64,000 nt of DNA. It comes from Mesotoga sp. BH458_6_3_2_1. Its GTDB lineage: Bacteria; Thermotogota; Thermotogae; Petrotogales; Kosmotogaceae. The DNA lies in assembly GCF_003664995.1 (NCBI RefSeq), contig NZ_JFHL01000029.1, positions 62,001-126,000 on the forward strand, written 5' to 3'. Below are positions 1 to 64,000 of the stretch, one piece after another. Position numbers and translations under genes: made by a program. The stretch's first letter is position 1. Each line of letters starts with the position of its first letter. The notes under the pieces were generated by a model. It was not told the origin of the DNA. It did not search any database and saw only the letters and a program-made list of their open reading frames with translations.

Positions 1-69
1 CACTGCGACGAGAACCGTTCCTAGCACTACGAAGATCTCTCCCGAAAGATTCTTGAGTCTTCCTTTCAA
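1..69 (-). CDS. N-terminus of a possible membrane protein, cut by the window edge
   Basis: An open frame runs off the left edge on the minus strand. A TTG at 69-67 lies 9 bases after a GGGGAG ribosome binding site. The first 22 codons begin with basic residues (LKGRLKNL) followed by a hydrophobic run (IFVVLGTVLVAV), as in a first membrane segment or signal anchor. It would follow the Sua5 gene with a gap of about 27 bases, so it may share that transcript. Only 23 codons are visible, so no family can be named and the start is a guess; an in-frame GTG at 78-76 is the alternative but sits too close to the binding site. Confidence 0.35.
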   Translation of the reverse strand, partial: MKGRLKNLSGEIFVVLGTVLVAV

Positions 70-96
70 ACTGACCACTCTCCCCGAGTCGGAATT

Positions 97-1134
97 CTAA
101 GCTCTTTCAATTTTCCAGGCAGCCTTCCTCAGCCTGTTCATAATCGCAAGTCCCACACCTGTTTCAGGGAAAGGCTCGGCAATGATCTGAGAGTATTCCA
201 TGTTCTCTTTATTTCTCAGTTCTTTGAAGAGATTCGATGCAACCTCAAGGAGGTTGTCTCTCGAACCGAGAACGACCTTCTTGACCTGAACGGGATAATA
301 ATCCTTCATTTCTTCAGAGCAAAGAACGAGAGACTTCTTTCTTCCAGCCAGTATCCCCACCTTCGCGACAACCATGCCGGTCTCTCCTTCGACGAGTATC
401 AATGGAATGTCTGGAGAATAATGCCGGTATTTCAAACCCGGTGACATCGGATCACCAAGATACTCTTTTCTGCCCGAAACAAATTCCGGAACATGAAGAT
501 CTGGAAGAACTCCCTTCAGTTGATCCGGGTCGATCGGGCCAGGTCTCAAAAGAGAGGGTCTTCCTCTTGAGAGATCAATAATCGTTGATTCCAGTCCGAA
601 AACCGTCGGACCCGAAAGGATTATGCAGCTTACTCTTTCGTCCATGTCTTCGATCACATGTTCTTCCATTGTAGGGCTTGGTCTGCCTGAAAGATTTGCG
701 CTAGGCGCTGCGATAGGAACGCCCGATAGTCGTATCAGTTCTTGGGCCACCGGGTGGGAAGGAAATCTTACGGCCACGCTCTTCAGGCCTGCGGTAACTG
801 AGTTAGGTATTTCCTTGTTTTTATCGAAGATCAACGTCACCGGCCCTGGCCATACCAGATTCATCAGAGCCGAAAAACTTCCGACATCCTGTGACACGAC
901 TTCTTTCAACATCTCCATGTTGGAAATGTGTATTATAAGCGGGTTGTCCTGGGGCCTGCCTTTTGCCTCAAAAACCTTCATGATGGCAGTTTCGTCAAAG
1001 GAATTTGCGCCCAACCCATATACGGTCTCCGTAGGAAAAACGACCAGTTCGCCTTTCCGGATTAGTTCTGCAGCCTTCTTTAGACTAGTTTCATCGGGGT
1101 TCTCGGAATTCACCCGTAAGTAGACAGTATCCAT
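97..1134 (-). CDS. sua5: Threonylcarbamoyl-AMP synthase (Sua5/YrdC family with C-terminal Sua5 domain)
   Basis: Makes L-threonylcarbamoyladenylate from threonine, bicarbonate and ATP, the first step of the t6A37 modification of ANN-decoding tRNAs. The 345-residue product has the YrdC domain in the first 195 residues (PTETVYGLG near residue 34, KGRPQDNPL near 58, PSANLSGRPSPT near 146) and, after the typical linker SPGLKYRHYSP near 232, the roughly 100-residue C-terminal Sua5 domain. Length fits the long Sua5 form rather than the short TsaC form. The frame is open for 20 codons further upstream, but ATG 1134 is preceded by GGAGG with 4-5 bases spacing, so I start there. An extended -10 element lies upstream. 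Confidence 0.93.
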   Translation of the reverse strand: MDTVYLRVNSENPDETSLKKAAELIRKGELVVFPTETVYGLGANSFDETAIMKVFEAKGRPQDNPLIIHISNMEMLKEVVSQDVGSFSALMNLVWPGPVTLIFDKNKEIPNSVTAGLKSVAVRFPSHPVAQELIRLSGVPIAAPSANLSGRPSPTMEEHVIEDMDERVSCIILSGPTVFGLESTIIDLSRGRPSLLRPGPIDPDQLKGVLPDLHVPEFVSGRKEYLGDPMSPGLKYRHYSPDIPLILVEGETGMVVAKVGILAGRKKSLVLCSEEMKDYYPVQVKKVVLGSRDNLLEVASNLFKELRNKENMEYSQIIAEPFPETGVGLAIMNRLRKAAWKIERA

Positions 1135-1193
1135 TTTTCCTCCGTCGATGAGAACAATCTTCTGATTATTCTCCAGAGCCAAGGGCTCCCGCA

Positions 1194-1202
1194 ATTATAA
1201 CA
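1194..1202 (-). promoter_or_regulatory. Extended -10 promoter for sua5
   Basis: On the minus strand the sequence reads TGTTATAAT, a perfect TGn extended -10 hexamer, with no good -35 box at 16-18 bases. Transcription would begin near 1187, giving a leader of about 50 bases before the sua5 start at 1134. Confidence 0.5.
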
Positions 1203-1651
1203 CTCACGATTAGTCCGGAAGTGATCGGGAACCACAATTCTAAATCGCTACGGTTTATGTGAATATCTCTCGGCAGTCTTCCGAGGTGCAGACCGAGTCT
1301 TCGCAGCAGAATTGAACAAGCGTCACCGTAATTCAAACAAGTCCTATTCTGATCAGCAGTTTCTCAAAATACTCCAGAATAATCACCTCTTTGCCTTCTA
1401 GATAGATTATAGACCCTTTCCCGATCGACAAATCGGGCGTCCGTGAAGTCGATACTATCCTAAAACTAAGGACTTTGTAGTGCTTTCAAGAGAGCCAGAT
1501 AGCGAAAGCACGCCGCGGGCTTCCATGGTAGGCTTCGCATGAGCGCTCTGCGGCGTGAAGATGACCGTAAGCTCTAGAACACTGAATAAGATACATAGTT
1601 TTTGAAGTCTATGCGATTCAACTCTCCATAGCTGCAAATTGCTTGATCAGT
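1203..1651. other. Gene-free stretch with one imperfect hairpin
   Basis: No frame here has a ribosome binding site and sensible composition. The only structure I see is an inverted repeat, cacgccgc at 1509-1516 with gcggcgtg at 1550-1557, extendable by a few wobble pairs but not followed by a T-run. It could be an RNA stem at the 3' side of the GNAT gene (which ends at 1652 on the minus strand) or a chance palindrome. Confidence 0.4.
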
Positions 1652-2119
1652 TCAGTTCGATTCGTTCAATGTGAGCATGAAGTCGGCAGCGTCGGTTCTT
1701 TCTTGCCAACCCTGTTTCGAGTAGAATCCACGGCGATAGGACTCTCTCGATCTGATGTTTATCAGCCTTATCCGGGAGCAGCCTCTCTTCTCGGATTCAT
1801 TTACAGCCCTTCTCAGGAGCTCTCCTCCGATACCCTTTCCCCGCCAGAGTGTCTTCACAAACAACTCCCCAACATAACCCTCGGCTCCGCCCATGAATAG
1901 ATAAGGCATGAAATGCACGCTGGCGTATCCTGTCAACTCGTTTCCCTCTTCTGCAACGAGAATGAGGTGATCATCTTTCTCCATACTCCACTGAACCATC
2001 TTTTCGATTCTCTTCAAGTATGTTTCCTCTTCAATACCCTTGTTCTTGAACCATCCGATATCGACGATGATATCCTTGAGACCTGCGGCATCTCTTGGTT
2101 CAACTTCTCTTATCGTCAA
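1652..2119 (-). CDS. GNAT-family N-acetyltransferase
   Basis: A 155-residue single-domain GNAT protein: N-terminal beta strand TIREVEPRDAAGLKDII, acetyl-CoA binding motif A around LFVKTLWRGKGIGGELLRRA (the RGKGIG pyrophosphate loop), and motif B ending in YRRGFYSKQGWQER. It should transfer an acetyl group from acetyl-CoA to an amine; the acceptor cannot be told from sequence. I start at TTG 2119, 10 bases after GGAG; the GTG at 2128 used by the longest frame lies only one base after the same GGAG. It is a monocistronic gene facing a gene-poor region on both sides. Confidence 0.85.
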   Translation of the reverse strand: MTIREVEPRDAAGLKDIIVDIGWFKNKGIEEETYLKRIEKMVQWSMEKDDHLILVAEEGNELTGYASVHFMPYLFMGGAEGYVGELFVKTLWRGKGIGGELLRRAVNESEKRGCSRIRLINIRSRESYRRGFYSKQGWQERTDAADFMLTLNESN

Positions 2120-2191
2120 TCCGTTCACACTCCTTCATCATTGTTTGCTCCAAGCGATTATTGCATTGAACAATGAATTATTGCAATCAAT

Positions 2192-2398
2192 TCATCCCGG
2201 ACTACGAAATCCACTTCTGCCTTTATCCCGAAAACATCCCTCCTCACTGATAAACGGTCTGTGTTGAACAGCGACATGCACAGACTCATCAGTCAAAAAC
2301 CATTGGACGAAACTACTGAATGATTGTACCTTCACATTGAAAGATTGACCACTTTCTTGCCAGCCTTTCTTTGAATCAAGCTGGCTCGATTCCATCAA
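2192..2398 (-). pseudogene. Possible decayed 3' fragment of a second GNAT gene
   Basis: On the minus strand a 68-codon open frame contains DSKKGWQESGQSFNVKVQ, which resembles the C-terminal end of the adjacent GNAT protein (YSKQGWQERTDAADF); the underlying DNA around TGGCAAGAAAG is also nearly identical. Nothing GNAT-like precedes it, there is no ribosome binding site, and the frame then runs on into unrelated sequence. I read it as a relic of a tandem duplicate. The rest of 2120-2526 shows nothing else I can name. Confidence 0.25.
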
Positions 2399-2526
2399 AC
2401 AGTCGGTGCTTCGGCGGAAAAACCGTATCGCTCATTGCAGCGATTCAAACGCAAAGAGATAAGATAGGAGAGTTGTGAAACGCTTAACGAGTGTCTTTTG
2501 AAGAGCCTTTCAGGACCTAAGTTGTA

Positions 2527-2555
2527 TTGACACCGCAACCTCACCGTGATAGAAT
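2527..2555 (+). promoter_or_regulatory. Promoter of the tRNA-Ser/tRNA-Arg transcript
   Basis: TTGACA at 2527-2532 and TAGAAT at 2550-2555 with an exact 17-base spacer, the best sigma-70 type promoter in the window. Transcription should start near 2562, eight bases before tRNA-Ser. Confidence 0.85.
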
Positions 2556-2569
2556 GAACTCTGTAGGGT

Positions 2570-2659
2570 GGAGAGATGGCCGAGAGGCCGAAGGCGCGTG
2601 CCTGCTAAGCACGTGAGGGTTTATACCCTCCGAGGGTTCGAATCCCTCTCTCTCCGCCA
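2570..2659 (+). tRNA. tRNA-Ser (anticodon GCU)
   Basis: Class II tRNA with acceptor stem GGAGAGA (2570-2576) pairing with TCTCTCC (2649-2655), discriminator G and encoded CCA (2657-2659). The anticodon loop reads CTGCTAA, giving GCU for AGC/AGU serine codons. A long variable arm (gtgagggtttataccctc region) and the T loop GTTCGAATC are present. It is followed after 15 bases by tRNA-Arg, so both are probably cut from one transcript. Confidence 0.95.
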
Positions 2660-2674
2660 TTATATTGTTTATGG

Positions 2675-2751
2675 GTGCCCGTAGCTCAGCTGGATAGAGC
2701 GCTAGACTGCGGATCTGGAGGCCGGGCGTTCAAATCGCCCCGGGCACGCCA
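2675..2751 (+). tRNA. tRNA-Arg (anticodon GCG)
   Basis: Acceptor stem GTGCCCG (2675-2681) pairs with CGGGCAC, then discriminator G and encoded CCA ending at 2751. D stem GCTC/GAGC, anticodon loop CTGCGGA (anticodon GCG, reading CGC), T arm GGGCG-TTCAAAT-CGCCC. No obvious terminator follows; the convergent PH-domain gene ends 10 bases further on. Confidence 0.95.
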
Positions 2752-2761
2752 TTAATCTTCT

Positions 2762-3484
2762 TTATAAAACCATTTCCTTTAGTTTCTCCATTACATCTTT
2801 CGGTTTCGATATGCCGTATATGCAGTTAGCCGGGTTTGCAACAAACTCTTTTTCAGTGCTGACGCTTCCCACAAAGGCTCCTCCGCGAACGTTCTGAGTA
2901 CCGGCATCGGTTGTAAAGCCGCCCATTACCCCTCTGTCTCCTGAGCCCATTCCAGACGAGGTTACTGGAATCACGTGACCAACTCCCATTATGAGTTCGA
3001 AGAAGTTTCTCTTTAGCATGACGTTCGTAATGTGTCTGGCGACAATCATATGGGAGTTTGCGCTGAACATTCCGTGGGTAATCTCTACTCCGGCATCGCT
3101 GAGATCGTACTTGAAAGACGTTCTGTAAATCTCCACGAAGACGACGCCTAGCAGCCCTGCAACTATGAAAAGAAGCACCGGTCCGTTGTCGAAGAGCGGT
3201 TTGAGATCGTTGTAGGTCTTCTCGGGGAAAACATATCTTATCAACCAGCCGGCAGCATTCAAGAGCGCCGGCCAGAAGAACCAGCCGAATCTCCTTCGGG
3301 AGAAAGCCAGAAGAATTCCTGGAATTACTGTCAAGGCTATCCAGATTCCTATGAGAAAAAGACGATTGTTTCCGTCTATGCCCGACAGATCAAAATTCAG
3401 ATAGAAAACGATTCCCAGAAGGAAATAGTAAGGATAAATGAAGTACCTGATCATAAAAGAGCGACGTGTTGGTTTAAGGTTCAT
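2762..3484 (-). CDS. Membrane protein with bacterial PH-like domain
   Basis: A 240-residue protein with four predicted membrane segments (about residues 12-30, 41-61, 66-85, 100-119) followed by a cytosolic domain starting YDLSDAGVEITHG and running through ARHITNVMLKRNFFELIMGVG, the pattern of bPH2/YdbS-type pleckstrin-homology domains (a strand stating how the protein is presented to the membrane, then the ITNV-x-ffe motif). A glycine-rich insertion (residues about 178-208) interrupts the domain. The ATG at 3484 has GGAGG 8 bases upstream and lies inside the end of addA (11-base overlap), so it is translationally coupled to the DNA-repair genes. Function unknown; no evidence links it to recombination other than position. 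Confidence 0.65.
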   Translation of the reverse strand: MNLKPTRRSFMIRYFIYPYYFLLGIVFYLNFDLSGIDGNNRLFLIGIWIALTVIPGILLAFSRRRFGWFFWPALLNAAGWLIRYVFPEKTYNDLKPLFDNGPVLLFIVAGLLGVVFVEIYRTSFKYDLSDAGVEITHGMFSANSHMIVARHITNVMLKRNFFELIMGVGHVIPVTSSGMGSGDRGVMGGFTTDAGTQNVRGGAFVGSVSTEKEFVANPANCIYGISKPKDVMEKLKEMVL

Positions 3485-6398
3485 TCGTATCGCCTCCGGC
3501 TTTTGAGATCATTTGAAGGAGTTCCGCCTCGAAGCTCACTTGATCTTCAAGTACAATCTTCTCTGCCTTTCCGTCTTTGAGAAATAAAAGTGTTGCTTCA
3601 ACGGGGGACAAGAGATCTCTGAGAATGTAGAGGTAGAACCGCATCTGGAATCGGTACTTCTCAATGAAGCCGGGACTCCAGTTCGCGTATTTGAAATCTA
3701 CAATCCTCCACCTTCCATCCTTCAAGTATAGTTTATCAACAATTCCGATCAAAACATACTTCCCAAATCCATGTTGAAAGTGGAATTCGCTTAACACTCT
3801 TTCGGAATCTTCAATATCCTTGATGATTCGATGTTCGACCAGTCCGGAGAGAACTCTCTTCACTTCAGTCAGATCATTGTCGCTAAAGCTAACCCTGTCA
3901 ACTGAGACCGGTCTTCCTCCATCGATGATCGATTTCAGAGTTAGGGGATGGCCTTTAGTGTTTTTCATTCCCAGCGATTCCAGGATGCTGTGGGCCAGTA
4001 ACCCGATATTTGCCGTTCGCTTAACGAGGTCCGGACTTGTGGCATCCGATGCAGTTTCGAACTCGGCCTCGTAATCAGAAGTTATGAAGGTCGGCGAGAG
4101 ATATTTGATGTATGAGGAATCGGCAACCGGCATCACGGACGTGATTTTCGGCAAAGAGAATTCAGTTATGGAGGATTTGTCCTCAATGGAAGCAAATTCG
4201 TCTGGAAAGAACGGTTCGGCTATTTCCTTCAAGAGACTGTTTATCTCGCCGCTTTCCGGCTCGAGCAGAGATCCTGAAAGCAAGATTGACCATGGTCGTG
4301 AAGAGTCTCCCTTCCCGTTCAAGCTGAGGATAAGCATTTCACGTGCCCGTGATAAGGCAACGTAAAGTGTCCGCTTCTCTTCTTCCAGTTCCTTTTCCTC
4401 TTCTTCTCTTGCCAGATGCCCAATTCGGCCTTCCTCATCTCTGTCAGGCTTACTCTTTGTTATGAGAAATCCCTTCTCATCAAAGAAGAGGCGCTTGCTA
4501 GAGTTTCTTTTTTTCCAGTACATGTCACCAATTACGGCAATGGGAAACTCCAGTCCCTTCGACTTGTGAACAGTAAGTATCTTGACGCTGTCTGACTCTT
4601 CTGTCTCGATAGTAGCTTCAGATTCATCGCTCGAGTCGACAAAGGCCCTGAGGTTTGAGGAAAGCTCGCGGAGCGAACTACCCATTCTATCAAGGTCCTG
4701 AGCTAGCTCAATGAGCTTCTTCACGTTGGCAATCATTCTCTCGCCCGACTTAAGTGTCGCCAGCTTTGCCAGATACTCCGTTTCATCGACAAATCTCTGG
4801 AGAATTTCGCTTGGTGAGAGCATATGCTTGAGCTTCCCGAATCTATCGAGTAACTCCTTCAACTGGACGAATCTTTCAGCGTTGCTTTCCTGCAGAACGA
4901 AATACAGTGGAACACCTCTCATGTCCTGTCTAGCCCTCAGAGAGAGCATTTCATCAAGCGTAGCTCCAAAAGCCGGTGATAGCAAGAACGATGCGAGATT
5001 GGTGTCATTCAAGGGATCGACTAGGAGATCAAGCCAGGATAGGGGACCTGTTACCTCAGGCCTTTCGTAGAAATTTCTGCTGCCGATGGTGTAAAAGGGA
5101 ATATTCATCTCTTCGAGAGCTCCTTCGTAACTCGAAACTCTGGAAAATGTTCTCAAGAGGATTGCAATGTCTCCAGGAGTAATTTTGCGTTTGACGCATT
5201 CTCCTGACTTGTTTCTGAAAACAATCTCCTCTTCGAGAAGCGCCCTTATAGACTTTGCCACTCCTTTTGAGTCGTCCGAGGTCTCGCTGACAATTATTCT
5301 CACTCTTGAGGCGTTAGTATCAATTTCGTACGGGATCGATTCGACGTCTTCCCCATAAACTGAACGAAAGAACCGGCCTTCAGCTTTCTCTTGCATCACT
5401 CTCTTGAAAAATCTGTTCTGGAATGAGACAAGGTCGGGATGTGAGCGTCTATTGATCCGGAGATTCTTGACACCCGCTCCGCTTCTTTTGAAGGTCTCCA
5501 TTGTCTTGTTGAAGACCGAGACGTCGGCTCCTCTGAAACGGTATATGGATTGCTTGGCATCTCCTACGAAGAAGACATTGTTCTTGCCCTCGGCCTTGAG
5601 TAATCCGATTATTTCGTTTTGAAGTTCATCTGTATCCTGAAATTCGTCAACAAAGATGTATTTGAATCGATTGCTGTACTTCTGCTGCACATCAGGCATC
5701 TTCAGCAGAAGATCTCTCGTTCTGGTTAGGAGTTGATCGAAGTCCAGTAGCCCGGACCCCGTAGTTCTCATTTCATAATCAGACAAAACTGCCCTGTAAG
5801 ATTCCGCGAAAGACTTAGAACCATCGATGATTATTTCTGCATCCGAGCCCAGATCTCTGCCTGAATATTCAACGGGAGAGGGGTTAAGATAGAATGAGTG
5901 CCTCTCCCTTGACAATGCATCTTTCATCAGCTTAAACGCCTTATCGAGTCCCATCAACCGAATGAGCGGCTCAATGGATTCCAGATTTTCTTCGAAGTAG
6001 GTCCTGACAACCTTTTCCTCAAGTGAAGATCTCCTCATTCCTTTGATAATCTGAAATCCCGGATCGATTCCCGCGAAGAGGGCGCACTCCCTCAATATCC
6101 TTTCGCAGAAAGAGTGAATGGTAGAGATCCAGGCGTATGAGAGCTTGCTTCTCAAGAACTTCCACTTGCCCGGTTCACTTTGGGAGATCCTGAGATCGAA
6201 TTCGCTTATCACACGGTCCTTCATTTCTCTTGCAGCCTTATTGGTGAAGGTAATTGCAACCACGTTGTGGACGTCAAGCTGCTCGCCAAGCCTGAATGCT
6301 CTTTCAAATACCCCGACATACTCCTTAACCAGCGTATATGTTTTTCCTGTACCGGCAGAAGCGGTGACAAACATGTCGCTATTCACTATCTGACTCAC
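3474..6398 (-). CDS. addA: ATP-dependent helicase/nuclease subunit A (AddA)
   Basis: UvrD-like superfamily 1A helicase fused to a RecB-type nuclease, the 3'-5' motor and one of the two nucleases of the AddAB complex that resects double-strand breaks. Visible motifs: Walker A ASAGTGKT (residues about 13-20), DEFQDT Walker B near 250, GDAKQSIYRFRGAD just after it, the motif LTVHKSKGLEFP in the C-terminal helicase half, and near residues 890-930 the nuclease core GIVDKLYL / IVDFKY / QMRFYLY. At 974 residues it is shorter than B. subtilis AddA (about 1230). GTG 6398 has GGAGGG three to four bases upstream and overlaps the addB end by 20 bases. Confidence 0.93.
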   Translation of the reverse strand: MSQIVNSDMFVTASAGTGKTYTLVKEYVGVFERAFRLGEQLDVHNVVAITFTNKAAREMKDRVISEFDLRISQSEPGKWKFLRSKLSYAWISTIHSFCERILRECALFAGIDPGFQIIKGMRRSSLEEKVVRTYFEENLESIEPLIRLMGLDKAFKLMKDALSRERHSFYLNPSPVEYSGRDLGSDAEIIIDGSKSFAESYRAVLSDYEMRTTGSGLLDFDQLLTRTRDLLLKMPDVQQKYSNRFKYIFVDEFQDTDELQNEIIGLLKAEGKNNVFFVGDAKQSIYRFRGADVSVFNKTMETFKRSGAGVKNLRINRRSHPDLVSFQNRFFKRVMQEKAEGRFFRSVYGEDVESIPYEIDTNASRVRIIVSETSDDSKGVAKSIRALLEEEIVFRNKSGECVKRKITPGDIAILLRTFSRVSSYEGALEEMNIPFYTIGSRNFYERPEVTGPLSWLDLLVDPLNDTNLASFLLSPAFGATLDEMLSLRARQDMRGVPLYFVLQESNAERFVQLKELLDRFGKLKHMLSPSEILQRFVDETEYLAKLATLKSGERMIANVKKLIELAQDLDRMGSSLRELSSNLRAFVDSSDESEATIETEESDSVKILTVHKSKGLEFPIAVIGDMYWKKRNSSKRLFFDEKGFLITKSKPDRDEEGRIGHLAREEEEKELEEEKRTLYVALSRAREMLILSLNGKGDSSRPWSILLSGSLLEPESGEINSLLKEIAEPFFPDEFASIEDKSSITEFSLPKITSVMPVADSSYIKYLSPTFITSDYEAEFETASDATSPDLVKRTANIGLLAHSILESLGMKNTKGHPLTLKSIIDGGRPVSVDRVSFSDNDLTEVKRVLSGLVEHRIIKDIEDSERVLSEFHFQHGFGKYVLIGIVDKLYLKDGRWRIVDFKYANWSPGFIEKYRFQMRFYLYILRDLLSPVEATLLFLKDGKAEKIVLEDQVSFEAELLQMISKAGGDTNEP

Positions 6399-9300
6399 CT
6401 TCCCTCCAGGTGATCGCTCTCTTGACTGCTGCGAATTTGCAGTTGTAGCATTGGTGTGAAGAACGGATGAACGAGGGCGGAAATCTGCCCGAATAGACTC
6501 CTTCGGTTATCTTTCCGAGCCATTGAAAAAGCTGAGACTCTCTAAAGATTCTTTCTGCTTTTCTCTTGTTCGCAAACTCCCAGGACTTCTCTTCGTCCGA
6601 AGAAATCGTTCTGAAGGCAGATTTGTTAACTACCCTTCCGATCAGTGTCTTGAAAACCCCGCCTGCAACATAGTATCCTTTTTCTTGAAAGAGCCTGTCT
6701 GCAACGAGTGAATACAGGAGAAGCTGCTTCTCGTCACCGCTGTCGCCTCTCTTGTAATCTATGAGATACATTGCGCGGCTCGATTCATCGAGATCAAGTC
6801 GATCGATTTTGCCTCTCAAGAAGAAGTCAGACTGCAGTTCGACCGGTTTCGTATCTCCAATTCCGAAGGCTTTCTCGAAAGCGAAAGGAACGAAATCTCC
6901 CTGCATGAAGTTCGGTTTTCTGGATTCTCTTTCCGTAATGTAGTCTCTGAGAATCTCCTTAAGTCTTTCGAATTCAAACCGAAAGACTACCTTGCTATCG
7001 TGCATCAGGTGTCTAGAGATATTCTCAGATAGAGAGCTCTGCCAGTCCCTGTTCTTTCCGGAAAAGAAATCTCGAAGAACGGAATGGAAAATGTTCCCCT
7101 CATCGAGGGCTGTCAACTCAAAAATCCTTTCTAAAGGGACATCGAGGCCTACAACGTAGGAAAGAAAGAATGAAAACGGGCAATCGTCGTAGGACTTCAG
7201 ACGCGAGAATGAGAAAACCTTTCCGACGATCCTGCCAAGGTCTCCTGTGTTTTCGACAGACCAGCTCAACTCTCTTCGAAAATGGGAAAGGACTGAATCG
7301 AGCGGCTTCAGTGGTCCGAATTCCTTAAGCTCGTTCCATGCCTCGCTTCTGAACAGTCTTGCTGCCGCAATCTTCAGCTCTGATTCACTCATAGATGACC
7401 CCAGTTCCGGAATATATCCGAATCTTCTGCCTGCCCTTCTCCCCTCCCGAACGATTTCACCCCCCGAACTCTCCAAAACACTCTTCAGGTAAGGAGATGG
7501 AAGAATTGGTTCGCCGTCAACCGTTGATTCGGGCAGAGTAAACCTTACAGACTCAAGTGCCGAACTTACTGATATGTGGAGATTCAGTCTCTGGTGCATC
7601 TCCTCATCCAGAAGAAGATCCCTGGGCTTGATTTCCCCAAACTGGGTGAAACTATACAATGGATTCAAACTGACATGAGGGTATGCGCCGTCCACGAAGC
7701 CGGCAAAGAGCTTGATCTTCTTCTTCGAAAAGCGTGAATTTATTAGAGATTGCACTTCGACTCTGTTTGCTTTGCTCCTCGAAAGAGGGAATTTGTCATG
7801 CCTGAGCACAAGCATCAGATATCGGTAGTACTCATGCGGAGAGATCAGCTCCTTGCCCATGAACTTGAGTAGTCTCTCGAGATCGGTGAGAGTGTGATCA
7901 AAGAGCCTTCTGACTGCCGCTAATTCTTGCTCCTGCAAATCATCCTGATACTCGTTGAAGGTATCTGTCAGTGAGAGTTCCCTCTCCCAGGCAATCAACA
8001 TTTCACGATAACTTCCCACCGCCCTCTTTCTCAAGCTCTTGAAAGGTTCAAGAACGGCGAAAATCTTCTCAATGGCGGGCAGGAGATCGCCCTTAATACG
8101 TTCAACGATCCCGGCAAGCTCTTCAGCAGCGCTCAGTTCAAGCTCATCCTCGGCCAGTGAGATTATTGCCTCGCGCCTTGCTTCAATATGATGAACAAGC
8201 CTTCCAAGGTGTTCCTGCCATGAGAGTTTTCTCTTTTGGTGCGAGAGCCTGAGACCTGCCCTCTCGTATATTATTCTGGACATTGAAGATACGGACTCAA
8301 GAAATCTCGAATCGATTTCTCCTCCATAACCGCAGTCGCCCATTGCGATGATCTTATCAGGCGGGAAACCTTGCACGGCAGTCTCCAGAGGAAGAATCAA
8401 CCTTCTGATTGAGAGCGACGAGTAGAGCTGCTCGTCGCCTTCAATTCTGCTGGGAACTCCATACTCCCGGAGCTTTCCCGAAAGCAGTTTTCTGTAAGCG
8501 AAGAAGTCAGAAGCGACAACTGAAATGTCGCCCGGTTCGTACCCCGATATGAGCAGGGACTTCACAAACCTTGATATGCCCTCGATCTCCGCAAAGATAT
8601 CGGGATAAACAACAACATCGACCGATCCGCAGGCATGCTTCCCGCTTGAGGATGAGAAAAGAGAGTCTTTGAAACTCTCGAATTCGCTGGAAGGGGATGT
8701 CTTCTCGAAAAAAATCCTCCTGATCTCCAGTTCGGGTAGATTCTCGCCTATTTCATCTACCGTTTCCAGAATCGAATCGATATTCGAAAACAGGAACTCC
8801 TTTCCGGGCTCTTGAGGAACGGTAATGAAAACCTCGTCATAAGCTGGAATTACGGCCTTGAAGAAATGCTTAAGAGCGTGACTGAAGTCGTGGAACCCAT
8901 CAAGGAATAAGTACCTGCCAAACTCCCCGGATCTGAGATCCCTTTCGCAGTCATCTATTTGAGTGTAAGCATCGAAAGTGTCAAAGATTCCCTTCTTTGA
9001 TAGTCTTTTTTGGAGCTCGACATATATTGACTCGAGAATCGCCGACACCTCATCGTCTTCAGAGAATATCTCACCAAAACCGCCGTTTTCCTTTACATCG
9101 TGCACCATTTCAAGCAGATAATCGACGAATACCGGCGAATCAGCGAGTTCCTCTCTTCCGATTTGATCGAGAATATCGCCTATCTCCATCCTTATCAGAT
9201 GGTTTCCTACATGGATCGATGCCGGATTAAGTGCGCTGAAAAGCTCGACGGCAAACTGATCCATCGCAAGAAATCTGGAAGCAGGAATCGTTCCAACTCG

Positions 9301-9456
9301 TGAAATGAAGCTTTCTCTGACATATCTGACATGATCGCCGGAAGGGCCGACAAAAAAATAGGAAAACGGGTCTTTCCTGTGCACTGCCTCAAGCTCTTGA
9401 AGCATTCTTTCTGTTTTTCCTGAGGCCGAAGGCCCGATGAAAAGCGTGATTCTCAT
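6379..9456 (-). CDS. addB: ATP-dependent nuclease subunit B (AddB)
   Basis: Partner of AddA, an inactivated helicase fold with its own nuclease. The 1025-residue product starts with a phosphate-binding loop GPSASGKT (residues 8-15) and carries a PD-(D/E)XK nuclease near the C-terminus (GKIDRLDL, LIDYKRG, QLLLYSL, about residues 885-920). AddB nucleases are braced by a [4Fe-4S] cluster held by one Cys before the nuclease and a CxxCx5C after it. Here the first Cys is present (DDCPFSFFLSY) and so is CYNC (1003 and 1006), but Lys occupies the expected fourth Cys position (1012). ATG 9456 has GGGAGG six bases upstream. It heads the addB-addA-PH operon. Confidence 0.88.
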   Translation of the reverse strand: MRITLFIGPSASGKTERMLQELEAVHRKDPFSYFFVGPSGDHVRYVRESFISRVGTIPASRFLAMDQFAVELFSALNPASIHVGNHLIRMEIGDILDQIGREELADSPVFVDYLLEMVHDVKENGGFGEIFSEDDEVSAILESIYVELQKRLSKKGIFDTFDAYTQIDDCERDLRSGEFGRYLFLDGFHDFSHALKHFFKAVIPAYDEVFITVPQEPGKEFLFSNIDSILETVDEIGENLPELEIRRIFFEKTSPSSEFESFKDSLFSSSSGKHACGSVDVVVYPDIFAEIEGISRFVKSLLISGYEPGDISVVASDFFAYRKLLSGKLREYGVPSRIEGDEQLYSSLSIRRLILPLETAVQGFPPDKIIAMGDCGYGGEIDSRFLESVSSMSRIIYERAGLRLSHQKRKLSWQEHLGRLVHHIEARREAIISLAEDELELSAAEELAGIVERIKGDLLPAIEKIFAVLEPFKSLRKRAVGSYREMLIAWERELSLTDTFNEYQDDLQEQELAAVRRLFDHTLTDLERLLKFMGKELISPHEYYRYLMLVLRHDKFPLSRSKANRVEVQSLINSRFSKKKIKLFAGFVDGAYPHVSLNPLYSFTQFGEIKPRDLLLDEEMHQRLNLHISVSSALESVRFTLPESTVDGEPILPSPYLKSVLESSGGEIVREGRRAGRRFGYIPELGSSMSESELKIAAARLFRSEAWNELKEFGPLKPLDSVLSHFRRELSWSVENTGDLGRIVGKVFSFSRLKSYDDCPFSFFLSYVVGLDVPLERIFELTALDEGNIFHSVLRDFFSGKNRDWQSSLSENISRHLMHDSKVVFRFEFERLKEILRDYITERESRKPNFMQGDFVPFAFEKAFGIGDTKPVELQSDFFLRGKIDRLDLDESSRAMYLIDYKRGDSGDEKQLLLYSLVADRLFQEKGYYVAGGVFKTLIGRVVNKSAFRTISSDEEKSWEFANKRKAERIFRESQLFQWLGKITEGVYSGRFPPSFIRSSHQCYNCKFAAVKRAITWREGESDSE

Positions 9457-9696
9457 AGATATCCTCCCAATAATAAGATTCTATCACCCACAAAGCAGTG
9501 CTGACAAAGAGAGTGGATTCCGGAAGTGTTTTCGGAAAGAAATGCTCCGTTCAGTCTTGAAGAAACTCAAATTGAGATTCCTTTGAACAGATTGGATTCT
9601 CATTCGATCTACCTGTTTACGCAGTTCTTGACTCCAGTAACGGCGAAAGTCTTAATGAGGAGTTCCGGGAGTATCATCTATGACGGTCATGTAATA
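9457..9696. other. Short intergenic stretch with no convincing gene
   Basis: Between the addB start and the end of the YD-repeat gene. A plus-strand frame of 67 codons (9526-9729) lacks a ribosome binding site and overlaps the end of the neighbouring gene, so I do not call it. The addB promoter is probably here but no clear -35/-10 pair stands out. Confidence 0.4.
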
Positions 9697-10818
9697 TCAA
9701 TAGTATTCGATTATCCTCTCAATTGCTGACAAGAGCCTGAACTTCTTGCTTTCCTCTTTATACAGCCGTTCTTCAATCCAGTTTCCTCGAGAATCGAAAG
9801 TGTAGTCGATACTGAGGTGGAGTTCTCCCGCACTATATTCTCTGGAGGTAATCAAGCCGGCTGAATCATAACTGTATTCAGCAATTACTACCGTTTCGTC
9901 TCCGCAGAAGGCCTCGAAAAGAGAGACATCTCTCTGAGCATTCCTCCCAATGGCCGTCTTGAGAGAGCCCGTGTATTCTAGTGAAACATAGAAGGGCTCC
10001 ACTGGGAGTGAAACCCGAACGTTCCCTTCCGCTTCTCCAGCCAGTTTATATTTCTCAACAATTTCAAAGTACCCGTCCGATACTCTTCTCAGACTTTGAA
10101 CGACTGATTCGCTTGAAAGAGTATTGATTTTTCTATCGAAAATGAAATCCACATCACTGACTATCGTTTCTTCGTTCAGAGAAAGCAAGTTGTTTATTGA
10201 AGAGATTTTCGAAAGACAAAAGTCGTCATATTCATAAATTACCCGGGAAGTGAGATTGTTGCTTCCATCAAAAACCGATTCTTCCAGAGCTCTACCGTCT
10301 TTGTCAAGAATGAGTTTGGTCCTTGAGAGAACCGCACCGAGTTGATTTGTCCTGACTCTAAGTATCTCCCGACCTTCCCGTTCATAAGTGATCTCGATTC
10401 TTTCAACCAGTCTGTGTGGTCCAAGAAGCGGCGGCCAGTACTCATATACCTTCTCTTCAATGACTCTATCTGAAGAATCATAGCTGAACTGTGTTTTGGA
10501 AGTGAAGTTTGCACTTGCGTTCCTGTAATATCGACTCTCCAGAACCAGTCCGGCGGTATCGTAGGTATGTTCGACTCTGCTGTATTCCTTTCCGTTGGTA
10601 TGAAGTGCGGTAATAACCGGCAGTCCTTGCTGAGAGAATACCTCTATTCTCTTTGTCTCTCTCTTCTGCGGCTTCGGGACGCCGGCCTCTTCGCAATAAG
10701 TAACCTGGCTAACTGTTATCCTTTCGATATTCTCCGAAGTGCTCTCAATGGCTGAATCAACGGCTAGTGCTGCCGTCGAAAGAAGAAACAAAATGATTAT
10801 TATGCAGACGCTTCTCAA
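9697..10818 (-). CDS. Secreted protein with YD/RHS-like repeats
   Basis: A 373-residue protein with an N-terminal signal peptide (MRSVCIIIILFLLSTAALAV, cleavage probably after ALA). The mature part repeats a loose unit of the kind Y-x-YD-x-x-G-x-x-x-x-x-x-x-Y: HTYDTAGLVLESRYY, FSYDSSDRVIEEKVY, YSYDSAGLITSREY, YTFDSRGNWIEERLY. This is the beta-strand repeat seen in YD/RHS and related surface proteins, here without any toxin or RHS core domain. Probably periplasmic or outer-surface; ligand unknown. TTG 10818 follows AAAGGTGGTGA by six bases. It sits 34 bases after the MFS gene, likely the same transcript. Confidence 0.6.
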   Translation of the reverse strand: MRSVCIIIILFLLSTAALAVDSAIESTSENIERITVSQVTYCEEAGVPKPQKRETKRIEVFSQQGLPVITALHTNGKEYSRVEHTYDTAGLVLESRYYRNASANFTSKTQFSYDSSDRVIEEKVYEYWPPLLGPHRLVERIEITYEREGREILRVRTNQLGAVLSRTKLILDKDGRALEESVFDGSNNLTSRVIYEYDDFCLSKISSINNLLSLNEETIVSDVDFIFDRKINTLSSESVVQSLRRVSDGYFEIVEKYKLAGEAEGNVRVSLPVEPFYVSLEYTGSLKTAIGRNAQRDVSLFEAFCGDETVVIAEYSYDSAGLITSREYSAGELHLSIDYTFDSRGNWIEERLYKEESKKFRLLSAIERIIEYY

Positions 10819-10852
10819 AAGTTATCACCACCTTTCGGCTTTTTGTTGTTTA

Positions 10853-12100
10853 CTAGACACCTTCCCTTTCACTCCCTTTGACTGTTTTAGGAGGGTTAAG
10901 TTTGACGAAAGCGAAGAGGGCCAGCATAGCTGCCCCAGCTATTGCGATAGCTGAACCTACTCCCAGTTTGTCGGCCATGAAGCCGATTAAGGGAGCGAAT
11001 ATCGCCATCAGCAGAGTCTTCAACTGTGATTCTACGGAGAGACCGGAAGCCATCGTTTTGTGATCGATGTTATCGCTGATGTAGCTAATGTTGATGGGTC
11101 GCCTAAAGTTCTCAAGGATGAACAAGAAGAAGAAGATGGCAACAGCCAAAACCTGCAACGCGAAGATCTGAAGCAGACCGCTGAATATGATTAGAATTGC
11201 ACCGAAAATATACGTATAATTTAAGGCTCTCGATTCATTGCCAAACTTGCCGCTCAGTCTTCCAGCGTTTTTGGAGGCGTAGCTTGTGGCAATGTAGATA
11301 ACGAAATAGACTATGCCCACGATTACGGAGGTCCTCTGTTCTGCGCTGAAGGCTATCATTATTGGTAGTCCTAGGGCCAGGGCCTTGAGGATAGGTTGAA
11401 GATATTCCTTAATAACTTTGAAAAACGCATCGTAAAGAGAGGAATTCAGCACTCCTTTGAGAGCGTCTCCATTCCTGAAAATCCCCAGAAAGGCTTTCAT
11501 CGTTTCCCTTTTTTCTCCGGATCTCAACTCGCCGTCAAGTTCCTTGGGATAGAGCATGAGGTTGACAAGATTGGCGGCATAAGGCAGGACAGAAGCAAGG
11601 AATACTATCTTGTAACTCCCAGAGTAGAATACCAGAAAGGCGGCTATTAAAGCATTGATTGCCGATCCCAACTGTGATACAGCTCGCGTCGCTCCGTAGT
11701 AATGAACCTTCATGTCGGTCATCTCATTGATTCTTAAATACTCCAGTATCATCGCTTTGTGAGTTCCGGTACGAAAAGCCTCTCCGAATGCGAAAGCTAT
11801 CATGGCTATCATGTACACATAGAAACTGGGAAAGAAGTAAAAGACCATGAAAGATGAAAGATAGGAAACCATTGACAGCACCATGGATAACCTTCTGCCG
11901 TACAAGTCGGCAATTATTCCAGTTGGAAGCTCAAGGAAATTTGTGGCTACTTCTCTTACGGAAATGAGAGTTCCTATCTGAAGAAAGGAAAGGCCCATCT
12001 CCCTGAAGAACAGTATCAAGAAAGGATCAAAGAAACGAAGGTTCTTCAGAAAACCGTACGCAGCGAATCTGTAGAATTGACTGTCTCGTTTAATCTGCAA
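10853..12100 (-). CDS. Major facilitator superfamily transporter
   Basis: A 415-residue inner-membrane protein with about 12 hydrophobic segments. The loop between helices 2 and 3 reads GIIADLYGRRLSM, the MFS signature (G-x-x-AD-x-x-GRR), and the second half repeats it weakly (GFMADKLG). The charged N-terminus FRFF-type helix 1 (YGFLKNLRFFDPFLILFF) resembles the efflux-type MFS_1 proteins. Substrate unknown. The start is TTG 12100, eight bases after GGGAGG. It lies about 70 bases downstream of the peptidase/permease operon on the same strand, so read-through from it is possible. Confidence 0.85.
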   Translation of the reverse strand: MQIKRDSQFYRFAAYGFLKNLRFFDPFLILFFREMGLSFLQIGTLISVREVATNFLELPTGIIADLYGRRLSMVLSMVSYLSSFMVFYFFPSFYVYMIAMIAFAFGEAFRTGTHKAMILEYLRINEMTDMKVHYYGATRAVSQLGSAINALIAAFLVFYSGSYKIVFLASVLPYAANLVNLMLYPKELDGELRSGEKRETMKAFLGIFRNGDALKGVLNSSLYDAFFKVIKEYLQPILKALALGLPIMIAFSAEQRTSVIVGIVYFVIYIATSYASKNAGRLSGKFGNESRALNYTYIFGAILIIFSGLLQIFALQVLAVAIFFFLFILENFRRPINISYISDNIDHKTMASGLSVESQLKTLLMAIFAPLIGFMADKLGVGSAIAIAGAAMLALFAFVKLNPPKTVKGSEREGV

Positions 12101-12169
12101 CTACTACCCCTCCCGAAGAGTTTAACTAGAGAAATTATACTCTGGAAAGACTCTCCGGGAACGGTAGTT

Positions 12170-12313
12170 CTACTTAATAAGAAAGATTCTTAGGATCAAC
12201 GGAATGAGTATCATGGCGCTCATGACCCACTCCCATTTCTTGGCAGTTTTATAAGCCGAATAAAACAAAACAGAAGCAAGATACACTGCAATTGCAATAT
12301 ATACGAATGTCAC
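12170..12313 (-). CDS. Small two-helix membrane protein coupled to the DctM-type permease
   Basis: A 47-residue frame whose GTG start (12313-12311) overlaps the stop codon of the permease gene by four bases (GTGA), with GGAG 11 bases upstream. It has two hydrophobic stretches, about residues 2-19 (FVYIAIAVYLASVLFYS) and 30-46 (VMSAMILIPLILRIFLI), separated by a short charged hairpin (YKTAKKWEW). That is the plan of a helical-hairpin membrane protein. Given the coupling I infer that it is an accessory or small subunit of the permease, much smaller than the four-helix DctQ subunit of classical TRAP transporters. No family recognised. Confidence 0.6.
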   Translation of the reverse strand: MTFVYIAIAVYLASVLFYSAYKTAKKWEWVMSAMILIPLILRIFLIK

Positions 12314-13674
12314 GACACTGGCATCTCCTTTCCCTTATCTACCAAAAGAAGTGCGACCGCAACGATTATAAGACCAACTATGAAAACTGGATAGAAGTAC
12401 CAGCTGTTTGCGAATCTTCCCACGGCGTTTGAGTAGATTATTGTAACGGTAGCGAATATCATGGTAATGAAAAAGGCCGGCATCGAGCTCAACCAGATCT
12501 TGAAATAGTTCTTCTCTCCAACAACATGAGCGGCAAATATTCCGGCAAGGGCCGTTGGCGGTACCATATCTCCAAGACCGGCGAGAAGAGAAAGAGCCGA
12601 ACAGACAACGATGTCGTTGTTGCCGAGAAATGCTAGCAAGAATGGAACTCCAAGCACCGAGGCCGAGCCATAAGATGAGACGGCGCCAAATGCCGGAATA
12701 CCCAGAGCGATTCCTGCCAATAGAGCTCCCTGCGGAAGGCCGTTTAGGAAGCCCACAATAAGGCCGCGGACTCCGTTCAGTGTCATAATCTGAATAAACA
12801 TCCCCACTCCGATGAGTATAGATAGAATTCCAAGAGAGTTCTGTATGGCCGATATCGAGATTTTCAACAGATTGCCTTTTGCCCCCGTTATGGTTGCGAC
12901 TATCGCGGAGAGCATGAAAATCAGGGGCAGACCGAGGGAGAAGCCCCAGCTTACGTTTTCCAGAACCATAAGTATTACCATCAGAATCAGAGGCAAGTAA
13001 ACTGCAAAGCCCTTGATCGGTTCCCTCTCCCTAGATTTCCTGAATTCCTCAAGATCTACCGGCTTCACCTGGCGAGCTCCGATTATGAGCGAGGTAACAA
13101 CTGCCAGGGGAAATGTCATCATGAGGAGAGGGGTTGTGAACCCAATGTAAGGCATATCGACTCCCTGGCCGATGATCATAGCGGGCAAGTTTATCGGAGG
13201 CGCAATCATTCCGTAGATTCCGCTCATTGCTATTATCGAACCGGCTCTTCGCTTGCTCAATCCGAGATTCTTCAACACCGGGAAGGCAATTGCGCCGGTA
13301 GTGAGGACGGTAGCCGTTGACGACCCGGTAATCATGCCTGCAATCATTATGAAGAAAGTGAGCAATACGAGAAGAAAGGTTGGCTTCTTGTGAAGGGCGA
13401 TCGTCATGTTGCCTGCAATTGTATCAAGAAGACCCGAAACTTTGATCGATTCCATGAAAATCATCGCAGAGCCAATCACAAGTATGGTGTCTATGTAACC
13501 AAATCCACCTTCCACAAGATGTCTGAGAGGGAAGAACTCCCCGAAGGCTATCGAGCCGGCCAGTGCGGAGAACATCAATGAAACCGAAATTGGGATCTTA
13601 ATGATTGCCAGACCCACGAACGTTAACAGCATTACTAAGAAATACCAGACTTCAGGCGTATAGATGACATTCAC
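12310..13674 (-). CDS. TRAP-type (DctM superfamily) transporter large permease
   Basis: A 454-residue polytopic protein with 11-12 membrane segments. It shows features of the DctM/ion-transporter superfamily: G-MITGSSTATVLTTGAIAFP in the first half, the re-entrant loop GMIAPPINLPAMIIG, and in the second half GAVSSYGSASVLG and DMVPPTALAG. DctM normally works with DctQ and a DctP solute receptor; neither is nearby. Its neighbours are secreted hydrolases and a 47-residue membrane protein, so I infer uptake of their products (amino acids, glutamate derivatives or short peptides). The GTG at 13674 has a run of G directly before it, so the start is not certain; it follows the upstream gene by 10 bases. 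Confidence 0.8.
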   Translation of the reverse strand: MNVIYTPEVWYFLVMLLTFVGLAIIKIPISVSLMFSALAGSIAFGEFFPLRHLVEGGFGYIDTILVIGSAMIFMESIKVSGLLDTIAGNMTIALHKKPTFLLVLLTFFIMIAGMITGSSTATVLTTGAIAFPVLKNLGLSKRRAGSIIAMSGIYGMIAPPINLPAMIIGQGVDMPYIGFTTPLLMMTFPLAVVTSLIIGARQVKPVDLEEFRKSREREPIKGFAVYLPLILMVILMVLENVSWGFSLGLPLIFMLSAIVATITGAKGNLLKISISAIQNSLGILSILIGVGMFIQIMTLNGVRGLIVGFLNGLPQGALLAGIALGIPAFGAVSSYGSASVLGVPFLLAFLGNNDIVVCSALSLLAGLGDMVPPTALAGIFAAHVVGEKNYFKIWLSSMPAFFITMIFATVTIIYSNAVGRFANSWYFYPVFIVGLIIVAVALLLVDKGKEMPVS

Positions 13675-13684
13675 CCCCGGAAAT

Positions 13685-14752
13685 TCAGTTCAAGTAAAAG
13701 AATATCCCGTTTTGCATGACTTCCTCATAAGAAGGAAGATTTTCGACCTCTACCGTTTCACCTATCATCATTTCGTAAGCACCGAAGAGAGATCTTATTA
13801 TCTGAAGCTGTAAACCTGCTCTGTGGCTCAACGGATAATCGGGATCGTTGATAACATCATATCTGTCTCTCCATGAATCCTGTCCTGGATTCGGTGTTTC
13901 CGAAAGGAACGAAAGCGAACCTGTGGCATCTCCTATCTCAAGATGGCTGAGACCTCTGAAGGCCTTGTTTGATTCCTCAAGCTTCATTGAAACACCATAA
14001 AAGGCTTCTATTTCCATAATCGCCACGGCTCCGATTTCGAGGGCATCGGGATGACAGACCAGTGTGTAAGCCAGGCTACTACCTGATCGTTCATTTCCTT
14101 TGCTGTCGATGTAGCTGTCTGGCGTTCCACTCTCATGCATATCTAGATTGAAATCCACTTTCTCGGCTTTTACGAGCTCGATTATTGCGTACGCAAGCTG
14201 CTGAGTAGGATTTCCGTCTGCAACTCCCGGATACTGCCTGTTCAAATTCCTGGATTCCGCCCCATCATCGAGAGTGAAATCAGATTGAGCATGCTTGAAG
14301 ATCTCCGGGTCAGGAATGCCCTGATCAAGGGGATCGGTTCTTCTGTCACCGTAAACCAAGAACCTTGAGCCAGATCTGCTTTCAATAGGTATAAGGTGAG
14401 GTGCCTTTCCCGTCTCGTCGGCTATAGAAGCCGCGCTGATATTCGAAAAAGGAACTACCACTACTCTGCCTTTCGTAACTACAACATTCTCTATGAAGGC
14501 TATCGCTGCGGTTGTACCCGAAACCTCTCTCGCGTGGGTTCCTCCCATTAGAAGAAACGTCGGCCCTTCGACACCGCTGTCCATGAAATACACGGGAGTA
14601 TCCATATTCGTGTTTCGCAGTGGAGAGAAATAGTCAGATAACCAGGCGATGTCGGTAACACCGTATCCGGGACGCACGTCCGGTCTAAGAAAGGTTCCGA
14701 AGAGTGCGGAAGTTAGAAAGAGAGCCAGAATCAAAACTGCTTTTATTCTCAT
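13685..14752 (-). CDS. Secreted M14-type zinc hydrolase (succinylglutamate desuccinylase/aspartoacylase-like), copy 1
   Basis: A 355-residue protein with signal peptide (MRIKAVLILALFLTSALFG). The zinc-site pattern of the M14 AspA/AstE branch is visible: GGTHAREVSG (His and Glu ligands), NLDMHES (third His ligand), and the catalytic Glu in SETPNPGQ. Members hydrolyse amide bonds of acylated amino acids or C-terminal residues of peptides. It is about 30% similar by eye to the protein at 17170-18291. Placed between a permease and a gamma-glutamyltransferase, it probably frees amino acids in the periplasm. ATG 14752 follows GGAGG by seven bases. A strong hairpin stands just upstream. Confidence 0.75.
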   Translation of the reverse strand: MRIKAVLILALFLTSALFGTFLRPDVRPGYGVTDIAWLSDYFSPLRNTNMDTPVYFMDSGVEGPTFLLMGGTHAREVSGTTAAIAFIENVVVTKGRVVVVPFSNISAASIADETGKAPHLIPIESRSGSRFLVYGDRRTDPLDQGIPDPEIFKHAQSDFTLDDGAESRNLNRQYPGVADGNPTQQLAYAIIELVKAEKVDFNLDMHESGTPDSYIDSKGNERSGSSLAYTLVCHPDALEIGAVAIMEIEAFYGVSMKLEESNKAFRGLSHLEIGDATGSLSFLSETPNPGQDSWRDRYDVINDPDYPLSHRAGLQLQIIRSLFGAYEMMIGETVEVENLPSYEEVMQNGIFFYLN

Positions 14753-14772
14753 TAGTTTTCCTCCAAAGAAAT

Positions 14773-14796
14773 AAGGGGCGCAGGTGCGCGCCCCTT
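14773..14796 (-). promoter_or_regulatory. Intercistronic hairpin before the first M14 gene
   Basis: A perfect 9-base inverted repeat, aaggggcgc (14773-14781) and gcgcccctt (14788-14796), with a 6-base loop. On the transcribed strand it is followed by ATTTCTTT, a poor U-tract, and then the GGAGG of the downstream gene. It sits between the secreted small protein and the M14 hydrolase, where a partial terminator or an mRNA-processing/stability element would set the expression ratio of upstream and downstream cistrons. Confidence 0.6.
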
Positions 14797-14808
14797 CTAT
14801 TGATATTG

Positions 14809-15375
14809 CTATTTGCCGAAGTATTCGGCCAGTACGTCTTTCAGGTCAACTGTCTTTTCGAAAGTTGCCAGGGGTACTCCGGCTTCCTCGCTAAGAGATG
14901 TGAAGAAACCGTCTTGATCAGCGTCTGATTTAGCAAAGTATGCGTCTGCAAAAGGTGCGAGTTCGGTGACTATTCTGTCGGAAGACGGACCCCTTCTAGA
15001 TTCGCCTTCTAGATTGCAGATAACTACTTTTACACCACTTTCTTCTGCCGCTTCGGCGAGAGACTTTACTCTCAGGATTTCTGCCTCGATATCTATGTTG
15101 GCAGCCCCAAGGCCTTTTCCACTGGCTCCAACAACGAGCACAAGGGTCTTGAACTGAGAAATGTCGATGTTATCAACGCTTAGAAGCTTTTCAAAAGTGT
15201 ATTCGAGTTTGATCATCTTTGCGACGACAGTGAATTGAAGCGCGCCGGGAGACTGCCCTGCAGATGTAACCGCTACCGGTTCTCCGAGAATCAGTTGCTC
15301 TTCAGTTCCGTCAGCCGCAAATCCGACAAACGCCGCGCAAGTAATAAGCAGTAAAGAAACTATGAACCTTTTCAA
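14809..15375 (-). CDS. Small secreted protein of the scavenging operon (DUF6305-like)
   Basis: A 188-residue protein with signal peptide (MKRFIVSLLLITCAAFVGFA). The mature part alternates beta strands and helices: VTSAGQSPGALQFTVVAKM, then TLVLVVGASGKGLGAANID, then VKVVICNLEG and an acidic helical C-terminus. The GASGKGLGAA stretch looks like a small-molecule binding loop of a Rossmann-like fold, but it is not a Walker A motif. I recall a similar family named DUF6305 beside peptidases in anaerobes, without known function. In this operon it takes the place where a periplasmic solute-binding protein would be expected, which is only an inference. Start TTG 15375 after AAGGATG. Confidence 0.55.
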   Translation of the reverse strand: MKRFIVSLLLITCAAFVGFAADGTEEQLILGEPVAVTSAGQSPGALQFTVVAKMIKLEYTFEKLLSVDNIDISQFKTLVLVVGASGKGLGAANIDIEAEILRVKSLAEAAEESGVKVVICNLEGESRRGPSSDRIVTELAPFADAYFAKSDADQDGFFTSLSEEAGVPLATFEKTVDLKDVLAEYFGK

Positions 15376-15397
15376 ATCACATCATCCTTTCTATTTC

Positions 15398-17137
15398 TCA
15401 AAATTCCGGTGCCGAAGCAGATCCTAATCTTCTTATAGAGCCGGCTCCAATCATAAGACCGTTTTCTTCTACAGAAATGAGATTTGGGCCACCAAAGAAG
15501 AGATCGGGGTATGAATATACATTCAGTTGATGTCCAAGAACCTTTTCGAGGAAGTCAAGTGTAGTCTGTGAGTAGCCTTCTTCGACTCTAAGATCCCTGT
15601 AGGTTGTGTATCCTACGAACTTGGGAGTTCTTATCGCCTGATCGACCGGCATGTTGAAATCGATCAGATCGACTGCGAGCTGTACCATCGTCGAAATGAT
15701 TCTGCCCCCACCTGGGGTACCGATTACCCATCGGACCTTTCCATCCTTCTGAATTACTGTCGGACAGATTGTCGTTCTCGGTCTCATTCCGCCGGTAAGG
15801 TTGATTATGTCTCCTTCTCTGTAAGAGCCAGCGAAGTTGGCCATCTCGTTGTTGAAGAAGAAACCCTTGAAATAGTAGCTGGTTCCAAAGAAACTTGATA
15901 TTGTCTGGGTCCAGGCTACGGCATTTCCGTCTTTGTCCACAATCGAGAAGTGAGTCGTTGATGGAGACTCTTCCACTCCGCTTTCGTTAGCAGCTACCGA
16001 CTCTAGTGCGCCCAGAAGAACCTCTTCATAAGATGATCCGTCCGCAAATGGATAAGCGTCGCCCTGATAATCGTAGTAAGAAGCTGGATCGAAGGCCTGT
16101 GACAGATCGATCGCCATGAATCTCGTTTTGGCATATTCTTTGCTCATGAAGGCCTCGTAAGGGAGATCGTAGAACTCTGGATCGCTTATGTAAGCTCTTC
16201 TGTCGACGTCTCCAAGAACAAGTGCCTGCTGAATTATGTGAACGGTCAACGGATCGTCCCAGCTCATTGCGGGAAGATTGTAGTTTTCGAGGGTGTTGAG
16301 AACTGCAATCATCTGCGGACCGGAAACAGGTGGATGCGGTACGTAGAAATCGTATCCTCTGTAAGTCCCGTGAAGCGGCTCCCTAACGATGGCCTTGTAC
16401 ATCTCGAGATCCGACTTCCTCATGAAACCGCCGTTCTCAATCATGAATTCCTCAATCTCATCTGCCAGGCTTCCCGTGTAGAATGTATCGATGCCTTCCT
16501 CTTTAATCCTTTCAAGAGTCTCTGCCAGCTGAGGATTTGTGAATGTAGATCCAACTTCCCATACAAAGCCCTCGTTCAAGAAATCAAAGCCATTTTCGAG
16601 AACTAGTTCGTATTTGTCGGAAGTTGTCTGGGCAAATGTCTCATCGACTATAAAACCATTTCTTGCAAGGTCAATTGCGGGCTGGATAAGATCCTTAAGA
16701 GGCATCGTTGCTCCGAGCAGCCAGGCTTCCTTGACTCCGGCAAGGACCCCGGGAACGCAGGCGCCCCTGGGAGTATAATTTGCTTTGCTTATGGTAAGTC
16801 CAAGCTCGGAAAGAGCCTCGTAAGTAGCAGCCATAGGGGCGGCACTTCGGAAATCGATAGCGTACTTGTTTCCATCTGCCATGGTAATCACAGCGTAGCC
16901 TTCTCCACCAAGACCCGATGCGTAGGGTTCGACTACTCCAAGCGCAAAACTGACAGCTATCGCTGCATCTACAGCATTTCCTCCCATTTCGAGAATCTTT
17001 GCGCCGACTTCTGCAGCGTAATTATTGACGGCGGCAACCATTCCGTTGCTTGAGGCCACCGTCGGAGCAGTGACTGTGGCAAATGAGGCGGTGAAAACAA
17101 AAGCAATTAATGTTACCAGTAGCACTAGTCTTTTCAT
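15398..17137 (-). CDS. ggt: Gamma-glutamyltransferase (gamma-glutamyltranspeptidase)
   Basis: Cleaves gamma-glutamyl bonds (glutathione, gamma-glutamyl peptides, poly-gamma-glutamate ends) by hydrolysis or transfer. The 579-residue proenzyme has a signal peptide (cleavage near SFA), the large subunit with GGNAVDAAIAVSF and GGEGYAVI, and the self-cleavage site: Thr of TTHFSIVDKDGNAVAW near residue 390 becomes the N-terminal nucleophile of the small subunit. The later GGMRPRTTICP and GTPGGGRI (oxyanion Gly-Gly) motifs are intact. Length is normal for the family. ATG 17137 follows GGAGGGG. It lies in the middle of the secreted-hydrolase operon and should act in the periplasm. Confidence 0.93.
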   Translation of the reverse strand: MKRLVLLVTLIAFVFTASFATVTAPTVASSNGMVAAVNNYAAEVGAKILEMGGNAVDAAIAVSFALGVVEPYASGLGGEGYAVITMADGNKYAIDFRSAAPMAATYEALSELGLTISKANYTPRGACVPGVLAGVKEAWLLGATMPLKDLIQPAIDLARNGFIVDETFAQTTSDKYELVLENGFDFLNEGFVWEVGSTFTNPQLAETLERIKEEGIDTFYTGSLADEIEEFMIENGGFMRKSDLEMYKAIVREPLHGTYRGYDFYVPHPPVSGPQMIAVLNTLENYNLPAMSWDDPLTVHIIQQALVLGDVDRRAYISDPEFYDLPYEAFMSKEYAKTRFMAIDLSQAFDPASYYDYQGDAYPFADGSSYEEVLLGALESVAANESGVEESPSTTHFSIVDKDGNAVAWTQTISSFFGTSYYFKGFFFNNEMANFAGSYREGDIINLTGGMRPRTTICPTVIQKDGKVRWVIGTPGGGRIISTMVQLAVDLIDFNMPVDQAIRTPKFVGYTTYRDLRVEEGYSQTTLDFLEKVLGHQLNVYSYPDLFFGGPNLISVEENGLMIGAGSIRRLGSASAPEF

Positions 17138-17169
17138 TCTTTCCCCTCCAATCTAGAAATGTGTGTTTC

Positions 17170-18291
17170 TCATGAAACAGGATTAAGATAAGTCCCCAGA
17201 CCGTCAACCAGTCCCTCATAGGGCGGAATGTCCGAAAGAAGGATCATCCTCTCGGGAAACATCATGTTCCAAGAATCGAGTAGAACTCTAATTGTTGCAA
17301 CGTGTCTCGCAACTCTCAGATCAAGAGGATAACCGGTTTCGTCATATGGAGCGAACAATTTCCCGTCTTTGGAAGCCTGCAAATAGAACTTGTCGATCCC
17401 TTTTGTAACGAGATCTTCCGTTGTCTTTCCCCGCAGTCTTCCCTGCGAAGGATTTGACACTTCTAGAAGAACAACTTGAGCGTCAGAATTATCTCCAATC
17501 TCTCTGTGAGTTAACCCTCTGAGATTCACTGGAGACTCTTCAAGCCGGATGTCAACACCTTCCATCTCAAGCATCATCTGGGTCATTATTGCCAGTTCTC
17601 CGGAATCCTGGTGAAAGACGATTGCATTGTTTACTGGATACTCCGGTGAGGACTCATGCAGATCGCAAACTAGATCTATTTCCTCTTCAAGAACAAGATT
17701 CATAATGGCGGCAGCTACCTTTTCGGTGGAATAACCGTCTTCTCGTCCGGGGAAGGTCCTGTTCAGGTTCGAAACTTCTCCGCCTCCGAGAGTGGCTCCC
17801 GTCGGGTGAAGATATATCGTCGGATCGGGCCACTGAGAAATGGGATTAGTCCTCCGTGAACCGAATCTGAAGACTCTCTGCGAGCCGTCTGGCAATTGTA
17901 TTGAGAAGAATTGAGGAGAACCTTCCATCGCATCATTGTGGGTGAAGGCGCTGTGATTTGATCTAGGTATCACATAAATAGTTCCCGAAACTGCAGTCAC
18001 ATTCTCGATAAAGACAACTGCTGCAAGAGTACCGCCCGGTTCGTTGGGATGTGTTCCGCCGAGAAGAAGAAACTTTCCCCCCTCTTCGGAGCCTTTGATC
18101 ACATAGACCTCAGTATCGAGCATCGTGCCTTCAATAGAGGGTAACCATTCGCTTAACATTCTTATTTCAGTCACGCCTGAGCCGGGAATAATTGGCGGAT
18201 CTTCCCACATTTCGGTGAATGAAAAGGCTGATAGAATCACAACGACTGCAACAATCGCAACGAATATAAGGAATTTGAAATGTCTTTTCAA
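17170..18291 (-). CDS. Secreted or membrane-anchored M14-type zinc hydrolase (aspartoacylase-like), copy 2
   Basis: First gene of the operon, 373 residues. The N-terminus (KFLIFVAIVAVVVILSAFSF) is a signal peptide or uncleaved anchor. Zinc-site motifs match those of copy 1: LGGTHPNEPGG (His, Glu), VCDLHESS (His) and the catalytic Glu in LLEVSNPSQ. SNLNRTFPG corresponds to RNLNRQYPG in copy 1, showing that the two are paralogs. Presence of two divergent copies in one operon suggests that they handle different acyl or peptidyl substrates. The start is TTG 18291 with AAAGG 10 bases upstream, a weak site; no better start is visible downstream. Confidence 0.75.
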   Translation of the reverse strand: MKRHFKFLIFVAIVAVVVILSAFSFTEMWEDPPIIPGSGVTEIRMLSEWLPSIEGTMLDTEVYVIKGSEEGGKFLLLGGTHPNEPGGTLAAVVFIENVTAVSGTIYVIPRSNHSAFTHNDAMEGSPQFFSIQLPDGSQRVFRFGSRRTNPISQWPDPTIYLHPTGATLGGGEVSNLNRTFPGREDGYSTEKVAAAIMNLVLEEEIDLVCDLHESSPEYPVNNAIVFHQDSGELAIMTQMMLEMEGVDIRLEESPVNLRGLTHREIGDNSDAQVVLLEVSNPSQGRLRGKTTEDLVTKGIDKFYLQASKDGKLFAPYDETGYPLDLRVARHVATIRVLLDSWNMMFPERMILLSDIPPYEGLVDGLGTYLNPVS

Positions 18292-18682
18292 GGATACCGA
18301 ACCTTTCCGCCCCGCAAGACTACCAAAAATGAAGATTACTAACTATCAAAGTGCTCGATGACTAGAAACTCTTGTTCATTGAGACTCTATTAGTCTGGGG
18401 GGCTCAAAAATGATGGTACGATATAGTGATTATACTACTTATCCGTACTTAAAATGGGCGTTACAGAAACAACAACCTATCGTTAACTGAAAGATAAAGA
18501 ACTCGAAAAGCCGGAGACAGCTGCAGCTTTTACTCTATTTTTCTTAATTGGCTATATGTGGCAAGTAATAAGTGAATCGAACTATATGTGTTCAGTGTAC
18601 AACCACAATGTTAATGTAAGAATTCGCGCTCGGGAACTGATGCGTAGTAATACTCTCTTACAGATTGATTTGGAGGCTGAGG
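18292..18682. other. Divergent intergenic region with promoters of the scavenging operon
   Basis: Holds the start signals for the minus-strand operon and the plus-strand membrane protein. On the minus strand TATAAT preceded by AGTAG (plus 18429-18434) is the best -10 candidate for the operon, but I find no matching -35. A short stem AAAAGC/GCTTTT around 18508-18536 precedes a T-rich stretch. No gene seen. Confidence 0.35.
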
Positions 18683-19618
18683 ATGAGATGGTTGGGATTC
18701 ACGATACTGGTCCTTATGACACTTCTTCTTTTTGTTCAAACGGCAGTTTCGTCGCTTGAATCTGAGAACTTCATGGTCCCCTTTCTTTCCATCATCGTCG
18801 TAGGTTTTGTCTGGGAAGCTTTCCGACAGTTCCCGGCAAGACAATCTGTTGCGAAGGATGTGAAGGGATATCCAATAGTCTTGATAGCGGTTGTTGTTGG
18901 CACACTTCTGGCCTATTTCGCCAATATCTACCTCGGCCTCGGAGCAATTATCGCAGCTTCGCTTGTCGGCCTCGTCGGTGCTGCCGTTGTGAAGGAGTAT
19001 GCTGTGGAGGTCTATTGCGGAGCCTTTGTTGGGATGGTCTCTCCCGACGTGCTTCATGATTTCGGTCACACTGTCATTGCAGGAGTGATTGCGGGAACAA
19101 TATTCTTCTTGACCAGGGATGTGTTCAAAGGATATGGCGGCAAGCTCGGAGCGATAGCTTTTAGTAGCTGGATACTTGTTTCGATTAGTTCCAGATGCAG
19201 GTTGCTCGATGTGCTCGTTGAATTTCGTCATTTTGGAATAAGCATAATGCTCTTCAGTATTGGCGCCGCCGTCCTGACCTATTCATTAAGCATTAGGCTG
19301 AAAAACGGCCCCGTGTTTGCCTCCTCTCTGGTCAGTCTGCTTGGAGGGCTGCTTCTTCCAGCATTTGGTGCCGAAAACGCGGCAGTAATGGCGGCCGTAG
19401 TGATGGCTGCTTCCTTTGTCGGTATGTCCTCTGGAGAGAAGTTGAAAAGCGAAGCTTCAGTTCTCTTCAGTGGATTGATTATGGGGATAATGTTCATCTA
19501 TAGCGCGAATCATTTCGGAGGAGCCGGCGGAAAACTTGGAACGCTTGCCTTTGGAAGCGTGGTCTCGTCTAGGGGATTGGTATCCCTCGGAAAGATGATG
19601 ATCCGAAAGAGAGACTAA
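18683..19618 (+). CDS. Polytopic membrane protein with internal duplication, unknown function
   Basis: A 311-residue protein with 9-10 hydrophobic segments. The two halves are related: GAFVGMVSPDVL then GVIAGTIFFLTRDVFKGYGGKLGAIAFSS in the first half matches ASFVGMSSGEKL then GLIMGIMFIYSANHFGGAGGKLGTLAFGS in the second, and the helices before each copy (SLVGLVGAAVV, SLVSLLGGLLL) also match. The motif GGKLG-AFSS/GS ends each half. Duplicated membrane proteins of this type are often channels or secondary carriers, but I recognise no family. ATG 18683 has GGAGG six bases upstream; the frame is open six codons further from a TTG that would destroy this site. It is convergent with the fasciclin gene (5-base gap). 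Confidence 0.7.
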   Translation: MRWLGFTILVLMTLLLFVQTAVSSLESENFMVPFLSIIVVGFVWEAFRQFPARQSVAKDVKGYPIVLIAVVVGTLLAYFANIYLGLGAIIAASLVGLVGAAVVKEYAVEVYCGAFVGMVSPDVLHDFGHTVIAGVIAGTIFFLTRDVFKGYGGKLGAIAFSSWILVSISSRCRLLDVLVEFRHFGISIMLFSIGAAVLTYSLSIRLKNGPVFASSLVSLLGGLLLPAFGAENAAVMAAVVMAASFVGMSSGEKLKSEASVLFSGLIMGIMFIYSANHFGGAGGKLGTLAFGSVVSSRGLVSLGKMMIRKRD

Positions 19619-19623
19619 ATAAA

Positions 19624-20898
19624 CTACTGTTCCAGTAATAAAGGAGATTTGATTACATGGATTACACCGTCTATGCACAGAATATCTCTTTCGATTATCG
19701 GGATTCCGTTTACGGTGGACTGATCCCTTATCTTTATGTTCAAGGGCTTTCCATTAGCTGCAAATAGGGTCTGAGCGATCCTCAGTTCAGAGTGTAGATA
19801 CTCGTTTGGAATTACGTGATAGGCGAGCAGTTTCTCCAGGAATTCTCGGTCGCTGGAAACCAGCTTGAGATTCTCTTCAAGATTGAGGAGTGCCTCATTT
19901 GGAACAGCAAAGACGGTGATATGATGTTCCTCGTTTGATTGAACATTGGGATCAAGACTTTCTAGAAGCGCCCGCATGAGATCGAATCCCTTTTCTTCAA
20001 GAGCCTCCTTGATCGATGGCAGGTTTCTCCGAGAATTATGGGGGAACATCACGTGATCGATGATGTGTATTATTCCGTTTCTTGCCCCTATGTCGCCCAC
20101 GATTATTAGAGTGTCTTGTATGCCCGATCCGGATTCAGTTGCTTTCGCTTCGATTATCTCTCCTTGCAGCGACTTGACTTCGTTTTCAAGGATCAAGTCC
20201 TGAGTTGCGAAAAGACCTTCCGATATGTGATAAAGGAGCACCTCTCTTAACCATTCAGGGTCACTGATAAGGGCTTCCATTGTTTCACATGGTATTCTTG
20301 CAAAGGCAACATCGCTCGGCACGAAGACTGTAATTGGCCCCTCGCCTTTAAGAACATCCACAATGGACGTCTCTTCAAAAGCAGACATTGCCACGTCCAG
20401 TATTCCGGTATTCCTCATAACCTGGGCGATGTCAGGCTCTTCGTGAGGGAATATCACCGAATCTATTACATGAATTGTGCCGTTCGATGCATGGATGTCC
20501 CTGACCAGTATGGTTGAACCGTCAACTCTAATGCCACCTCTTGAATCGATCGCAAGTGACTGACCGAGAAGCGTCTCAAGTTCTGGATTCTGGACGATCA
20601 CTTGAGAGCATAGGCTTCCTGGTACTATGTGAAAGAGAAGGACTCTCCGCATAAAAGGCAGATTGTTTGAAAGGTCTTCAGCAGTGTTGTCAGGCAACTT
20701 AAGAAAAGCAGTGTCAACAGGAGCGAATAATGTAAAGGTTCCCGGACCGGAGATAAGATTGTCAAGTCCAACTACATGAATCATCTCGGTAAAACTACTA
20801 AACTCTTCAGCATCTTGAAGGATTGAGAGAATGTCTTTCTGTCCAAATGCCATTATAACCACAAGAAACAGAACCAGCAGACCAATTCTCTTTTTCAT
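19624..20898 (-). CDS. Secreted protein with three fasciclin (FAS1) domains
   Basis: A 424-residue protein: signal peptide (GLLVLFLVVIMAFG), then three FAS1 domains at about residues 22-152, 155-290 and 292-424. Each has the H1 and H2 box pattern: GTFTLFAPVDTAFLKLP with HVIDSVIFP; GPITVFVPSDVAFARIP with HIIDHVMFP; HHITVFAVPNEALLNLE with HVIKSPLLL. FAS1 domains mediate adhesion or bind small ligands; in bacteria they are usually on the cell surface. The third domain lacks the usual threonine-rich H1 end and ends the protein. ATG 20898 follows GGGAGG by seven bases. Confidence 0.88.
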   Translation of the reverse strand: MKKRIGLLVLFLVVIMAFGQKDILSILQDAEEFSSFTEMIHVVGLDNLISGPGTFTLFAPVDTAFLKLPDNTAEDLSNNLPFMRRVLLFHIVPGSLCSQVIVQNPELETLLGQSLAIDSRGGIRVDGSTILVRDIHASNGTIHVIDSVIFPHEEPDIAQVMRNTGILDVAMSAFEETSIVDVLKGEGPITVFVPSDVAFARIPCETMEALISDPEWLREVLLYHISEGLFATQDLILENEVKSLQGEIIEAKATESGSGIQDTLIIVGDIGARNGIIHIIDHVMFPHNSRRNLPSIKEALEEKGFDLMRALLESLDPNVQSNEEHHITVFAVPNEALLNLEENLKLVSSDREFLEKLLAYHVIPNEYLHSELRIAQTLFAANGKPLNIKIRDQSTVNGIPIIERDILCIDGVIHVIKSPLLLEQ

Positions 20899-20989
20899 CG
20901 CTTAACCTCCCTTCTTGACTTAGAAGAAGCTGCTTACATAAGGATTCTACATCGAATATCTCTTTTCCCGGAGCAAAGTGAGGTGTGTA

Positions 20990-21025
20990 AAGAAAACGGG
21001 AGGCGGGTATTTCACCCGCCTCCCG
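20990..21025 (-). terminator. Intrinsic terminator of the lysine-rich peptide gene
   Basis: A perfect 12-base stem, cgggaggcgggt (20997-21008) with acccgcctcccg (21014-21025), and a 5-base loop. On the minus strand it is followed by TTTTCTTT. It starts 18 bases after the stop codon of the small frame at 21044-21115 and lies upstream of the fasciclin gene, insulating it. Confidence 0.9.
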
Positions 21026-21043
21026 GAGTAGGTATTAGAGGAA

Positions 21044-21115
21044 CTACTTCTTTGGTTTTTCTTTCTTGCCTTCTTTTCTTGCTTCCTTCTTGACTTCTTT
21101 CTTCTTGTCCGCCAT
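21044..21115 (-). CDS. 23-residue lysine/glutamate-rich peptide
   Basis: ATG 21115-21113 follows GAGGTG with six bases spacing; the frame has 23 codons, of which 12 are Lys, 5 are Glu or Asp and one is Arg (it begins MADKKKEVKKEARKEG and ends KPKK). It is bracketed by an extended -10 promoter and a perfect terminator, so it is a complete transcription unit of about 160 bases. The alternating K/E pattern predicts a single charged helix. It may bind nucleic acid or another polyanion; equally the transcript could be a small RNA with an incidental frame. A longer frame in another phase runs through the terminator stem and is not credible. Confidence 0.6.
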   Translation of the reverse strand: MADKKKEVKKEARKEGKKEKPKK

Positions 21116-21159
21116 TCTGGACACCTCTTTTTCTCGCGGCTCATGTCCGCATCACTTGA

Positions 21160-21168
21160 ATTCTAGCA
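21160..21168 (-). promoter_or_regulatory. Extended -10 promoter of the lysine-rich peptide unit
   Basis: The minus strand reads TGCTAGAAT, a TGn extended -10 box with the TAGAAT hexamer also used by the tRNA promoter. TTGCAA and TTGGAA occur upstream but at wrong spacing. Transcription would begin near 21153, about 38 bases before the start codon. Confidence 0.5.
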
Positions 21169-21369
21169 CTGTTCTTTGCAAGTTGCTTCCAATATTTACC
21201 CTGCGATGAAAAGTATTGGAGTGAAAAGTCTTTACTTCAATTGGATAGCGAACAAACAGCAACATCATTGATTCGAGAAGTCGTATATCGCTTGATCAGG
21301 AACCGCGCGAAGATTCTATGTGCCGGCCAAGCGCTTGAATTGTGCGATCTTCATTGAAACGAAAGGAAA

Positions 21370-21396
21370 TTGATCGACCTACAAGTATAATATACT
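21370..21396 (+). promoter_or_regulatory. Promoter candidate of the HprK/PEPCK-like gene
   Basis: TTGATC (21370-21375), a 15-base spacer and TATACT (21391-21396); an overlapping TATAAT at 21386-21391 is an alternative -10. Either gives a short leader before ATG 21424. The rest of 21169-21369 shows no gene. Confidence 0.4.
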
Positions 21397-21423
21397 TACA
21401 TTGAATTGAGGAGGCCATGATCA

Positions 21424-23190
21424 ATGAGGAGTATTTTGATTAATGGTGAAGTAGCATACAATGCTTCTTCTCAAATACTTAACAGTGACACCTTCAAAGA
21501 GATTCTTGCCGAGTTGATAAGGGACTCCGAAGAAAAGAAGAACTCGCTTCTTTCATTGTTCGAGCCGTTTTTGAAGAATACAGATACGGTAGATATTTCT
21601 AAAAAGTACGATATTGAGGGGATTATTCAGCTTCTTCTTGCACTTACGGTCGATCCGATTGAAAAGATTGACGGTTCGCCGTATTACTCCTTCCCAAAGA
21701 TGAGTAACAAGAAAGAACTTCTTGTGCGGTTTGTCGAGAGCTTGTTTTCTCTCTGGAGAAACAAGCACAGATTCATTGTCAAGAGAGATGAGTACACTCC
21801 GAATCGCTTCGATAGAATTTTCAAACAGATGGTTCTAGTTAGAACTAACACCGATCTCAAGGGTTTGGTACTCAGCCTCTACAGGCAGATATTGATAAAT
21901 GTTTCCGACATCAGACTCAAGATTTTGAGACAGGAGCCGGGTGGTGCTCAGGTGGGATTTATTGTGGACCTGCCTGAAGTAGATAAGAAAGTTAGGGTAG
22001 CCGGAGCCGACTTTCTTTACGAAATGGCATGCATCTGGAGTATAGTCTTCGAGCCGCCAGTAATCTTCTATACCAGGTCAAACAAGAGACAGGGATTGTT
22101 TAGGGTCTACGACAAGCCTGTCTTGAAAAAACTGGACATTTCTTCGGCAAAAGACTGGTTCTTGTTCCCCATTCACGTAGGCTCAAAACTTGTTTTCGTG
22201 GTGGTTAACAAAGAGTACCTGGCTCTGGCCGCCGGTCTGGGGAATCTATTCGAACTGGCAAGTTTCGATATCGTTAAGCACAAGAAGCCCGATGGCATAT
22301 ATGTTTTGGGATTAGACAACTCTCTCTTCGAAGAAAGAGGGGACTTCAACGGGGTTATTTACAGAGAAGACGACGGTACTTATGTGGGCTTAGTCGGAGA
22401 CGATCCCACGATCGACTATTTCGGGTATATGAAGAAGATGATACTCACGATTCACAATCTTCTCGTTATTGACGAGGGAAGGTTGCCAATTCACGGTGCC
22501 CTTGCGAACATAAAACTTAGGAATGGGAAGAAGGCCAACGTAATGCTGATTGGCGACAGCGGAGCCGGTAAGTCCGAAACCCTTGACGCTTTGAACAGGC
22601 TTTCTTCGGAAGTATCCGAGGTAAACATCTTGATCGATGACATGGGTTCTCTCGACATAACTTCATCCGGTTTCGTGGTCGCGTACGGTACTGAGACGGG
22701 AGCATTTGTGCGTCTCGATGATCTTCAGCCGGGGTACGCCTATTCGACGATGGATCGAAGCATATTCATGAATCCTAACGAGATAAACGCCAGAGTGATT
22801 GTCCCCTATTCCAACTATACGGAGATTATTAAGCCGACAAAGATTGATTACTTTCTATATGCAAACAACTTCGACGAGAACACCGAGGACGACCTTCGCA
22901 TTTTCAGTGACCCTGCCGAAGCTGCAAAGGTCTTTTCGAGCGGCGCCAGGATGGCCAAAGGGACTACATCCGAAAAGGGTCTGACCTACAGTTACTTTGC
23001 GAATCCTTTTGGAGCAATTCAAAGGCGAAATAAACATGAGGTAATAGCCGATCGTTATCTAAAAGCCATGATAGAAGCGGGGGTAACGGTTGGGGAGGTC
23101 AGGACGAGGTTAGGAATACCGGGATTCGAGATGGAGGGGCCTCTGCGAGCCGCGAAGGCTATGTTGAAGGCTATAGACGAGCAGGAGTGA
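21424..23190 (+). CDS. HprK/PEPCK-like P-loop protein, substrate unknown
   Basis: A 588-residue soluble protein. Near residue 375 it has MLIGDSGAGKSETLDAL, almost the P-loop of HPr kinase (GDSGxGKSE), and about 30 residues later the acidic motif NILIDDMGSLDI, equivalent to the HprK metal site; the surrounding segment HGALANIKLRNGKKANVML is also typical of the PEPCK/HprK fold. The N-terminal 350 residues are not recognisable, and the length (588) matches neither HprK (about 310) nor ATP-PEPCK (about 530). I recall PEPCK homologs in Chloroflexi and Thermotogae that are kinases of small molecules such as inositol; I cannot assign the substrate. ATG 21424 has GAGGAGG nine bases upstream. Confidence 0.65.
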   Translation: MRSILINGEVAYNASSQILNSDTFKEILAELIRDSEEKKNSLLSLFEPFLKNTDTVDISKKYDIEGIIQLLLALTVDPIEKIDGSPYYSFPKMSNKKELLVRFVESLFSLWRNKHRFIVKRDEYTPNRFDRIFKQMVLVRTNTDLKGLVLSLYRQILINVSDIRLKILRQEPGGAQVGFIVDLPEVDKKVRVAGADFLYEMACIWSIVFEPPVIFYTRSNKRQGLFRVYDKPVLKKLDISSAKDWFLFPIHVGSKLVFVVVNKEYLALAAGLGNLFELASFDIVKHKKPDGIYVLGLDNSLFEERGDFNGVIYREDDGTYVGLVGDDPTIDYFGYMKKMILTIHNLLVIDEGRLPIHGALANIKLRNGKKANVMLIGDSGAGKSETLDALNRLSSEVSEVNILIDDMGSLDITSSGFVVAYGTETGAFVRLDDLQPGYAYSTMDRSIFMNPNEINARVIVPYSNYTEIIKPTKIDYFLYANNFDENTEDDLRIFSDPAEAAKVFSSGARMAKGTTSEKGLTYSYFANPFGAIQRRNKHEVIADRYLKAMIEAGVTVGEVRTRLGIPGFEMEGPLRAAKAMLKAIDEQE

Positions 23191-23270
23191 GATAGAGCTT
23201 ATGCCTGCTACAGCTGGTAGAATCTTTAATTATTGGCAAAGACAGACGTATCGATTGGGTGGTGAAAGAA

Positions 23271-24188
23271 GTGTCGAGAACCGTAATTGAAGTGATGAAT
23301 CTCCGGAAATACTATGGCGATACGAAGGCCGTTGACGGAATTGAATTCGATCTCAGAGAGGGAGAAGTACTGGCCATTTTAGGTCCCAACGGTGCCGGTA
23401 AGACTACAACTGTTGAAATGCTCGAAGGATTGAGAAAACCGGACGCAGGTAAGATAGAGTATTTCGAGGAGAAACTCCCTCCTTCCAGCGAGAGGGTGAA
23501 GGAGGAGATTGGTGTTCAGCTACAGTCGTCAAGTTTTTTCGAGTATCTCTCTGTCAAGGAGACTCTTGACCTTTTCAGAGGTCTTTATCGAAAGAGTATT
23601 CCATCAAAAGACCTGATCGAAGAGGTCTCACTGGAAGATAAAGAGAAAACCTACACCAAGAATCTCTCGGGAGGTCAGCTCCAGAGATTGGCGGTTGCAG
23701 TGGCTCTTGTAAATGATCCGAGAGTAGTATTTCTGGATGAACCGACTACCGGACTGGATCCTCAGGCAAGGAGAATGCTGTGGGAGACGATATTGGCTCT
23801 GAAGAAGAAGGAAAAGACGATAATCCTTACGACTCATTACATGGAAGAGGCAGAGAGATTGGCCGACAGAATAATCATAATGGATTACGGAAAGATAATC
23901 GCAAGAGGGACTTTGGATGAGCTCATTGACTCTATCGATGCTGAGAATATCGTCACTTTCGGTGTTCAGGGAGAGAATCCAGTACCTAAGGAATTTCTTG
24001 ATATGGAAGGTCTTCAACATGTTGAGAACCGCGAGTATTCGGTGACAACGAGGGACGTTGAGAGAATTTTGGGACGGCTTTTCGAGAGATCCAAGAAGTT
24101 TGGTCTACTCCTGGACGACGTTACGATTCGAAAGCCCAATCTGGAGGATGTCTTCATCACCCTTACCGGCAGAAAACTGAGGGACTGA
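23271..24188 (+). CDS. ABC-2 type transporter, ATP-binding protein
   Basis: A 305-residue ATPase of the DrrA/CcmA-like family. Walker A GPNGAGKTTTVEML, Q-loop QLQSSSFFEYLSVKETL, signature LSGGQLQRLAV, Walker B VVFLDEPTTGLD, H-loop TTHYME, followed by the 80-residue C-terminal extension usual for multidrug or polysaccharide ABC-2 exporters. It energises the two permeases encoded immediately downstream. Of several in-frame GTG codons I chose 23271 because GGTGGTGA ends five bases before it. Probably exports a drug-like or lipid-like compound; the substrate is unknown. Confidence 0.9.
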   Translation: MSRTVIEVMNLRKYYGDTKAVDGIEFDLREGEVLAILGPNGAGKTTTVEMLEGLRKPDAGKIEYFEEKLPPSSERVKEEIGVQLQSSSFFEYLSVKETLDLFRGLYRKSIPSKDLIEEVSLEDKEKTYTKNLSGGQLQRLAVAVALVNDPRVVFLDEPTTGLDPQARRMLWETILALKKKEKTIILTTHYMEEAERLADRIIIMDYGKIIARGTLDELIDSIDAENIVTFGVQGENPVPKEFLDMEGLQHVENREYSVTTRDVERILGRLFERSKKFGLLLDDVTIRKPNLEDVFITLTGRKLRD

Positions 24189-24197
24189 GGTGATTCC

Positions 24198-25361
24198 ATG
24201 AGCAGATTGTGGAATTTCACGTCGGGGCTTTTCAAGAGCGAAATCAGAGAGTTCCAGGTAATGTTCTGGAGTTTCATATTTCCGTTGATTCTCTACTTCA
24301 TCCTGACATCGGTTTTCGGGTCCTTTTACGGGAGCGATACGCAGGGAGTGAGTTTCAGAGTAGGGATTGTGAGGGAGGAGAATCTTGCGGGATTTGGAAA
24401 GATTATCGATGAAGTCATTGAAGGGATCTCCTCGGAGAGCGGTCCGTTTGTCAAGCAAGAGTACGGGTCAATCGATGATGCTCTAGATGATCTTAGAGAG
24501 GGAAGGCAGGATATCGTGCTCGTTATTCCCGCCGGAACCAACGCTAAAATGACAAGCGCGCTGGCGCTCAAGATGGGTGAGGTGCCGCTTCGAGTCCATT
24601 ATATCAGCGGCAAGGAATCGTCCTCAATCGCTTCGAGTATTATCGAGGAAGTAATAAACGAAGTGAATCTCGAGATCGAACGGCGGGGCGAAGGAGAGTT
24701 TCTCGATATTGTGACTGAGACCAGAGTTATTTCCGCCATTGAAGAAAAGCCCTTTGACTACAAAGAATACATCTTTCCCGGGGTAGCTTTGATGATGATT
24801 CTCTCGGTAGCTCTTTTCAACAGCCCTATTGGTCTAATCCAGTACAGAGTCTCCGGTGTTAATAAGAAACTCTACACAACGCCTTTAAGATCTCTTGAAT
24901 ACTTTGCGGGCCACTTCTTCAAATTGATAATAACTATGCTGATCTCATTATTGCTTCTTTACCTTGTGGCCACTTTTGTATACAGGGTTGGCGGTTCAAT
25001 CTTCGATATCAGGTTTATCTTGACTCTGCTCTTTTCAATGATTGTTACTGTATCTTTTGGTCTAATGATAGCTTCCTTCTCAAAGAAGCTATCGACAGTC
25101 ACCGTGCTTGGGCAGAGTCTGTACCAGATAATGATGTTTCTCGGTGGCCTTTACTTCCCCGTATTTGATCTCCCCTGGGGTCTCCGGTGGTTGGTATACG
25201 CATTACCGACCACCTATCTTGTTGAGCTCAGTAGAAGGGTAATGGGCTACCAGTTCGCGCCGCTTTCGGTGGGCTGGCTGATAGCGGTACCTCTAATCTG
25301 GACCACATTTTCACTGGTCGTTTTTGCCGTGAATTTCAAGAAGGTGATGGGCTATGAATAG
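24198..25361 (+). CDS. ABC-2 type transporter permease, subunit 1
   Basis: A 387-residue permease with one N-terminal membrane segment (FWSFIFPLILYFILTSVFG), a large external domain of about 150 residues, and five C-terminal segments from about residue 190 (YIFPGVALMMILSVALF onward), the ABC2_membrane_3 layout. GAGGTGA precedes ATG 24198; the ATPase gene ends nine bases upstream. It overlaps subunit 2 by eight bases. The pair probably forms a heterodimeric exporter with the ATPase dimer. Confidence 0.87.
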   Translation: MSRLWNFTSGLFKSEIREFQVMFWSFIFPLILYFILTSVFGSFYGSDTQGVSFRVGIVREENLAGFGKIIDEVIEGISSESGPFVKQEYGSIDDALDDLREGRQDIVLVIPAGTNAKMTSALALKMGEVPLRVHYISGKESSSIASSIIEEVINEVNLEIERRGEGEFLDIVTETRVISAIEEKPFDYKEYIFPGVALMMILSVALFNSPIGLIQYRVSGVNKKLYTTPLRSLEYFAGHFFKLIITMLISLLLLYLVATFVYRVGGSIFDIRFILTLLFSMIVTVSFGLMIASFSKKLSTVTVLGQSLYQIMMFLGGLYFPVFDLPWGLRWLVYALPTTYLVELSRRVMGYQFAPLSVGWLIAVPLIWTTFSLVVFAVNFKKVMGYE

Positions 25362-26418
25362 AAACAAGTTGAAAGCTGTCTTCATCGCCTTTGCAAAGGA
25401 AGCGTTCAGAAACAAGCTCGAAGTATTCTTCACACTGTTCTTCCCAATGATATTCCTGCTGCTCTTCGGTTTCTTTTTTGGCGGCTCAAGTGACTATCAA
25501 AAGCCCTCTGTAGGGCTTTATCAGACGGGAAGTTACGATATTTCTCCTGTTATTGAGGAGACGGGGGCATGGAGTCTGAACCTCTTTGACGATGAGCTGA
25601 GCCTGGAAGAAGTGATAAGAAGTGGGGATATCTTGCTGGGAGTTACATTCGATGGCGAGAAGATCTCCTATCTCTACCGTGAGGGTGATGTTGGTCAGAT
25701 GAGTACCATAGAAATGGCAAGGGCAAGTATCTCAGCGGCCGTTGAGAAGAAAATCAACAATGTGAAATCGGTGATTGTTGTTGAGAACATTCCCGAGACG
25801 GCCGGAAGAGTTCGCGCAACCGATGCCGATTATACGATGTCAGGCGTTGTAGCGATCTCTCTCCTTTCGGCCGGGATGTTTTCAGTGATAAGCGTCTTTG
25901 GAAGGTACAGAAAGAGGGGAGTTCTGGATAGATTCAAAATCACTCCACTCAAACCCATGACTTTCATTTTTGGAAGCACTCTGACGAGATTCCTGGTCAG
26001 TCTGGTGTCAATCATCCTGATCTTGATAGTGAGCAGACTTCTGTTCAAGACAAGCTTTCAGATTGATTGGCCCCTTTTCCTTATGTCGATAGTCTCATCG
26101 ACCCTCGGGATGATGGCTCTTGGCCTTTTCCTTACGCTGCTCTTCAGGAATCCGGAAACGGCCGATACGGCAGCCAGTATACTTATGGTGATAATGATCT
26201 TTCTCGCAGGAATATACTTTCCACTGACATTTCTGCCCGGTTATCTGAGAGCTATATCGATATTTCTCCCCGTTAAGTACGTGGCGGAAATAATAAGGCA
26301 TTCGCTCGGAATCGAGATGGTCTCGACTATGTATTTTGTGATAACCAATCTCGTTCTTTCGATTAGCGGAATCCTACTGCTGTATTTCACAGGAAGGAGA
26401 TACTTGAGAGCATCTTGA
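25354..26418 (+). CDS. ABC-2 type transporter permease, subunit 2
   Basis: A 354-residue permease with the same plan as subunit 1: an N-terminal segment (VFFTLFFPMIFLLLFGFFFG), an external domain of roughly 130 residues and five C-terminal membrane segments from about residue 165 (YTMSGVVAISLLSAGMFSV onward). The motif GIYFPLTFLPGYLRAISIFLP parallels GLYFPVFDLPWGLRWLVYALP of subunit 1, showing that they are paralogs. ATG 25354 lies inside the end of subunit 1, indicating coupled translation and a heteromeric transporter. Confidence 0.87.
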   Translation: MNRNKLKAVFIAFAKEAFRNKLEVFFTLFFPMIFLLLFGFFFGGSSDYQKPSVGLYQTGSYDISPVIEETGAWSLNLFDDELSLEEVIRSGDILLGVTFDGEKISYLYREGDVGQMSTIEMARASISAAVEKKINNVKSVIVVENIPETAGRVRATDADYTMSGVVAISLLSAGMFSVISVFGRYRKRGVLDRFKITPLKPMTFIFGSTLTRFLVSLVSIILILIVSRLLFKTSFQIDWPLFLMSIVSSTLGMMALGLFLTLLFRNPETADTAASILMVIMIFLAGIYFPLTFLPGYLRAISIFLPVKYVAEIIRHSLGIEMVSTMYFVITNLVLSISGILLLYFTGRRYLRAS

Positions 26419-26508
26419 ATGACCCGTGACTTGTCTGCTATTCTTCAAGGAAGCGATTGTGATGAGTTCTGCTAGATGGCGACGAATTTCAGAAGGGAGG
26501 CTTTTTTA

Positions 26509-27702
26509 GTGAGTGAAACTGTAAGAATTGCTGAAGGGATCCACTGGATAGGAGTGAACGACTTTGAGACGCATCTCTTCGAGTCGCTTTGGCCCATTCC
26601 AAGAGGAGTGTCCTACAACTCATATATTCTGATCGATGAACAGGTCGTTCTCATTGACACTGTCAAGGGGCCTTTTTTCTCGGCATATCTCGACAAGATA
26701 AAGTCGCTTCTTCCCGCTGGAAAGAAGGTCGATTATCTAGTGGTTAATCATATGGAGCCCGATCACTCCGGTTCTATCAAGGTCCTTAAAGAGGCCTTCC
26801 CCGACATGAGTGTGGTCGGAAATGAAAAAACCATGGATATGCTAAACGCCTTTTATGGAGTGACCGATAACGTGGTAAGGGTTGAAGACGGGGAAGAGCT
26901 TAACATAGGCTCCAAAACACTCCGATTCTTCATGACGCCTATGGTGCACTGGCCAGAGACTATGATGACACTTGAAAAGACCACGGGTGTGCTGTTTTCC
27001 GGGGATGCATTCGGAGGTTTCGGAGCACTTAACGGCGGGATTTTCGACGACGAAGTCGATGTGGACTTCTTTGAGGATGAAGTTCTCAGATACTTTTCAA
27101 ATATTGTCGGTAGATACAGCGCAATGGTTCAGAAGGCCTTTGAAAAACTAAGAGGTGTTGACATAAAGGTTATCTGCGCCACTCACGGGCCCGTCTGGAG
27201 AAAGAACCCTTCAAGGATTCTCGATCTTTATGATCGCTGGAGTAGACAGGAGACGGAGGAAGGCGTCGTTCTGGTATACGGTTCAATGTATGGGAACACG
27301 CAGAAGATGATGGAGGCGGTAGCTTCGGGTCTCGTCGAGGGGGGCGTCGAGAAAGTCAGGGTTCATAATATTTCGACTACGCACATTTCGTTCATCATAA
27401 GAGACATCTGGAGGTACAGGGGCCTTGTGATGGGAAGTTGTACCTATAATATGGAGCTCTTCCCTCCGATGAAGCAACTGGTTAGCGCGATAGAGAACAG
27501 GATGATGAAGAATCGCAAGATAGGTGTTTTCGGTTCCTATACCTGGAGCGGTGGAGCCCTAAAAGAGCTTCAGCAGTTCGCTTCTAGATCGAAGTGTGAT
27601 CAGGTGGGTCCGGTGATTGAGTCGAAGAGTTGTCCAACGCAAGAGGATCTCGACAAATGTGTTGAACTGGGCCTTAACATGGCAACGGCGATCAAGTCAT
27701 GA
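26509..27702 (+). CDS. Flavodiiron protein (A-type flavoprotein, O2/NO reductase)
   Basis: A 397-residue protein with an N-terminal metallo-beta-lactamase-like diiron domain and a C-terminal flavodoxin domain. Diiron ligands are visible in NHMEPDHSG (HxExDH), VHWPETMM, SGDAFGGFG and ATHGPVWR; the FMN domain begins VLVYGSMYGNT and contains FGSYTWSGGA. Such proteins reduce oxygen to water or NO to N2O with electrons from rubredoxin or NADH systems, protecting anaerobes. I start at GTG 26509, eight bases after GGGAGG; the frame is open 11 codons upstream but that ATG has no binding site. Its nearest neighbours are unrelated, and a terminator follows. Confidence 0.92.
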   Translation: MSETVRIAEGIHWIGVNDFETHLFESLWPIPRGVSYNSYILIDEQVVLIDTVKGPFFSAYLDKIKSLLPAGKKVDYLVVNHMEPDHSGSIKVLKEAFPDMSVVGNEKTMDMLNAFYGVTDNVVRVEDGEELNIGSKTLRFFMTPMVHWPETMMTLEKTTGVLFSGDAFGGFGALNGGIFDDEVDVDFFEDEVLRYFSNIVGRYSAMVQKAFEKLRGVDIKVICATHGPVWRKNPSRILDLYDRWSRQETEEGVVLVYGSMYGNTQKMMEAVASGLVEGGVEKVRVHNISTTHISFIIRDIWRYRGLVMGSCTYNMELFPPMKQLVSAIENRMMKNRKIGVFGSYTWSGGALKELQQFASRSKCDQVGPVIESKSCPTQEDLDKCVELGLNMATAIKS

Positions 27703-27829
27703 ATCCCCGCCTCTCTCTTCTGCAAAGTCGATCGGAAGACTTTATGAGAAGTGTGATCAGGGCATATCATTGAGAGATCAATTTCATACTGAATAACCCA
27801 TATACTAGGATTTCAGAAGGTACGACAAG

Positions 27830-27859
27830 GAGCCTCTCAACTAGTAGAGGCTCTTTCCT
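27830..27859 (+). terminator. Intrinsic terminator after the flavodiiron gene, overlapping the convergent gene end
   Basis: Stem gagcctct (27830-27837) with agaggctc (27846-27853), 8-base loop, followed on the plus strand by TTTCCTTTCTT. It overlaps the stop codon of the activase gene on the other strand, where the hairpin lacks a U-tract. Confidence 0.7.
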
Positions 27860-28820
27860 TTCTTCTGAGCTGCTCCTGCCATTTGCCGCATCGGTCACCC
27901 CAAACTGCGATAATTTCTCCGTCTGCTTTCGCGTTGATTACCTCGCAGTTGTTCGAACAACCGTTACAAATGAAGCTGGAAGGCCGGAAATCGAGATTGA
28001 GATAGTCAAATCCCTTGAAGGAAGATTCCACAGCCTTTCTCTCGATCTCTTCGCGGGCAAGAATCGCGGCGCCTATGGCACCCATCACATCGTAGTTACT
28101 CGGCACAATCACTTCATGTCCGACGGCCTCTTCAAATGCCTTTTTTATTCCCTTGTTGGCTGCTACTCCACCCTGAAAAACAAAAGGCGGCTCAAGTTTC
28201 TTGCCTCTACCGAGATTGTTTATGTAGTTCCTAACTAGTGCTTTGCACAGACCCCAGATAATGTCGGACTTAGAGAATCCGTATTGTTGCTTCGCAATCA
28301 TATCGGACTCGGCAAAAACCGTGCATCTTCCGGCAATCCGAACTTCCGTCGTTGCCTGAAGTGCGAGCTCTCCAAACCTCTCAATCGGTACGCCGAGCCT
28401 TTCTGACTGATGATCGAGGAAGGAGCCGGTTCCTGCCGCACAAACAGTGTTCATGGCAAAGTCGGTCACCATCCCTTCTCTAATCAGTATTATTTTCGAA
28501 TCCTGGCCGCCTATCTCAAAGATCGTCCTCACTTCTTTGACTTCTCTGAATGCCGCCACCCCGTGAGCTGTAATCTCGTTCTTAACAATATCTGCACCAA
28601 GGAGGACGGCTGCCAGCTGCCTGCCACTGCCAGTGGTTCCAATGCCAAGGACGGTGGGATCGTTATGTTCTTCCCTCAGCCTAGAAAAACCGAATTTAAC
28701 GGCGTCCATAGGCTGACCGTTGGTCCTGACATAATACTTGAAAACTATCTCGCCGCTTTCGGAAAGTGCCACTATGTTGGTACTCACCGAACCGACATCT
28801 ACTCCAACAAAGATCTCCAC
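27837..28820 (-). CDS. 2-hydroxyacyl-CoA dehydratase-type activase (BadF/BadG/HgdC ATPase) with extra C-terminal Cys cluster
   Basis: A 327-residue ASKHA-fold ATPase (COG1924 type) that, as a dimer bridged by one [4Fe-4S] cluster, drives ATP-dependent one-electron transfer to a partner. Seen: GVDVGSVSTNIVAL phosphate loop, GIGTTGSGR, FEIGGQDSKII, the cluster cysteines in NTVCAAGTGSFLDHQ and AGRCTVFAESDM, and FQGGVAANKG. Beyond the usual end, after about residue 285, comes FICNGCSNNCEV and later GDRCGKW, four more Cys that could hold a second cluster. GTG 28820 follows GAGG by eight bases and lies 10 bases after the stop of the upstream gene; the longer frame would start inside that gene. Confidence 0.82.
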   Translation of the reverse strand: MEIFVGVDVGSVSTNIVALSESGEIVFKYYVRTNGQPMDAVKFGFSRLREEHNDPTVLGIGTTGSGRQLAAVLLGADIVKNEITAHGVAAFREVKEVRTIFEIGGQDSKIILIREGMVTDFAMNTVCAAGTGSFLDHQSERLGVPIERFGELALQATTEVRIAGRCTVFAESDMIAKQQYGFSKSDIIWGLCKALVRNYINNLGRGKKLEPPFVFQGGVAANKGIKKAFEEAVGHEVIVPSNYDVMGAIGAAILAREEIERKAVESSFKGFDYLNLDFRPSSFICNGCSNNCEVINAKADGEIIAVWGDRCGKWQEQLRRKERASTS

Positions 28821-28830
28821 AGAAATCGCC

Positions 28831-29919
28831 TCACTTGTTTGCGGCAATGCGTTTGCGCTTAGAGTTTCTTATAAGATCAACAAAAGCCTCTATTCTCGTT
28901 AAGCTGTTCGCCTTTCCTGTCTGTTCATCTATTGCAAGTGTGAGAACAGGTATACCGTTCAGTTCGGAAATCCTTGGGATGACACTTTGAGAGACCAATT
29001 CAGGAAGGCATGCAAAAGGCATCAAATGAACAACTCCATCAAATCCCCTTTTGCTGTAGTCGACTATGTGACCAACATTCTGCTTCGCATGCCCGCCAAT
29101 AATGATCTTTATGTACTCCGATCCCATTTTTATTATCTCTTTTTCGCGACCCTTGCCGAAAAAATTGTGATCGACCCATTCTCCAACGTACTGCGATCTC
29201 TCGGCCTCACAACCCAAATTGCACAGGGTGTTTTCTATTTCCAGGTTAATGCTTGATTCAATTACGACAAAGATCTCTCCTACAACCCCGATTCGTATCT
29301 TCTCTTCTTCGTCAATATGATGAACATCGATTGATGCGATCATGTCGCGGGCCAAAGAATTTGCCCTCCTCACTTCATCAAGTGTCCAACACTTTTCATA
29401 TTCATCAGAAATCCTCTCGAAGACCTTCTGTGACGTCCCCGGGACTTTCTCGTAGGGCATAATCTTGTGAATTTCTTTGTCGAACCGATCGAGATCCTTG
29501 AGCATCGTCAGGACAATTCGAGCAACTCCAATGACCTTGGCAAAAGAGGTCTTTCCCTTGATCTTCAAGAACTTCGAAATATCGCCTTTCAAATCACGCT
29601 TGACAGAATCGAAGATAATTACTTCGACATCATAACCGATCTGATGAAGAGTCCTTTCATGAAGCTCTCCATAAAAACCGGCCCGGCATGGACCGTGCCC
29701 ACCGCTTGAGACAATTATCTCAGCTCCCCGCTCACACGCTTCAATGTAATTGCCCATGAGCACCTTGTACGGGAAACAAGCGAACTCAGGACTATGCTTC
29801 GTGCCAAGATCAATTGTCTTCTGAGTGGGTCGCGGAGGAACGATAACCTCATGACCCAGCATCTCGAGAAGCTTCTTATACACCATCACATTGCCCAAAT
29901 ATGGAAATGAATACTTCAC
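28831..29919 (-). CDS. 2-hydroxyacyl-CoA dehydratase-related Fe-S subunit B (activase-associated)
   Basis: A 362-residue cytosolic protein, the second gene of the activase set (COG3581/DUF2229 type as far as I recognise). Conserved Cys lie in HSPEFACFPYKVLMG, GGHGPCRAGFYGE and MPFACLPEL, matching three Cys at equivalent places of the next protein, so the two are paralogs; it ends with the shared motif IDEQTGKANSLTRIEAFVDL. An extra pair NTLCNLGCEAE is unique to this one. By analogy with HgdAB and double-cubane cluster proteins the pair may bind a low-potential Fe-S cluster reduced by the activase. Start GTG 29919 (GGGAG upstream) overlaps the upstream stop by four bases. Confidence 0.7.
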   Translation of the reverse strand: MKYSFPYLGNVMVYKKLLEMLGHEVIVPPRPTQKTIDLGTKHSPEFACFPYKVLMGNYIEACERGAEIIVSSGGHGPCRAGFYGELHERTLHQIGYDVEVIIFDSVKRDLKGDISKFLKIKGKTSFAKVIGVARIVLTMLKDLDRFDKEIHKIMPYEKVPGTSQKVFERISDEYEKCWTLDEVRRANSLARDMIASIDVHHIDEEEKIRIGVVGEIFVVIESSINLEIENTLCNLGCEAERSQYVGEWVDHNFFGKGREKEIIKMGSEYIKIIIGGHAKQNVGHIVDYSKRGFDGVVHLMPFACLPELVSQSVIPRISELNGIPVLTLAIDEQTGKANSLTRIEAFVDLIRNSKRKRIAANK

Positions 29920-30902
29920 TGCCTATCTCCCGCCTTCTTGGACTTCCTACCCAACATGTCTACGAAGGCCTCGACCCTCGTCTGAAGATGGTTTTCTCCT
30001 GTGTGTTCATCGATTCTCACCGTCATGAAGGGGATTCCCGATTCCTCAGATTCTATCTCGAGCAGTTTCCCAAGAAAGGCATCAGGTCCGCAACCGAATG
30101 CAGTAATGTGTATGACTCCGTCGACCGAACCTTCTCTGAACATGCTGTAGGCCGCTCCAAGAAGTTTATCGCTGAAAGTCCAGAAGAGACTCTTCTTCAT
30201 CTTTTTCACGTGCTTCTTCAGAAGTTTAGGAGGTATCATCTCAAACGTCGTCACCTCTGCACCAAGCTGCCGCAGTCTCGTAGTCACGTCCATACTGATG
30301 AATTCATCATAGACATCATAGACGTAACCGAGGAGGCCGATTTTCAGGGAGGTGTATCTCTTTTCAATAGGTGCGCCCGCCCCGTCGAGTTCGGCCCACG
30401 CCTCTTTGATGGTCTTGCCTTCCAAACAGAGATTTCTGAAGTTTTTCCATCTCCTTGCTGCAGAATGACTTGCTCTTCGAATTTCACTTTTGGAGACTCC
30501 GAGTTTACCGGCAATGGGATAAATCAATTTTGGTGAAGAGATGTCTTCAGTGCTGCTCTGAATGTCCAGTGTGAGCAACTTCGACCTGGCGGCCGGGACT
30601 CCGTGTTCTATCATGTCGGGTAGCCCCATGAATTTGGGACAGAAGTATTTGCCCTTCTCAACAGAAACCATTCTAGGCACAAATACATAATCCACACCCT
30701 GATCGACCAACCTGAGAACGTGACCGTTGTATATCTTGATTGGAACGCAGATCTCGGGAACCGAAACCCCGATCCCTCTGTCAATCGTCTTCTTGTCGGT
30801 CTTTTCCGTTGTGATTACCTCTATTCCCAATTCTTCAAAAAGATGGACCCAGTACGGCCCGTAATAATAATATAAGAGAGCTCCAGGTATTCCTATCTTC
30901 AA
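29916..30902 (-). CDS. 2-hydroxyacyl-CoA dehydratase-related Fe-S subunit A (activase-associated)
   Basis: First gene of the set, 328 residues (COG3580 type as far as I recognise). Begins IGIPGALLYYYYGPYWVHLF and shares KTIDRG, VPEICVPIK, KYFCPKF, AFGCGPDAF and IDEHTGENHLQTRVEAFVDM with its paralog. In many anaerobes these two modules and the activase are fused into one very long protein; here they are three separate, translationally coupled genes. No acyl-CoA dehydratase, CoA transferase or acyl-CoA dehydrogenase is nearby, so the acceptor of the electrons is unknown. TTG 30902 with GAGG about 10 bases upstream. Confidence 0.7.
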   Translation of the reverse strand: MKIGIPGALLYYYYGPYWVHLFEELGIEVITTEKTDKKTIDRGIGVSVPEICVPIKIYNGHVLRLVDQGVDYVFVPRMVSVEKGKYFCPKFMGLPDMIEHGVPAARSKLLTLDIQSSTEDISSPKLIYPIAGKLGVSKSEIRRASHSAARRWKNFRNLCLEGKTIKEAWAELDGAGAPIEKRYTSLKIGLLGYVYDVYDEFISMDVTTRLRQLGAEVTTFEMIPPKLLKKHVKKMKKSLFWTFSDKLLGAAYSMFREGSVDGVIHITAFGCGPDAFLGKLLEIESEESGIPFMTVRIDEHTGENHLQTRVEAFVDMLGRKSKKAGDRQ

Positions 30903-30957
30903 CTTATCTCTTCCTCACCGACCCGTACCGACAGGGTGTGGCATTTGGCCAATATCA

Positions 30958-30986
30958 AATATAGCACCCGTTGTCGACTGGAACAA
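30958..30986 (-). promoter_or_regulatory. Promoter of the three-gene activase operon
   Basis: On the minus strand TTGTTC (plus 30981-30986), 17-base spacer, TATATT (plus 30958-30963) with TGC directly before it, so both a -35 and an extended -10 are present. Transcription would start near 30951, about 50 bases before TTG 30902. The remainder up to 31116 serves the divergent lipoprotein gene; a small stem TTGGTT/AACCAA lies at 31080-31094. Confidence 0.7.
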
Positions 30987-31116
30987 CGCTTTCAATGTAA
31001 AAGCTTCTGATCGGGACCAGTTTCGGACAACGCCTGTGTCTGTCGGTTTAATCTCTCTTTAATAACAACGGGGATAAACTTGGTTCATAACCAAACGAAG
31101 AAGGGAGGTAAAGAAA

Positions 31117-32001
31117 ATGAAAAAGCTACTATTCTTGATTGTCCTGGTCTCCGCGTTTTTCTTCTCCGGGTGCGTGGATCTTACTTTTCCAGGGGCTGAC
31201 GAGGGAACGGTGAGAGTTGTTCTTACCGATGCGGTAATTCCTATCGAAGAGATTGACTCTCTTATGGTAAGAATTGAAAGCATAAAGCTATATGGATCCG
31301 AGGACGTTCCTCCAGAAGAATACGAGCCTCTTGTGATCGTCGACGAACCATTCGAAGTGGACATTCTTACTCTGGTGGGAACGACTTTCGAACTTCCCGA
31401 CACTACAGGGGTCGTCGGTGTATATAACCAGTTGCGGATAGAAGTGTCTGCGGCAACTATGACGGCCAACGAGATAGTCTATCCCGTCACTGTCAACTCT
31501 GGGTCACTGAAGATCAATAATCTAGGCCTCGATATCAACGAAGGTTCTGTGACGAATGTAGTTCTTGACTTTGACTTGTCAAAATCACTGAAAATCAACG
31601 GCCAGTGGGAGGAGATCGTCAGTGAAGCCGAGATCTCAGGGGAGAAGAAGAGCCACGAAGACAAGGTACACATGACGCCCGTAATCCATGTGCGCCATGG
31701 AAGCCTTTTAGATGTAACGGGAATTGCCTCTTCGGATCAGTTGCCTCTCCTTGTAGCGCTGTTTCCCGAAGGTAATGGCGAGGCTCTTACGACGTTTACC
31801 CATATCGACAATCCGATCTGGGAAGAAGGCGAATTCAGATTCTGCAAGGTCGGACCGGGGGAATACAGGCTGGAGTTCTTCGACAATTACAGGGAAGAGG
31901 GATTCTCAGTCGATGAAAGCGAATCCAGATATCAGTCCCTTTCAGTTACCGTTGCAGACAAAGACGTCGATCTTGGTACAATTGTCTTGGTTGAGAAATA
32001 G
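31117..32001 (+). CDS. DUF4382-domain lipoprotein
   Basis: A 294-residue lipoprotein: signal sequence MKKLLFLIVLVSAFFFSGC with lipobox FSGC (Cys 19). The mature N-terminal half is a DUF4382 domain (GTVRVVLTDAVIPIEEIDSL, then VRIESIKLYG and VYNQLRIEVSAATMTAN), a beta-sandwich found on bacterial surface lipoproteins. The C-terminal half (from about residue 195, HGSLLDVTGIASSDQLPLLVALF) looks like a second, carboxypeptidase-regulatory-like beta-sandwich with GPGEYRLEFFDNYREEG. GGGAGG precedes ATG 31117. Function unknown; probably envelope-anchored. It may be co-transcribed with the next genes, 120 bases on. Confidence 0.75.
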   Translation: MKKLLFLIVLVSAFFFSGCVDLTFPGADEGTVRVVLTDAVIPIEEIDSLMVRIESIKLYGSEDVPPEEYEPLVIVDEPFEVDILTLVGTTFELPDTTGVVGVYNQLRIEVSAATMTANEIVYPVTVNSGSLKINNLGLDINEGSVTNVVLDFDLSKSLKINGQWEEIVSEAEISGEKKSHEDKVHMTPVIHVRHGSLLDVTGIASSDQLPLLVALFPEGNGEALTTFTHIDNPIWEEGEFRFCKVGPGEYRLEFFDNYREEGFSVDESESRYQSLSVTVADKDVDLGTIVLVEK

Positions 32002-32121
32002 GTGCTGCAAACAGTTAAATCTCGATTTGTCATCAAGGAGTTTGGGTTATTAAATGTAAAGCACGAGCGGTTCATCTGTTAATTACTGCCATTGGTTTGC
32101 GGAAGTGAAGGTGAAGCTCAT

Positions 32122-32796
32122 ATGAAGAGAGTCATTTGTCTCGTCTCCACTATTGTTTTGGCATTTTCAGCCGCACTTTCGGTAGGTACTGTGCTTGAAA
32201 ACGAGCAGTCTCTGCTTGGTTATCTGGTTGGGGGCGGGGACTTTGAGCTATCAGTGAATATCAATTTGATTCAGAAGGTGCAGCAGATAGCTGCTGGCGA
32301 GATTCTTGCAATGTTTGTTCTTCCCGAAGGGTTGATAAGGGTAGTGACCGACTCCAGAGTATTTACACTCTCTTCAGATGGTGAGATTTCCGAAATAACG
32401 GAAACTAGCAAGGCCGGCATTTCATCAGAAGTAAAGATGATTGACGCTTTCTCTCTTGTTTCTATACAGTCAAGGGAGGAGGTTCGCGGTATCTTTCTTG
32501 TACAGGAAGAGAACGGTTACTTCTGGCATGTGATAACTGAAACGAAGTCCTACAGGTTAGCTAGCAGTTTTGCTTCAACGCTGAATGTAATGGCGAATGA
32601 GAAGGCGCTTGAGGAGGCCAGCAAAAGGCTGGAGAAAGCACCGGGCGAGGAAGAGGATTTGACTCCTTCGGAAAAGCCAGGCAAGCCCGACGATCCGGGC
32701 AAGCCCGATGATCCAGGTAAACCCGATGATCCAGGCAAGCCCGACGATCCTGGTCAGCCAGACACTCCTCCCGGCAAAGAAAACGGAAAGAATTGA
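32122..32796 (+). CDS. Secreted protein with GKPDDP repeat tail, upstream of a two-component system
   Basis: A 224-residue protein with signal peptide (RVICLVSTIVLAFSAALS), a central region of about 150 residues with strands such as EGLIRVVTDSRVFTL, and a C-terminal tail of four exact GKPDDP units and one GQPDTP unit (DNA 32680-32769). The tail resembles extended Pro/Asp spacers of surface proteins. The gene ends six bases before the response regulator, so it is the first gene of a three-gene operon. Such secreted partners often modulate the sensor, which is an inference. ATG 32122 follows GAAGGTGA; the frame is open ten codons further but without a binding site. Confidence 0.65.
   Translation: MKRVICLVSTIVLAFSAALSVGTVLENEQSLLGYLVGGGDFELSVNINLIQKVQQIAAGEILAMFVLPEGLIRVVTDSRVFTLSSDGEISEITETSKAGISSEVKMIDAFSLVSIQSREEVRGIFLVQEENGYFWHVITETKSYRLASSFASTLNVMANEKALEEASKRLEKAPGEEEDLTPSEKPGKPDDPGKPDDPGKPDDPGKPDDPGQPDTPPGKENGKN
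32680..32769 (+). repeat. Five 18-base in-frame tandem repeats
   Basis: Units at 32680, 32698, 32716, 32734 and 32752, each coding GKPDDP (last one GQPDTP). Third positions differ between units (GGC/GGT, AAG/AAA, GAC/GAT), so the array is not freshly expanded and seems maintained at protein level. Confidence 0.9.
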
Positions 32797-32802
32797 TACT
32801 CG

Positions 32803-33489
32803 ATGAAACTCTTGATAGTTGAAGATGAGAAAAGGCTTCTCGATAATGTCGTCTCCTTTTTTGAGCGTTCGGGATTTCTTGTGGATGCCTCTCAGAACGC
32901 AGAAGAAGGGCTGGATCTTGCCCTTGAGCGTAGCTATGATTGCATTGTTCTCGATGTCCTCCTGCCCGGCATGAACGGTTATGAGTTCTGCCGCTTTCTG
33001 AGAGAAGAGATGAAGTCCGATGTCCCAATAATAATAATCACCGCACTTGGCGAAGTTGACAACAGGATTGAAGGACTGGAGATCGGAGCAGATGATTACG
33101 TGCCCAAACCGTTCGATCTGCGTGAGCTGGAAGCCAGAGTTAAAGCTCTTGTAAGACGTAATCAGCGTAAGGTAGAGCCGATACTTCAGTACGGTCCTCT
33201 CAGTTACGATTCGAGAAAGGAGGTCTTCACCTGCTCCGGGGGAAGACTGGACCTAACCTCAAGAGAGGTTTCAATCCTCGCGCTGCTCTTTCGCAACCCG
33301 GGAACCGTCTTCTCCAGAGAGGAAATTACCGACAAGATCTGGGAAACAGGCTTTGAACCGCGCAGCAATATTGTTGATGTCTATATTAACTACATAAGAC
33401 GCAAGTTGGAGTCGGCTGGGATGTATGACGTAATCGAAACGGTTCCGGGAAAGGGGTACAGATTCAGGAGCTTGGCAGATGACGGTTAA
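32803..33489 (+). CDS. OmpR/PhoB-family response regulator
   Basis: A 228-residue DNA-binding regulator. Receiver domain at 1-118 with acidic pocket EDE (7-9), phosphoacceptor Asp 51 in CIVLDVLLPG, and Lys in YVPKPFDL near 101; winged-helix domain from about 130 to 225 with LTSREVSILALLFRNPG and the recognition region NIVDVYINYIRRKLE. It is phosphorylated by the histidine kinase encoded next and should control nearby envelope genes. The secreted-protein gene ends six bases before ATG 32803. Confidence 0.94.
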   Translation: MKLLIVEDEKRLLDNVVSFFERSGFLVDASQNAEEGLDLALERSYDCIVLDVLLPGMNGYEFCRFLREEMKSDVPIIIITALGEVDNRIEGLEIGADDYVPKPFDLRELEARVKALVRRNQRKVEPILQYGPLSYDSRKEVFTCSGGRLDLTSREVSILALLFRNPGTVFSREEITDKIWETGFEPRSNIVDVYINYIRRKLESAGMYDVIETVPGKGYRFRSLADDG

Positions 33490-34762
33490 GGGAAAGATCT
33501 CACTGCTTTACCTTGTGACCTATGGCACCGTGGTTATTTCACTGGGCCTGACGGTCTTTTTTGTCCTGAGGAATCTGGAATTTCGCAGGATAGATAATCT
33601 GCTCCTATCATTTCATAACGATATTGTCAACACATACAAGTTTGCAGGTCAAGAAAGCAAACTCCTGAGTCTTGCGGGAAATGAGGACTTCGGATTCGCC
33701 ATATACATAGAAGATGAACCAGTAGCGAGTTTTCGGGCTGAACCGGAGCTATTCAAGGAAGTTGTAGGAATCGGAACCAAAGGAGATCATCGATATAGAG
33801 CGACTGTCGAGCTTATCGAAGGAGCCGAAGAGAGATTCGTGACTTTCTACAATCTCGAAAAGTCTGAGGAGTATCTTAAGTTTGCTCTCGCAGTAGTGGT
33901 CTTTTCCTCGTTGTCGATCCTTTTGGCCGTAAGTCTCATTGGAACAGCATTCACTAGGAAATTGATAAGACCTTTTGAAGAGGCCGGCAACCAAATGGAG
34001 CTAATTAGCAGAACGGGATTGAGGGATGCCAGAATTGCGCTCAAAAAGAGTGGAGACGAGGTTTCGAAGCTTGAAAGTGAAATCAATAAGGCGCTGAGTA
34101 GAATCGAGCAGTTGATTAACGATGCGAAGCAGTTCTCTTCAAGAATCGCTCACGAATTGAGAACGCCCCTCGCAGTAATGAAATCGAATCTTCAGCTCTC
34201 TTTGGCCGGCAGTTCCTCGGAAGAGAGTATGCGAGAAGCCTTGAGAGAAACCCTTGAGGAAGTGGAAAAGCTCATAAGGCTCTCTGAAGAGTATCTGCTT
34301 CTGTCACGTACAGAGATCTCGGTACCGATTGAAAAGAGAGAGATAGATCTCTCCCGACTTGTACTGGAGACTACTGAGAAGATCATGATCCTTCATCCCG
34401 ACAAAGAGATTGAAATACAGATTCTTCCCGAGATAATGGTCAGTGCCTCCGCATACATGATCGAGCACGTAATAATGAATCTTCTTGACAACGCCTGCAA
34501 GTATTCTACTGACGATTCTTTGGTGATCATGCTTACCCGTGAAGAGGAATTCTCTCTGTTATCTGTTTCCAACAAGGGAAAAGCCGTTGATTTCATGAGA
34601 CTTGGTGAATCTGCGAAGGAAGTGAAAGGCCAGGGATACGGTCTCGGTCTGAGAGTGGTCTTATCGATTTTGCGTGCGCACAATCTTCGGCTTGATTACG
34701 AACATGAAGAGGGCGTCAATAGATTCATGATCGAATTTCCCTGTGAGAGCAATTCTCAATAG
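33479..34762 (+). CDS. Two-component sensor histidine kinase
   Basis: A 427-residue membrane kinase. Membrane helices at about 8-29 and 137-157 enclose an extracytoplasmic sensor domain of about 107 residues with no recognised family. A HAMP-like linker follows (RKLIRPFEEAGNQMELISRTG). The DHp H-box is SRIAHELRTPLAVM (His near 225) and the ATPase domain has the N box MNLLDNACKYS and G box GQGYGLGLRVV. The F and D boxes between them are short, with a reduced G1 region (SNKGKAVDF), as in several small HisKA/HATPase kinases. ATG 33479 overlaps the regulator gene by 11 bases and has GGAG eight bases upstream. Confidence 0.92.
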   Translation: MTVKGKISLLYLVTYGTVVISLGLTVFFVLRNLEFRRIDNLLLSFHNDIVNTYKFAGQESKLLSLAGNEDFGFAIYIEDEPVASFRAEPELFKEVVGIGTKGDHRYRATVELIEGAEERFVTFYNLEKSEEYLKFALAVVVFSSLSILLAVSLIGTAFTRKLIRPFEEAGNQMELISRTGLRDARIALKKSGDEVSKLESEINKALSRIEQLINDAKQFSSRIAHELRTPLAVMKSNLQLSLAGSSSEESMREALRETLEEVEKLIRLSEEYLLLSRTEISVPIEKREIDLSRLVLETTEKIMILHPDKEIEIQILPEIMVSASAYMIEHVIMNLLDNACKYSTDDSLVIMLTREEEFSLLSVSNKGKAVDFMRLGESAKEVKGQGYGLGLRVVLSILRAHNLRLDYEHEEGVNRFMIEFPCESNSQ

Positions 34763-34872
34763 CATAAGACACGTCCTGGAAGCCGTCCGACTAGTCGTGT
34801 GCATTCATTCATAAGTTCCAGTTTGAAAGTAGTCTGGTAAGATCGAGTATCACTGACAGCCGGAGGAAGAAA

Positions 34873-35994
34873 ATGAAGCTAAATGATTTCAAACTGGAAG
34901 TTTACTTTGAAAAGCACGAGTTCGGCGCACCCCACCTTCTTGCTCAGTCTGACTGTGAAGCCATGACGATCGGTGAGTTGCTGAAAATGGACGGCGAGTC
35001 CCCCTCAAAGTTCATGGATACATGGCTTGGCTACACCGAAGTTCCCGGCAATCGCGATTTGAGGGTGCAAATTTCCAGGCTTTACTCGAGTGTCAAAACG
35101 GAAGAGGTTCTGGTTCACTCAGGTGCGGAAGAGGCGATCTTCAACTTCATGAATGTTTTCCTTCAGAAAGGCGACCATGTGATCTGCCAGTTTCCAGTTT
35201 ATCAGTCACTGTACGAAGTCGCCAACGCAATCGGATGTGAAGTGACCCGCTGGGAACTGAGAAGAGGAGGTAAAGAATGGCGCTTTGATGTAGATGAACT
35301 GAAGGATCTTGTTCGTCCAGAAACCAAACTGGTTGTGATAAACAATCCTAATAACCCGACCGGATACCTTGTGCCTAACAGAGACCTGATGAAGATCGCT
35401 TCCTTTACCGAAGAAAGGGGGATTTTCGTTTTTTCCGACGAGGTCTACAGAGGGCTTGAGCTTGATCAATCTGTAGAAAAGCAGAAGTCCTTTGCAGATA
35501 TTTCCGACAACTCTCTTGCACTGGGTGTGATGTCTAAATCCTACGGATTGGCCGGCTTGAGAATCGGCTGGGTTGTATCTCACAACAAAAGCGTCCTGGA
35601 ATCAATGACAAGATTCAAACACTACACTACGATCTGCAACAGCGCGCCCTCGGAGTATCTTGCCTGGAAGGCGCTGTGTGTAGGAGACAAGATCCTGAAA
35701 AGGAACAGAGCGATAGTCGTCCAGAACTGGGATCGGGCCGCGCTCTTCTTTGAGAAGCACTCGTCGGTATTCAGAGTTTCGAGGCCAAAGGCAGGGCCCA
35801 TAGCTTTTGTACAGTTCGTTGGAGGGGACGTCGAAGACTTCTGCTCGGTGGTCCTGGAAAGCGCAGGAATTCTACTTCTTCCCGGATCGATGTACGATTT
35901 CGAAGGCGGCTTCTTCAGAATGGGATTCGGCCGAAAGAGCTTTGCTGAAGGATTGGAAAGGCTAGACGAGTTTCTGGAGTTGTTTGGAAAATGA
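34873..35994 (+). CDS. PLP-dependent class I/II aminotransferase
   Basis: A 373-residue fold-type I enzyme. Motifs: VHSGAEEAIFNFM (cofactor phosphate region), VINNPNNPTGYL (substrate/cofactor Asn), SDEVYRGLE (Asp stacking on the pyridine nitrogen) and SKSYGLAGLRIGW with the Schiff-base Lys and Arg. The N-terminus and short C-terminal domain resemble the subgroup of aminotransferases near capreomycidine synthase-like and MalY-like proteins; the amino donor cannot be told. ATG 34873 follows GGAGG by six bases. It is a single gene; no terminator is obvious until 36150. Confidence 0.88.
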   Translation: MKLNDFKLEVYFEKHEFGAPHLLAQSDCEAMTIGELLKMDGESPSKFMDTWLGYTEVPGNRDLRVQISRLYSSVKTEEVLVHSGAEEAIFNFMNVFLQKGDHVICQFPVYQSLYEVANAIGCEVTRWELRRGGKEWRFDVDELKDLVRPETKLVVINNPNNPTGYLVPNRDLMKIASFTEERGIFVFSDEVYRGLELDQSVEKQKSFADISDNSLALGVMSKSYGLAGLRIGWVVSHNKSVLESMTRFKHYTTICNSAPSEYLAWKALCVGDKILKRNRAIVVQNWDRAALFFEKHSSVFRVSRPKAGPIAFVQFVGGDVEDFCSVVLESAGILLLPGSMYDFEGGFFRMGFGRKSFAEGLERLDEFLELFGK

Positions 35995-36112
35995 TTATTC
36001 ATTTAGGCGACTACTGTTGTCTATATGTGAATATAGATTCAGATCGACCAGGCTAAAGGAAATGCAGCTTCCCGAATGAGATTCCTTAACCTGCAGGCAA
36101 CAGCCAGACCGG

Positions 36113-36141
36113 TTGACTTTAACAATTACTCGTGGTAGAAT
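36113..36141 (+). promoter_or_regulatory. Near-consensus promoter directly in front of a terminator
   Basis: TTGACT (36113-36118), exact 17-base spacer, TAGAAT (36136-36141). The predicted start of transcription, near 36148, coincides with the 5' arm of an intrinsic terminator at 36150-36174. Either a tiny transcript is made or the promoter is a relic of a deleted stable-RNA gene. Confidence 0.55.
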
Positions 36142-36149
36142 TATCATTG

Positions 36150-36174
36150 AAGACGCTTTCAGAGCGTCTTTTTT
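36150..36174 (+). terminator. Intrinsic terminator
   Basis: Stem aagacgct (36150-36157) with agcgtctt (36163-36170), 5-base loop, followed by TTTTC TTT. It could end read-through transcription from the aminotransferase gene (stop at 35994) as well as anything begun at the promoter at 36113. Confidence 0.75.
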
Positions 36175-37228
36175 CTTTCCTCTATGATTCTAAACAAAAC
36201 TCTGATCGCCGAACGGAGCGAGAGGCTCTTAGTGTCGCCCAACCATTCTTGCGCTTGGAACCGATGTCCCTATGCTCCTCTCGGAGAACGGTGAACCGAG
36301 AACTGATTACCCGTTCTTCCAACTTTGCAACTTGGATCTTGGAACTGACAACTGTTCTAAAAGCCGTGGTTGGTTGGAGCTTAAGGAAGAGAAGACAGCA
36401 ATCACCCGGCGGAAGAATATCAACTTGTTTGAACCAACTCAATTTGCCATCCTGATGTGCTCTTGATCAGGATCTGGTCTTTGATCTTATCGGTGAACGG
36501 GTCCATGATCCGGGACGGCCAACGGCGAGTCGCTTCTAACAGCGCACAGCGGCTTTCAATACCGAGATGCTGAAACAAGTTCATGACGAATAGGGACGCT
36601 TCCAGAATTGCTTAATACTGTCATCCGATGATGCCTCTGCACGGGATCTCGCTCCAAAATCCCTCTCTTGTTTTGAGCATCTTGGAGTGCAAATGTCTCT
36701 TCCCGAGATTCACCCTTCACGTTATTTGGTCAGTGATCCATATGTATGACTCCTGCCAGCAACCAAGAACGGGCATCGAACAACCTTTCTTGTGGAACTA
36801 TTTCAGATCGTCGCCTTTTCTCGCAAACAAACCACTAACACCCTCCGACGCTACGTGGCCCTCCTCACGTAATGGAGTACTTAAAATCATCAAATACAAG
36901 CTCGCGTAAGAACCAGTATATTGGTAGCATTTAGCTCCCTGACTTATGTGTAATGAGGAGCTCGCTGAACGGGATAAGTTGGAAGAGAATGAGAAACGGA
37001 CTGGAGAGAATGTACTGGATCATTTCTCTTTGGATATGAGTGAATTCTCCAAGAGAAGTGAACTGTCTGGCAAACAGTGTGAAATCCTTTCCAAGCTAAA
37101 GGGTGAGGCACTTCCAGCTTGCTTGGAAATCCGGCCAAAAATCTGCAAACATGCTCACATCTTCACAAGCTGTATGACCCTCTCAGGGTAATGGGCTCAT
37201 CTCTTTGGTTCATCTTTGTGATATCGCG

Positions 37229-37257
37229 CTTGGTCAAAAGCGATTAACTTGATATAA
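37229..37257 (+). promoter_or_regulatory. Promoter of the small-peptide/ABC-exporter operon
   Basis: TTGGTC (37229-37234), 17-base spacer and a perfect TATAAT (37252-37257). Transcription from about 37264 gives a long untranslated leader of roughly 190 bases before ATG 37456. Within it the near-repeat gcatgtgagatgc / gcatgttgagatgc occurs, which could form alternative structures or bind a regulator. Confidence 0.65.
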
Positions 37258-37455
37258 TATTAACCAAATACTACAATTTGTATGCATGTGAGATGCTGAG
37301 TGTCGTCAACGGTTCTCCTGAAATAGTTACATATAGCGCATGTTGAGATGCAATTTCATCTGTGGAATAAGATGGTGATTTGTTAATGCTGTTATCTGCC
37401 CTGTCCATTTTGGCAATTGCCCATTTCAGTTAGGTCAAACCGAGGAGGTGGGAGC

Positions 37456-37590
37456 ATGAGTTCAGAAGAAGGCTTTCTGTTTCATACTCGAGGAATTGAC
37501 TTGATTGAGACCTGCAAAGGTGGAAAAGAAGGAGATATTCTCGAGTGGTCTGTGAGACAACAATCCGGGGGGCAGAGAGATGGAGAATGA
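37456..37590 (+). CDS. 44-residue peptide coupled to an ABC exporter (possible exported peptide)
   Basis: ATG 37456 is preceded by AGGAGGTG with six bases spacing, one of the best ribosome binding sites in the window, and the frame overlaps the start of the exporter gene by 11 bases. The product is hydrophilic, begins MSSEEGFLFHTRGID, has a single Cys (residue 20) and a Gly-Gly (22-23) after LIETCK, and ends with a Gly/Gln/Arg/Asp tail. A small gene with its own promoter leading into an ABC exporter is the usual arrangement of peptide precursors. I see no modifying enzyme, no hydrophobic signal peptide and no C39 protease, so the alternatives are a translation-coupling or regulatory leader peptide. 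Confidence 0.55.
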   Translation: MSSEEGFLFHTRGIDLIETCKGGKEGDILEWSVRQQSGGQRDGE

Positions 37591-39304
37591 AAAAAAGACA
37601 ATTCGCAGGTTTGTTTTCAAGCTGTTCAAGGTTTACTGGAAACGGGAACTGCTGGCTGCAGTTCTGGTCGGCGTGATGATTGCACTTGCAGTTGTCTTTC
37701 CGCTCTTGATAAGGCTGCTAATAGATGTAGTTATCCCTTCTGGCGACATGGACCTTCTCGTAAAGTACGTTTTGCTTGTCGTCGGGCTCTGGTTTGGAAG
37801 CTTGATCTTCACATATTTTGGAGAGGTGGTTTTTGAAACCACAGCCCTCATGGCAAAATCGGACTTGCGGAAGCAATTGTTAGAGAAGATGTTTGTTCTT
37901 CCTTTCGACTATTTCTACAAGAATAAAACCGGCGAGTTAGTATCGAGATTAATATCTGATCTGGAACTCGTAGGAACAGTTATAGCGCAGGTATTTCCGA
38001 TACTGTTATTGGGAATCGTTCAAATATCGGCGATTCTAGCAATCATGTTTGCTTTTAACTGGAAATTAACTCTTTTGCCCCTGGGCTTCATCATGTTTTC
38101 CTTTCTTGTGATAATGTTCTTCAATATTATGGTGGAGAAAAGGAGCAAAGTTGAGAGAGAAAAATTCGGCGAACTGGCGGGAGTCACAAGTAACATAATC
38201 GATAATATGAAACTGATCAGAATCGCCATGCCATTTTCCTGGGTCACAAATTTCTTCGATCGTTTTCAAGGAGACCATGTTTATGCGGGCAAGAGGTTCA
38301 TAAAGGCGATAAAAATCGCAGGTGCACTCAAGACGTCGATAAACGGGCTTATTTCCTTTTCGCTGCTTGCCTACGGTGGTTACCTGGTAATGAAAGGCGA
38401 GATTACCGTAGGAATTCTGATCACTTTCTGGGCTTACGTTCAATCATTATTCAATCCTATTCAGCTGCTCATGCAGGTGAACATTCTTCTAAGACAAAGC
38501 TGGGGAGGACTGCTGAGAACAATCGAGGTGCTGGAAGCTCCTGAAGAGGAAAGGAGCGATAGTAGTCCTAAGTTAGAAAGTGTTCGGAGCATTTCTTTAG
38601 AGAACATTGCATTTGGCTACGGCAAAAAGCAAATTCTAAAAGGCCTGTCTCTTGAATTGAGGAAAGGGGAAATTACGACGCTGGTAGGTGAGAGCGGCGC
38701 CGGTAAAACTACTACTCTGAATATTCTTATGGGACTTCAAAAACCCGAGTCTGGAACCATTTACATCAATGGCGACCCGGTATCGAATTCAGCATCACTC
38801 AGACCCTATAGCGGCTTTGTGGAGCAGACGCCAACTTTGTTTGAAAGATGTACTCTCCTGGAAAACATTACCCTGGGTAGATCGATTTCTGAAGCCGGTT
38901 TGGAAAACATCTTCGAAAGAACAAACCTGAACGTGTTGTTGAGAAGATTCGAGAATGGACTCGACACATTAGTTGCTGACATTCAGCTTTCTGGCGGTGA
39001 GAGACAGTTGGTTGCGCTGGCCAGAGCGCTGGTCTCGAAACCACAATTATTGATTCTTGATGAGATCACGTCCAATATTGATTCAAAGAGTGAAGAAATA
39101 ATTCAGAATACTCTTATTAGTCTTAAGTCTGAAGGCATAATCGTGCTGATGGTCGCTCATAGATTATCAACTGTCCTACTGAGCGACAGTGTGGCGCTAA
39201 TCAGTAATGGGGTTATTGTTGCAAGCGGAACTCACAGCGAGCTGCTGAAGACCAGTTCCGAATACAAGAAGCTCTACTCGCTTCAGCTGATAAAAGATGA
39301 ATAG
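37580..39304 (+). CDS. ABC exporter, fused permease-ATPase (MsbA/bacteriocin-exporter class)
   Basis: A 574-residue half-transporter with six membrane helices in about residues 20-310 and an ATPase domain from about 335. Walker A GESGAGKTTTLNIL, Q-loop GFVEQTPTLFERCTL, signature LSGGERQLVALARAL, Walker B LLILDEITSNIDS, H-loop VAHRLSTV. There is no N-terminal C39 peptidase domain. A homodimer would export lipid, drug or peptide; the small frame overlapping its start hints at peptide export. ATG 37580 lies within that frame and has GGGGGG seven bases upstream, so its translation is coupled to the peptide. Confidence 0.9.
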   Translation: MENEKKTIRRFVFKLFKVYWKRELLAAVLVGVMIALAVVFPLLIRLLIDVVIPSGDMDLLVKYVLLVVGLWFGSLIFTYFGEVVFETTALMAKSDLRKQLLEKMFVLPFDYFYKNKTGELVSRLISDLELVGTVIAQVFPILLLGIVQISAILAIMFAFNWKLTLLPLGFIMFSFLVIMFFNIMVEKRSKVEREKFGELAGVTSNIIDNMKLIRIAMPFSWVTNFFDRFQGDHVYAGKRFIKAIKIAGALKTSINGLISFSLLAYGGYLVMKGEITVGILITFWAYVQSLFNPIQLLMQVNILLRQSWGGLLRTIEVLEAPEEERSDSSPKLESVRSISLENIAFGYGKKQILKGLSLELRKGEITTLVGESGAGKTTTLNILMGLQKPESGTIYINGDPVSNSASLRPYSGFVEQTPTLFERCTLLENITLGRSISEAGLENIFERTNLNVLLRRFENGLDTLVADIQLSGGERQLVALARALVSKPQLLILDEITSNIDSKSEEIIQNTLISLKSEGIIVLMVAHRLSTVLLSDSVALISNGVIVASGTHSELLKTSSEYKKLYSLQLIKDE

Positions 39305-39312
39305 AAGGATAA

Positions 39313-39432
39313 TTGATCAAGCGCCCAGCGGTGCATTGCGAAAGCCCCGAACAGGAACTTATCAGGCGGCTTCTTGGTGCGCGTAATGAAGCAGACAAAA
39401 ATCGGGATGCGGGTGCAGAGCTTGGCTCATGA
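39313..39432 (+). CDS. Possible 39-residue peptide directly after the ABC exporter
   Basis: TTG 39313 lies eight bases after the exporter stop, with AAGGA three bases before it. The 39-codon frame contains PEQELIRRLLGARNEADK, an amphipathic-helix pattern, and one Cys (residue 9). Spacing of the binding site is tight and the frame is short, so this may be a remnant of a longer gene: the same frame continues after TGA 39430 towards an open stretch beginning at 39457. The rest of 39433-39697 shows nothing I can support. Confidence 0.25.
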   Translation: MIKRPAVHCESPEQELIRRLLGARNEADKNRDAGAELGS

Positions 39433-39697
39433 TGCCGGAGGTGGAAGACATTAATTATGACTTTCAACCGCCCGACTCCTCTTCCAGAAGTCGTCGAAGG
39501 CGCCATAAAGACAAACATGGAATCTCGGAACAGAGTCAAGGGAGATAGGTTCACTTTTGTCCCGCAATCATTTACCCGTTACTCCGTTTTTCCTCAATAC
39601 GATTTGATCTATCAGGGACACACACTTAAGCATATTTTGAGAATGCTCTTCTTCATCATTGCAGCCTCAGACACGCAACCTTCCAGTTCGTAGCGAA

Positions 39698-39725
39698 CGT
39701 AGACGGGCCATTTGGCCCGTCTACG
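39698..39725 (-). terminator. Hairpin at the end of the beta-barrel-like gene
   Basis: Perfect 12-base stem cgtagacgggcc (39698-39709) with ggcccgtctacg (39714-39725) and the loop ATTT, immediately adjoining the stop codon at 39726-39728. No T-run follows on either strand, so it may act as a Rho-assisted terminator or 3'-end stabiliser rather than an intrinsic terminator. Confidence 0.6.
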
Positions 39726-40271
39726 CTAGAAATCAAAATTGTATCTGCCTGCCAGATGAAAGTGGGGGAAGAAGGTCGAGTGCCTTGCAAGCTGCCCTCC
39801 CAGGCTGAATCCCACATTTATGATTGAAGTTGCCAACTCAAGACTGAAGTCGCTCATGTCGTAGCCTGCTCCGATGTGGGAGACTAGCGGAAGATACTTT
39901 ATGTCTCGAGCGGCAAGGACGCTGGACAGTTCAGTCATCGCCGTTACCTTGAAGAAAACAGGCGGAAGAGAAGGCGCGAGATCTTCGAGTCCCAGTTCGG
40001 CATAAAGTCCAATGAGGGCTTGCATAGGGTCAAGAGAATAGAACTCCATTTCCTCAAAGCCGAATCCGAAGACTGGAACATCTGCAATAATGCCTAAGAC
40101 GGGTTTGCTAAACAACATCCAGCCTACTTGAGCCCTCCCGAAGAACTGAAAATCGAATTCCTTTGTCTGTCTGTCCTGATTGAGAACAAAGCCCATTCCC
40201 ACTGAAAAGTGGGTGGCCATCAAACCTGCGGCCAGACCAATAACCAGAACAAATACTGCGAGCTGTTTCAC
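39726..40271 (-). CDS. Secreted protein, probable small outer-membrane beta-barrel
   Basis: A 181-residue protein with signal peptide (KQLAVFVLVIGLAAGLMA). The mature part consists of alternating short beta strands (FSVGMGFVLN, FDFQFFGRAQVGWMLF, LPLVSHIGAGYDM, FSLELATSIINVGFSLGG) and ends with the strand FHLAGRYNFDF, a terminal aromatic residue being typical of outer-membrane barrels recognised by the Bam machinery. No family named. GTG 40271 follows GGAGGTG. It lies 25 bases after the baeRF gene, likely the same operon. Confidence 0.6.
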   Translation of the reverse strand: MKQLAVFVLVIGLAAGLMATHFSVGMGFVLNQDRQTKEFDFQFFGRAQVGWMLFSKPVLGIIADVPVFGFGFEEMEFYSLDPMQALIGLYAELGLEDLAPSLPPVFFKVTAMTELSSVLAARDIKYLPLVSHIGAGYDMSDFSLELATSIINVGFSLGGQLARHSTFFPHFHLAGRYNFDF

Positions 40272-40296
40272 TTACACACCTCCTAAGAGTCTTATA

Positions 40297-41490
40297 TCAG
40301 TATCTCAGTCTTGCAGCGATCTCACTTTGAAGGAGTCCCTTATCAACCACTACGACTTTTCCGTCGTTGTTTATTACGCTTCGCACGATCCAGGGGCCAA
40401 CATTTCTGACTTCTCTGCTCTCCTTTACGGCGTGCGTATATACAAGCTCTCTGTCAAGAACATAACCTCTTTTCCTCTCAAGAGGATTAATGAAAAGCGT
40501 GTCGATCCTTCTATCATTTGCTGCTTTCGAGACTTCCGTCCAACCTTCGACATACTTGTCGAAATTCTCCTGGGCCATTTCCAGAAATTCCTTTCGAAGT
40601 CTCCTGCTTTCGCTGTCGATCAGTTTTTCGACTTCTTCCTGAAGTTGCTTCTCCTGATTGAGTGTCTTTTGAACGAAGATTGGGTATGCATCTGGAATCA
40701 GATGTTTCGCTTCCTTCTGGAACTTTTCGATACTTTCACTGAACGAAGAAGAGTGATAGAAGACGAGATATTCTACGTCTTTTGGAATCTCTTCATCGTT
40801 CTTGATTAAAGAGGTGGCTTTCTGAAGGAATCTCCTGTTCTCTTCTTCTTTTGCCTTGCTGACCTTTTCTGAAGCATTCCCATGATACATCGCTCCCGAT
40901 GAAGGCGAGGGAGAGTACTCCTCCAGATACTCCTGCTCTTTCTCTCGAATGAACTCATTTTCAATGCTCTTAATAAGAGAGATTTTTCTTCCTTCCATTA
41001 CGTAGTACGTTGATTTTTCTCTCTCCAGCGAGACAACAAGTGCCTCCGCGGAGGAGCTTGAAAGCCAGATCAGTTGATCAAGATCGAATGTCTTTCCTAC
41101 GTAAATCTCCTTCTCGGGCTTTCTATGAAGTGGGATGATTTTTACACCTTCGATCGCTTTATCGTTTTTCACATCTTCGCCTGTGTGGAACTCAACAAAA
41201 ATCGCCAATCCTCTTCCCAGATCATCGGTGTTTCCGAGTTTGGTTAGGACGGCTTCAACAACCTTCTGATGGATTTTTCCCATTCCTGTTATCTTCTCGT
41301 CCTTTCTAAGACAGTCGAGAATATTTGACTTCAAATGTTTTTCCGCATCGCTCCTTTTGAGATTTTCCATCGGAAAGTAGAAAGTGAGAAGATACGAATC
41401 TGATCTGATCCCGGCCTCTGCACTGAGGAGCTGTTGAAGTTCTTTTTCCATCTCAGCTTTTCGAAGAACGCGTGTAGCGACATTATCCAT
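40297..41490 (-). CDS. Bacterial archaeo-eukaryotic release-factor-like protein (baeRF family)
   Basis: A 397-residue cytosolic protein related to the eRF1/Dom34 middle and C-terminal domains. The N-terminal region starts SYLLTFYFPMENLKRSDAEKHL and IFVEFHTGEDV, the central loop SSGAMYHGNASEKVSKAKEEENRRF corresponds to the GGQ-bearing loop but has no GGQ, and the C-terminal part (KAANDRRIDTLFI...GKVVVVDKGLLQSEIAARLRY) is the Rossmann-like L7Ae-type domain with the usual ending of this family. Such proteins were proposed, from comparative genomics, to rescue or probe ribosomes. A 397-residue length is usual. ATG 41490 follows GGAGG. Role not proven for any close homolog known to me. Confidence 0.75.
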   Translation of the reverse strand: MDNVATRVLRKAEMEKELQQLLSAEAGIRSDSYLLTFYFPMENLKRSDAEKHLKSNILDCLRKDEKITGMGKIHQKVVEAVLTKLGNTDDLGRGLAIFVEFHTGEDVKNDKAIEGVKIIPLHRKPEKEIYVGKTFDLDQLIWLSSSSAEALVVSLEREKSTYYVMEGRKISLIKSIENEFIREKEQEYLEEYSPSPSSGAMYHGNASEKVSKAKEEENRRFLQKATSLIKNDEEIPKDVEYLVFYHSSSFSESIEKFQKEAKHLIPDAYPIFVQKTLNQEKQLQEEVEKLIDSESRRLRKEFLEMAQENFDKYVEGWTEVSKAANDRRIDTLFINPLERKRGYVLDRELVYTHAVKESREVRNVGPWIVRSVINNDGKVVVVDKGLLQSEIAARLRY

Positions 41491-41668
41491 TTAATTTGCC
41501 TCCTTCCTTCGCTTCTTGGTGGTCTGAAAGAACCTACGGGCTTTCATCCTTGGCACAGTCTTTGATTCTAAGTACTCTCCCTGTTCAATTATAGTATCTG
41601 AAGTCTATTGAGCACACTTTAATTATAACCCTGAGAAATATAGTACAATAGCCACGGAGATGATTCGT

Positions 41669-42937
41669 TTGGCTAACAGTTTACAGGATTTGCTCTTCTC
41701 TAGAATGGAAAAGACTTTTCCGGCGCTCAAAGTAAGGAATTTCAGATATTTCTGGGTAGGTCAACTGATATCCGTCATGGGAACATGGATGCAGACAGCC
41801 GCTCAATCATGGCTTGTCTTGACGATAACGGATTCCCCTTTTCTGTTGGGTCTTCTCGGCGTTGCGCAATTCACGCCGGTACTCATTCTATCGCTACCTG
41901 CGGGAGTCTTCGTTGATCGTTTCCCCAAGAGGAGCATCGTAATCCTGACTCAGATAGCCTCGATGATCCTGGCATTTATACTTGCGATTCTTGTCTTCAC
42001 GAATACAGTTCAATACTGGCACATCTTCCTTCTGGCATTTGGTCTCGGAATGGTCAAAACACTCGACATTCCTGCGAGACAATCTTTCATGATCGAATTG
42101 GTGGGTCGTGATGTGGTTCTTAACGCAGTTGCGCTGAACTCAACAGTCATTAATCTTGGAAGAATCGTAGGACCTGCCTTGGCCGGGGTAGTGATGGCTC
42201 TTGTCGGCGCGGGTTGGTGCTTTCTCGTAAATGGAGTGACGTTCATCGCTGTGATAGTCGGCCTGTTCAAAATTGATGTAGCGCCGGTCGTGAAGAAGAG
42301 ACCAAAGGGGACTGTGATACCTGACATCAAAGAAGGTCTTATCTATCTCTTCAAGAGTCCGATATTGACTACCACCACCTTGATTCTCGCAATCGTAAGC
42401 ACCTTTGGCATGAATTACAGTGTTTTGATCCCCGTTTTCGCAAGAAATCAACTCGGTCTCGACGCTCAGGGATATGGACTTCTGATGTCTTCTTTGGGGG
42501 TCGGGTCGTTGCTGGGAGCGCTGATTGTTGCCGGCGGGAGTTCCAGAGGGCCGAACAGAGTGAGGCTTTTTGTTGTCCCGTTCATAACTTCATCGCTTTT
42601 CATCATAATGGGGTTCAATCGTTCGTACTTGCTTTCGGCTTTGCTGATCGGGAGTATGGGGTTTGCGAACATCTTCTTCACTACCACTGCGAACAGCCTT
42701 ATGCAAATAAACTCCGACAATGAGTATAGAGGAAGAGTTATGAGCGTTTACTCTCTTGTGTTCGCCGGCTCGACGCCGCTCGGAAACATGTTTGTCGGAT
42801 CGATCGCAGACCGAGCAGGCGGAGGGAGTGCATTCTTCTGGGCCGGTGTAGTTACGGTTCTGTTGGTACTGGGAACGACGATGGCACACAAAGTCAGGAA
42901 GAGAATTTCAGCTGCGAAAAGTGATGCGTCGGCATGA
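41669..42937 (+). CDS. MFS transporter (EntS/MFS_3-like exporter)
   Basis: A 422-residue membrane protein with 12 segments; N-terminus FPALKVRNFRYFWVGQLISVMGTWMQTAAQSWLV and the loop PAGVFVDRFPKRS are typical of the EntS-like exporters (MFS_3). The second half has GLLMSSLGVGSLLGAL and EYRGRVMSVYSLVFAGSTPLGN. Substrate unknown, probably a small organic molecule exported by proton antiport. I prefer TTG 41669, nine bases after GGAG, over ATG 41660, which directly abuts that GGAG. The divergent region 41491-41668 holds AT-rich promoter-like boxes for both this gene and the baeRF gene. Confidence 0.87.
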   Translation: MANSLQDLLFSRMEKTFPALKVRNFRYFWVGQLISVMGTWMQTAAQSWLVLTITDSPFLLGLLGVAQFTPVLILSLPAGVFVDRFPKRSIVILTQIASMILAFILAILVFTNTVQYWHIFLLAFGLGMVKTLDIPARQSFMIELVGRDVVLNAVALNSTVINLGRIVGPALAGVVMALVGAGWCFLVNGVTFIAVIVGLFKIDVAPVVKKRPKGTVIPDIKEGLIYLFKSPILTTTTLILAIVSTFGMNYSVLIPVFARNQLGLDAQGYGLLMSSLGVGSLLGALIVAGGSSRGPNRVRLFVVPFITSSLFIIMGFNRSYLLSALLIGSMGFANIFFTTTANSLMQINSDNEYRGRVMSVYSLVFAGSTPLGNMFVGSIADRAGGGSAFFWAGVVTVLLVLGTTMAHKVRKRISAAKSDASA

Positions 42938-42998
42938 ATGGGTTATCGGAGCGAAATGTTGTATAATGATTTTGTTTGTATATCCGGGGTGATTATAT

Positions 42999-43946
42999 AT
43001 GCCTAGAATTCCCTTCTCCCGGATTTCCAGGTTCTGGGGGTTTAAGGAAAAGATCAGGTTTGAGAGAGCACTTAACGACAGAGCTTCGGTAGTCAGCTCT
43101 GGCAGGTTTTTGTACGTGTTGAAGAGAAGAGCCGCAGGTATTCCCGCTGAATCTTGTCTAAGTGAGCTTCTGGCTAATCTTGTCGGTATCGGAGTTCCCG
43201 TCTCGGCTCCCGTTTATGCCCGCAGCGGCAAGTCTGAAGTAAGAATCGGGAAGTATATTTACTCATTGTTTACTTACATAGAAGGAGAAAAAGCCGACTC
43301 CAACGTCTCTCATGCCACTCCAGAAATGGCGGTTGAGCTTGGCGTTTTCACCGGAAGGTTACACAAAGCTCTAAAGGAAATAGACGACGATCAGGTTGAA
43401 AGAACGAATTTGCTTAAGTCGCTGACAGCTGCTCTGCGATACTTCAGTACAGGGGAATTCGAAATGGAATTTGAAAGTGTTGAGGATTTCTTCACCGATT
43501 TCTACAAGATATATTATAGACTGCCGGTCCAGATCATTCATGGCGACTACCATCCCGGAAACATAATCATCCACGAGGGGAAGGTCTCGGGGATTGTAGA
43601 CTTTGATTGTGCGACTCGAGAAGTGAAAGTGCTAGATCTCGCCTATCTAGTTCATAGCGTCTTCGCCGAGTTTCTGAAGATGGGTTCTCCGTCGCTTTTC
43701 CTCTATTTACTTCCGTATTTGCTTGACGGATACTCCTCGCAAAACTCTCTTTCCTCGAGCGAGAGGGAGAGTTTCGTATATCTTCTTTCTGCCATCTCGA
43801 TCATCCAGATTCATTATTTTGCTGCGAAAGATTTGACTGAAGAAGCACGCTTCGCAAAGAATGTTTTCAAATGGCTTTACAAAAACAGTAATCGTATCAA
43901 GGAAAAGTCGGGCCTGATCCTGGTCGGTTCCGAAAAGGTGATCTAG
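42999..43946 (+). CDS. Aminoglycoside-phosphotransferase-fold kinase (homoserine-kinase-like)
   Basis: A 315-residue protein of the APH/ThrB-ChoK superfamily. Catalytic loop IIHGDYHPGNIIIHEG and metal motif GIVDFDCATRE are intact, and the N-lobe has RRAAGIPAESCLSELLANLVGIGVPV with Lys equivalents. Members phosphorylate hydroxyls of amino alcohols, sugars or antibiotics; related genes in Thermotogota are annotated as phosphotransferases without substrate. ATG 42999 follows GGGGTGA by six bases. The upstream spacer (42938-42998) contains TTGTATAAT, a possible -10. Confidence 0.82.
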   Translation: MPRIPFSRISRFWGFKEKIRFERALNDRASVVSSGRFLYVLKRRAAGIPAESCLSELLANLVGIGVPVSAPVYARSGKSEVRIGKYIYSLFTYIEGEKADSNVSHATPEMAVELGVFTGRLHKALKEIDDDQVERTNLLKSLTAALRYFSTGEFEMEFESVEDFFTDFYKIYYRLPVQIIHGDYHPGNIIIHEGKVSGIVDFDCATREVKVLDLAYLVHSVFAEFLKMGSPSLFLYLLPYLLDGYSSQNSLSSSERESFVYLLSAISIIQIHYFAAKDLTEEARFAKNVFKWLYKNSNRIKEKSGLILVGSEKVI

Positions 43947-44251
43947 TGTTGTTCAAGAGATAGTGAATTTCCCACCGTGCTTCCTTTTCTCCTTAGTATC
44001 GCTTCTTTTCATTTGTTCCTCCCGGATTTAATATTTCGAGTAGAATCCCTTGTCTCGACTTCTGCTAATCGATCCCTATCGCATATTCAAACTATATGTC
44101 AGCCATAATAATAATTGCATTCGGATCTGAGTAATTGGAGCGATCCACTGTTCGCTGGAGTCCTTAACTCTGTCATTCACCTGAGCCCCTTTGGAAGAGA
44201 AACAGATCGATGGGAGAAGAATGGCATGTTTTATTGACAGTATAATGGCAT
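43947..44251. other. Intergenic stretch before the MocR-type regulator
   Basis: No gene seen. AT-rich, no intrinsic terminator obvious after the phosphotransferase gene. The operator/promoter region of the regulator occupies its right end (next feature). Confidence 0.4.
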
Positions 44252-44279
44252 GGTCAATAACTTGTGTCGAAGTATAATC
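44235..44279 (+). promoter_or_regulatory. Promoter and probable autoregulatory repeats of the MocR regulator
   Basis: TGGTCA (44252-44257), 16-base spacer, TATAAT (44274-44279). An identical AGTATAAT occurs at 44240-44247 and 44272-44279, exactly 32 bases apart (about three helical turns), and TTGACA stands at 44235-44240. MocR proteins bind direct repeats near their own promoters, so these repeats are candidate operators as well as overlapping promoter boxes. Confidence 0.45.
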
Positions 44280-44298
44280 TGTTTGAGGAGGTGAATCA

Positions 44299-45798
44299 AT
44301 GCTCGGGTTGAAAATCGTCGTCGAAAAAGGCTCTGGAGTCCCTTTGTTCAAGCAGCTGATAGATCAGTTGAGAACAGCGATAATAAGGGGAGAGATTTCT
44401 GAGGGAACAAGGCTTCCTTCCGAGCGAGAGTTTTCTAAGTTGCTCAGGTTGAACAGGAGTGTTGTTGTGAAAGCCTATAATGAACTGAAGATGGATGGCC
44501 TTCTGGATTCCAGATCGGGAAGCGGTACATACGTCATTTCAGTCCGGCCGCCACATAAGGAATTCGACATGATATCGTGGGGAGAGCAGCTTAATTCATG
44601 GGCTACCGTTACGGCCGGTTCGGCGAGATGGGCCAGCGTTCTGAAGGGCCGGCCCGACGACTGCATAAGGTTCGATACCGGCATACCTCTTGTTGGAAGC
44701 GAGCAAACAAACCTCCTGAAAGGAATTCTGTCAGATCTTACCGAAGATGAGCTGAAGAGTTCGCTTGACTATCCTTCGCTTAGGGGCAACCCCGATCTCA
44801 TCAAGTATTTGTGTCTGAGACTGAACGGTTCCGGGATGCACGTAAACTCGAGTAATATCCTCATAACTATTGGTGCAGAGGAGGCAGTCTATTTACTGTT
44901 TTCTGCGCTTGCCAGGCCAGGTGAAACGATCGTTGTAGAGAATCCGACTTATATAAACATAATCAACATTTGTAGAATGTTTCAGCACCGAGTGCTTCCT
45001 ATCGACAGAAACTCTGAAGGCCTGGATTTTGCGACTCTCGAAAATGTCCTGAAAAGGAGCAGGGTGAAATTCATATATACAATGAGCTGCTCGCACAATC
45101 CAACGGGTTCAAACATGCCTGAGGGGAAAAAGGAGTCGCTGGTAAGACTCGCAGAGAAGTACTCAGTCCCGATAATTGATGACACGGTCTTCTCGGAGAT
45201 TCAGTATAGTCGCCCTGCGCCTAAAACACTTAAGTACTACGATCATCACAACTGCGTGATCGAGATAGGGGGGATATCTAAGGCCTATGCTCCAGGTCTT
45301 AGAATCGGCTGGATAGTCGCCGATGAAGCGCTGATAGAAAAGCTGATCGAACCGGTAAGAATGATCTCGCTCGGAGTTCCGAACATCAGCCAGCTGGTCG
45401 CCGCGAAGCTCCTTTCGACAGGGGAATACGACAGCTTCTTGAAAAAGTATCTTGGACTCTGTCTTGACAAGAAGGAAGCTGCGAAGAGAGCTTGTCTAAG
45501 ATATCTTCCCGCTTACGTGAAGGTCAACGAGGCTCAGGGAGGGAACTTCTTCTGGCTTGAGTTACCGGCCTCACTTGACTGCTGGAAACTGGTTGCCGAG
45601 GGTATTAGAAGCGGCGTTGCAGTATCGCCGGGAAGTCTTTTCACCTTTGACTCGAGCGGCAGGAACTTCGTGAGGCTCAATCCTCTGGGAGTCCCTCTTG
45701 AACAGATAGAAGAAGGGATAATTCGACTGTCAAAGGTAATCGAGTCGATCAAGATGAGTGACAGAAATGAAGAAAGCACTGTTTCTGTAGTCGTGTAG
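44299..45798 (+). CDS. MocR/PdxR-type GntR regulator with aminotransferase domain
   Basis: A 499-residue fusion: GntR winged helix at residues 1-75 (GVPLFKQLIDQLRTAIIRGEISEGTRLPSERE, then LNRSVVVKAYNELKMDGLLDSRSGSGTYV) and a class I aminotransferase-like domain from about 110 to 490. The PLP site is intact by eye: ITIGAEEAVYLLF, SCSHNPTGSNMP, IDDTVFSEIQY and GGISKAYAPGLRIGW with the Schiff-base Lys. Such regulators sense PLP or an amino acid and control a neighbouring or their own promoter. GAGGAGGTG precedes ATG 44299. The regulated genes are not evident; the phosphotransferase and MFS genes upstream are candidates. Confidence 0.9.
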   Translation: MLGLKIVVEKGSGVPLFKQLIDQLRTAIIRGEISEGTRLPSEREFSKLLRLNRSVVVKAYNELKMDGLLDSRSGSGTYVISVRPPHKEFDMISWGEQLNSWATVTAGSARWASVLKGRPDDCIRFDTGIPLVGSEQTNLLKGILSDLTEDELKSSLDYPSLRGNPDLIKYLCLRLNGSGMHVNSSNILITIGAEEAVYLLFSALARPGETIVVENPTYINIINICRMFQHRVLPIDRNSEGLDFATLENVLKRSRVKFIYTMSCSHNPTGSNMPEGKKESLVRLAEKYSVPIIDDTVFSEIQYSRPAPKTLKYYDHHNCVIEIGGISKAYAPGLRIGWIVADEALIEKLIEPVRMISLGVPNISQLVAAKLLSTGEYDSFLKKYLGLCLDKKEAAKRACLRYLPAYVKVNEAQGGNFFWLELPASLDCWKLVAEGIRSGVAVSPGSLFTFDSSGRNFVRLNPLGVPLEQIEEGIIRLSKVIESIKMSDRNEESTVSVVV

Positions 45799-45809
45799 CT
45801 GCCGTGAGC

Positions 45810-46904
45810 CTAACTCTCTCCAGATTTGGAAAAATACCTGTGGGCCCAGAACAGAAGAAGTGAAGAAATCTCGGTCCTAAGTCTCATAATTGAATTTTCA
45901 TAGTTGAACTCGTTGATTCTCTTGAGGAAGTTCGAGAAGCCTCTGATCTTCGAAAGTGAGTAACATCGCTCACTCACTCTAAGGCAGTTTCTGTCCAGAG
46001 TGACTTTTCCGGAGAATTTTGATTTATTGCCGGTTCCAATTTGAAGTTCCGTCATTACTCCCTCTCCGGCATCTATTTTTCCCCTCTTTGTTATGTAATC
46101 AGAGAGCAGTTCTTTTTGAACCTCGAGGATATCTGTGACAGCTCTTCCAGAAACATAACCAAAATCGTCAACTGTATATGTGAGTCCGCATTTTTCGCAT
46201 TCAGCCGAGTCTCCCTTTGCTTTGACTGTCTGGAACGAATGGCACTCTTCGCAAAACCAGATAATTTTCTCGATTCCTTCGGCCTTTCTCATGCCTTTGA
46301 AGGGAATCCTCTTTTTCTCCTGCCATCGCCAGTCGGAGGCCTCCGAGAGATAATCGAGCGCTCCCTTGCCCTCGAAACTCTGAAATTCAACCTCGATCCT
46401 TCCCCACCTGTGATGATCGGCCCATCTTGGTTTAGTCAGATAAGCGCCGCTCATTCTTGCGGCGACGACCGGTACATTAAGCCTATCCAGGAATTTCGCT
46501 GTCCCTGGCGGTACTTCGCCGAACTCCCCATCCCATGTCACAGATCCCTCCGGCATCAGACCCAGGACCCCGCCGGCATTGACTACTTCGATCATCTTCC
46601 TCATGGCTGGAAGATCGGGGACGCCCTTTCTCTTTCGAATTGCGCCTCCCGCTCTTAGTATGGGCCCCGAAAGAGGATTACTGAAGTTCCCCGAAGCGAC
46701 GGCCCAGACTATCGGATAACTCACAAGCGCTTCGATCAAAACGGCATCGATAAAGTATGCATGATTGCCGATTAGGATGAAGGGAGGCTCCGGCAGTGTC
46801 TGGAGACCTATTCCGTGGAGATTGTATCTCTTAATGAAGGGATGTCTAAAGATCGGCCGCAGGATTCGCCATAGAAGCTTGTCGCCTGGAAGTCTTTCCT
46901 TCAT
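45810..46904 (-). CDS. PlsC-like acyltransferase fused to a zinc-ribbon C-terminal domain
   Basis: A 364-residue protein. The first 200 residues form a lysophospholipid acyltransferase domain: catalytic HX4D in GNHAYFIDAV, GGAIRKRKG, and substrate motif LGLMPEGSVTWDG. It then continues with WFCEECHSFQTVKAKGDSAECEKCGLTY, a CxxC-x14-CxxC zinc ribbon (about residues 218-242), and a further 120 residues of mixed strands (GKVTLDRNCLRVSERCYSL) without known family. A PlsC fused to a zinc ribbon is unusual. No membrane segment apart from amphipathic helices is obvious. It lies five bases after the PQQ-propeller lipoprotein gene, so the two are co-transcribed. Confidence 0.82.
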   Translation of the reverse strand: MKERLPGDKLLWRILRPIFRHPFIKRYNLHGIGLQTLPEPPFILIGNHAYFIDAVLIEALVSYPIVWAVASGNFSNPLSGPILRAGGAIRKRKGVPDLPAMRKMIEVVNAGGVLGLMPEGSVTWDGEFGEVPPGTAKFLDRLNVPVVAARMSGAYLTKPRWADHHRWGRIEVEFQSFEGKGALDYLSEASDWRWQEKKRIPFKGMRKAEGIEKIIWFCEECHSFQTVKAKGDSAECEKCGLTYTVDDFGYVSGRAVTDILEVQKELLSDYITKRGKIDAGEGVMTELQIGTGNKSKFSGKVTLDRNCLRVSERCYSLSKIRGFSNFLKRINEFNYENSIMRLRTEISSLLLFWAHRYFSKSGES

Positions 46905-46909
46905 CGAAA

Positions 46910-48076
46910 TCAGAAACCTTCTTGCCTGCCCGAGCGATTATGATCGTGGCCGTACATCGGCCACGATCCGGAAGGGAAAGAGTCGGTAGATAGTGAACCT
47001 AGTCTGCTTCTGCCTCCTATGTCGTTCAAGGTGACTGCATAATACAGAGTGCCCTCTTGGCTCATAACAGGAGAGCCTAGGCTGTCGCTTCCTATGTGAT
47101 CGGATCTCTCCAGGGTTCCATCTGCGATGTCTAGCTGAAACATTCTGGCCTCTCCCCGTCCGATAACGTAGAGCACACCGTTCGAACAGGAGACGGGAGT
47201 TGAGACAATTTCACTCTGAAGATTCGTGCTCCAGATCACCTCGCCCTCATTGTCGATCGCCGAACATACACCGTCATAGGTACAGACGAAAAGCCTATCT
47301 CTCTCTCCCACAATCGGGCTTGAAGAGATCGAAGAGCCTTCCCCGTCATCCGCGAGCCGGAGTTCCCATTTCAGAGTTCCGTCCGTCGGATCCAGGGCGT
47401 AGAGAAAGCCGTCGTGACATGTGCTGTAAACTGTTTCATCGCTTCCTAAAGCCGGGCTTGAATAGAAACCTGAAGAAGTGGAGCCGGTTTCGAATATCCA
47501 CAAGAGCTCTCCGTTCTTGAGCGCATAGAAGCGATTACTTTGCTGGCCGCTCGTTACCATTGTCCCGAAAAAGATCGTTCCATCTCTTCCGACTGCGGGC
47601 TTCGACCAGATCTCTCTTCCTGTATCGAAGCTCCAGAGCTCTTGTCCGTCGGAGGAGAGACAATACAGCACCCCGTCGTAAGTTCCATAGAGCACATTTC
47701 CGCTTTGATCGAATGAAGGACTGCCCCTTATTGCAGAAGCGCCTTCGATTTCATTTCCGCCAAATGACCAGTTGAGATCACCCTCCGGAGAGATTTTCAG
47801 GAGCCTGCCCTTTGTCGTCCCGATGTAGAGATTGCCGTCACTATCGACAGAAGGAGCGCAGCTGAACGATTCACCTTCTCCCGGTTCGAACGAGAATATT
47901 GACTTACCCGAATCCGAGCCGGAAGTGAAAGAGTAGACTCTGTCAGATGTATTGACGAAGACTTCTCCGTTCTTCCCAATAACGGGACTACTGAACTGAA
48001 ATGAGCCTTCTGTTCCGGAAAAGATGCAGCCCGACAAGAAGACGGCAAGAACAATACAAATCGCAGCTATTTTCAA
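46910..48076 (-). CDS. PQQ-like beta-propeller lipoprotein (BamB-like)
   Basis: A 388-residue lipoprotein: signal AAICIVLAVFLSGC with Cys 17 as lipidation site. The mature part is made of repeated propeller blades, e.g. GNLYIGTTKGRLLKISPEGDLNW, NVLYGTYDGVLYCLSSDGQELW, RLFVCTYDGVCSAIDNEGEVIW, each ending in the W-docking motif of the quinoprotein-type repeat, about seven blades. The C-terminal GSWPMYGHDHNRSG is a standard start/end signature of this class. Probably a scaffold or ligand-binding protein of the envelope; no quinone cofactor motif. TTG 48076 follows GAGGTG by five bases. Confidence 0.85.
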   Translation of the reverse strand: MKIAAICIVLAVFLSGCIFSGTEGSFQFSSPVIGKNGEVFVNTSDRVYSFTSGSDSGKSIFSFEPGEGESFSCAPSVDSDGNLYIGTTKGRLLKISPEGDLNWSFGGNEIEGASAIRGSPSFDQSGNVLYGTYDGVLYCLSSDGQELWSFDTGREIWSKPAVGRDGTIFFGTMVTSGQQSNRFYALKNGELLWIFETGSTSSGFYSSPALGSDETVYSTCHDGFLYALDPTDGTLKWELRLADDGEGSSISSSPIVGERDRLFVCTYDGVCSAIDNEGEVIWSTNLQSEIVSTPVSCSNGVLYVIGRGEARMFQLDIADGTLERSDHIGSDSLGSPVMSQEGTLYYAVTLNDIGGRSRLGSLSTDSFPSGSWPMYGHDHNRSGRQEGF

Positions 48077-48384
48077 AACAACACCTCGTAATCTATAAAT
48101 CTGGGAAACTCCTTATAGAATCATAACCTATTACCCCCGGGGAAAAAAAGACTCAACCTGTCCGGCCGTAACAGTGGTGTTATGTCATCGGTTGCTCTTC
48201 GACGACATTATGCAAGAGTGCTTTTTGAAAGAATGGATACACATGCAAGCCGCCTGACAGTTGCCGTTTCGGCTTCTTCGACAGGGGCTCCGAGCCTCCA
48301 TTCTTATGAATCGTCCGCAAAAGCTAACGGCTTGGTCATCCAAAGGTCCAATCCCTCTTCATAAGTTAAGCATTTTGGGATACA
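48077..48384. other. Divergent intergenic region, no gene seen
   Basis: Holds the promoters of the propeller lipoprotein (minus) and the ArsB/NhaD-like transporter (plus). I find no pair of boxes good enough to name; TACAAT just before the transporter start overlaps its ATG. Short frames on the plus strand lack binding sites. Confidence 0.35.
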
Positions 48385-49674
48385 ATGAGACTTGTGGACA
48401 GAGTATTCATTGTAATCTATTTCATATTGACTTTCACTCTGATTGTCCTTTCGAAAAGGCGGAGAGTGCTGATTGCCTTTACGGCAGGTATGTTGCTTGT
48501 GGTGCTCAAAGTCTCTGAGACAATGAGAATAGAGACAATATCTGAGTTTGTTGACTTCAACGCCATATTTCTTCTCATAGGGATGATGGTGATAGTCGGT
48601 GTGCTCAAATCTACTGGATTCTTTCAATATGTGGCAGTCCGTACTCTCAGAGCGACGAAGGGAAACATCCTTCTGCTGTCGGGGCTTTTTTCGGCGCTGA
48701 TTGCTCTCTTTTCCATGGTTCTGGACAACGTCACTACAATGATAATGTTCATGCCGATAATCTTCTTCGTTGCCGATACTGCGGGATTCAACCCCTTCGG
48801 GTTCACGGCCGTGATGATTCTTGCTTCAAACATCGGCGGTTGTATGACTCTAGTAGGCGATCCCCCAAACATCATCATAGGGAATGCCTCCAAGATTCCT
48901 TTCATGACTTTCAGTGGTCTTGTGCTGGCTCCGCTCTTATTGACTTATATTACCCTGATGTTGATCTCCAGATTCAAGATTCTGAAGGGTCTCTCGTCAG
49001 TATCTGGAAAGAAGGAGGAGATTCAGGGTTTAAGGCTCGATGGAGTCATAACGAATAGAAAATTGATGTATGTCAGTCTCGGAACACTGGTGGTTGTGGT
49101 CATCGGATTCATTATGCACAGTATCGTTGACATAGAAATGTCGCTGTTCGCAGTGCTGGGAGCTTCGTTCTTGCTTCTGTACACGGGAAAGGATTTCGAA
49201 TCGGTTGCTACCGAAGTGGACTGGAACGCGATTCTCTTCTTCATTGGACTCTTTTCGCTTGCACACTCTCTTGAAAGCACCGGAATAACGGGAGAGCTTT
49301 CCACTCTGGCTTTGAATCTTTCTAGCAACCCGGCCGTTCTCTCTATGCTTATTCTCTGGTTAAGCGGAATGATAGCGATGGTTACCGGAGCCATTCCAGT
49401 CGTTACGATCTTCATCCCTATCGTGGCCCAGCTATCCGTTCACTACCCTCTTCAGTACGATCTCTGGATTGCTCTCGCTCTGGGGGCAAACCTGGGGGGA
49501 AACGGAACTGTGACCGGTCATCTTGCGAATGTGATGTGTTTTGAGATGGTAAACAAGGAGTATGGAAACAGACACAGTTTCCTCGACTTCATGAAGATCG
49601 GGTTCCCTTCGGCAATTATCTCACTCGGCATTTCCAACATATATCTTGTGGTAAGACTCGCTCTCTTCGGCTAG
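48385..49674 (+). CDS. ArsB/NhaD-superfamily transporter
   Basis: A 429-residue membrane protein with about 11-12 segments. Motifs of the ArsB/NhaD/SLC13 superfamily: DFNAIFLLIGMMVIVGVLK in the first half, VLDNVTTMIMFMP, the loop NIGGCMTLVGDPPNIIIG, and their second-half equivalents DWNAILFFIGLFSLAHSLE, GAIPVVTIFIPIV, LGANLGGNGTVTGHLANVMC. It probably moves an anion (arsenite-like or dicarboxylate) or exchanges Na+ for H+; sequence alone does not decide. There is only GGGA as binding site before ATG 48385, and GTG 48394 is an alternative start. It is convergent with pgsC (9-base gap). Confidence 0.8.
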   Translation: MRLVDRVFIVIYFILTFTLIVLSKRRRVLIAFTAGMLLVVLKVSETMRIETISEFVDFNAIFLLIGMMVIVGVLKSTGFFQYVAVRTLRATKGNILLLSGLFSALIALFSMVLDNVTTMIMFMPIIFFVADTAGFNPFGFTAVMILASNIGGCMTLVGDPPNIIIGNASKIPFMTFSGLVLAPLLLTYITLMLISRFKILKGLSSVSGKKEEIQGLRLDGVITNRKLMYVSLGTLVVVVIGFIMHSIVDIEMSLFAVLGASFLLLYTGKDFESVATEVDWNAILFFIGLFSLAHSLESTGITGELSTLALNLSSNPAVLSMLILWLSGMIAMVTGAIPVVTIFIPIVAQLSVHYPLQYDLWIALALGANLGGNGTVTGHLANVMCFEMVNKEYGNRHSFLDFMKIGFPSAIISLGISNIYLVVRLALFG

Positions 49675-49683
49675 CAGGGACTC

Positions 49684-50127
49684 TTAGATAACCATGATCG
49701 ATTTTATCAGTATGTTTGTCAACCAGACAACCATTGTGACGAAGATCAGCGAAAGAGAGGTCTTCACTATTCCTTGCCTGTAGAAGTCATTCGCGATCAG
49801 CCCGGGAACGATGGTTCCAATTACAGTTGAGAATAGTTCTACCGGGAGGTTAGGCATAAGAAAGGTGTCGAGGGAAAGCTTGACCACGACGCCGAGGAGA
49901 ATTCCTATTGCGAGTCTCTTTCTTCCGTAGAGAATCAGATACCTCTGGAGAAGGTTCAGAATCAGGAATGTGACCAGACCGACACCCCATGTATAAAGCA
50001 GTCTCAAAGGTTGCTCAATGAAAATGAACAGGTAGACCGGCGTTACAAGCCCTCCGGCCGACAACCCCGTCACCCACCAGAATATTGTACTTATGACGAT
50101 TCCAATTGAGAACAACGCAGGACTCAT
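49684..50127 (-). CDS. pgsC: Poly-gamma-glutamate biosynthesis protein PgsC
   Basis: A 147-residue membrane protein with four or five segments, the partner of PgsB. The PgsC/CapC signature is visible: FWWVTGLSAGGLVTPVYLFIF near the N-terminus, QRYLILYGRKRLAIGILLGVVVKL, and GTIVPGLIANDFYRQGIVKT in the second half. It forms the membrane-embedded part of the poly-gamma-glutamate synthase. I start at ATG 50127, which overlaps the pgsB stop by four bases and has GGAGGAGA six bases upstream. It is the last gene of the OPT-pgsW-pgsB-pgsC operon. Confidence 0.9.
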   Translation of the reverse strand: MSPALFSIGIVISTIFWWVTGLSAGGLVTPVYLFIFIEQPLRLLYTWGVGLVTFLILNLLQRYLILYGRKRLAIGILLGVVVKLSLDTFLMPNLPVELFSTVIGTIVPGLIANDFYRQGIVKTSLSLIFVTMVVWLTNILIKSIMVI

Positions 50128-51230
50128 TGAATCTCCTCCAACCCGCTCAGCCACTGGACAAGGCCGCGTATATTTCCGAATCCGAAAACGAGCTCATGCC
50201 CTTGAAGAAGCGAATAGAGCCGGCTCGGGTCTTTCAGCTTTTCCACGTTCTTGCTCTTCAGTATTCTTTGAGGAACAGGTCCTCTGACTATTATCCTGTC
50301 GAACTCTCTAATCATCGCTTCGAAGACGAGAGCTCTATCCGGCCTGTCGTCTCTAGAGTTGAAGAATCCGACGAGCGGTCTATCGGGAAAGTCCTGTCTT
50401 GCTTTTTTCAGAAGTAGAGAAGTAGAACGAATGTCGTTGGCCGCGAAAGCATTTGCCAGAACAGCATCTTCGATCCCGTCGCCGAGATGCAGATACCTGA
50501 ATGTTCCCACATCAGGCAGCGCCTCTCTCATTCCCTCAAATGCCTTTTCCCTGTCGAGGTCAAGTAGTTCCACAACCTTCAGTGCGATAGAAAGGTTTTC
50601 CTCATTTGGCACGAAACTGAATTCAGCCGTGTCTTCCACTTTCGGGGTGACAGTCACCAATCTAGTATTTATCCTAGAACAGTGGTTCTTGACTGATTCC
50701 ATTGCCTCGGACGAAACGTTTCCCAAAACGCAAATTCCGCCTGGAGTAATGGATAGAGAAAGCACTTCAGCCGTCTCGATTTCATCGGCCCCAATCTCTT
50801 CGATATGGTCCGGGTAAGAGTTCGTGATGACGGTAATGTCCGCTTCGACGATTCTCATGCTTGAAAGCTGCATCTCGGGTTTAATAGCCATGCATTCCAC
50901 AACCAATGCGTTGCAGTTGTCCCTCTCAGACTTCTTCAAGGCGAGGAATTGCTCCTGTATGTTTGCTGGACCGTGACGCACCACTTCGACATGTCTCCCG
51001 TCGGGGGTTATCCATAGAGGAACGGTCCCCGTCGTCTTTCCCAGTACCGAGAAGCCGTTTGCTTTGAGGGCCGAGTGAATCAGTCTTACTGTCTCGCTCT
51101 TGCCTCTGGTTCCGTTCACTTGAATAACTATTTTCAATCGTTTTCTTCTCTTTCTCGAGAGAATGTTCTCGATCACGAGAAAGAATAGCAGGATCGCCAA
51201 TGAGACAAGCGCCAGCAGCAAGTTTGTCAT
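50124..51230 (-). CDS. pgsB: Poly-gamma-glutamate synthase PgsB
   Basis: A 368-residue amide ligase of the Mur-ligase superfamily that joins glutamates through gamma-carboxyl groups with ATP. N-terminal membrane anchor (LLLALVSLAILLFFLVIENIL), ATP loop QVNGTRGKSETVRLIHSAL, then GKTTGTVPLWITPDG, LVVECMAIKPEMQ and TNSYPDHIEEIG, all typical of PgsB/CapB. Length matches the family (about 390). ATG 51230 overlaps the pgsW stop by four bases. PgsA/CapA, the usual third component, is absent from this operon. Confidence 0.93.
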   Translation of the reverse strand: MTNLLLALVSLAILLFFLVIENILSRKRRKRLKIVIQVNGTRGKSETVRLIHSALKANGFSVLGKTTGTVPLWITPDGRHVEVVRHGPANIQEQFLALKKSERDNCNALVVECMAIKPEMQLSSMRIVEADITVITNSYPDHIEEIGADEIETAEVLSLSITPGGICVLGNVSSEAMESVKNHCSRINTRLVTVTPKVEDTAEFSFVPNEENLSIALKVVELLDLDREKAFEGMREALPDVGTFRYLHLGDGIEDAVLANAFAANDIRSTSLLLKKARQDFPDRPLVGFFNSRDDRPDRALVFEAMIREFDRIIVRGPVPQRILKSKNVEKLKDPSRLYSLLQGHELVFGFGNIRGLVQWLSGLEEIQ

Positions 51231-52330
51231 TTCTTAATCATCCTTCCCGCGACAACGCAGAGGATCATAAGGAATAGAAAGGTCAAGGTCAGAGGTAACG
51301 AGTAACTATCGACAAAATATACTCCGCTGATTCCCGGCTCCGGAAGAGGAACGGGATCGATCGGAATCCCATTCTCCATCGCAAGGTCTCTAATGTTCAG
51401 CAGATGAATCACAGGCACACCGAGCTCTGCGAACTCAAAAATCAGTCCCCTTTCATCGCCTTCAGGGATCGAAGAGAACGCAGTAAGCAAACCGTTGTCG
51501 AGACTTATCGCTAGAAGTGTATTGCCAAAATTCGGCGCTGCCCCGCCCACGTTTACGAAAACAGAAGGCGGCCCTTCGGCCTCCTGGACATAGATCTCCA
51601 AACGTTTGTCGATGCTTGCCTGAAGAGGTTCTTCATATATGAAGGTCTTTCCGCTGGACAAAGCAATCTCAGTCATCAGTTCACGCGCGCCTGGGAAAAA
51701 CATCCCGCTTGCCGTATCGTAATTACCGCCCAGAGAGACCGCGATCAGACTGTCTTTAAGAAGTCCCGCCTCTACAAGTCTTTTCAGCATCATAACGAAG
51801 GTAAATTCCGGATGCGTTGCGCCGTGCTCTGAAGCGCCAATCGAGTAGATTACAAGGGGTTCGAGTTCCAGAACTTCACAGGCGCAGAGAGCGGCGAGAA
51901 GGAGCGCCGGGAAAGAACCGCTCGCTCCTATAGCTACGGGATCACCTCTCTTGAGATCGAGTTCTTCGAAGTACTTCACCAAGAGAGCCGCGAAGTCTGG
52001 ATTCGTCGAAGTTCTCTTTGCCTGCAGATTCCCGAGAGTAGTCGTTAACTCAGTGAATTCCGGTCCAATGAGCCCGGTCAGATTAGGGTCGACGGAGGGG
52101 TCGATTTCTATGCCAAGCGACTCCCGGAAAGTCGAAAGTTCGGCTATGGAAGACGCCATTAGTCGAGCCGCGGACAACTGGGCAGAGAAGTGAGGCGACT
52201 CGATCCTCTCCATTGAAAGACTGACGATGAAGAAGGCCGCTACTCCGAAAACGACGCCGAGCAATAACCATTTGAGAGAAATGTGAATCCGATTGAAAGG
52301 GACTCTGCCCACTGCATGAAAGTGTTTCAA
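51227..52330 (-). CDS. pgsW: Poly-gamma-glutamate system protein PgsW
   Basis: A 367-residue membrane-anchored protein with helices at about 19-41 and near the C-terminus (LPLTLTFLFLMILCVVAGRMI). The periplasmic part contains GPEFTELTTTLGNLQAKRTSTNPDFAALLVKYF, DPVAIGASGSFPALLLA, GASEHGATHPEFTFVMM and VAVSLGG-type loops, which match what I recall of the poly-gamma-glutamate system protein that accompanies PgsB-PgsC where PgsA is missing. The exact role (export, chain release or wall attachment) is not known to me. TTG 52330 follows GAGGAG by five bases and lies 18 bases after the OPT gene. Confidence 0.8.
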   Translation of the reverse strand: MKHFHAVGRVPFNRIHISLKWLLLGVVFGVAAFFIVSLSMERIESPHFSAQLSAARLMASSIAELSTFRESLGIEIDPSVDPNLTGLIGPEFTELTTTLGNLQAKRTSTNPDFAALLVKYFEELDLKRGDPVAIGASGSFPALLLAALCACEVLELEPLVIYSIGASEHGATHPEFTFVMMLKRLVEAGLLKDSLIAVSLGGNYDTASGMFFPGARELMTEIALSSGKTFIYEEPLQASIDKRLEIYVQEAEGPPSVFVNVGGAAPNFGNTLLAISLDNGLLTAFSSIPEGDERGLIFEFAELGVPVIHLLNIRDLAMENGIPIDPVPLPEPGISGVYFVDSYSLPLTLTFLFLMILCVVAGRMIKK

Positions 52331-52348
52331 AACAACTCCTCTATTCTA

Positions 52349-53971
52349 TTAGCTAACTGTTAGAACCCTGATTATCGCCAAAACTACTCCGGTTATACCT
52401 TCGCCTCCAAGAAGCCCCGACGACACTATCAAACCGGTCTCCTTCGATTTTGGCTTGACCTTTCCGACAATGAAGCTGATTACTCCTCCAACGAATGCTG
52501 CGGTAGATATCTCCATAGGGAGGTACATACCAATTCCGAGCGTCATCCCCGGCAGTTTCATCAGATAGATCAATATCCCGATCATCAAGCCGAAGAAAAA
52601 GGCCGGAGTATTCGGAAGACCACCGACCATAGTGGAAACGGCGTATGCCTGTGGCGCGGGCAGCTCCGTTCCCGGGCCCATTGTACCATAGGCTCTGAAC
52701 ATAATAAAGAGAACGATTACCGAGACTACTGCGCCAATTACTCCGCCGACCGTCTCGGCAATGATCTGAGCCCTTGGATTGGTCTTCAAAAGGTAACCGG
52801 ATTTGAAATCGTTGAGTACATCGCCCGCGAGGCCGCAAGCAACTGCAACTACTCCCGCTACCAAGAACGCTTCGATTGTGCCGAGGCTGGCGACTGACTT
52901 CACGGCGATAAGAATGATGATGCCGAATATCTCCATCGGATTGATGCCCGATTGCCCGGTAATCGAGGCGGCCATGGCCGTCGTCAGCCATACGCCGACT
53001 ATTGTAAGGAGAGAAGACACGAGAGTCATTTCCGTCAAAGTTGTGAGGAATAGAGCGATGGCTGCAAAAACCAAGGGTATCCAGCGAAGAGTCTTTATTC
53101 GCGATCCCTTCCCGCTGCTCTTGACGGGAAGGTAGATCTCTCTTGCCCGCGGCAAGATTCCCTTGAGCAAGATTCCGACTCCTGTGCCGACCATCAGTCC
53201 AATCCCGAGACTATCTTTGAAGGCCGTCGCAGAGCCGACATCTGCGAACCATCCGGCCGCAACTCCGACTGGGATCAAGAAGAAATAGCTTAGAACTGCC
53301 CCAAGGAACCACACTCCAGTGAAGAGCGGCCCGATTATGTAACCTATGCCGACGGCCATAGGCGAGATCCACATTCCAAAGAAGATGTTTCTAGAATACA
53401 GCCGAACCGAAGACCACGCCGAGGGAATCCATTCCAGGCCGTCCCTTACGGCGACAAATACTGCAGCGGCTCCCATGGTTGAGAAGAGATACTTTGCCTT
53501 CTTTCCTCCTTTGTCACCGGCAACGACTGTCTCATAGGAAGCCACACCCATGGGAAAGGGTAGCTTCTCCTTTTCAATGAAGTAACGCCTGATCAGTCCT
53601 GTGAAAATGACTCCCAGAATAGTGCCCGCCAGTGTGACGATTAGGAGCGACAGGAAACTTACTTCTGAGGAAGCTTCAAGAATCCAGATGCCCGGAACTG
53701 TAAAGGCCAGACCTCCAGCCACCATTGCTCCGGAAGACATCGCAGTGTGCGTAACGTTTATCTCGTTCAGGTTAGTCCCGCCCAGGGCCTTGAGTATTGC
53801 CAGGGACATCACTGCGACAAAGATGGTCGGCCAGGGAAGAGCCCCCATTCTCAGGGCGACGTACATTGAACTGGTAGTGATTATTATCGACCCGAGTGCC
53901 CCTATGACCAGGCTTCTGACCGTCAACTGCTTTGAGCTACCCTTTTCCAGCGATACTTCGTTACTTCTCAC
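52349..53971 (-). CDS. OPT-family oligopeptide transporter
   Basis: A 540-residue membrane protein with 14 or so segments. The OPT pattern is visible: GSIIITTSSMYVALRMGALPWPTIFVAVMS, FPMGVASYETVVAGDKGGKKAKYLFSTM, GVGILLKGILPRAREIYLPV, GLAGDVLNDFKSGYLLKTNPRAQIIAETVG and the terminal GLIVSSGLLGGEGITGVV. OPT proteins import small peptides or metal chelates with protons. Here it opens the poly-gamma-glutamate operon, suggesting a link between peptide uptake and polymer synthesis. GTG 53971 follows GGAGGG by seven bases. Confidence 0.9.
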   Translation of the reverse strand: MRSNEVSLEKGSSKQLTVRSLVIGALGSIIITTSSMYVALRMGALPWPTIFVAVMSLAILKALGGTNLNEINVTHTAMSSGAMVAGGLAFTVPGIWILEASSEVSFLSLLIVTLAGTILGVIFTGLIRRYFIEKEKLPFPMGVASYETVVAGDKGGKKAKYLFSTMGAAAVFVAVRDGLEWIPSAWSSVRLYSRNIFFGMWISPMAVGIGYIIGPLFTGVWFLGAVLSYFFLIPVGVAAGWFADVGSATAFKDSLGIGLMVGTGVGILLKGILPRAREIYLPVKSSGKGSRIKTLRWIPLVFAAIALFLTTLTEMTLVSSLLTIVGVWLTTAMAASITGQSGINPMEIFGIIILIAVKSVASLGTIEAFLVAGVVAVACGLAGDVLNDFKSGYLLKTNPRAQIIAETVGGVIGAVVSVIVLFIMFRAYGTMGPGTELPAPQAYAVSTMVGGLPNTPAFFFGLMIGILIYLMKLPGMTLGIGMYLPMEISTAAFVGGVISFIVGKVKPKSKETGLIVSSGLLGGEGITGVVLAIIRVLTVS

Positions 53972-54070
53972 GCTATGTCCCTCCTGTGAACCGACATAAG
54001 AGAAAGCCCGGGCAGGCTCTTCGGTATAGCAAAAATCTCTGCGCGATTTACTACAAGGAGAAGACCTCGG

Positions 54071-54595
54071 TCACTGTTCAAGACTATCGATCGGATCGAT
54101 TCCTATCGAGTTGAGCCACTCGACGGCAATCCTTCTCAAATTCTCGCTTTCGAATTCATACCAGGCGTCCTTGTATTCGCTGTGATGCTCGAGAAATGTG
54201 CGGAATTTCGAAAATGCCCCTCTTCCGGAAACCTCGTAAAGGACTTCATCCCTGATGCTCTCTTCTACTTTTGTGTAAATGAACTCTTCGATCAGAGCGA
54301 ATTTATCTCCCGAAGTAATCTGCGGTATGTCCTCGAATCTATCCGATTCATCGCTGCAGAACAAATCATAATAAGTGTACAAATCTTCGATTCTCATCCA
54401 TTTGTACCTCAAAAGGTCTTCAGTGATCTCTTCCCTTTCAATCTCGCAGTTCACCAATTCTTGCGGGAAACAATCTTCTTGATAGAAGATGATCTTACCC
54501 GCCTCTGTGTCGAGATACGATATCTCGTCGTACACTCTGTCGTCAACCTCCATCAAAGTGACTAACATATCGATGTCGATCGGCAGTCTCTTCAT
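54071..54595 (-). CDS. UPF0158-family protein
   Basis: A 174-residue soluble acidic protein. The signature of UPF0158 is present: LPIDIDMLVTLMEVDDRVYDEISYLDTEAGKII at the N-terminus, DRFEDIPQITSGDKFALIEEFI in the middle and GRGAFSKFRTFLEHHSEYKDAWYEFESENLRRIAVEWLNSIGI at the C-terminus. Function unknown; the family is widespread. ATG 54595 follows GGAG by four bases. It lies between the pgs and met operons on the same strand, about 100 bases from the former. Confidence 0.85.
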   Translation of the reverse strand: MKRLPIDIDMLVTLMEVDDRVYDEISYLDTEAGKIIFYQEDCFPQELVNCEIEREEITEDLLRYKWMRIEDLYTYYDLFCSDESDRFEDIPQITSGDKFALIEEFIYTKVEESIRDEVLYEVSGRGAFSKFRTFLEHHSEYKDAWYEFESENLRRIAVEWLNSIGIDPIDSLEQ

Positions 54596-54732
54596 CCTTC
54601 TCCACCCTTACGGGCAAAGCTCTTTTCTGGTCATTTCTCTTTGCCCGATACAAGTTTACAACATCCTTGCCCGGACGACGAAAGTGTGATGGTTCAACTC
54701 TGTAAGTCTCCTGCAGACCATGTAAAGCGGAG

Positions 54733-55365
54733 CTATTTTCGCATTCCTTTCGCCAGTCTTCCTCCGGTGAACTGGAGAAGCTGACTGATCGCCACGAGAA
54801 CGATCACAGCGTAGAGAACTACGTCCCACTGGAACCGGTAGTAACCGTAGTTGATCGCCAGCTGACCAAGACCTCCGGCCCCGACCGCGCCCGCTATGGC
54901 GGTGTAGGTCACGAGATTGATCAAGAGTACGGTTATGTTGCCGATCTGATCGGGCAGTGTTTCCGGTATCAGAACCTTAGTGACCATCTGCCACTTGTTC
55001 AGTCCCATCGAGTTTGACGAATCGATTATTCCCGAAGGAACGGCGTTGAAAGAATTCTCCGAAAGCCTAGCCATGAAAGGTATAGCTGCAATAGTAAGAT
55101 TGAAGATCGCAGCGTTCGGCCCAATTATCGTCCCCATTACGTTTTTCGTAACGGGAATCAGGAGCAACACGAGAATAATGAAAGGTATCGATCTGAAGAT
55201 ATTTACTAACAGGTCAAGCAGCGCATAGAGGCTTTTCAGCCTTCGCGATCTTGAACAGAGGTAAAGGCCTACACCAAGCGGAATACCGAGTAGAGTTGCC
55301 AGGAAACCGGAGAGAAGAAGCATGTATAAGGTTTCTAGCGTCGCCTTAAATATTTGTGAGAACAT
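54733..55365 (-). CDS. metI: Methionine ABC transporter permease MetI
   Basis: A 210-residue inner-membrane permease with five segments, the MetI channel of the MetNIQ importer. LYMLLLSGFLATLLGIPLGVGLYL starts the transmembrane domain; the EAA coupling loop is NSFNAVPSGIIDSSNSMGLNKWQMVTKVLIPETLPDQIG. Length is normal. Its ATG overlaps the metN stop by one base (TGATG), so translation is coupled. Confidence 0.92.
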   Translation of the reverse strand: MFSQIFKATLETLYMLLLSGFLATLLGIPLGVGLYLCSRSRRLKSLYALLDLLVNIFRSIPFIILVLLLIPVTKNVMGTIIGPNAAIFNLTIAAIPFMARLSENSFNAVPSGIIDSSNSMGLNKWQMVTKVLIPETLPDQIGNITVLLINLVTYTAIAGAVGAGGLGQLAINYGYYRFQWDVVLYAVIVLVAISQLLQFTGGRLAKGMRK

Positions 55366-56354
55366 CAGCGGACCTCCTCGAGAAAGAAGACGGAGTCTCT
55401 TAGTTTCTCTATGAACTGATCCTGTTTATGCCCGTCAATCGCGATGATCATTGTTCCGAAAGGCCCGTTCTTCAGCTCTTCGATCTTCCCGTACAGAATG
55501 TTGATCATTATATCGAACTCACTTGCTATCTCCCACAAGACGGGCTCGTGGGTACGCTCCCCCCAGAAGAGTACTCTCAAGAGTCTCTTCTGTCGCGAAA
55601 GAACACTTCTTTCCAGCTCGAGAGGGCTTCCAAAGTCGCTCACTTCATTGTTCTCGATCTTGACGAAGAATTCATGCGTAGGTCCGAAGAAGTGCAGCTT
55701 CCCATTCCGCAAGTACGCGACTCTGTCACAGGTTCTCTTGATGACATCCATATCGTGGGTGACCACCGCGAAGGTAACGCGGCGTCTTTCATTGAGGTTC
55801 ACCACGAGGTCGAGAAGTCTGCCCGTAGTCCTCGGGTCGAGGGCGGAAGTGGGTTCGTCGAGAAGAATCAACTTCGGATTCATTACAAGAGCGCGAGCGA
55901 TCGCAGCTCTCTGCTGTTCGCCGCCGGAGAGCTGAGAAGGGTAGGCGCCCAGTCTATGCTCAAGTCCGAGTTCGGAAACGATACTCATAACTCTTTCCTT
56001 GATCTCACTCCTGCTGACTCCCTGAATTTTCAGAGGGAAGGCGATGTTCTGGTAGACTGTTCTGTAGCGAAACAGGTTGTAGCTCTGAAAAACTACTCCT
56101 ATTTTCTTCCTGATGCTCCTCACTTTGCTTTCGTTAAGCCCGACTATGTTTTGGCCATCGAACATGATCGATCCGCTGTCCACCGGCTGGAGAAGGTTGA
56201 GCGTGCGGAGCAGAGAGGTTTTCCCTGCTCCAGACAACCCTACGATTCCGACAATCTCGCCCTCTTCGATGGAGAAGCTGACATCATCGAGGATCTTTCT
56301 CCTTCCCGATTTGTCTTCGAAAGAAAGGTTGAGTCTGTCAACGCTCAGTATCAA
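55365..56354 (-). CDS. metN: Methionine ABC transporter ATP-binding protein MetN
   Basis: A 329-residue ATPase of the MetN family. Walker A GLSGAGKTSLLRTL, Q-loop VFQSYNLFRYRTVYQN, signature LSGGEQQRAAIARAL, Walker B LILLDEPTSALD, H-loop VVTHDM. The C-terminal 75 residues form a NIL domain (RVLFWGERTHEPVLWEIASEFDIMINILYGKIE), the regulatory site where methionine binds and inhibits transport in E. coli MetN. It follows metQ by 11 bases. Confidence 0.93.
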   Translation of the reverse strand: MILSVDRLNLSFEDKSGRRKILDDVSFSIEEGEIVGIVGLSGAGKTSLLRTLNLLQPVDSGSIMFDGQNIVGLNESKVRSIRKKIGVVFQSYNLFRYRTVYQNIAFPLKIQGVSRSEIKERVMSIVSELGLEHRLGAYPSQLSGGEQQRAAIARALVMNPKLILLDEPTSALDPRTTGRLLDLVVNLNERRRVTFAVVTHDMDVIKRTCDRVAYLRNGKLHFFGPTHEFFVKIENNEVSDFGSPLELERSVLSRQKRLLRVLFWGERTHEPVLWEIASEFDIMINILYGKIEELKNGPFGTMIIAIDGHKQDQFIEKLRDSVFFLEEVR

Positions 56355-56365
56355 AGCATCAAACC

Positions 56366-57145
56366 TCAGAAAACGGGCACTACCGCACCATCGTACTTTT
56401 CGTTTATGAAGTCTCTTACCTTCTCCGACGTCAACACACTGATGAGAGCTTCGAGCCAGGCTGCATCTTTGTCAGTCTCTCGAATTGTGATTATGTTTGC
56501 GTATGGAGATTCTGCGCCCTCAATGAACTCCGAGTCTTTGACTGCATTAAGGTTTATGGTAAGCGCGTAATTGGTGTTTATTACGGCTCCGGCGACGGTC
56601 TTGTCGTCTGTGTACACCCTTGGAATGAATCCGGCCTCGATTTCCACAAAGGTCAACTGCTTAGGGTTTTCCTTGATGTCTAGAACTGTAGATTCCAGTT
56701 TTGAAGGATCCTTAAGTACGATAAGCCCGTTGTTGTGAAGGAGAATGAGCGCCCGCCCTTCGTTCGTCGGATCGTTCGGAACTGCGATCTTATCACCTGG
56801 CGCGAGCTCTGAAAGAGGTTTCTTGAGAAAGAACCCCATTGGTTCGACGTGAATAGCCTTTGCTGAGACCAAACCTTTTATTCCTCTTTGAGAAGTGAAG
56901 GACTCAAGATACGGTACGTGCTGGAAATAATTAGCATCCAGTTCCCCTGTGGAAAGGGCAATGTTTGGAAGAACATAGTCATTGAACACAATGATTTCCA
57001 GTTCGTAGCCCAGCTCGGCGAGGTCGGCCTTGATTACTTCCAGAATTTCGGCGTGGGGTACTGGAGTGGCGCCAATTCGGATCTTCGTGGTACCGAACGC
57101 AAATACGACTCCCAGTAAAACGATCAACACAAGAAACTTCTTCAT
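56366..57145 (-). CDS. metQ: Methionine-binding protein MetQ
   Basis: A 259-residue periplasmic receptor of the NlpA/MetQ family: signal peptide KKFLVLIVLLGVVFAFG, then IRIGATPVPHAEILEVI, LDANYFQHVPYLE and DPTNEGRALILLHNNGLI. It delivers methionine to MetNI. No lipobox Cys is present, unlike most MetQ proteins, so it should be a soluble or signal-anchored periplasmic protein. ATG 57145 follows GGAGGG by six bases; directly upstream stands an intrinsic terminator and a leader peptide frame, so expression depends on terminator read-through. Confidence 0.93.
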   Translation of the reverse strand: MKKFLVLIVLLGVVFAFGTTKIRIGATPVPHAEILEVIKADLAELGYELEIIVFNDYVLPNIALSTGELDANYFQHVPYLESFTSQRGIKGLVSAKAIHVEPMGFFLKKPLSELAPGDKIAVPNDPTNEGRALILLHNNGLIVLKDPSKLESTVLDIKENPKQLTFVEIEAGFIPRVYTDDKTVAGAVINTNYALTINLNAVKDSEFIEGAESPYANIITIRETDKDAAWLEALISVLTSEKVRDFINEKYDGAVVPVF

Positions 57146-57163
57146 ACAAATCCCTCCTGATAT

Positions 57164-57193
57164 AAAAAAAGGGCGTCTCCTTTGAGACGCCCT
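57164..57193 (-). terminator. Attenuator terminator in the metQ leader
   Basis: Transcribed strand reads AGGGCGTCTC-caaa-type loop-GAGACGCCCT followed by seven U residues: stem plus 57170-57179 with 57184-57193 (10 pairs), U-tract 57164-57170. It lies 11 bases before the metQ ribosome binding site, so it ends transcription before the operon unless disrupted. Confidence 0.9.
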
Positions 57194-57215
57194 GCTTCTA
57201 TTTTCTCAGGTACAG

Positions 57216-57296
57216 CTAAGCACCCGAAGAAACAAGGGCGTTGCCGTACATCATCATAGCTATTCTGTTTTTCTCTCTAAAAGTCTCTTCAGTCAT
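57216..57296 (-). CDS. Methionine leader peptide of the metQNI operon
   Basis: A 26-codon frame, ATG 57296-57294 to TAG 57218-57216, with GAGGT six bases upstream. It begins MTEETFREKNRIA and then has three consecutive Met codons (14-16) followed by YGNALVSSGA. The probability of three adjacent ATG codons by chance is low, and their place, just before the competing RNA stems and a terminator, is that of the control codons of trp, his or leu leader peptides. Shortage of charged elongator tRNA-Met would stall ribosomes there and permit metQNI transcription. I infer regulation; the peptide itself probably has no other function. Confidence 0.7.
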   Translation of the reverse strand: MTEETFREKNRIAMMMYGNALVSSGA

Positions 57297-57322
57297 AGGA
57301 AAACCTCGCGATTATTTAGCTC

Positions 57323-57352
57323 ATTATAGCCTATCGGCTCTTTCCAAAGCAA
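57323..57352 (-). promoter_or_regulatory. Promoter of the metQNI operon
   Basis: On the minus strand TTGCTT (plus 57347-57352), 18-base spacer, TATAAT (plus 57323-57328). Transcription would begin near 57316, about 20 bases before the leader-peptide ATG. Confidence 0.65.
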
Positions 57353-57391
57353 GTCGCTATTGTTAAGAAATCGCTCGAGACAGGCGTCGAA

Positions 57392-57766
57392 TCAGTTGAC
57401 CTCATTATAAGTGGAGACTCTTATGAACCGTTTGCCGTCATCTTTCTCTTTGTAGCAGGCTTTTAGAAGTCTGCAGCTGGTAGTCTTAGGGTCTTTGCAG
57501 ATCAGGAAGGTGAACGAGAGATCCTTCGCTCTTCCCTTAAGCAGTTCCATGCTTAATGTGGAAAGCAGGCTGTCGAGCCGCTTCTCTTCCTTCTGACCAT
57601 ACATTCTGGAATTCTCGTCGGTCTTCACCATTTCGTTCCAGAGATTCTCCGTGATAACCACAGGTAATTTGATTCCAACGCTCTTCGCATAAGGTGTAAC
57701 ATCAATCATGCCCCCATCCATTACACGAATCTTCGGGGATCCGACTGATGCTTCTCCGATGCTCAT
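57392..57766 (-). CDS. Small conserved-looking protein, possibly DUF6573-like
   Basis: A 124-residue soluble protein. The core GGMIDVTPYAKSVGIKLPVVITENLWNEMV resembles a family I recall as DUF6573 (DVT-x-A-x-x-xG-x-x-P-V-x-T-x-x-W), found on chromosomes and plasmids without known function. The middle is a charged helix, the C-terminus (FTFLICKDPKTTSCRLLKACYKEKD) has three Cys. I start at ATG 57766, six bases after GGAGGTG; the frame is open 23 codons further but without a binding site. AT-rich repeats gttatggtaataataac lie just upstream and may be an operator. Confidence 0.6.
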   Translation of the reverse strand: MSIGEASVGSPKIRVMDGGMIDVTPYAKSVGIKLPVVITENLWNEMVKTDENSRMYGQKEEKRLDSLLSTLSMELLKGRAKDLSFTFLICKDPKTTSCRLLKACYKEKDDGKRFIRVSTYNEVN

Positions 57767-57911
57767 TAATAGCACCTCCATAATAGTGTTATTATTACCA
57801 TAACATTCTAGAAAGGCGGTTGCAAAGGCAAACAAGAGACTCCCCGGATGTCTGGAGCTGTTTAGGCCGGTATTTCTGACAAAGCCTCTGGAAAGCGTTA
57901 CAATTCGAGTC

Positions 57912-58328
57912 TTAATCGCCGATTATTTTTATCAGAACTCGCTTTCTTCTCATGCCGTCCAGTTCATAGTAGAAGATCTGCTCCCATGGTCCAAAGTCAA
58001 GTCTTCCCTCAGTAACGGCTAACACCACTTCCCTACCCATAACGGTTCTCTTCAGGTGTGCGTCAGCATTGTCCTCAAATCCGTTGTGTTCATACTGTGA
58101 GTAAGGTTTCTCGGGTGCAAGCCTTTCCAGCCATTTTTCGAAGTCATTATGAAGCCCGGATTCATTGTCGTTGATGAATACACTTGCAGTTATGTGCATG
58201 GCGTTCACGAGCAGAAGTCCTTCCTGGATTCCGCTTTCTTTGAGTGCTCTTTCGACATCTGGAGTGATGTTGATTATCTCTCGCCTGGTTGCAGTGTTGA
58301 AAAAGAGTTCTTTCCTGTATGATTTCAA
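57912..58328 (-). CDS. YjbQ/UPF0047-family protein
   Basis: A 138-residue single-domain protein: [28 protein letters not shown], then [66 protein letters not shown] and a final strand [11 protein letters not shown]. The conserved His of AMHITASV and Asn-Asp-x-E are those proposed as an active site; some members have weak thiamine-phosphate synthase activity, but the real role is unsettled. The start is TTG 58328, six bases after a perfect AAGGAGGTG; the frame is open more than 100 codons upstream, but that part is out-of-frame sequence of the methyltransferase gene. It follows that gene by 20 bases. Confidence 0.88.
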
Positions 58329-58348
58329 ATCCTTCACCTCCTTATCGA

Positions 58349-58915
58349 TTAAAACACGTAGGGTATGAGCCGCCACGTCTTCTTGCAGTATTCCGTATAA
58401 GCATCTCCAAAGACGCGTTTGAGATTGCTTTCCTCCACGGAGATTCTGTACAGGATGCCTGTCGTCGGCGGTGTGAATGCAAGGATCGAACTGAGAGGGT
58501 AATCGAAGACGATAGCAAGGCCCAGGGACCCTGCTATCTCGGCGGCATAGGCCGGATGACGGATTACTCTGAACATTCGATCCGTTCTCAGCTCTTGACC
58601 GGGGAGCGTTCCTACATCGATCGCAAACGACGGACCGAGCTGGCAAACGACCAAAAAACGGACAATAATGGCGAATACCATCAATGCGATACCTACATAT
58701 CTATGTGGAAGAAACGGAAGCATGAATGCTTCCTTAGAACTTCCGTCGACAGCCACCGCTCCAAACATACCCGACAGAACGAAGGCAAGCATTATATACT
58801 TCGATCGTTTCTCCTGAAGTCGTCTGCTGATTCTTCTGTTATGAAAGAAGAAGAGGTAGACGTCAAATCCCACCCAGAAAAGCAGAACGATGAAGAAGAA
58901 GATCTGACCAAACAT
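58349..58915 (-). CDS. Isoprenylcysteine-carboxyl-methyltransferase-like membrane protein
   Basis: A 188-residue membrane protein with four or five segments. The C-terminal ICMT/PEMT-like signature is clear: [31 protein letters not shown] (the RHP-x-Y motif binding S-adenosylmethionine) and [25 protein letters not shown]. Bacterial members methylate unknown small or lipid substrates. ATG 58915 follows GGAGG by seven bases; the frame is open upstream but that part lacks a binding site and overlaps the divergent gene. It is co-transcribed with the YjbQ-like gene. Confidence 0.82.
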
Positions 58916-59083
58916 TCCGCAACCTCCGGGGATATATGAGATTTTGACAAATTCTAGAATCGGGCTCGGCCAAAACGGTTTCTTTCGCAGAGAACTCCAG
59001 TAAGAACGCGCGTAACGTATTCGTCTTAAAGAATCTGGATGGTGGAGAAGATATAGTAAAATCTTAATACAGGTGGTGATTAG

Positions 59084-59509
59084 ATGATTTTTGGATTTGA
59101 AGAGAGGGTGGTGTTCTTTCGCTTTGAAGATGGAGAGGATTTCATTCACACTCTCGTGCAGACACTTAAGGAGAATAATCTGGATTCACTTGTTGTGATA
59201 AGCGGGATAGGGATGTTGAAAGATTTTGAAATAGGCTGGTACAACTTGTCCAAAAGGCAGTACGAAAAGGAAATGATCTCTGTTCCTCATGAGCTCATTC
59301 ACATATCGGGAAACGTATCGTTGAAGAGCGATTTTCCATTCCCACATCTTCACGTAGCGCTAGCCGGACCTTCGAGAAGCGCAGTTGGCGGCCACCTGTT
59401 CGGAGGAACAGTGTGCAATACTACGGAGCTCTTTGCCGTCAGAACCGGTGACCTGAAACTCTTCAGAGATGCTTCCGGCGCCGCAACGCCTCTGGAATTC
59501 AGAAAGTGA
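59084..59509 (+). CDS. PPC/DUF296-domain protein
   Basis: A 141-residue single-domain protein, the plant-and-prokaryote-conserved fold. Motifs: FEDGEDFIHTLVQTLKENNLDSLVVISGIGMLKD, ELIHISGNVSLK, and the metal/trimer motif PHLHVALAGPSRSAVGGHLFGGTVCNTTEL. In bacteria these trimeric proteins have no established activity; in plants the domain is fused to AT-hooks and binds DNA. GGTGGTGA precedes ATG 59084. It abuts sbcD with a gap of about ten bases, so it may be co-transcribed with the repair genes. Confidence 0.88.
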   Translation: MIFGFEERVVFFRFEDGEDFIHTLVQTLKENNLDSLVVISGIGMLKDFEIGWYNLSKRQYEKEMISVPHELIHISGNVSLKSDFPFPHLHVALAGPSRSAVGGHLFGGTVCNTTELFAVRTGDLKLFRDASGAATPLEFRK

Positions 59510-59519
59510 GTCCTTCGAA

Positions 59520-60686
59520 TTGAGATTCCTTCACTGCTCCGATATTCACCTGGGGAGAAGACCTATCGGTTCCCCTAACAGCCCGTATTCGTCTGCAAGG
59601 TATGAAGACTATTTTTCAGCCTTTGAATACGTCGTTGAGTGGGCCTTACAGAACAAGCCGGAGGCCTTCTTCATAACGGGTGATCTCTTTGACAAGAGAG
59701 ACATAAATCCCGATACTCTTGCAAGAACACAGAGCATCCTCTCCAGACTGAAAGAAAGCGGGATCAGGGTATTGGCTATAGAGGGGAACCACGACAAAAG
59801 TTTCAGCGCAAACGAGTCCTGGCTGAGATTTCTACAAGAGACAGAGTATCTAGAACTGCTCTGCCCGGTTCAGGGAGAAAAAGATATTGTCTTTCCGTAC
59901 GTCAGTATCGAAGGGTTCAAGGTGTTTGGACTTGGCTATCCCGGCTTCATGGCCGAGGAGATGATCCTCAGGGCTTCTTCTTTTCTTGAAGGCAAAGACA
60001 ATATTGTTCTCATTCATACCGCGCCCGGGAACGACAACTTCATTCCAGGCCTTGTGTCGCCCGAAGTATTGAAGATTCTCAGGTCGAAGGTGATCTATGC
60101 CGGGGGTGGGCATTTGCATTCTCAACTCGCCTTTCCTGTAGAAGAGCCGTTCTTCTTCGTGCCCGGATCACTCGAATACTGGGACGTCTGGGAGAGAGAT
60201 AGAAAGGGATTTTACGTATTCGATACCGAGATCGGAAGAGCCGATTTTCACGACTCCCATAGGAGGGAAAGACAGGAGTTCGCAGTTTTTCCCGGAGAAG
60301 GCGACAACCTTGACGGGTTTGTCGATGAACACGAGATTCATAGAGGAGCCATAGTACTGGTAACGGTAACGGGAAGCGGAGAGTTCTACGTAGATCCCGT
60401 GCGTTTGGAGAGAGAGATAGAATCTTCCGGAGCCCTTAAGGCCTTTGTTAGAGTCAGGAGAACGGATAGAGAAATTACTCTCGACGACTACAGACTGATG
60501 AGCGCGAGGGACATTGAACGAGAAGTCATACTCGGCTCCAGGGAGTGGAAGGAACTCGGAGCAAAAGGCGAGGACCTTGTGGGAGCAATAGAAAAGATGA
60601 AGCAGTCCCAGGAAGACGGGAGGTATGACCTGTTCAAAGAATCTGTAGATGCCCTTCTTGAAGCCATAGTTGGTGGTGACTCTTGA
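59520..60686 (+). CDS. sbcD: DNA double-strand break repair nuclease SbcD (Mre11-like)
   Basis: A 388-residue metallophosphoesterase, the nuclease of the SbcCD complex that trims hairpins and protein-blocked ends. Phosphoesterase motifs in order: HCSDIHLG, FITGDLFDKR, AIEGNHDKS, LIHTAPG and AGGGHLHSQ. A capping domain follows from about residue 260. I start at TTG 59520, where the sequence becomes LRFLHCSDIHLG as in other SbcD proteins; 17 upstream codons in frame overlap the PPC gene. It overlaps sbcC by four bases (TTGA). Confidence 0.92.
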   Translation: MRFLHCSDIHLGRRPIGSPNSPYSSARYEDYFSAFEYVVEWALQNKPEAFFITGDLFDKRDINPDTLARTQSILSRLKESGIRVLAIEGNHDKSFSANESWLRFLQETEYLELLCPVQGEKDIVFPYVSIEGFKVFGLGYPGFMAEEMILRASSFLEGKDNIVLIHTAPGNDNFIPGLVSPEVLKILRSKVIYAGGGHLHSQLAFPVEEPFFFVPGSLEYWDVWERDRKGFYVFDTEIGRADFHDSHRRERQEFAVFPGEGDNLDGFVDEHEIHRGAIVLVTVTGSGEFYVDPVRLEREIESSGALKAFVRVRRTDREITLDDYRLMSARDIEREVILGSREWKELGAKGEDLVGAIEKMKQSQEDGRYDLFKESVDALLEAIVGGDS

Positions 60687-63520
60687 GAGTCACTTCGATA
60701 GATCTCGAGAACTTCCGAAGTCACTCAAGATATTCGGAAACCTTCGAGAAGGGAATAAACCTCATCCTTGGAAGAAACGGCTCTGGGAAATCATCGATCA
60801 TCGAAGCTATCGGGCTGGCCCTCTTCGGAGGAGGACTGCGTGACAAACAGGAAGACGCAATCAAGTGGAACGAGAGAAGGTCGAGAATAACCGTGACTTT
60901 TCTTGCCGACGACGGTCTGGAGTACAGGGTCGAGAAAGTTTTCGGCACGGGTTCAAGTCACGAGCTGCATCAGGGAGACCTTCTCATTGCCCGCGGGAAG
61001 GAGAACGTAATTGAGAAGATCAGAATCATCTGCGGTCTTCAGGGGGACATCTCGAAGACATTCGAGAACGTGATAGTAGCTTTTCAGAACAGGATCGCCG
61101 ATCAATTTCTCGGCAGTCCTGCTGCAAGAAGGGACTATTTCAACAGGGTCTTCCAGGTCGACCTTTTCAGGAAGATCTCAACGGATTTCATGAGGAGTTA
61201 TCTCACCGACCTGAGGAATGAGAATGAAGCTATCGAGAGAGAGATAGCATTCATGGAGCAGCAATTGGAGAGAAAGGCAGAAGTTGAAGAGAGGGTGAAG
61301 ACTCTCTCGGGGGATCTTTCCAGGGCAAAAGAGGAACTGAAGTCTCTGGAAGATGCCCTAAAAAAAGTCAAAGCGGAGAGACTGCGCCTCGAGGAAATAG
61401 GAAGAGAGCTCTCTTCGAAGAGAGCCCAGTTTGAGCAGCAAATGAAGTCATTGAGGGACGAAGCCGCCTCGCTGAAAGGCAACCTGAGGCAAAAAGAGAG
61501 GGCGGTTGAGGCCAAAGAAATCGTTGACAGAAGCAGGGAAGGTCACGATCTCTATGAGAGACTGCTAGAGAAAGAAAATGTTCTGAGCGCCGAAAAAAGG
61601 AGATTGGAAGGCCTTGGCGAGCGTTCAGCGGCTATTGAAAAGAGAATTGCTGAACTTCAGACAGAAGTTGCCCGATTAAGCGGAGCGCTCTCGAATTCAG
61701 AGGAAAGACTTGAAGAGAGCGAGAAGCAATTCGAAGAACTGAAGAAGGAACGAGAAGAGCTAAGAGTTAAGATGGAAGAGGCGGAACGCGAGGGAGGCAA
61801 GAAGAGAGAGACCCACAACCTTAGTATTTCAAGGAAAGAGGCGTTTAAGGTGATCATCGAAGAATACAGGAAGCCCGAGCGTAGGTTGGCCACTCTTGAA
61901 GATCTCTTAAGGAGCCTTGGAAAACCGGAGGGTTCTGAGGAACTTAATGAAAGGCTGACGAAAATCGACGAAATCATAGAAAGAGTGAAGCAGGAAGTCC
62001 TTCTCTTGGAACAGCTGAACGAGGACATTGTCAGCATGGCTTCCCGTAGAAAGGCGCTTGTAGAATACAGAGGCTCTCTCGCTGTAGGCATCTGCCCGCT
62101 TCTGGATGAGAAATGCAAGAACATCGAAAATAGAAGAGATTATGAAGGATACATCGAAGGCCTTATAAACCAGCTTGCTTCGGGTGAAAGAGAGCTGTCG
62201 AAAAAGATTGCAGAGGTGAAGGAAAGCCCGGCGAGACTTGGCAAACTGGCGGAAGAGAGGGCTCTTATCCTCAACACAATAGAAGAGACCGATAGAAAAC
62301 TAAAGGAAAAGTCTAATCTAGAAAAAGAGAAGCTTGACCTTACGGAGAGAGTAAAGAGCTTCCTTCTCCAGCTTTCGACGATTTCCGGAGTATCAGGAGA
62401 GATAGACGAGATGAGCGAGAGCGTAGAGGAAGATATTCGAAATACCTCCACCGAGCTCGAGCTCCAAAAGAAACACATTTCCACGCTCAAGAATCAGATT
62501 GAAGAAAGGGATTCGCGTCTGGAAGAAATAAAGAGCAGGATCAAATCTCTCAACGAACTGAAGAAGAAGACGGAAGAAGAAGTCACTTCCCGGTCGAGCG
62601 AAAGCGATGCTCAGAAAAGCAATGTCAAGGAATTTGCGGAGGAACTCCGAAAGCTTCCCGGATTGAGAGCGGAGATCGAAGAGATTCGCAGAGCGATGGT
62701 TATTAACAGAAGCGATTATGAAGGATTCAACAAGTATGTGAATCTTGCTGGCTATCTCGAGGAGTACTCAAGTCTCTGCCGGGCCTCGCTCGAAAGATGC
62801 AGAAAGAAGGCGGCAGAAGTGACCGGCCTCAGAAAAGAAATTATTGCTCTTGAGAAAAGCTTCGATTACGACCGTCTCGAAAAGTTGAAGGCAGGCGAGA
62901 AAAAGGCCGAAGAAAGTTATGCTCTCAAACGAGACGAAACAATATCCATTGGCAGAGATATAGTTTCTCTACGGGCAGAGCTGAAGAACTTCGCAGAGAT
63001 GGAAGAAAAGAAGAAGCTCAAGAAGAGAGCCGGTGAAAAGACTTCCAGGAAAATCAAACTCTCAGAGATGATTAGAGATAATCTCAATCTTACCGGAGAG
63101 AGAATAACCGCCGGATTTCGTGATGCGATAGAGCAAAAGGCGACCCTAGACTATCAGCGAATATCAGGCACCGAAGAGTCAATAAGATGGAACGAAGACT
63201 ACGAAGTCTCAGTCAAAGCATCCGAATACGGCGACGGTAGCGTCAGAAGTTTCTCGAATCTATCTGGAGGAGAGCAAGTGTTGGTCTCTCTTTGTTTGAG
63301 AGCTGCGATGACGGGGGTACTTAGCGGGGCGAGGTTCGCCGTCTTCGATGAGCCGACATCGAATCTCGACAAGGAGAGGAAAGAGTTGCTTGCCCATTCT
63401 CTCAGAGAGCTCTTCGGCGAGCTCGATCAATCAATAATAGTTACTCACGATGACGTCTTCTCTGAAATGGCGCAGAAGGTAATAAGACTGAACGGCAGGG
63501 ATAAAGGCGAATCTGTTTGA
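60683..63520 (+). CDS. sbcC: SbcC (Rad50-like) SMC ATPase
   Basis: A 945-residue SMC-type ATPase, partner of SbcD. Head domain halves at both ends: Walker A LILGRNGSGKSSIIEAIGLALFGG (residues about 28-50) and, near the end, signature FSNLSGGEQVLVSLCLRAAM and Walker B FAVFDEPTSNLD. Between them lie long Lys/Glu-rich coiled coils (about residues 180-460 and 490-800). At the apex, near residue 470, the hook reads ICPLLDEKCKN: two Cys separated by six residues instead of the usual CxxC. Start TTG 60683 overlaps the sbcD stop. Confidence 0.93.
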   Translation: MRVTSIDLENFRSHSRYSETFEKGINLILGRNGSGKSSIIEAIGLALFGGGLRDKQEDAIKWNERRSRITVTFLADDGLEYRVEKVFGTGSSHELHQGDLLIARGKENVIEKIRIICGLQGDISKTFENVIVAFQNRIADQFLGSPAARRDYFNRVFQVDLFRKISTDFMRSYLTDLRNENEAIEREIAFMEQQLERKAEVEERVKTLSGDLSRAKEELKSLEDALKKVKAERLRLEEIGRELSSKRAQFEQQMKSLRDEAASLKGNLRQKERAVEAKEIVDRSREGHDLYERLLEKENVLSAEKRRLEGLGERSAAIEKRIAELQTEVARLSGALSNSEERLEESEKQFEELKKEREELRVKMEEAEREGGKKRETHNLSISRKEAFKVIIEEYRKPERRLATLEDLLRSLGKPEGSEELNERLTKIDEIIERVKQEVLLLEQLNEDIVSMASRRKALVEYRGSLAVGICPLLDEKCKNIENRRDYEGYIEGLINQLASGERELSKKIAEVKESPARLGKLAEERALILNTIEETDRKLKEKSNLEKEKLDLTERVKSFLLQLSTISGVSGEIDEMSESVEEDIRNTSTELELQKKHISTLKNQIEERDSRLEEIKSRIKSLNELKKKTEEEVTSRSSESDAQKSNVKEFAEELRKLPGLRAEIEEIRRAMVINRSDYEGFNKYVNLAGYLEEYSSLCRASLERCRKKAAEVTGLRKEIIALEKSFDYDRLEKLKAGEKKAEESYALKRDETISIGRDIVSLRAELKNFAEMEEKKKLKKRAGEKTSRKIKLSEMIRDNLNLTGERITAGFRDAIEQKATLDYQRISGTEESIRWNEDYEVSVKASEYGDGSVRSFSNLSGGEQVLVSLCLRAAMTGVLSGARFAVFDEPTSNLDKERKELLAHSLRELFGELDQSIIVTHDDVFSEMAQKVIRLNGRDKGESV

Positions 63521-63536
63521 ATCGGAGGTGCAGTGT

Positions 63537-64000
63537 TTGAAAACAGTACTCAAGAACATAGACTATCTTGTGACAATGAATGAAAAGAGAGAGGAGTTGA
63601 AAGGAGCTTATATCGTCGTCGAAGATGGAATAATCGTCGATGTAGGCAGGGGAACTCCTCTCTCGGGCGACGTGGAGATCGACCTCTCTGGACGGATTAT
63701 CACTCCCGGTTTTGTCAACACTCATCATCATTTTTATCAGTCGCTTTTCCGCAGCGTGAAGGAAGTCGCCTCCGCCAAGCTGTTCGACTGGCTGGTCTTC
63801 CTGTACGAGAGGTGGAAGAACCTGGACAACGAAGCGATATATGTCAGCAGCAAAGTGGCGATTTACGAGATGATGGCCTCCGGCGTGACAACAACAACCG
63901 ACATGCTCTACCTTCACCCAACGGGAAGGAAAGAGTTTATCGACAGCGAAATAGAAGCGGCCCGCAGTACCGGGGTGAGATTTCATCCCACCAGGGGCTC
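63537..64000 (+). CDS. Amidohydrolase, 8-oxoguanine deaminase/chlorohydrolase-like (partial)
   Basis: The first 154 codons are seen; the gene runs off the right edge. The frame starts with TTG 63537, six bases after GGAGGTG, 16 bases after sbcC. Sequence: LKNIDYLVTMN and EDGIIVDVGRG (N-terminal beta-sandwich), then GRIITPGFVNTHHHFYQSLFRSV with the metal-binding HxH, and YEMMASGVTTTTDMLYLHP. This is typical of the AtzA/TrzN/8-oxoguanine deaminase branch of the amidohydrolase superfamily, which removes an amino or other group from heterocycles. The substrate-specific part is beyond the window. Confidence 0.8.
   Translation, partial: MKTVLKNIDYLVTMNEKREELKGAYIVVEDGIIVDVGRGTPLSGDVEIDLSGRIITPGFVNTHHHFYQSLFRSVKEVASAKLFDWLVFLYERWKNLDNEAIYVSSKVAIYEMMASGVTTTTDMLYLHPTGRKEFIDSEIEAARSTGVRFHPTRG

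Follow-up and report, generated by a model that had tools for sequence, protein, structure and literature searches.

Leader architecture upstream of metQ

The window analyzed here is a 64,000-nucleotide stretch of a Mesotoga sp. contig, and the features described below lie on its minus strand. It contains a methionine importer operon with the gene order metQ-metN-metI. metQ (56366..57145) encodes the methionine-binding protein of an ABC importer (Pfam NlpA lipoprotein, 1.3e-81), metN (55365..56354) an ATPase with a NIL domain, and metI (54733..55365) the permease. These assignments are based on Pfam and on best NCBIfam matches to MetQ, MetN and MetI, all of which are below the curated cut-offs. 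Further upstream, beyond the promoter described next, is a 147-aa ORF (57392-57835) with a weak match to DUF6573 (E 2e-4, below cut-off).

The region preceding metQ begins with a promoter (57323..57352) composed of a -35 box TTGCTT at 57352-57347 (3/6 consensus match), an 18-nt spacer and a -10 box TATAAT at 57328-57323 (6/6). A TATAAT box is found at the same place in 9/9 genus members whose upstream regions were compared. The promoter is followed by a GAGG ribosome-binding site, located 7 nt upstream of the ATG at 57296, and by a leader peptide ORF (57216..57296) of 26 codons plus TAG that encodes MTEETFREKNRIAMMMYGNALVSSGA. Three adjacent AUG (Met) codons, ATGATGATG at 57257-57249, are in frame with this ORF and constitute the predicted stall site. 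A preliminary description of this DNA had listed the promoter, the 26-codon frame with a good ribosome-binding site and the three Met codons, and all of them are present in the sequence.

Three overlapping helices compete in the leader: a protector, an antiterminator and a terminator. The protector hairpin (57249-57236 with 57225-57210; -16.4 kcal/mol by folding) has a 5' strand whose first nucleotide is the G of the third and last Met codon, and a 3' strand that contains the leader stop codon (57218-57216). The overlap of the stop codon with a stem arm had been noted before; the helix itself had been placed at 57243-57249 with 57210-57216, where it indeed occurs, although it is longer. The antiterminator was identified by complementarity. 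Its 5' arm, 1b (57228..57241), reads ACGCCC, a bulged U and UGUUUCU, and its 3' arm, AGAAGCAGGGCGU (57187..57199), overlaps the 5' arm of the terminator (arm 3). Pairing of 57241-57228 with 57199-57187 yields 13 bp with one bulge, at about -19 kcal/mol as a duplex; the 7 bp originally proposed, 57235-57241 with 57187-57193, had captured this pairing but not its full length. The intrinsic terminator (57164..57193) has the sequence AGGGCGUCUC-AAAG-GAGACGCCCU at 57193-57170, with a 10-bp stem (57193-57184 / 57179-57170), an AAAG loop and a U-tract extending to 57164. Ten pairs and seven T had been counted correctly, except that the first T of the run (57170-57164) is paired. The end of the terminator stem is about 24 nt from the metQ ATG (57145).

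Leader-like arrangements of this kind are not a general feature of the genome. ATGATGATG occurs 53 times, corresponding to about 50 other sites once duplicates are merged, and none of these sites is leader-like. The single other site with a terminator after it is out of frame and inside a gene. Inspection by eye of the upstream regions of the three PF01053 genes of this genome also revealed no Met-run leader.

Recurrence of the leader in related genomes

Searches for MetQ covered 61, 38 and 103 genomes, and the upstream regions of the matches were then inspected. This yielded 23 leaders in 19 genomes: all nine genus members having metQ (G002 has no metQ match), two other genera of the window's family (G010 and G013), a second family of the order (seven genomes) and a different order (one genome, G041). 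The leader also precedes a second metQ paralog (metQ2) in four genus members, namely the window's genome G000 and G003, G008 and G007 (loci L032, L033, L034 and L036, respectively). Beyond the locus originally described, the leader is thus found with a paralog, in a further family of the order and in a single genome outside that order. The metQ2 leader is shorter, with Met-Val-Met and a TTG start. Neither metN nor metI was recognized directly downstream of metQ2 in G000.

In-phase Met codons are found in 23/23 leaders, as MMMM, MMM, MNMIM, MCM or MVM. A start codon, a Shine-Dalgarno-like sequence and an open frame are likewise present in 23/23, the start in G010 being uncertain. The rest of the leader peptide is divergent, and the nucleotide sequence of the stretch holding the Met codons is not kept. 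Spacings such as ATGAATATGATAATG, ATGTGCATG and ATGGTGATG preserve codon phase but not sequence, and the leaders of G003 and G008 differ by one whole-codon indel. As the preliminary description had anticipated for an attenuator, the relatives retain the terminator in combination with the Met run and the frame, and not by itself.

The helices recur as well. In every leader, the segment that pairs best with terminator arm 3 is 1b, which starts 3-10 nt downstream of the Met run, and the Met run and the terminator are separated by 49-69 nt. In the leaders that were folded, the protector hairpin is at or adjoining the last Met codon. The arms are group-specific (for example ACGCCC/GGGCGU, ACCCCGU/ACGGGGU, GUAACCG/CGGUUAC, ACCGGUCUUCU/AGAAGGCCGGU and GCAACCGA/UCGGUUGC), and the helices vary from group to group in both length and sequence. 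Between groups, 1b, 3 and 4 have unrelated sequences but change in concert. Other genera form both alternative helices from different sequences, a pattern that the preliminary description had named as support. Compensating change was judged for whole helices between groups, not column by column. At that level, the predicted antiterminator is mutually exclusive with the terminator and is kept by compensating change.

Complementarity between 1b and arm 3 was assessed against dinucleotide shuffles in eight groups, with one member each. The match has p 0.0015 to 0.026 in 7/8 groups and p 0.25, not significant by itself, in G013. Combined over the eight groups, p is about 3e-9, with the metQ2 group entered by the best of the three members tested (the other two are marginal, with p 0.06 and 0.09).

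These comparisons bear on two other ways of reading the region. The leader ORF could be an ordinary small gene ending in a terminator of its own, with metQ transcribed from a separate downstream promoter, and a terminator after a short ORF would be expected in that case. However, the interval between the terminator stem and metQ holds the metQ ribosome-binding site and has no room for a promoter, the peptide is not conserved outside the Met run, and the antiterminator complementarity recurs; we regard a small gene as extremely unlikely. The second reading is a riboswitch of a new kind that binds methionine or SAM, in which the AUG run and hairpin are parts of an aptamer and the ORF is incidental. 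It agrees with the near-invariance of the sequence from Met run to terminator within the genus, and with the presence of SAM-I riboswitches at the same place in relatives. Beyond the genus, though, only the in-phase Met codons are conserved, the Met-run spacings hold phase and not sequence, and an open frame with a ribosome-binding site occurs in all leaders. Nor is there a match among known families: Rfam gave none on the leader region at E up to 1, no T-box covariance model matched the leader, and no riboswitch was found at the gathering threshold in the relatives' leader-bearing loci. This is the outcome that the preliminary description had looked for in an attenuator, and a riboswitch is very unlikely here.

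Proposed mechanism

The combination of a mini-gene with Met codons and a switchable terminator suggests that methionine shortage is probably sensed through the stalling of a ribosome. We propose, with a probability of about 0.88, that the leader is a ribosome-mediated transcription attenuator that senses the charging of elongator Met-tRNA and controls metQNI. The attenuation initially suggested was of the trp, his or leu type; the ribosome-mediated design is supported, whereas the antiterminator strand is found to be the 5' strand of the protector.

When methionine is sufficient, the ribosome would pass the AUG run and cover 1b, terminator 3:4 would form and transcription would stop before metQ. 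In the genus, a ribosome at the stop codon would cover most of 1b. The second family has its stop codon further on, 42-51 nt past the Met run; there, the protector hairpin would reform behind the ribosome, again leading to the terminator. When charged tRNA-Met is scarce, the ribosome would stall on the AUG run, covering the protector base (1a) and ending just short of 1b. With the last Met codon in the A site, the edge of the ribosome is expected next to the start of 1b, based on the general footprint. 1b could then pair with arm 3 ahead of the synthesis of arm 4, such that the terminator would be prevented and the importer transcribed.

Folding of partial transcripts extending to arm 3 gave about 7-17 expected antiterminator pairs with a ribosome on any Met codon, and at most 1 with a ribosome at the stop codon. 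The complete transcript, by comparison, prefers the terminator in all states, the stalled ribosome included, at 2-13 kcal/mol below the antiterminator state. Since the terminator is favored at equilibrium, the switch must be kinetic and decided during transcription. The complete trp transcript probably prefers the terminator as well. Without a ribosome, equilibrium folds of partial transcripts also favor 1b:3 over the protector in most leaders. In these folds, the antiterminator forms without the need for protector disruption, although the protector hairpin itself is present.

The leader might respond to slow translation or initiation in general, as caused by effects on initiator tRNA, antibiotics or formylation, and not to elongator Met-tRNA charging. 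Because proteins also start with methionine, starvation hits both processes, and in Xanthomonas uncharged initiator tRNA is sensed by a SAM-I riboswitch (PMC7270179). Set against this are the internal Met clusters, with up to four in a row, that occur in every leader at a fixed distance from the antiterminator. These clusters and their fixed distance indicate elongation at AUG, and general sensing is an improbable explanation. For an attenuator that reads elongator charging, methionine starvation could nevertheless blunt the response by also lowering initiation on the leader. This raises the question of how a translation-based sensor works when starvation also cuts initiation.

Relation to SAM-I riboswitches and methionine synthase

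Within the order, 29 genomes have metQ, and 27 were compared, as G014 and G033 have no readable upstream sequence. The leader lies upstream of metQ in 18/27 and a SAM-I riboswitch (RF00162) in 9/27, at the same position before the orthologous gene; no genome has both and none has neither. This mutual exclusivity before orthologous metQ ties the leader to methionine. No SAM-I riboswitch was found anywhere in the genomes of the window's family, and among the leader genomes of the order, one occurs elsewhere only in G037, an assembly with 6% contamination. SAM-I riboswitches sense SAM and not tRNA charging, and the leader has no sequence or structure match to them. As a separate observation, tandem repeat units of about 100 nt with TTATAGGGCGGCAGCCCTAACAA or close variants lie between the SAM-I riboswitch and metQ at L014 and L023.

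The two types of genome also differ in methionine synthase. MetH is found in 9/9 SAM-I genomes and in 2/18 leader genomes (G026 and G036; Fisher p 1e-5, kinship uncorrected), and MetE was found in none of 38 genomes. For the lineage with the leader, which apparently lacks methionine synthase, uptake is therefore probably the main source of methionine. The window's genome has no match to MetH (PF02574) or MetE (PF01717), which suggests dependence on imported methionine, and from its gene content the organism is a probable methionine auxotroph. An alternative methanethiol route to methionine through a PF01053 enzyme is possible; the best PF01053 member (L204) looks like methionine gamma-lyase.

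Comparison with known regulators

According to textbooks, bacteria control their methionine genes through MetJ, SAM riboswitches and T-boxes. In Actinobacteria, a survey detected no conserved RNA structure ahead of the methionine operons (PMC1262725). A 2010 survey listed leader-peptide attenuators as known from Proteobacteria and Actinobacteria and itself described histidine leaders in Firmicutes (PMC2965389), where histidine leader peptides precede hisS/hisZ and his genes (PMC2965389, PMC9413887). These histidine leaders likewise lie outside Proteobacteria and Actinobacteria and replace other regulators in some lineages, but they carry His codons, whereas the leader described here carries Met codons and stands in place of SAM-I riboswitches. 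In comparison with the trp, his, leu, ilv, thr and phe attenuators of Proteobacteria and Actinobacteria, it differs in having Met codons, an importer as its target and a host in Thermotogota.

The roles of the protector strands differ too. In trp, the antiterminator is formed by the protector 3' strand (II, 2:3; PMC1183508). The present leaders do not follow this layout, as their arm 3 pairs best with 1b, in the 5' strand. Met T-boxes and the Xanthomonas SAM-I riboswitch that senses tRNA-fMet (PMC7270179) also sense methionyl-tRNA status for methionine genes; unlike the Met leader, they bind uncharged tRNA directly and use no leader peptide.

The preliminary description knew of no methionine leader-peptide attenuator in Thermotogota, and none was found in the open-access literature searched, although an earlier in-silico mention is possible. 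As far as that literature shows, the amino acid (Met), the phylum (Thermotogota) and the different use of the protector strands are new. A leader-peptide sensor for the amino acid that starts every protein is thus undescribed in the literature searched, and it would extend classical attenuation to another phylum. It would also represent a natural interchange of SAM and tRNA sensing, associated with the absence of methionine synthase.

Other Met-rich leaders

Met-rich ORFs were also seen upstream of metQ in Spirochaetales, in 15/30 loci inspected (L173, L174, L177, L178, L179, L184, L187, L189, L191, L195-L198, L200 and L203). They typically end in MMMPxRA before the stop codon, and examples are MTTSSIITMCMSSMMMPVWA and MTTYSISTMCMSSMMMPARA, each followed by a stop. 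A conserved small hairpin (GATGCCC..GGGCAT) lies on the last Met codon and is followed by another, variable hairpin. None of these leaders shows a clear U-tract terminator. In the leaderless Spirochaetales loci printed, metQ follows what looks like metI. The Met-rich ORF may be a second, independent methionine leader, possibly one that is Rho-dependent or has a weak terminator.

It is rather probable that methionine leader-peptide attenuation is an undescribed class that has evolved multiple times. One member would be the inverted protector/antiterminator type that replaces SAM-I in Thermotogota lineages lacking methionine synthase; the other would be the Met-rich leader of Spirochaetales metQ, which looks unrelated and has no obvious intrinsic terminator.

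Met-rich leader ORFs precede metQ at L054, L064 and L075 too. Upstream of metQ at L065, from a Fusobacteriaceae MAG, a small ORF ending in FIMPLCGI has one internal Met codon, on which a hairpin (ATGCCGC/GCGGCAT) lies; this arrangement resembles the one in Spirochaetales.
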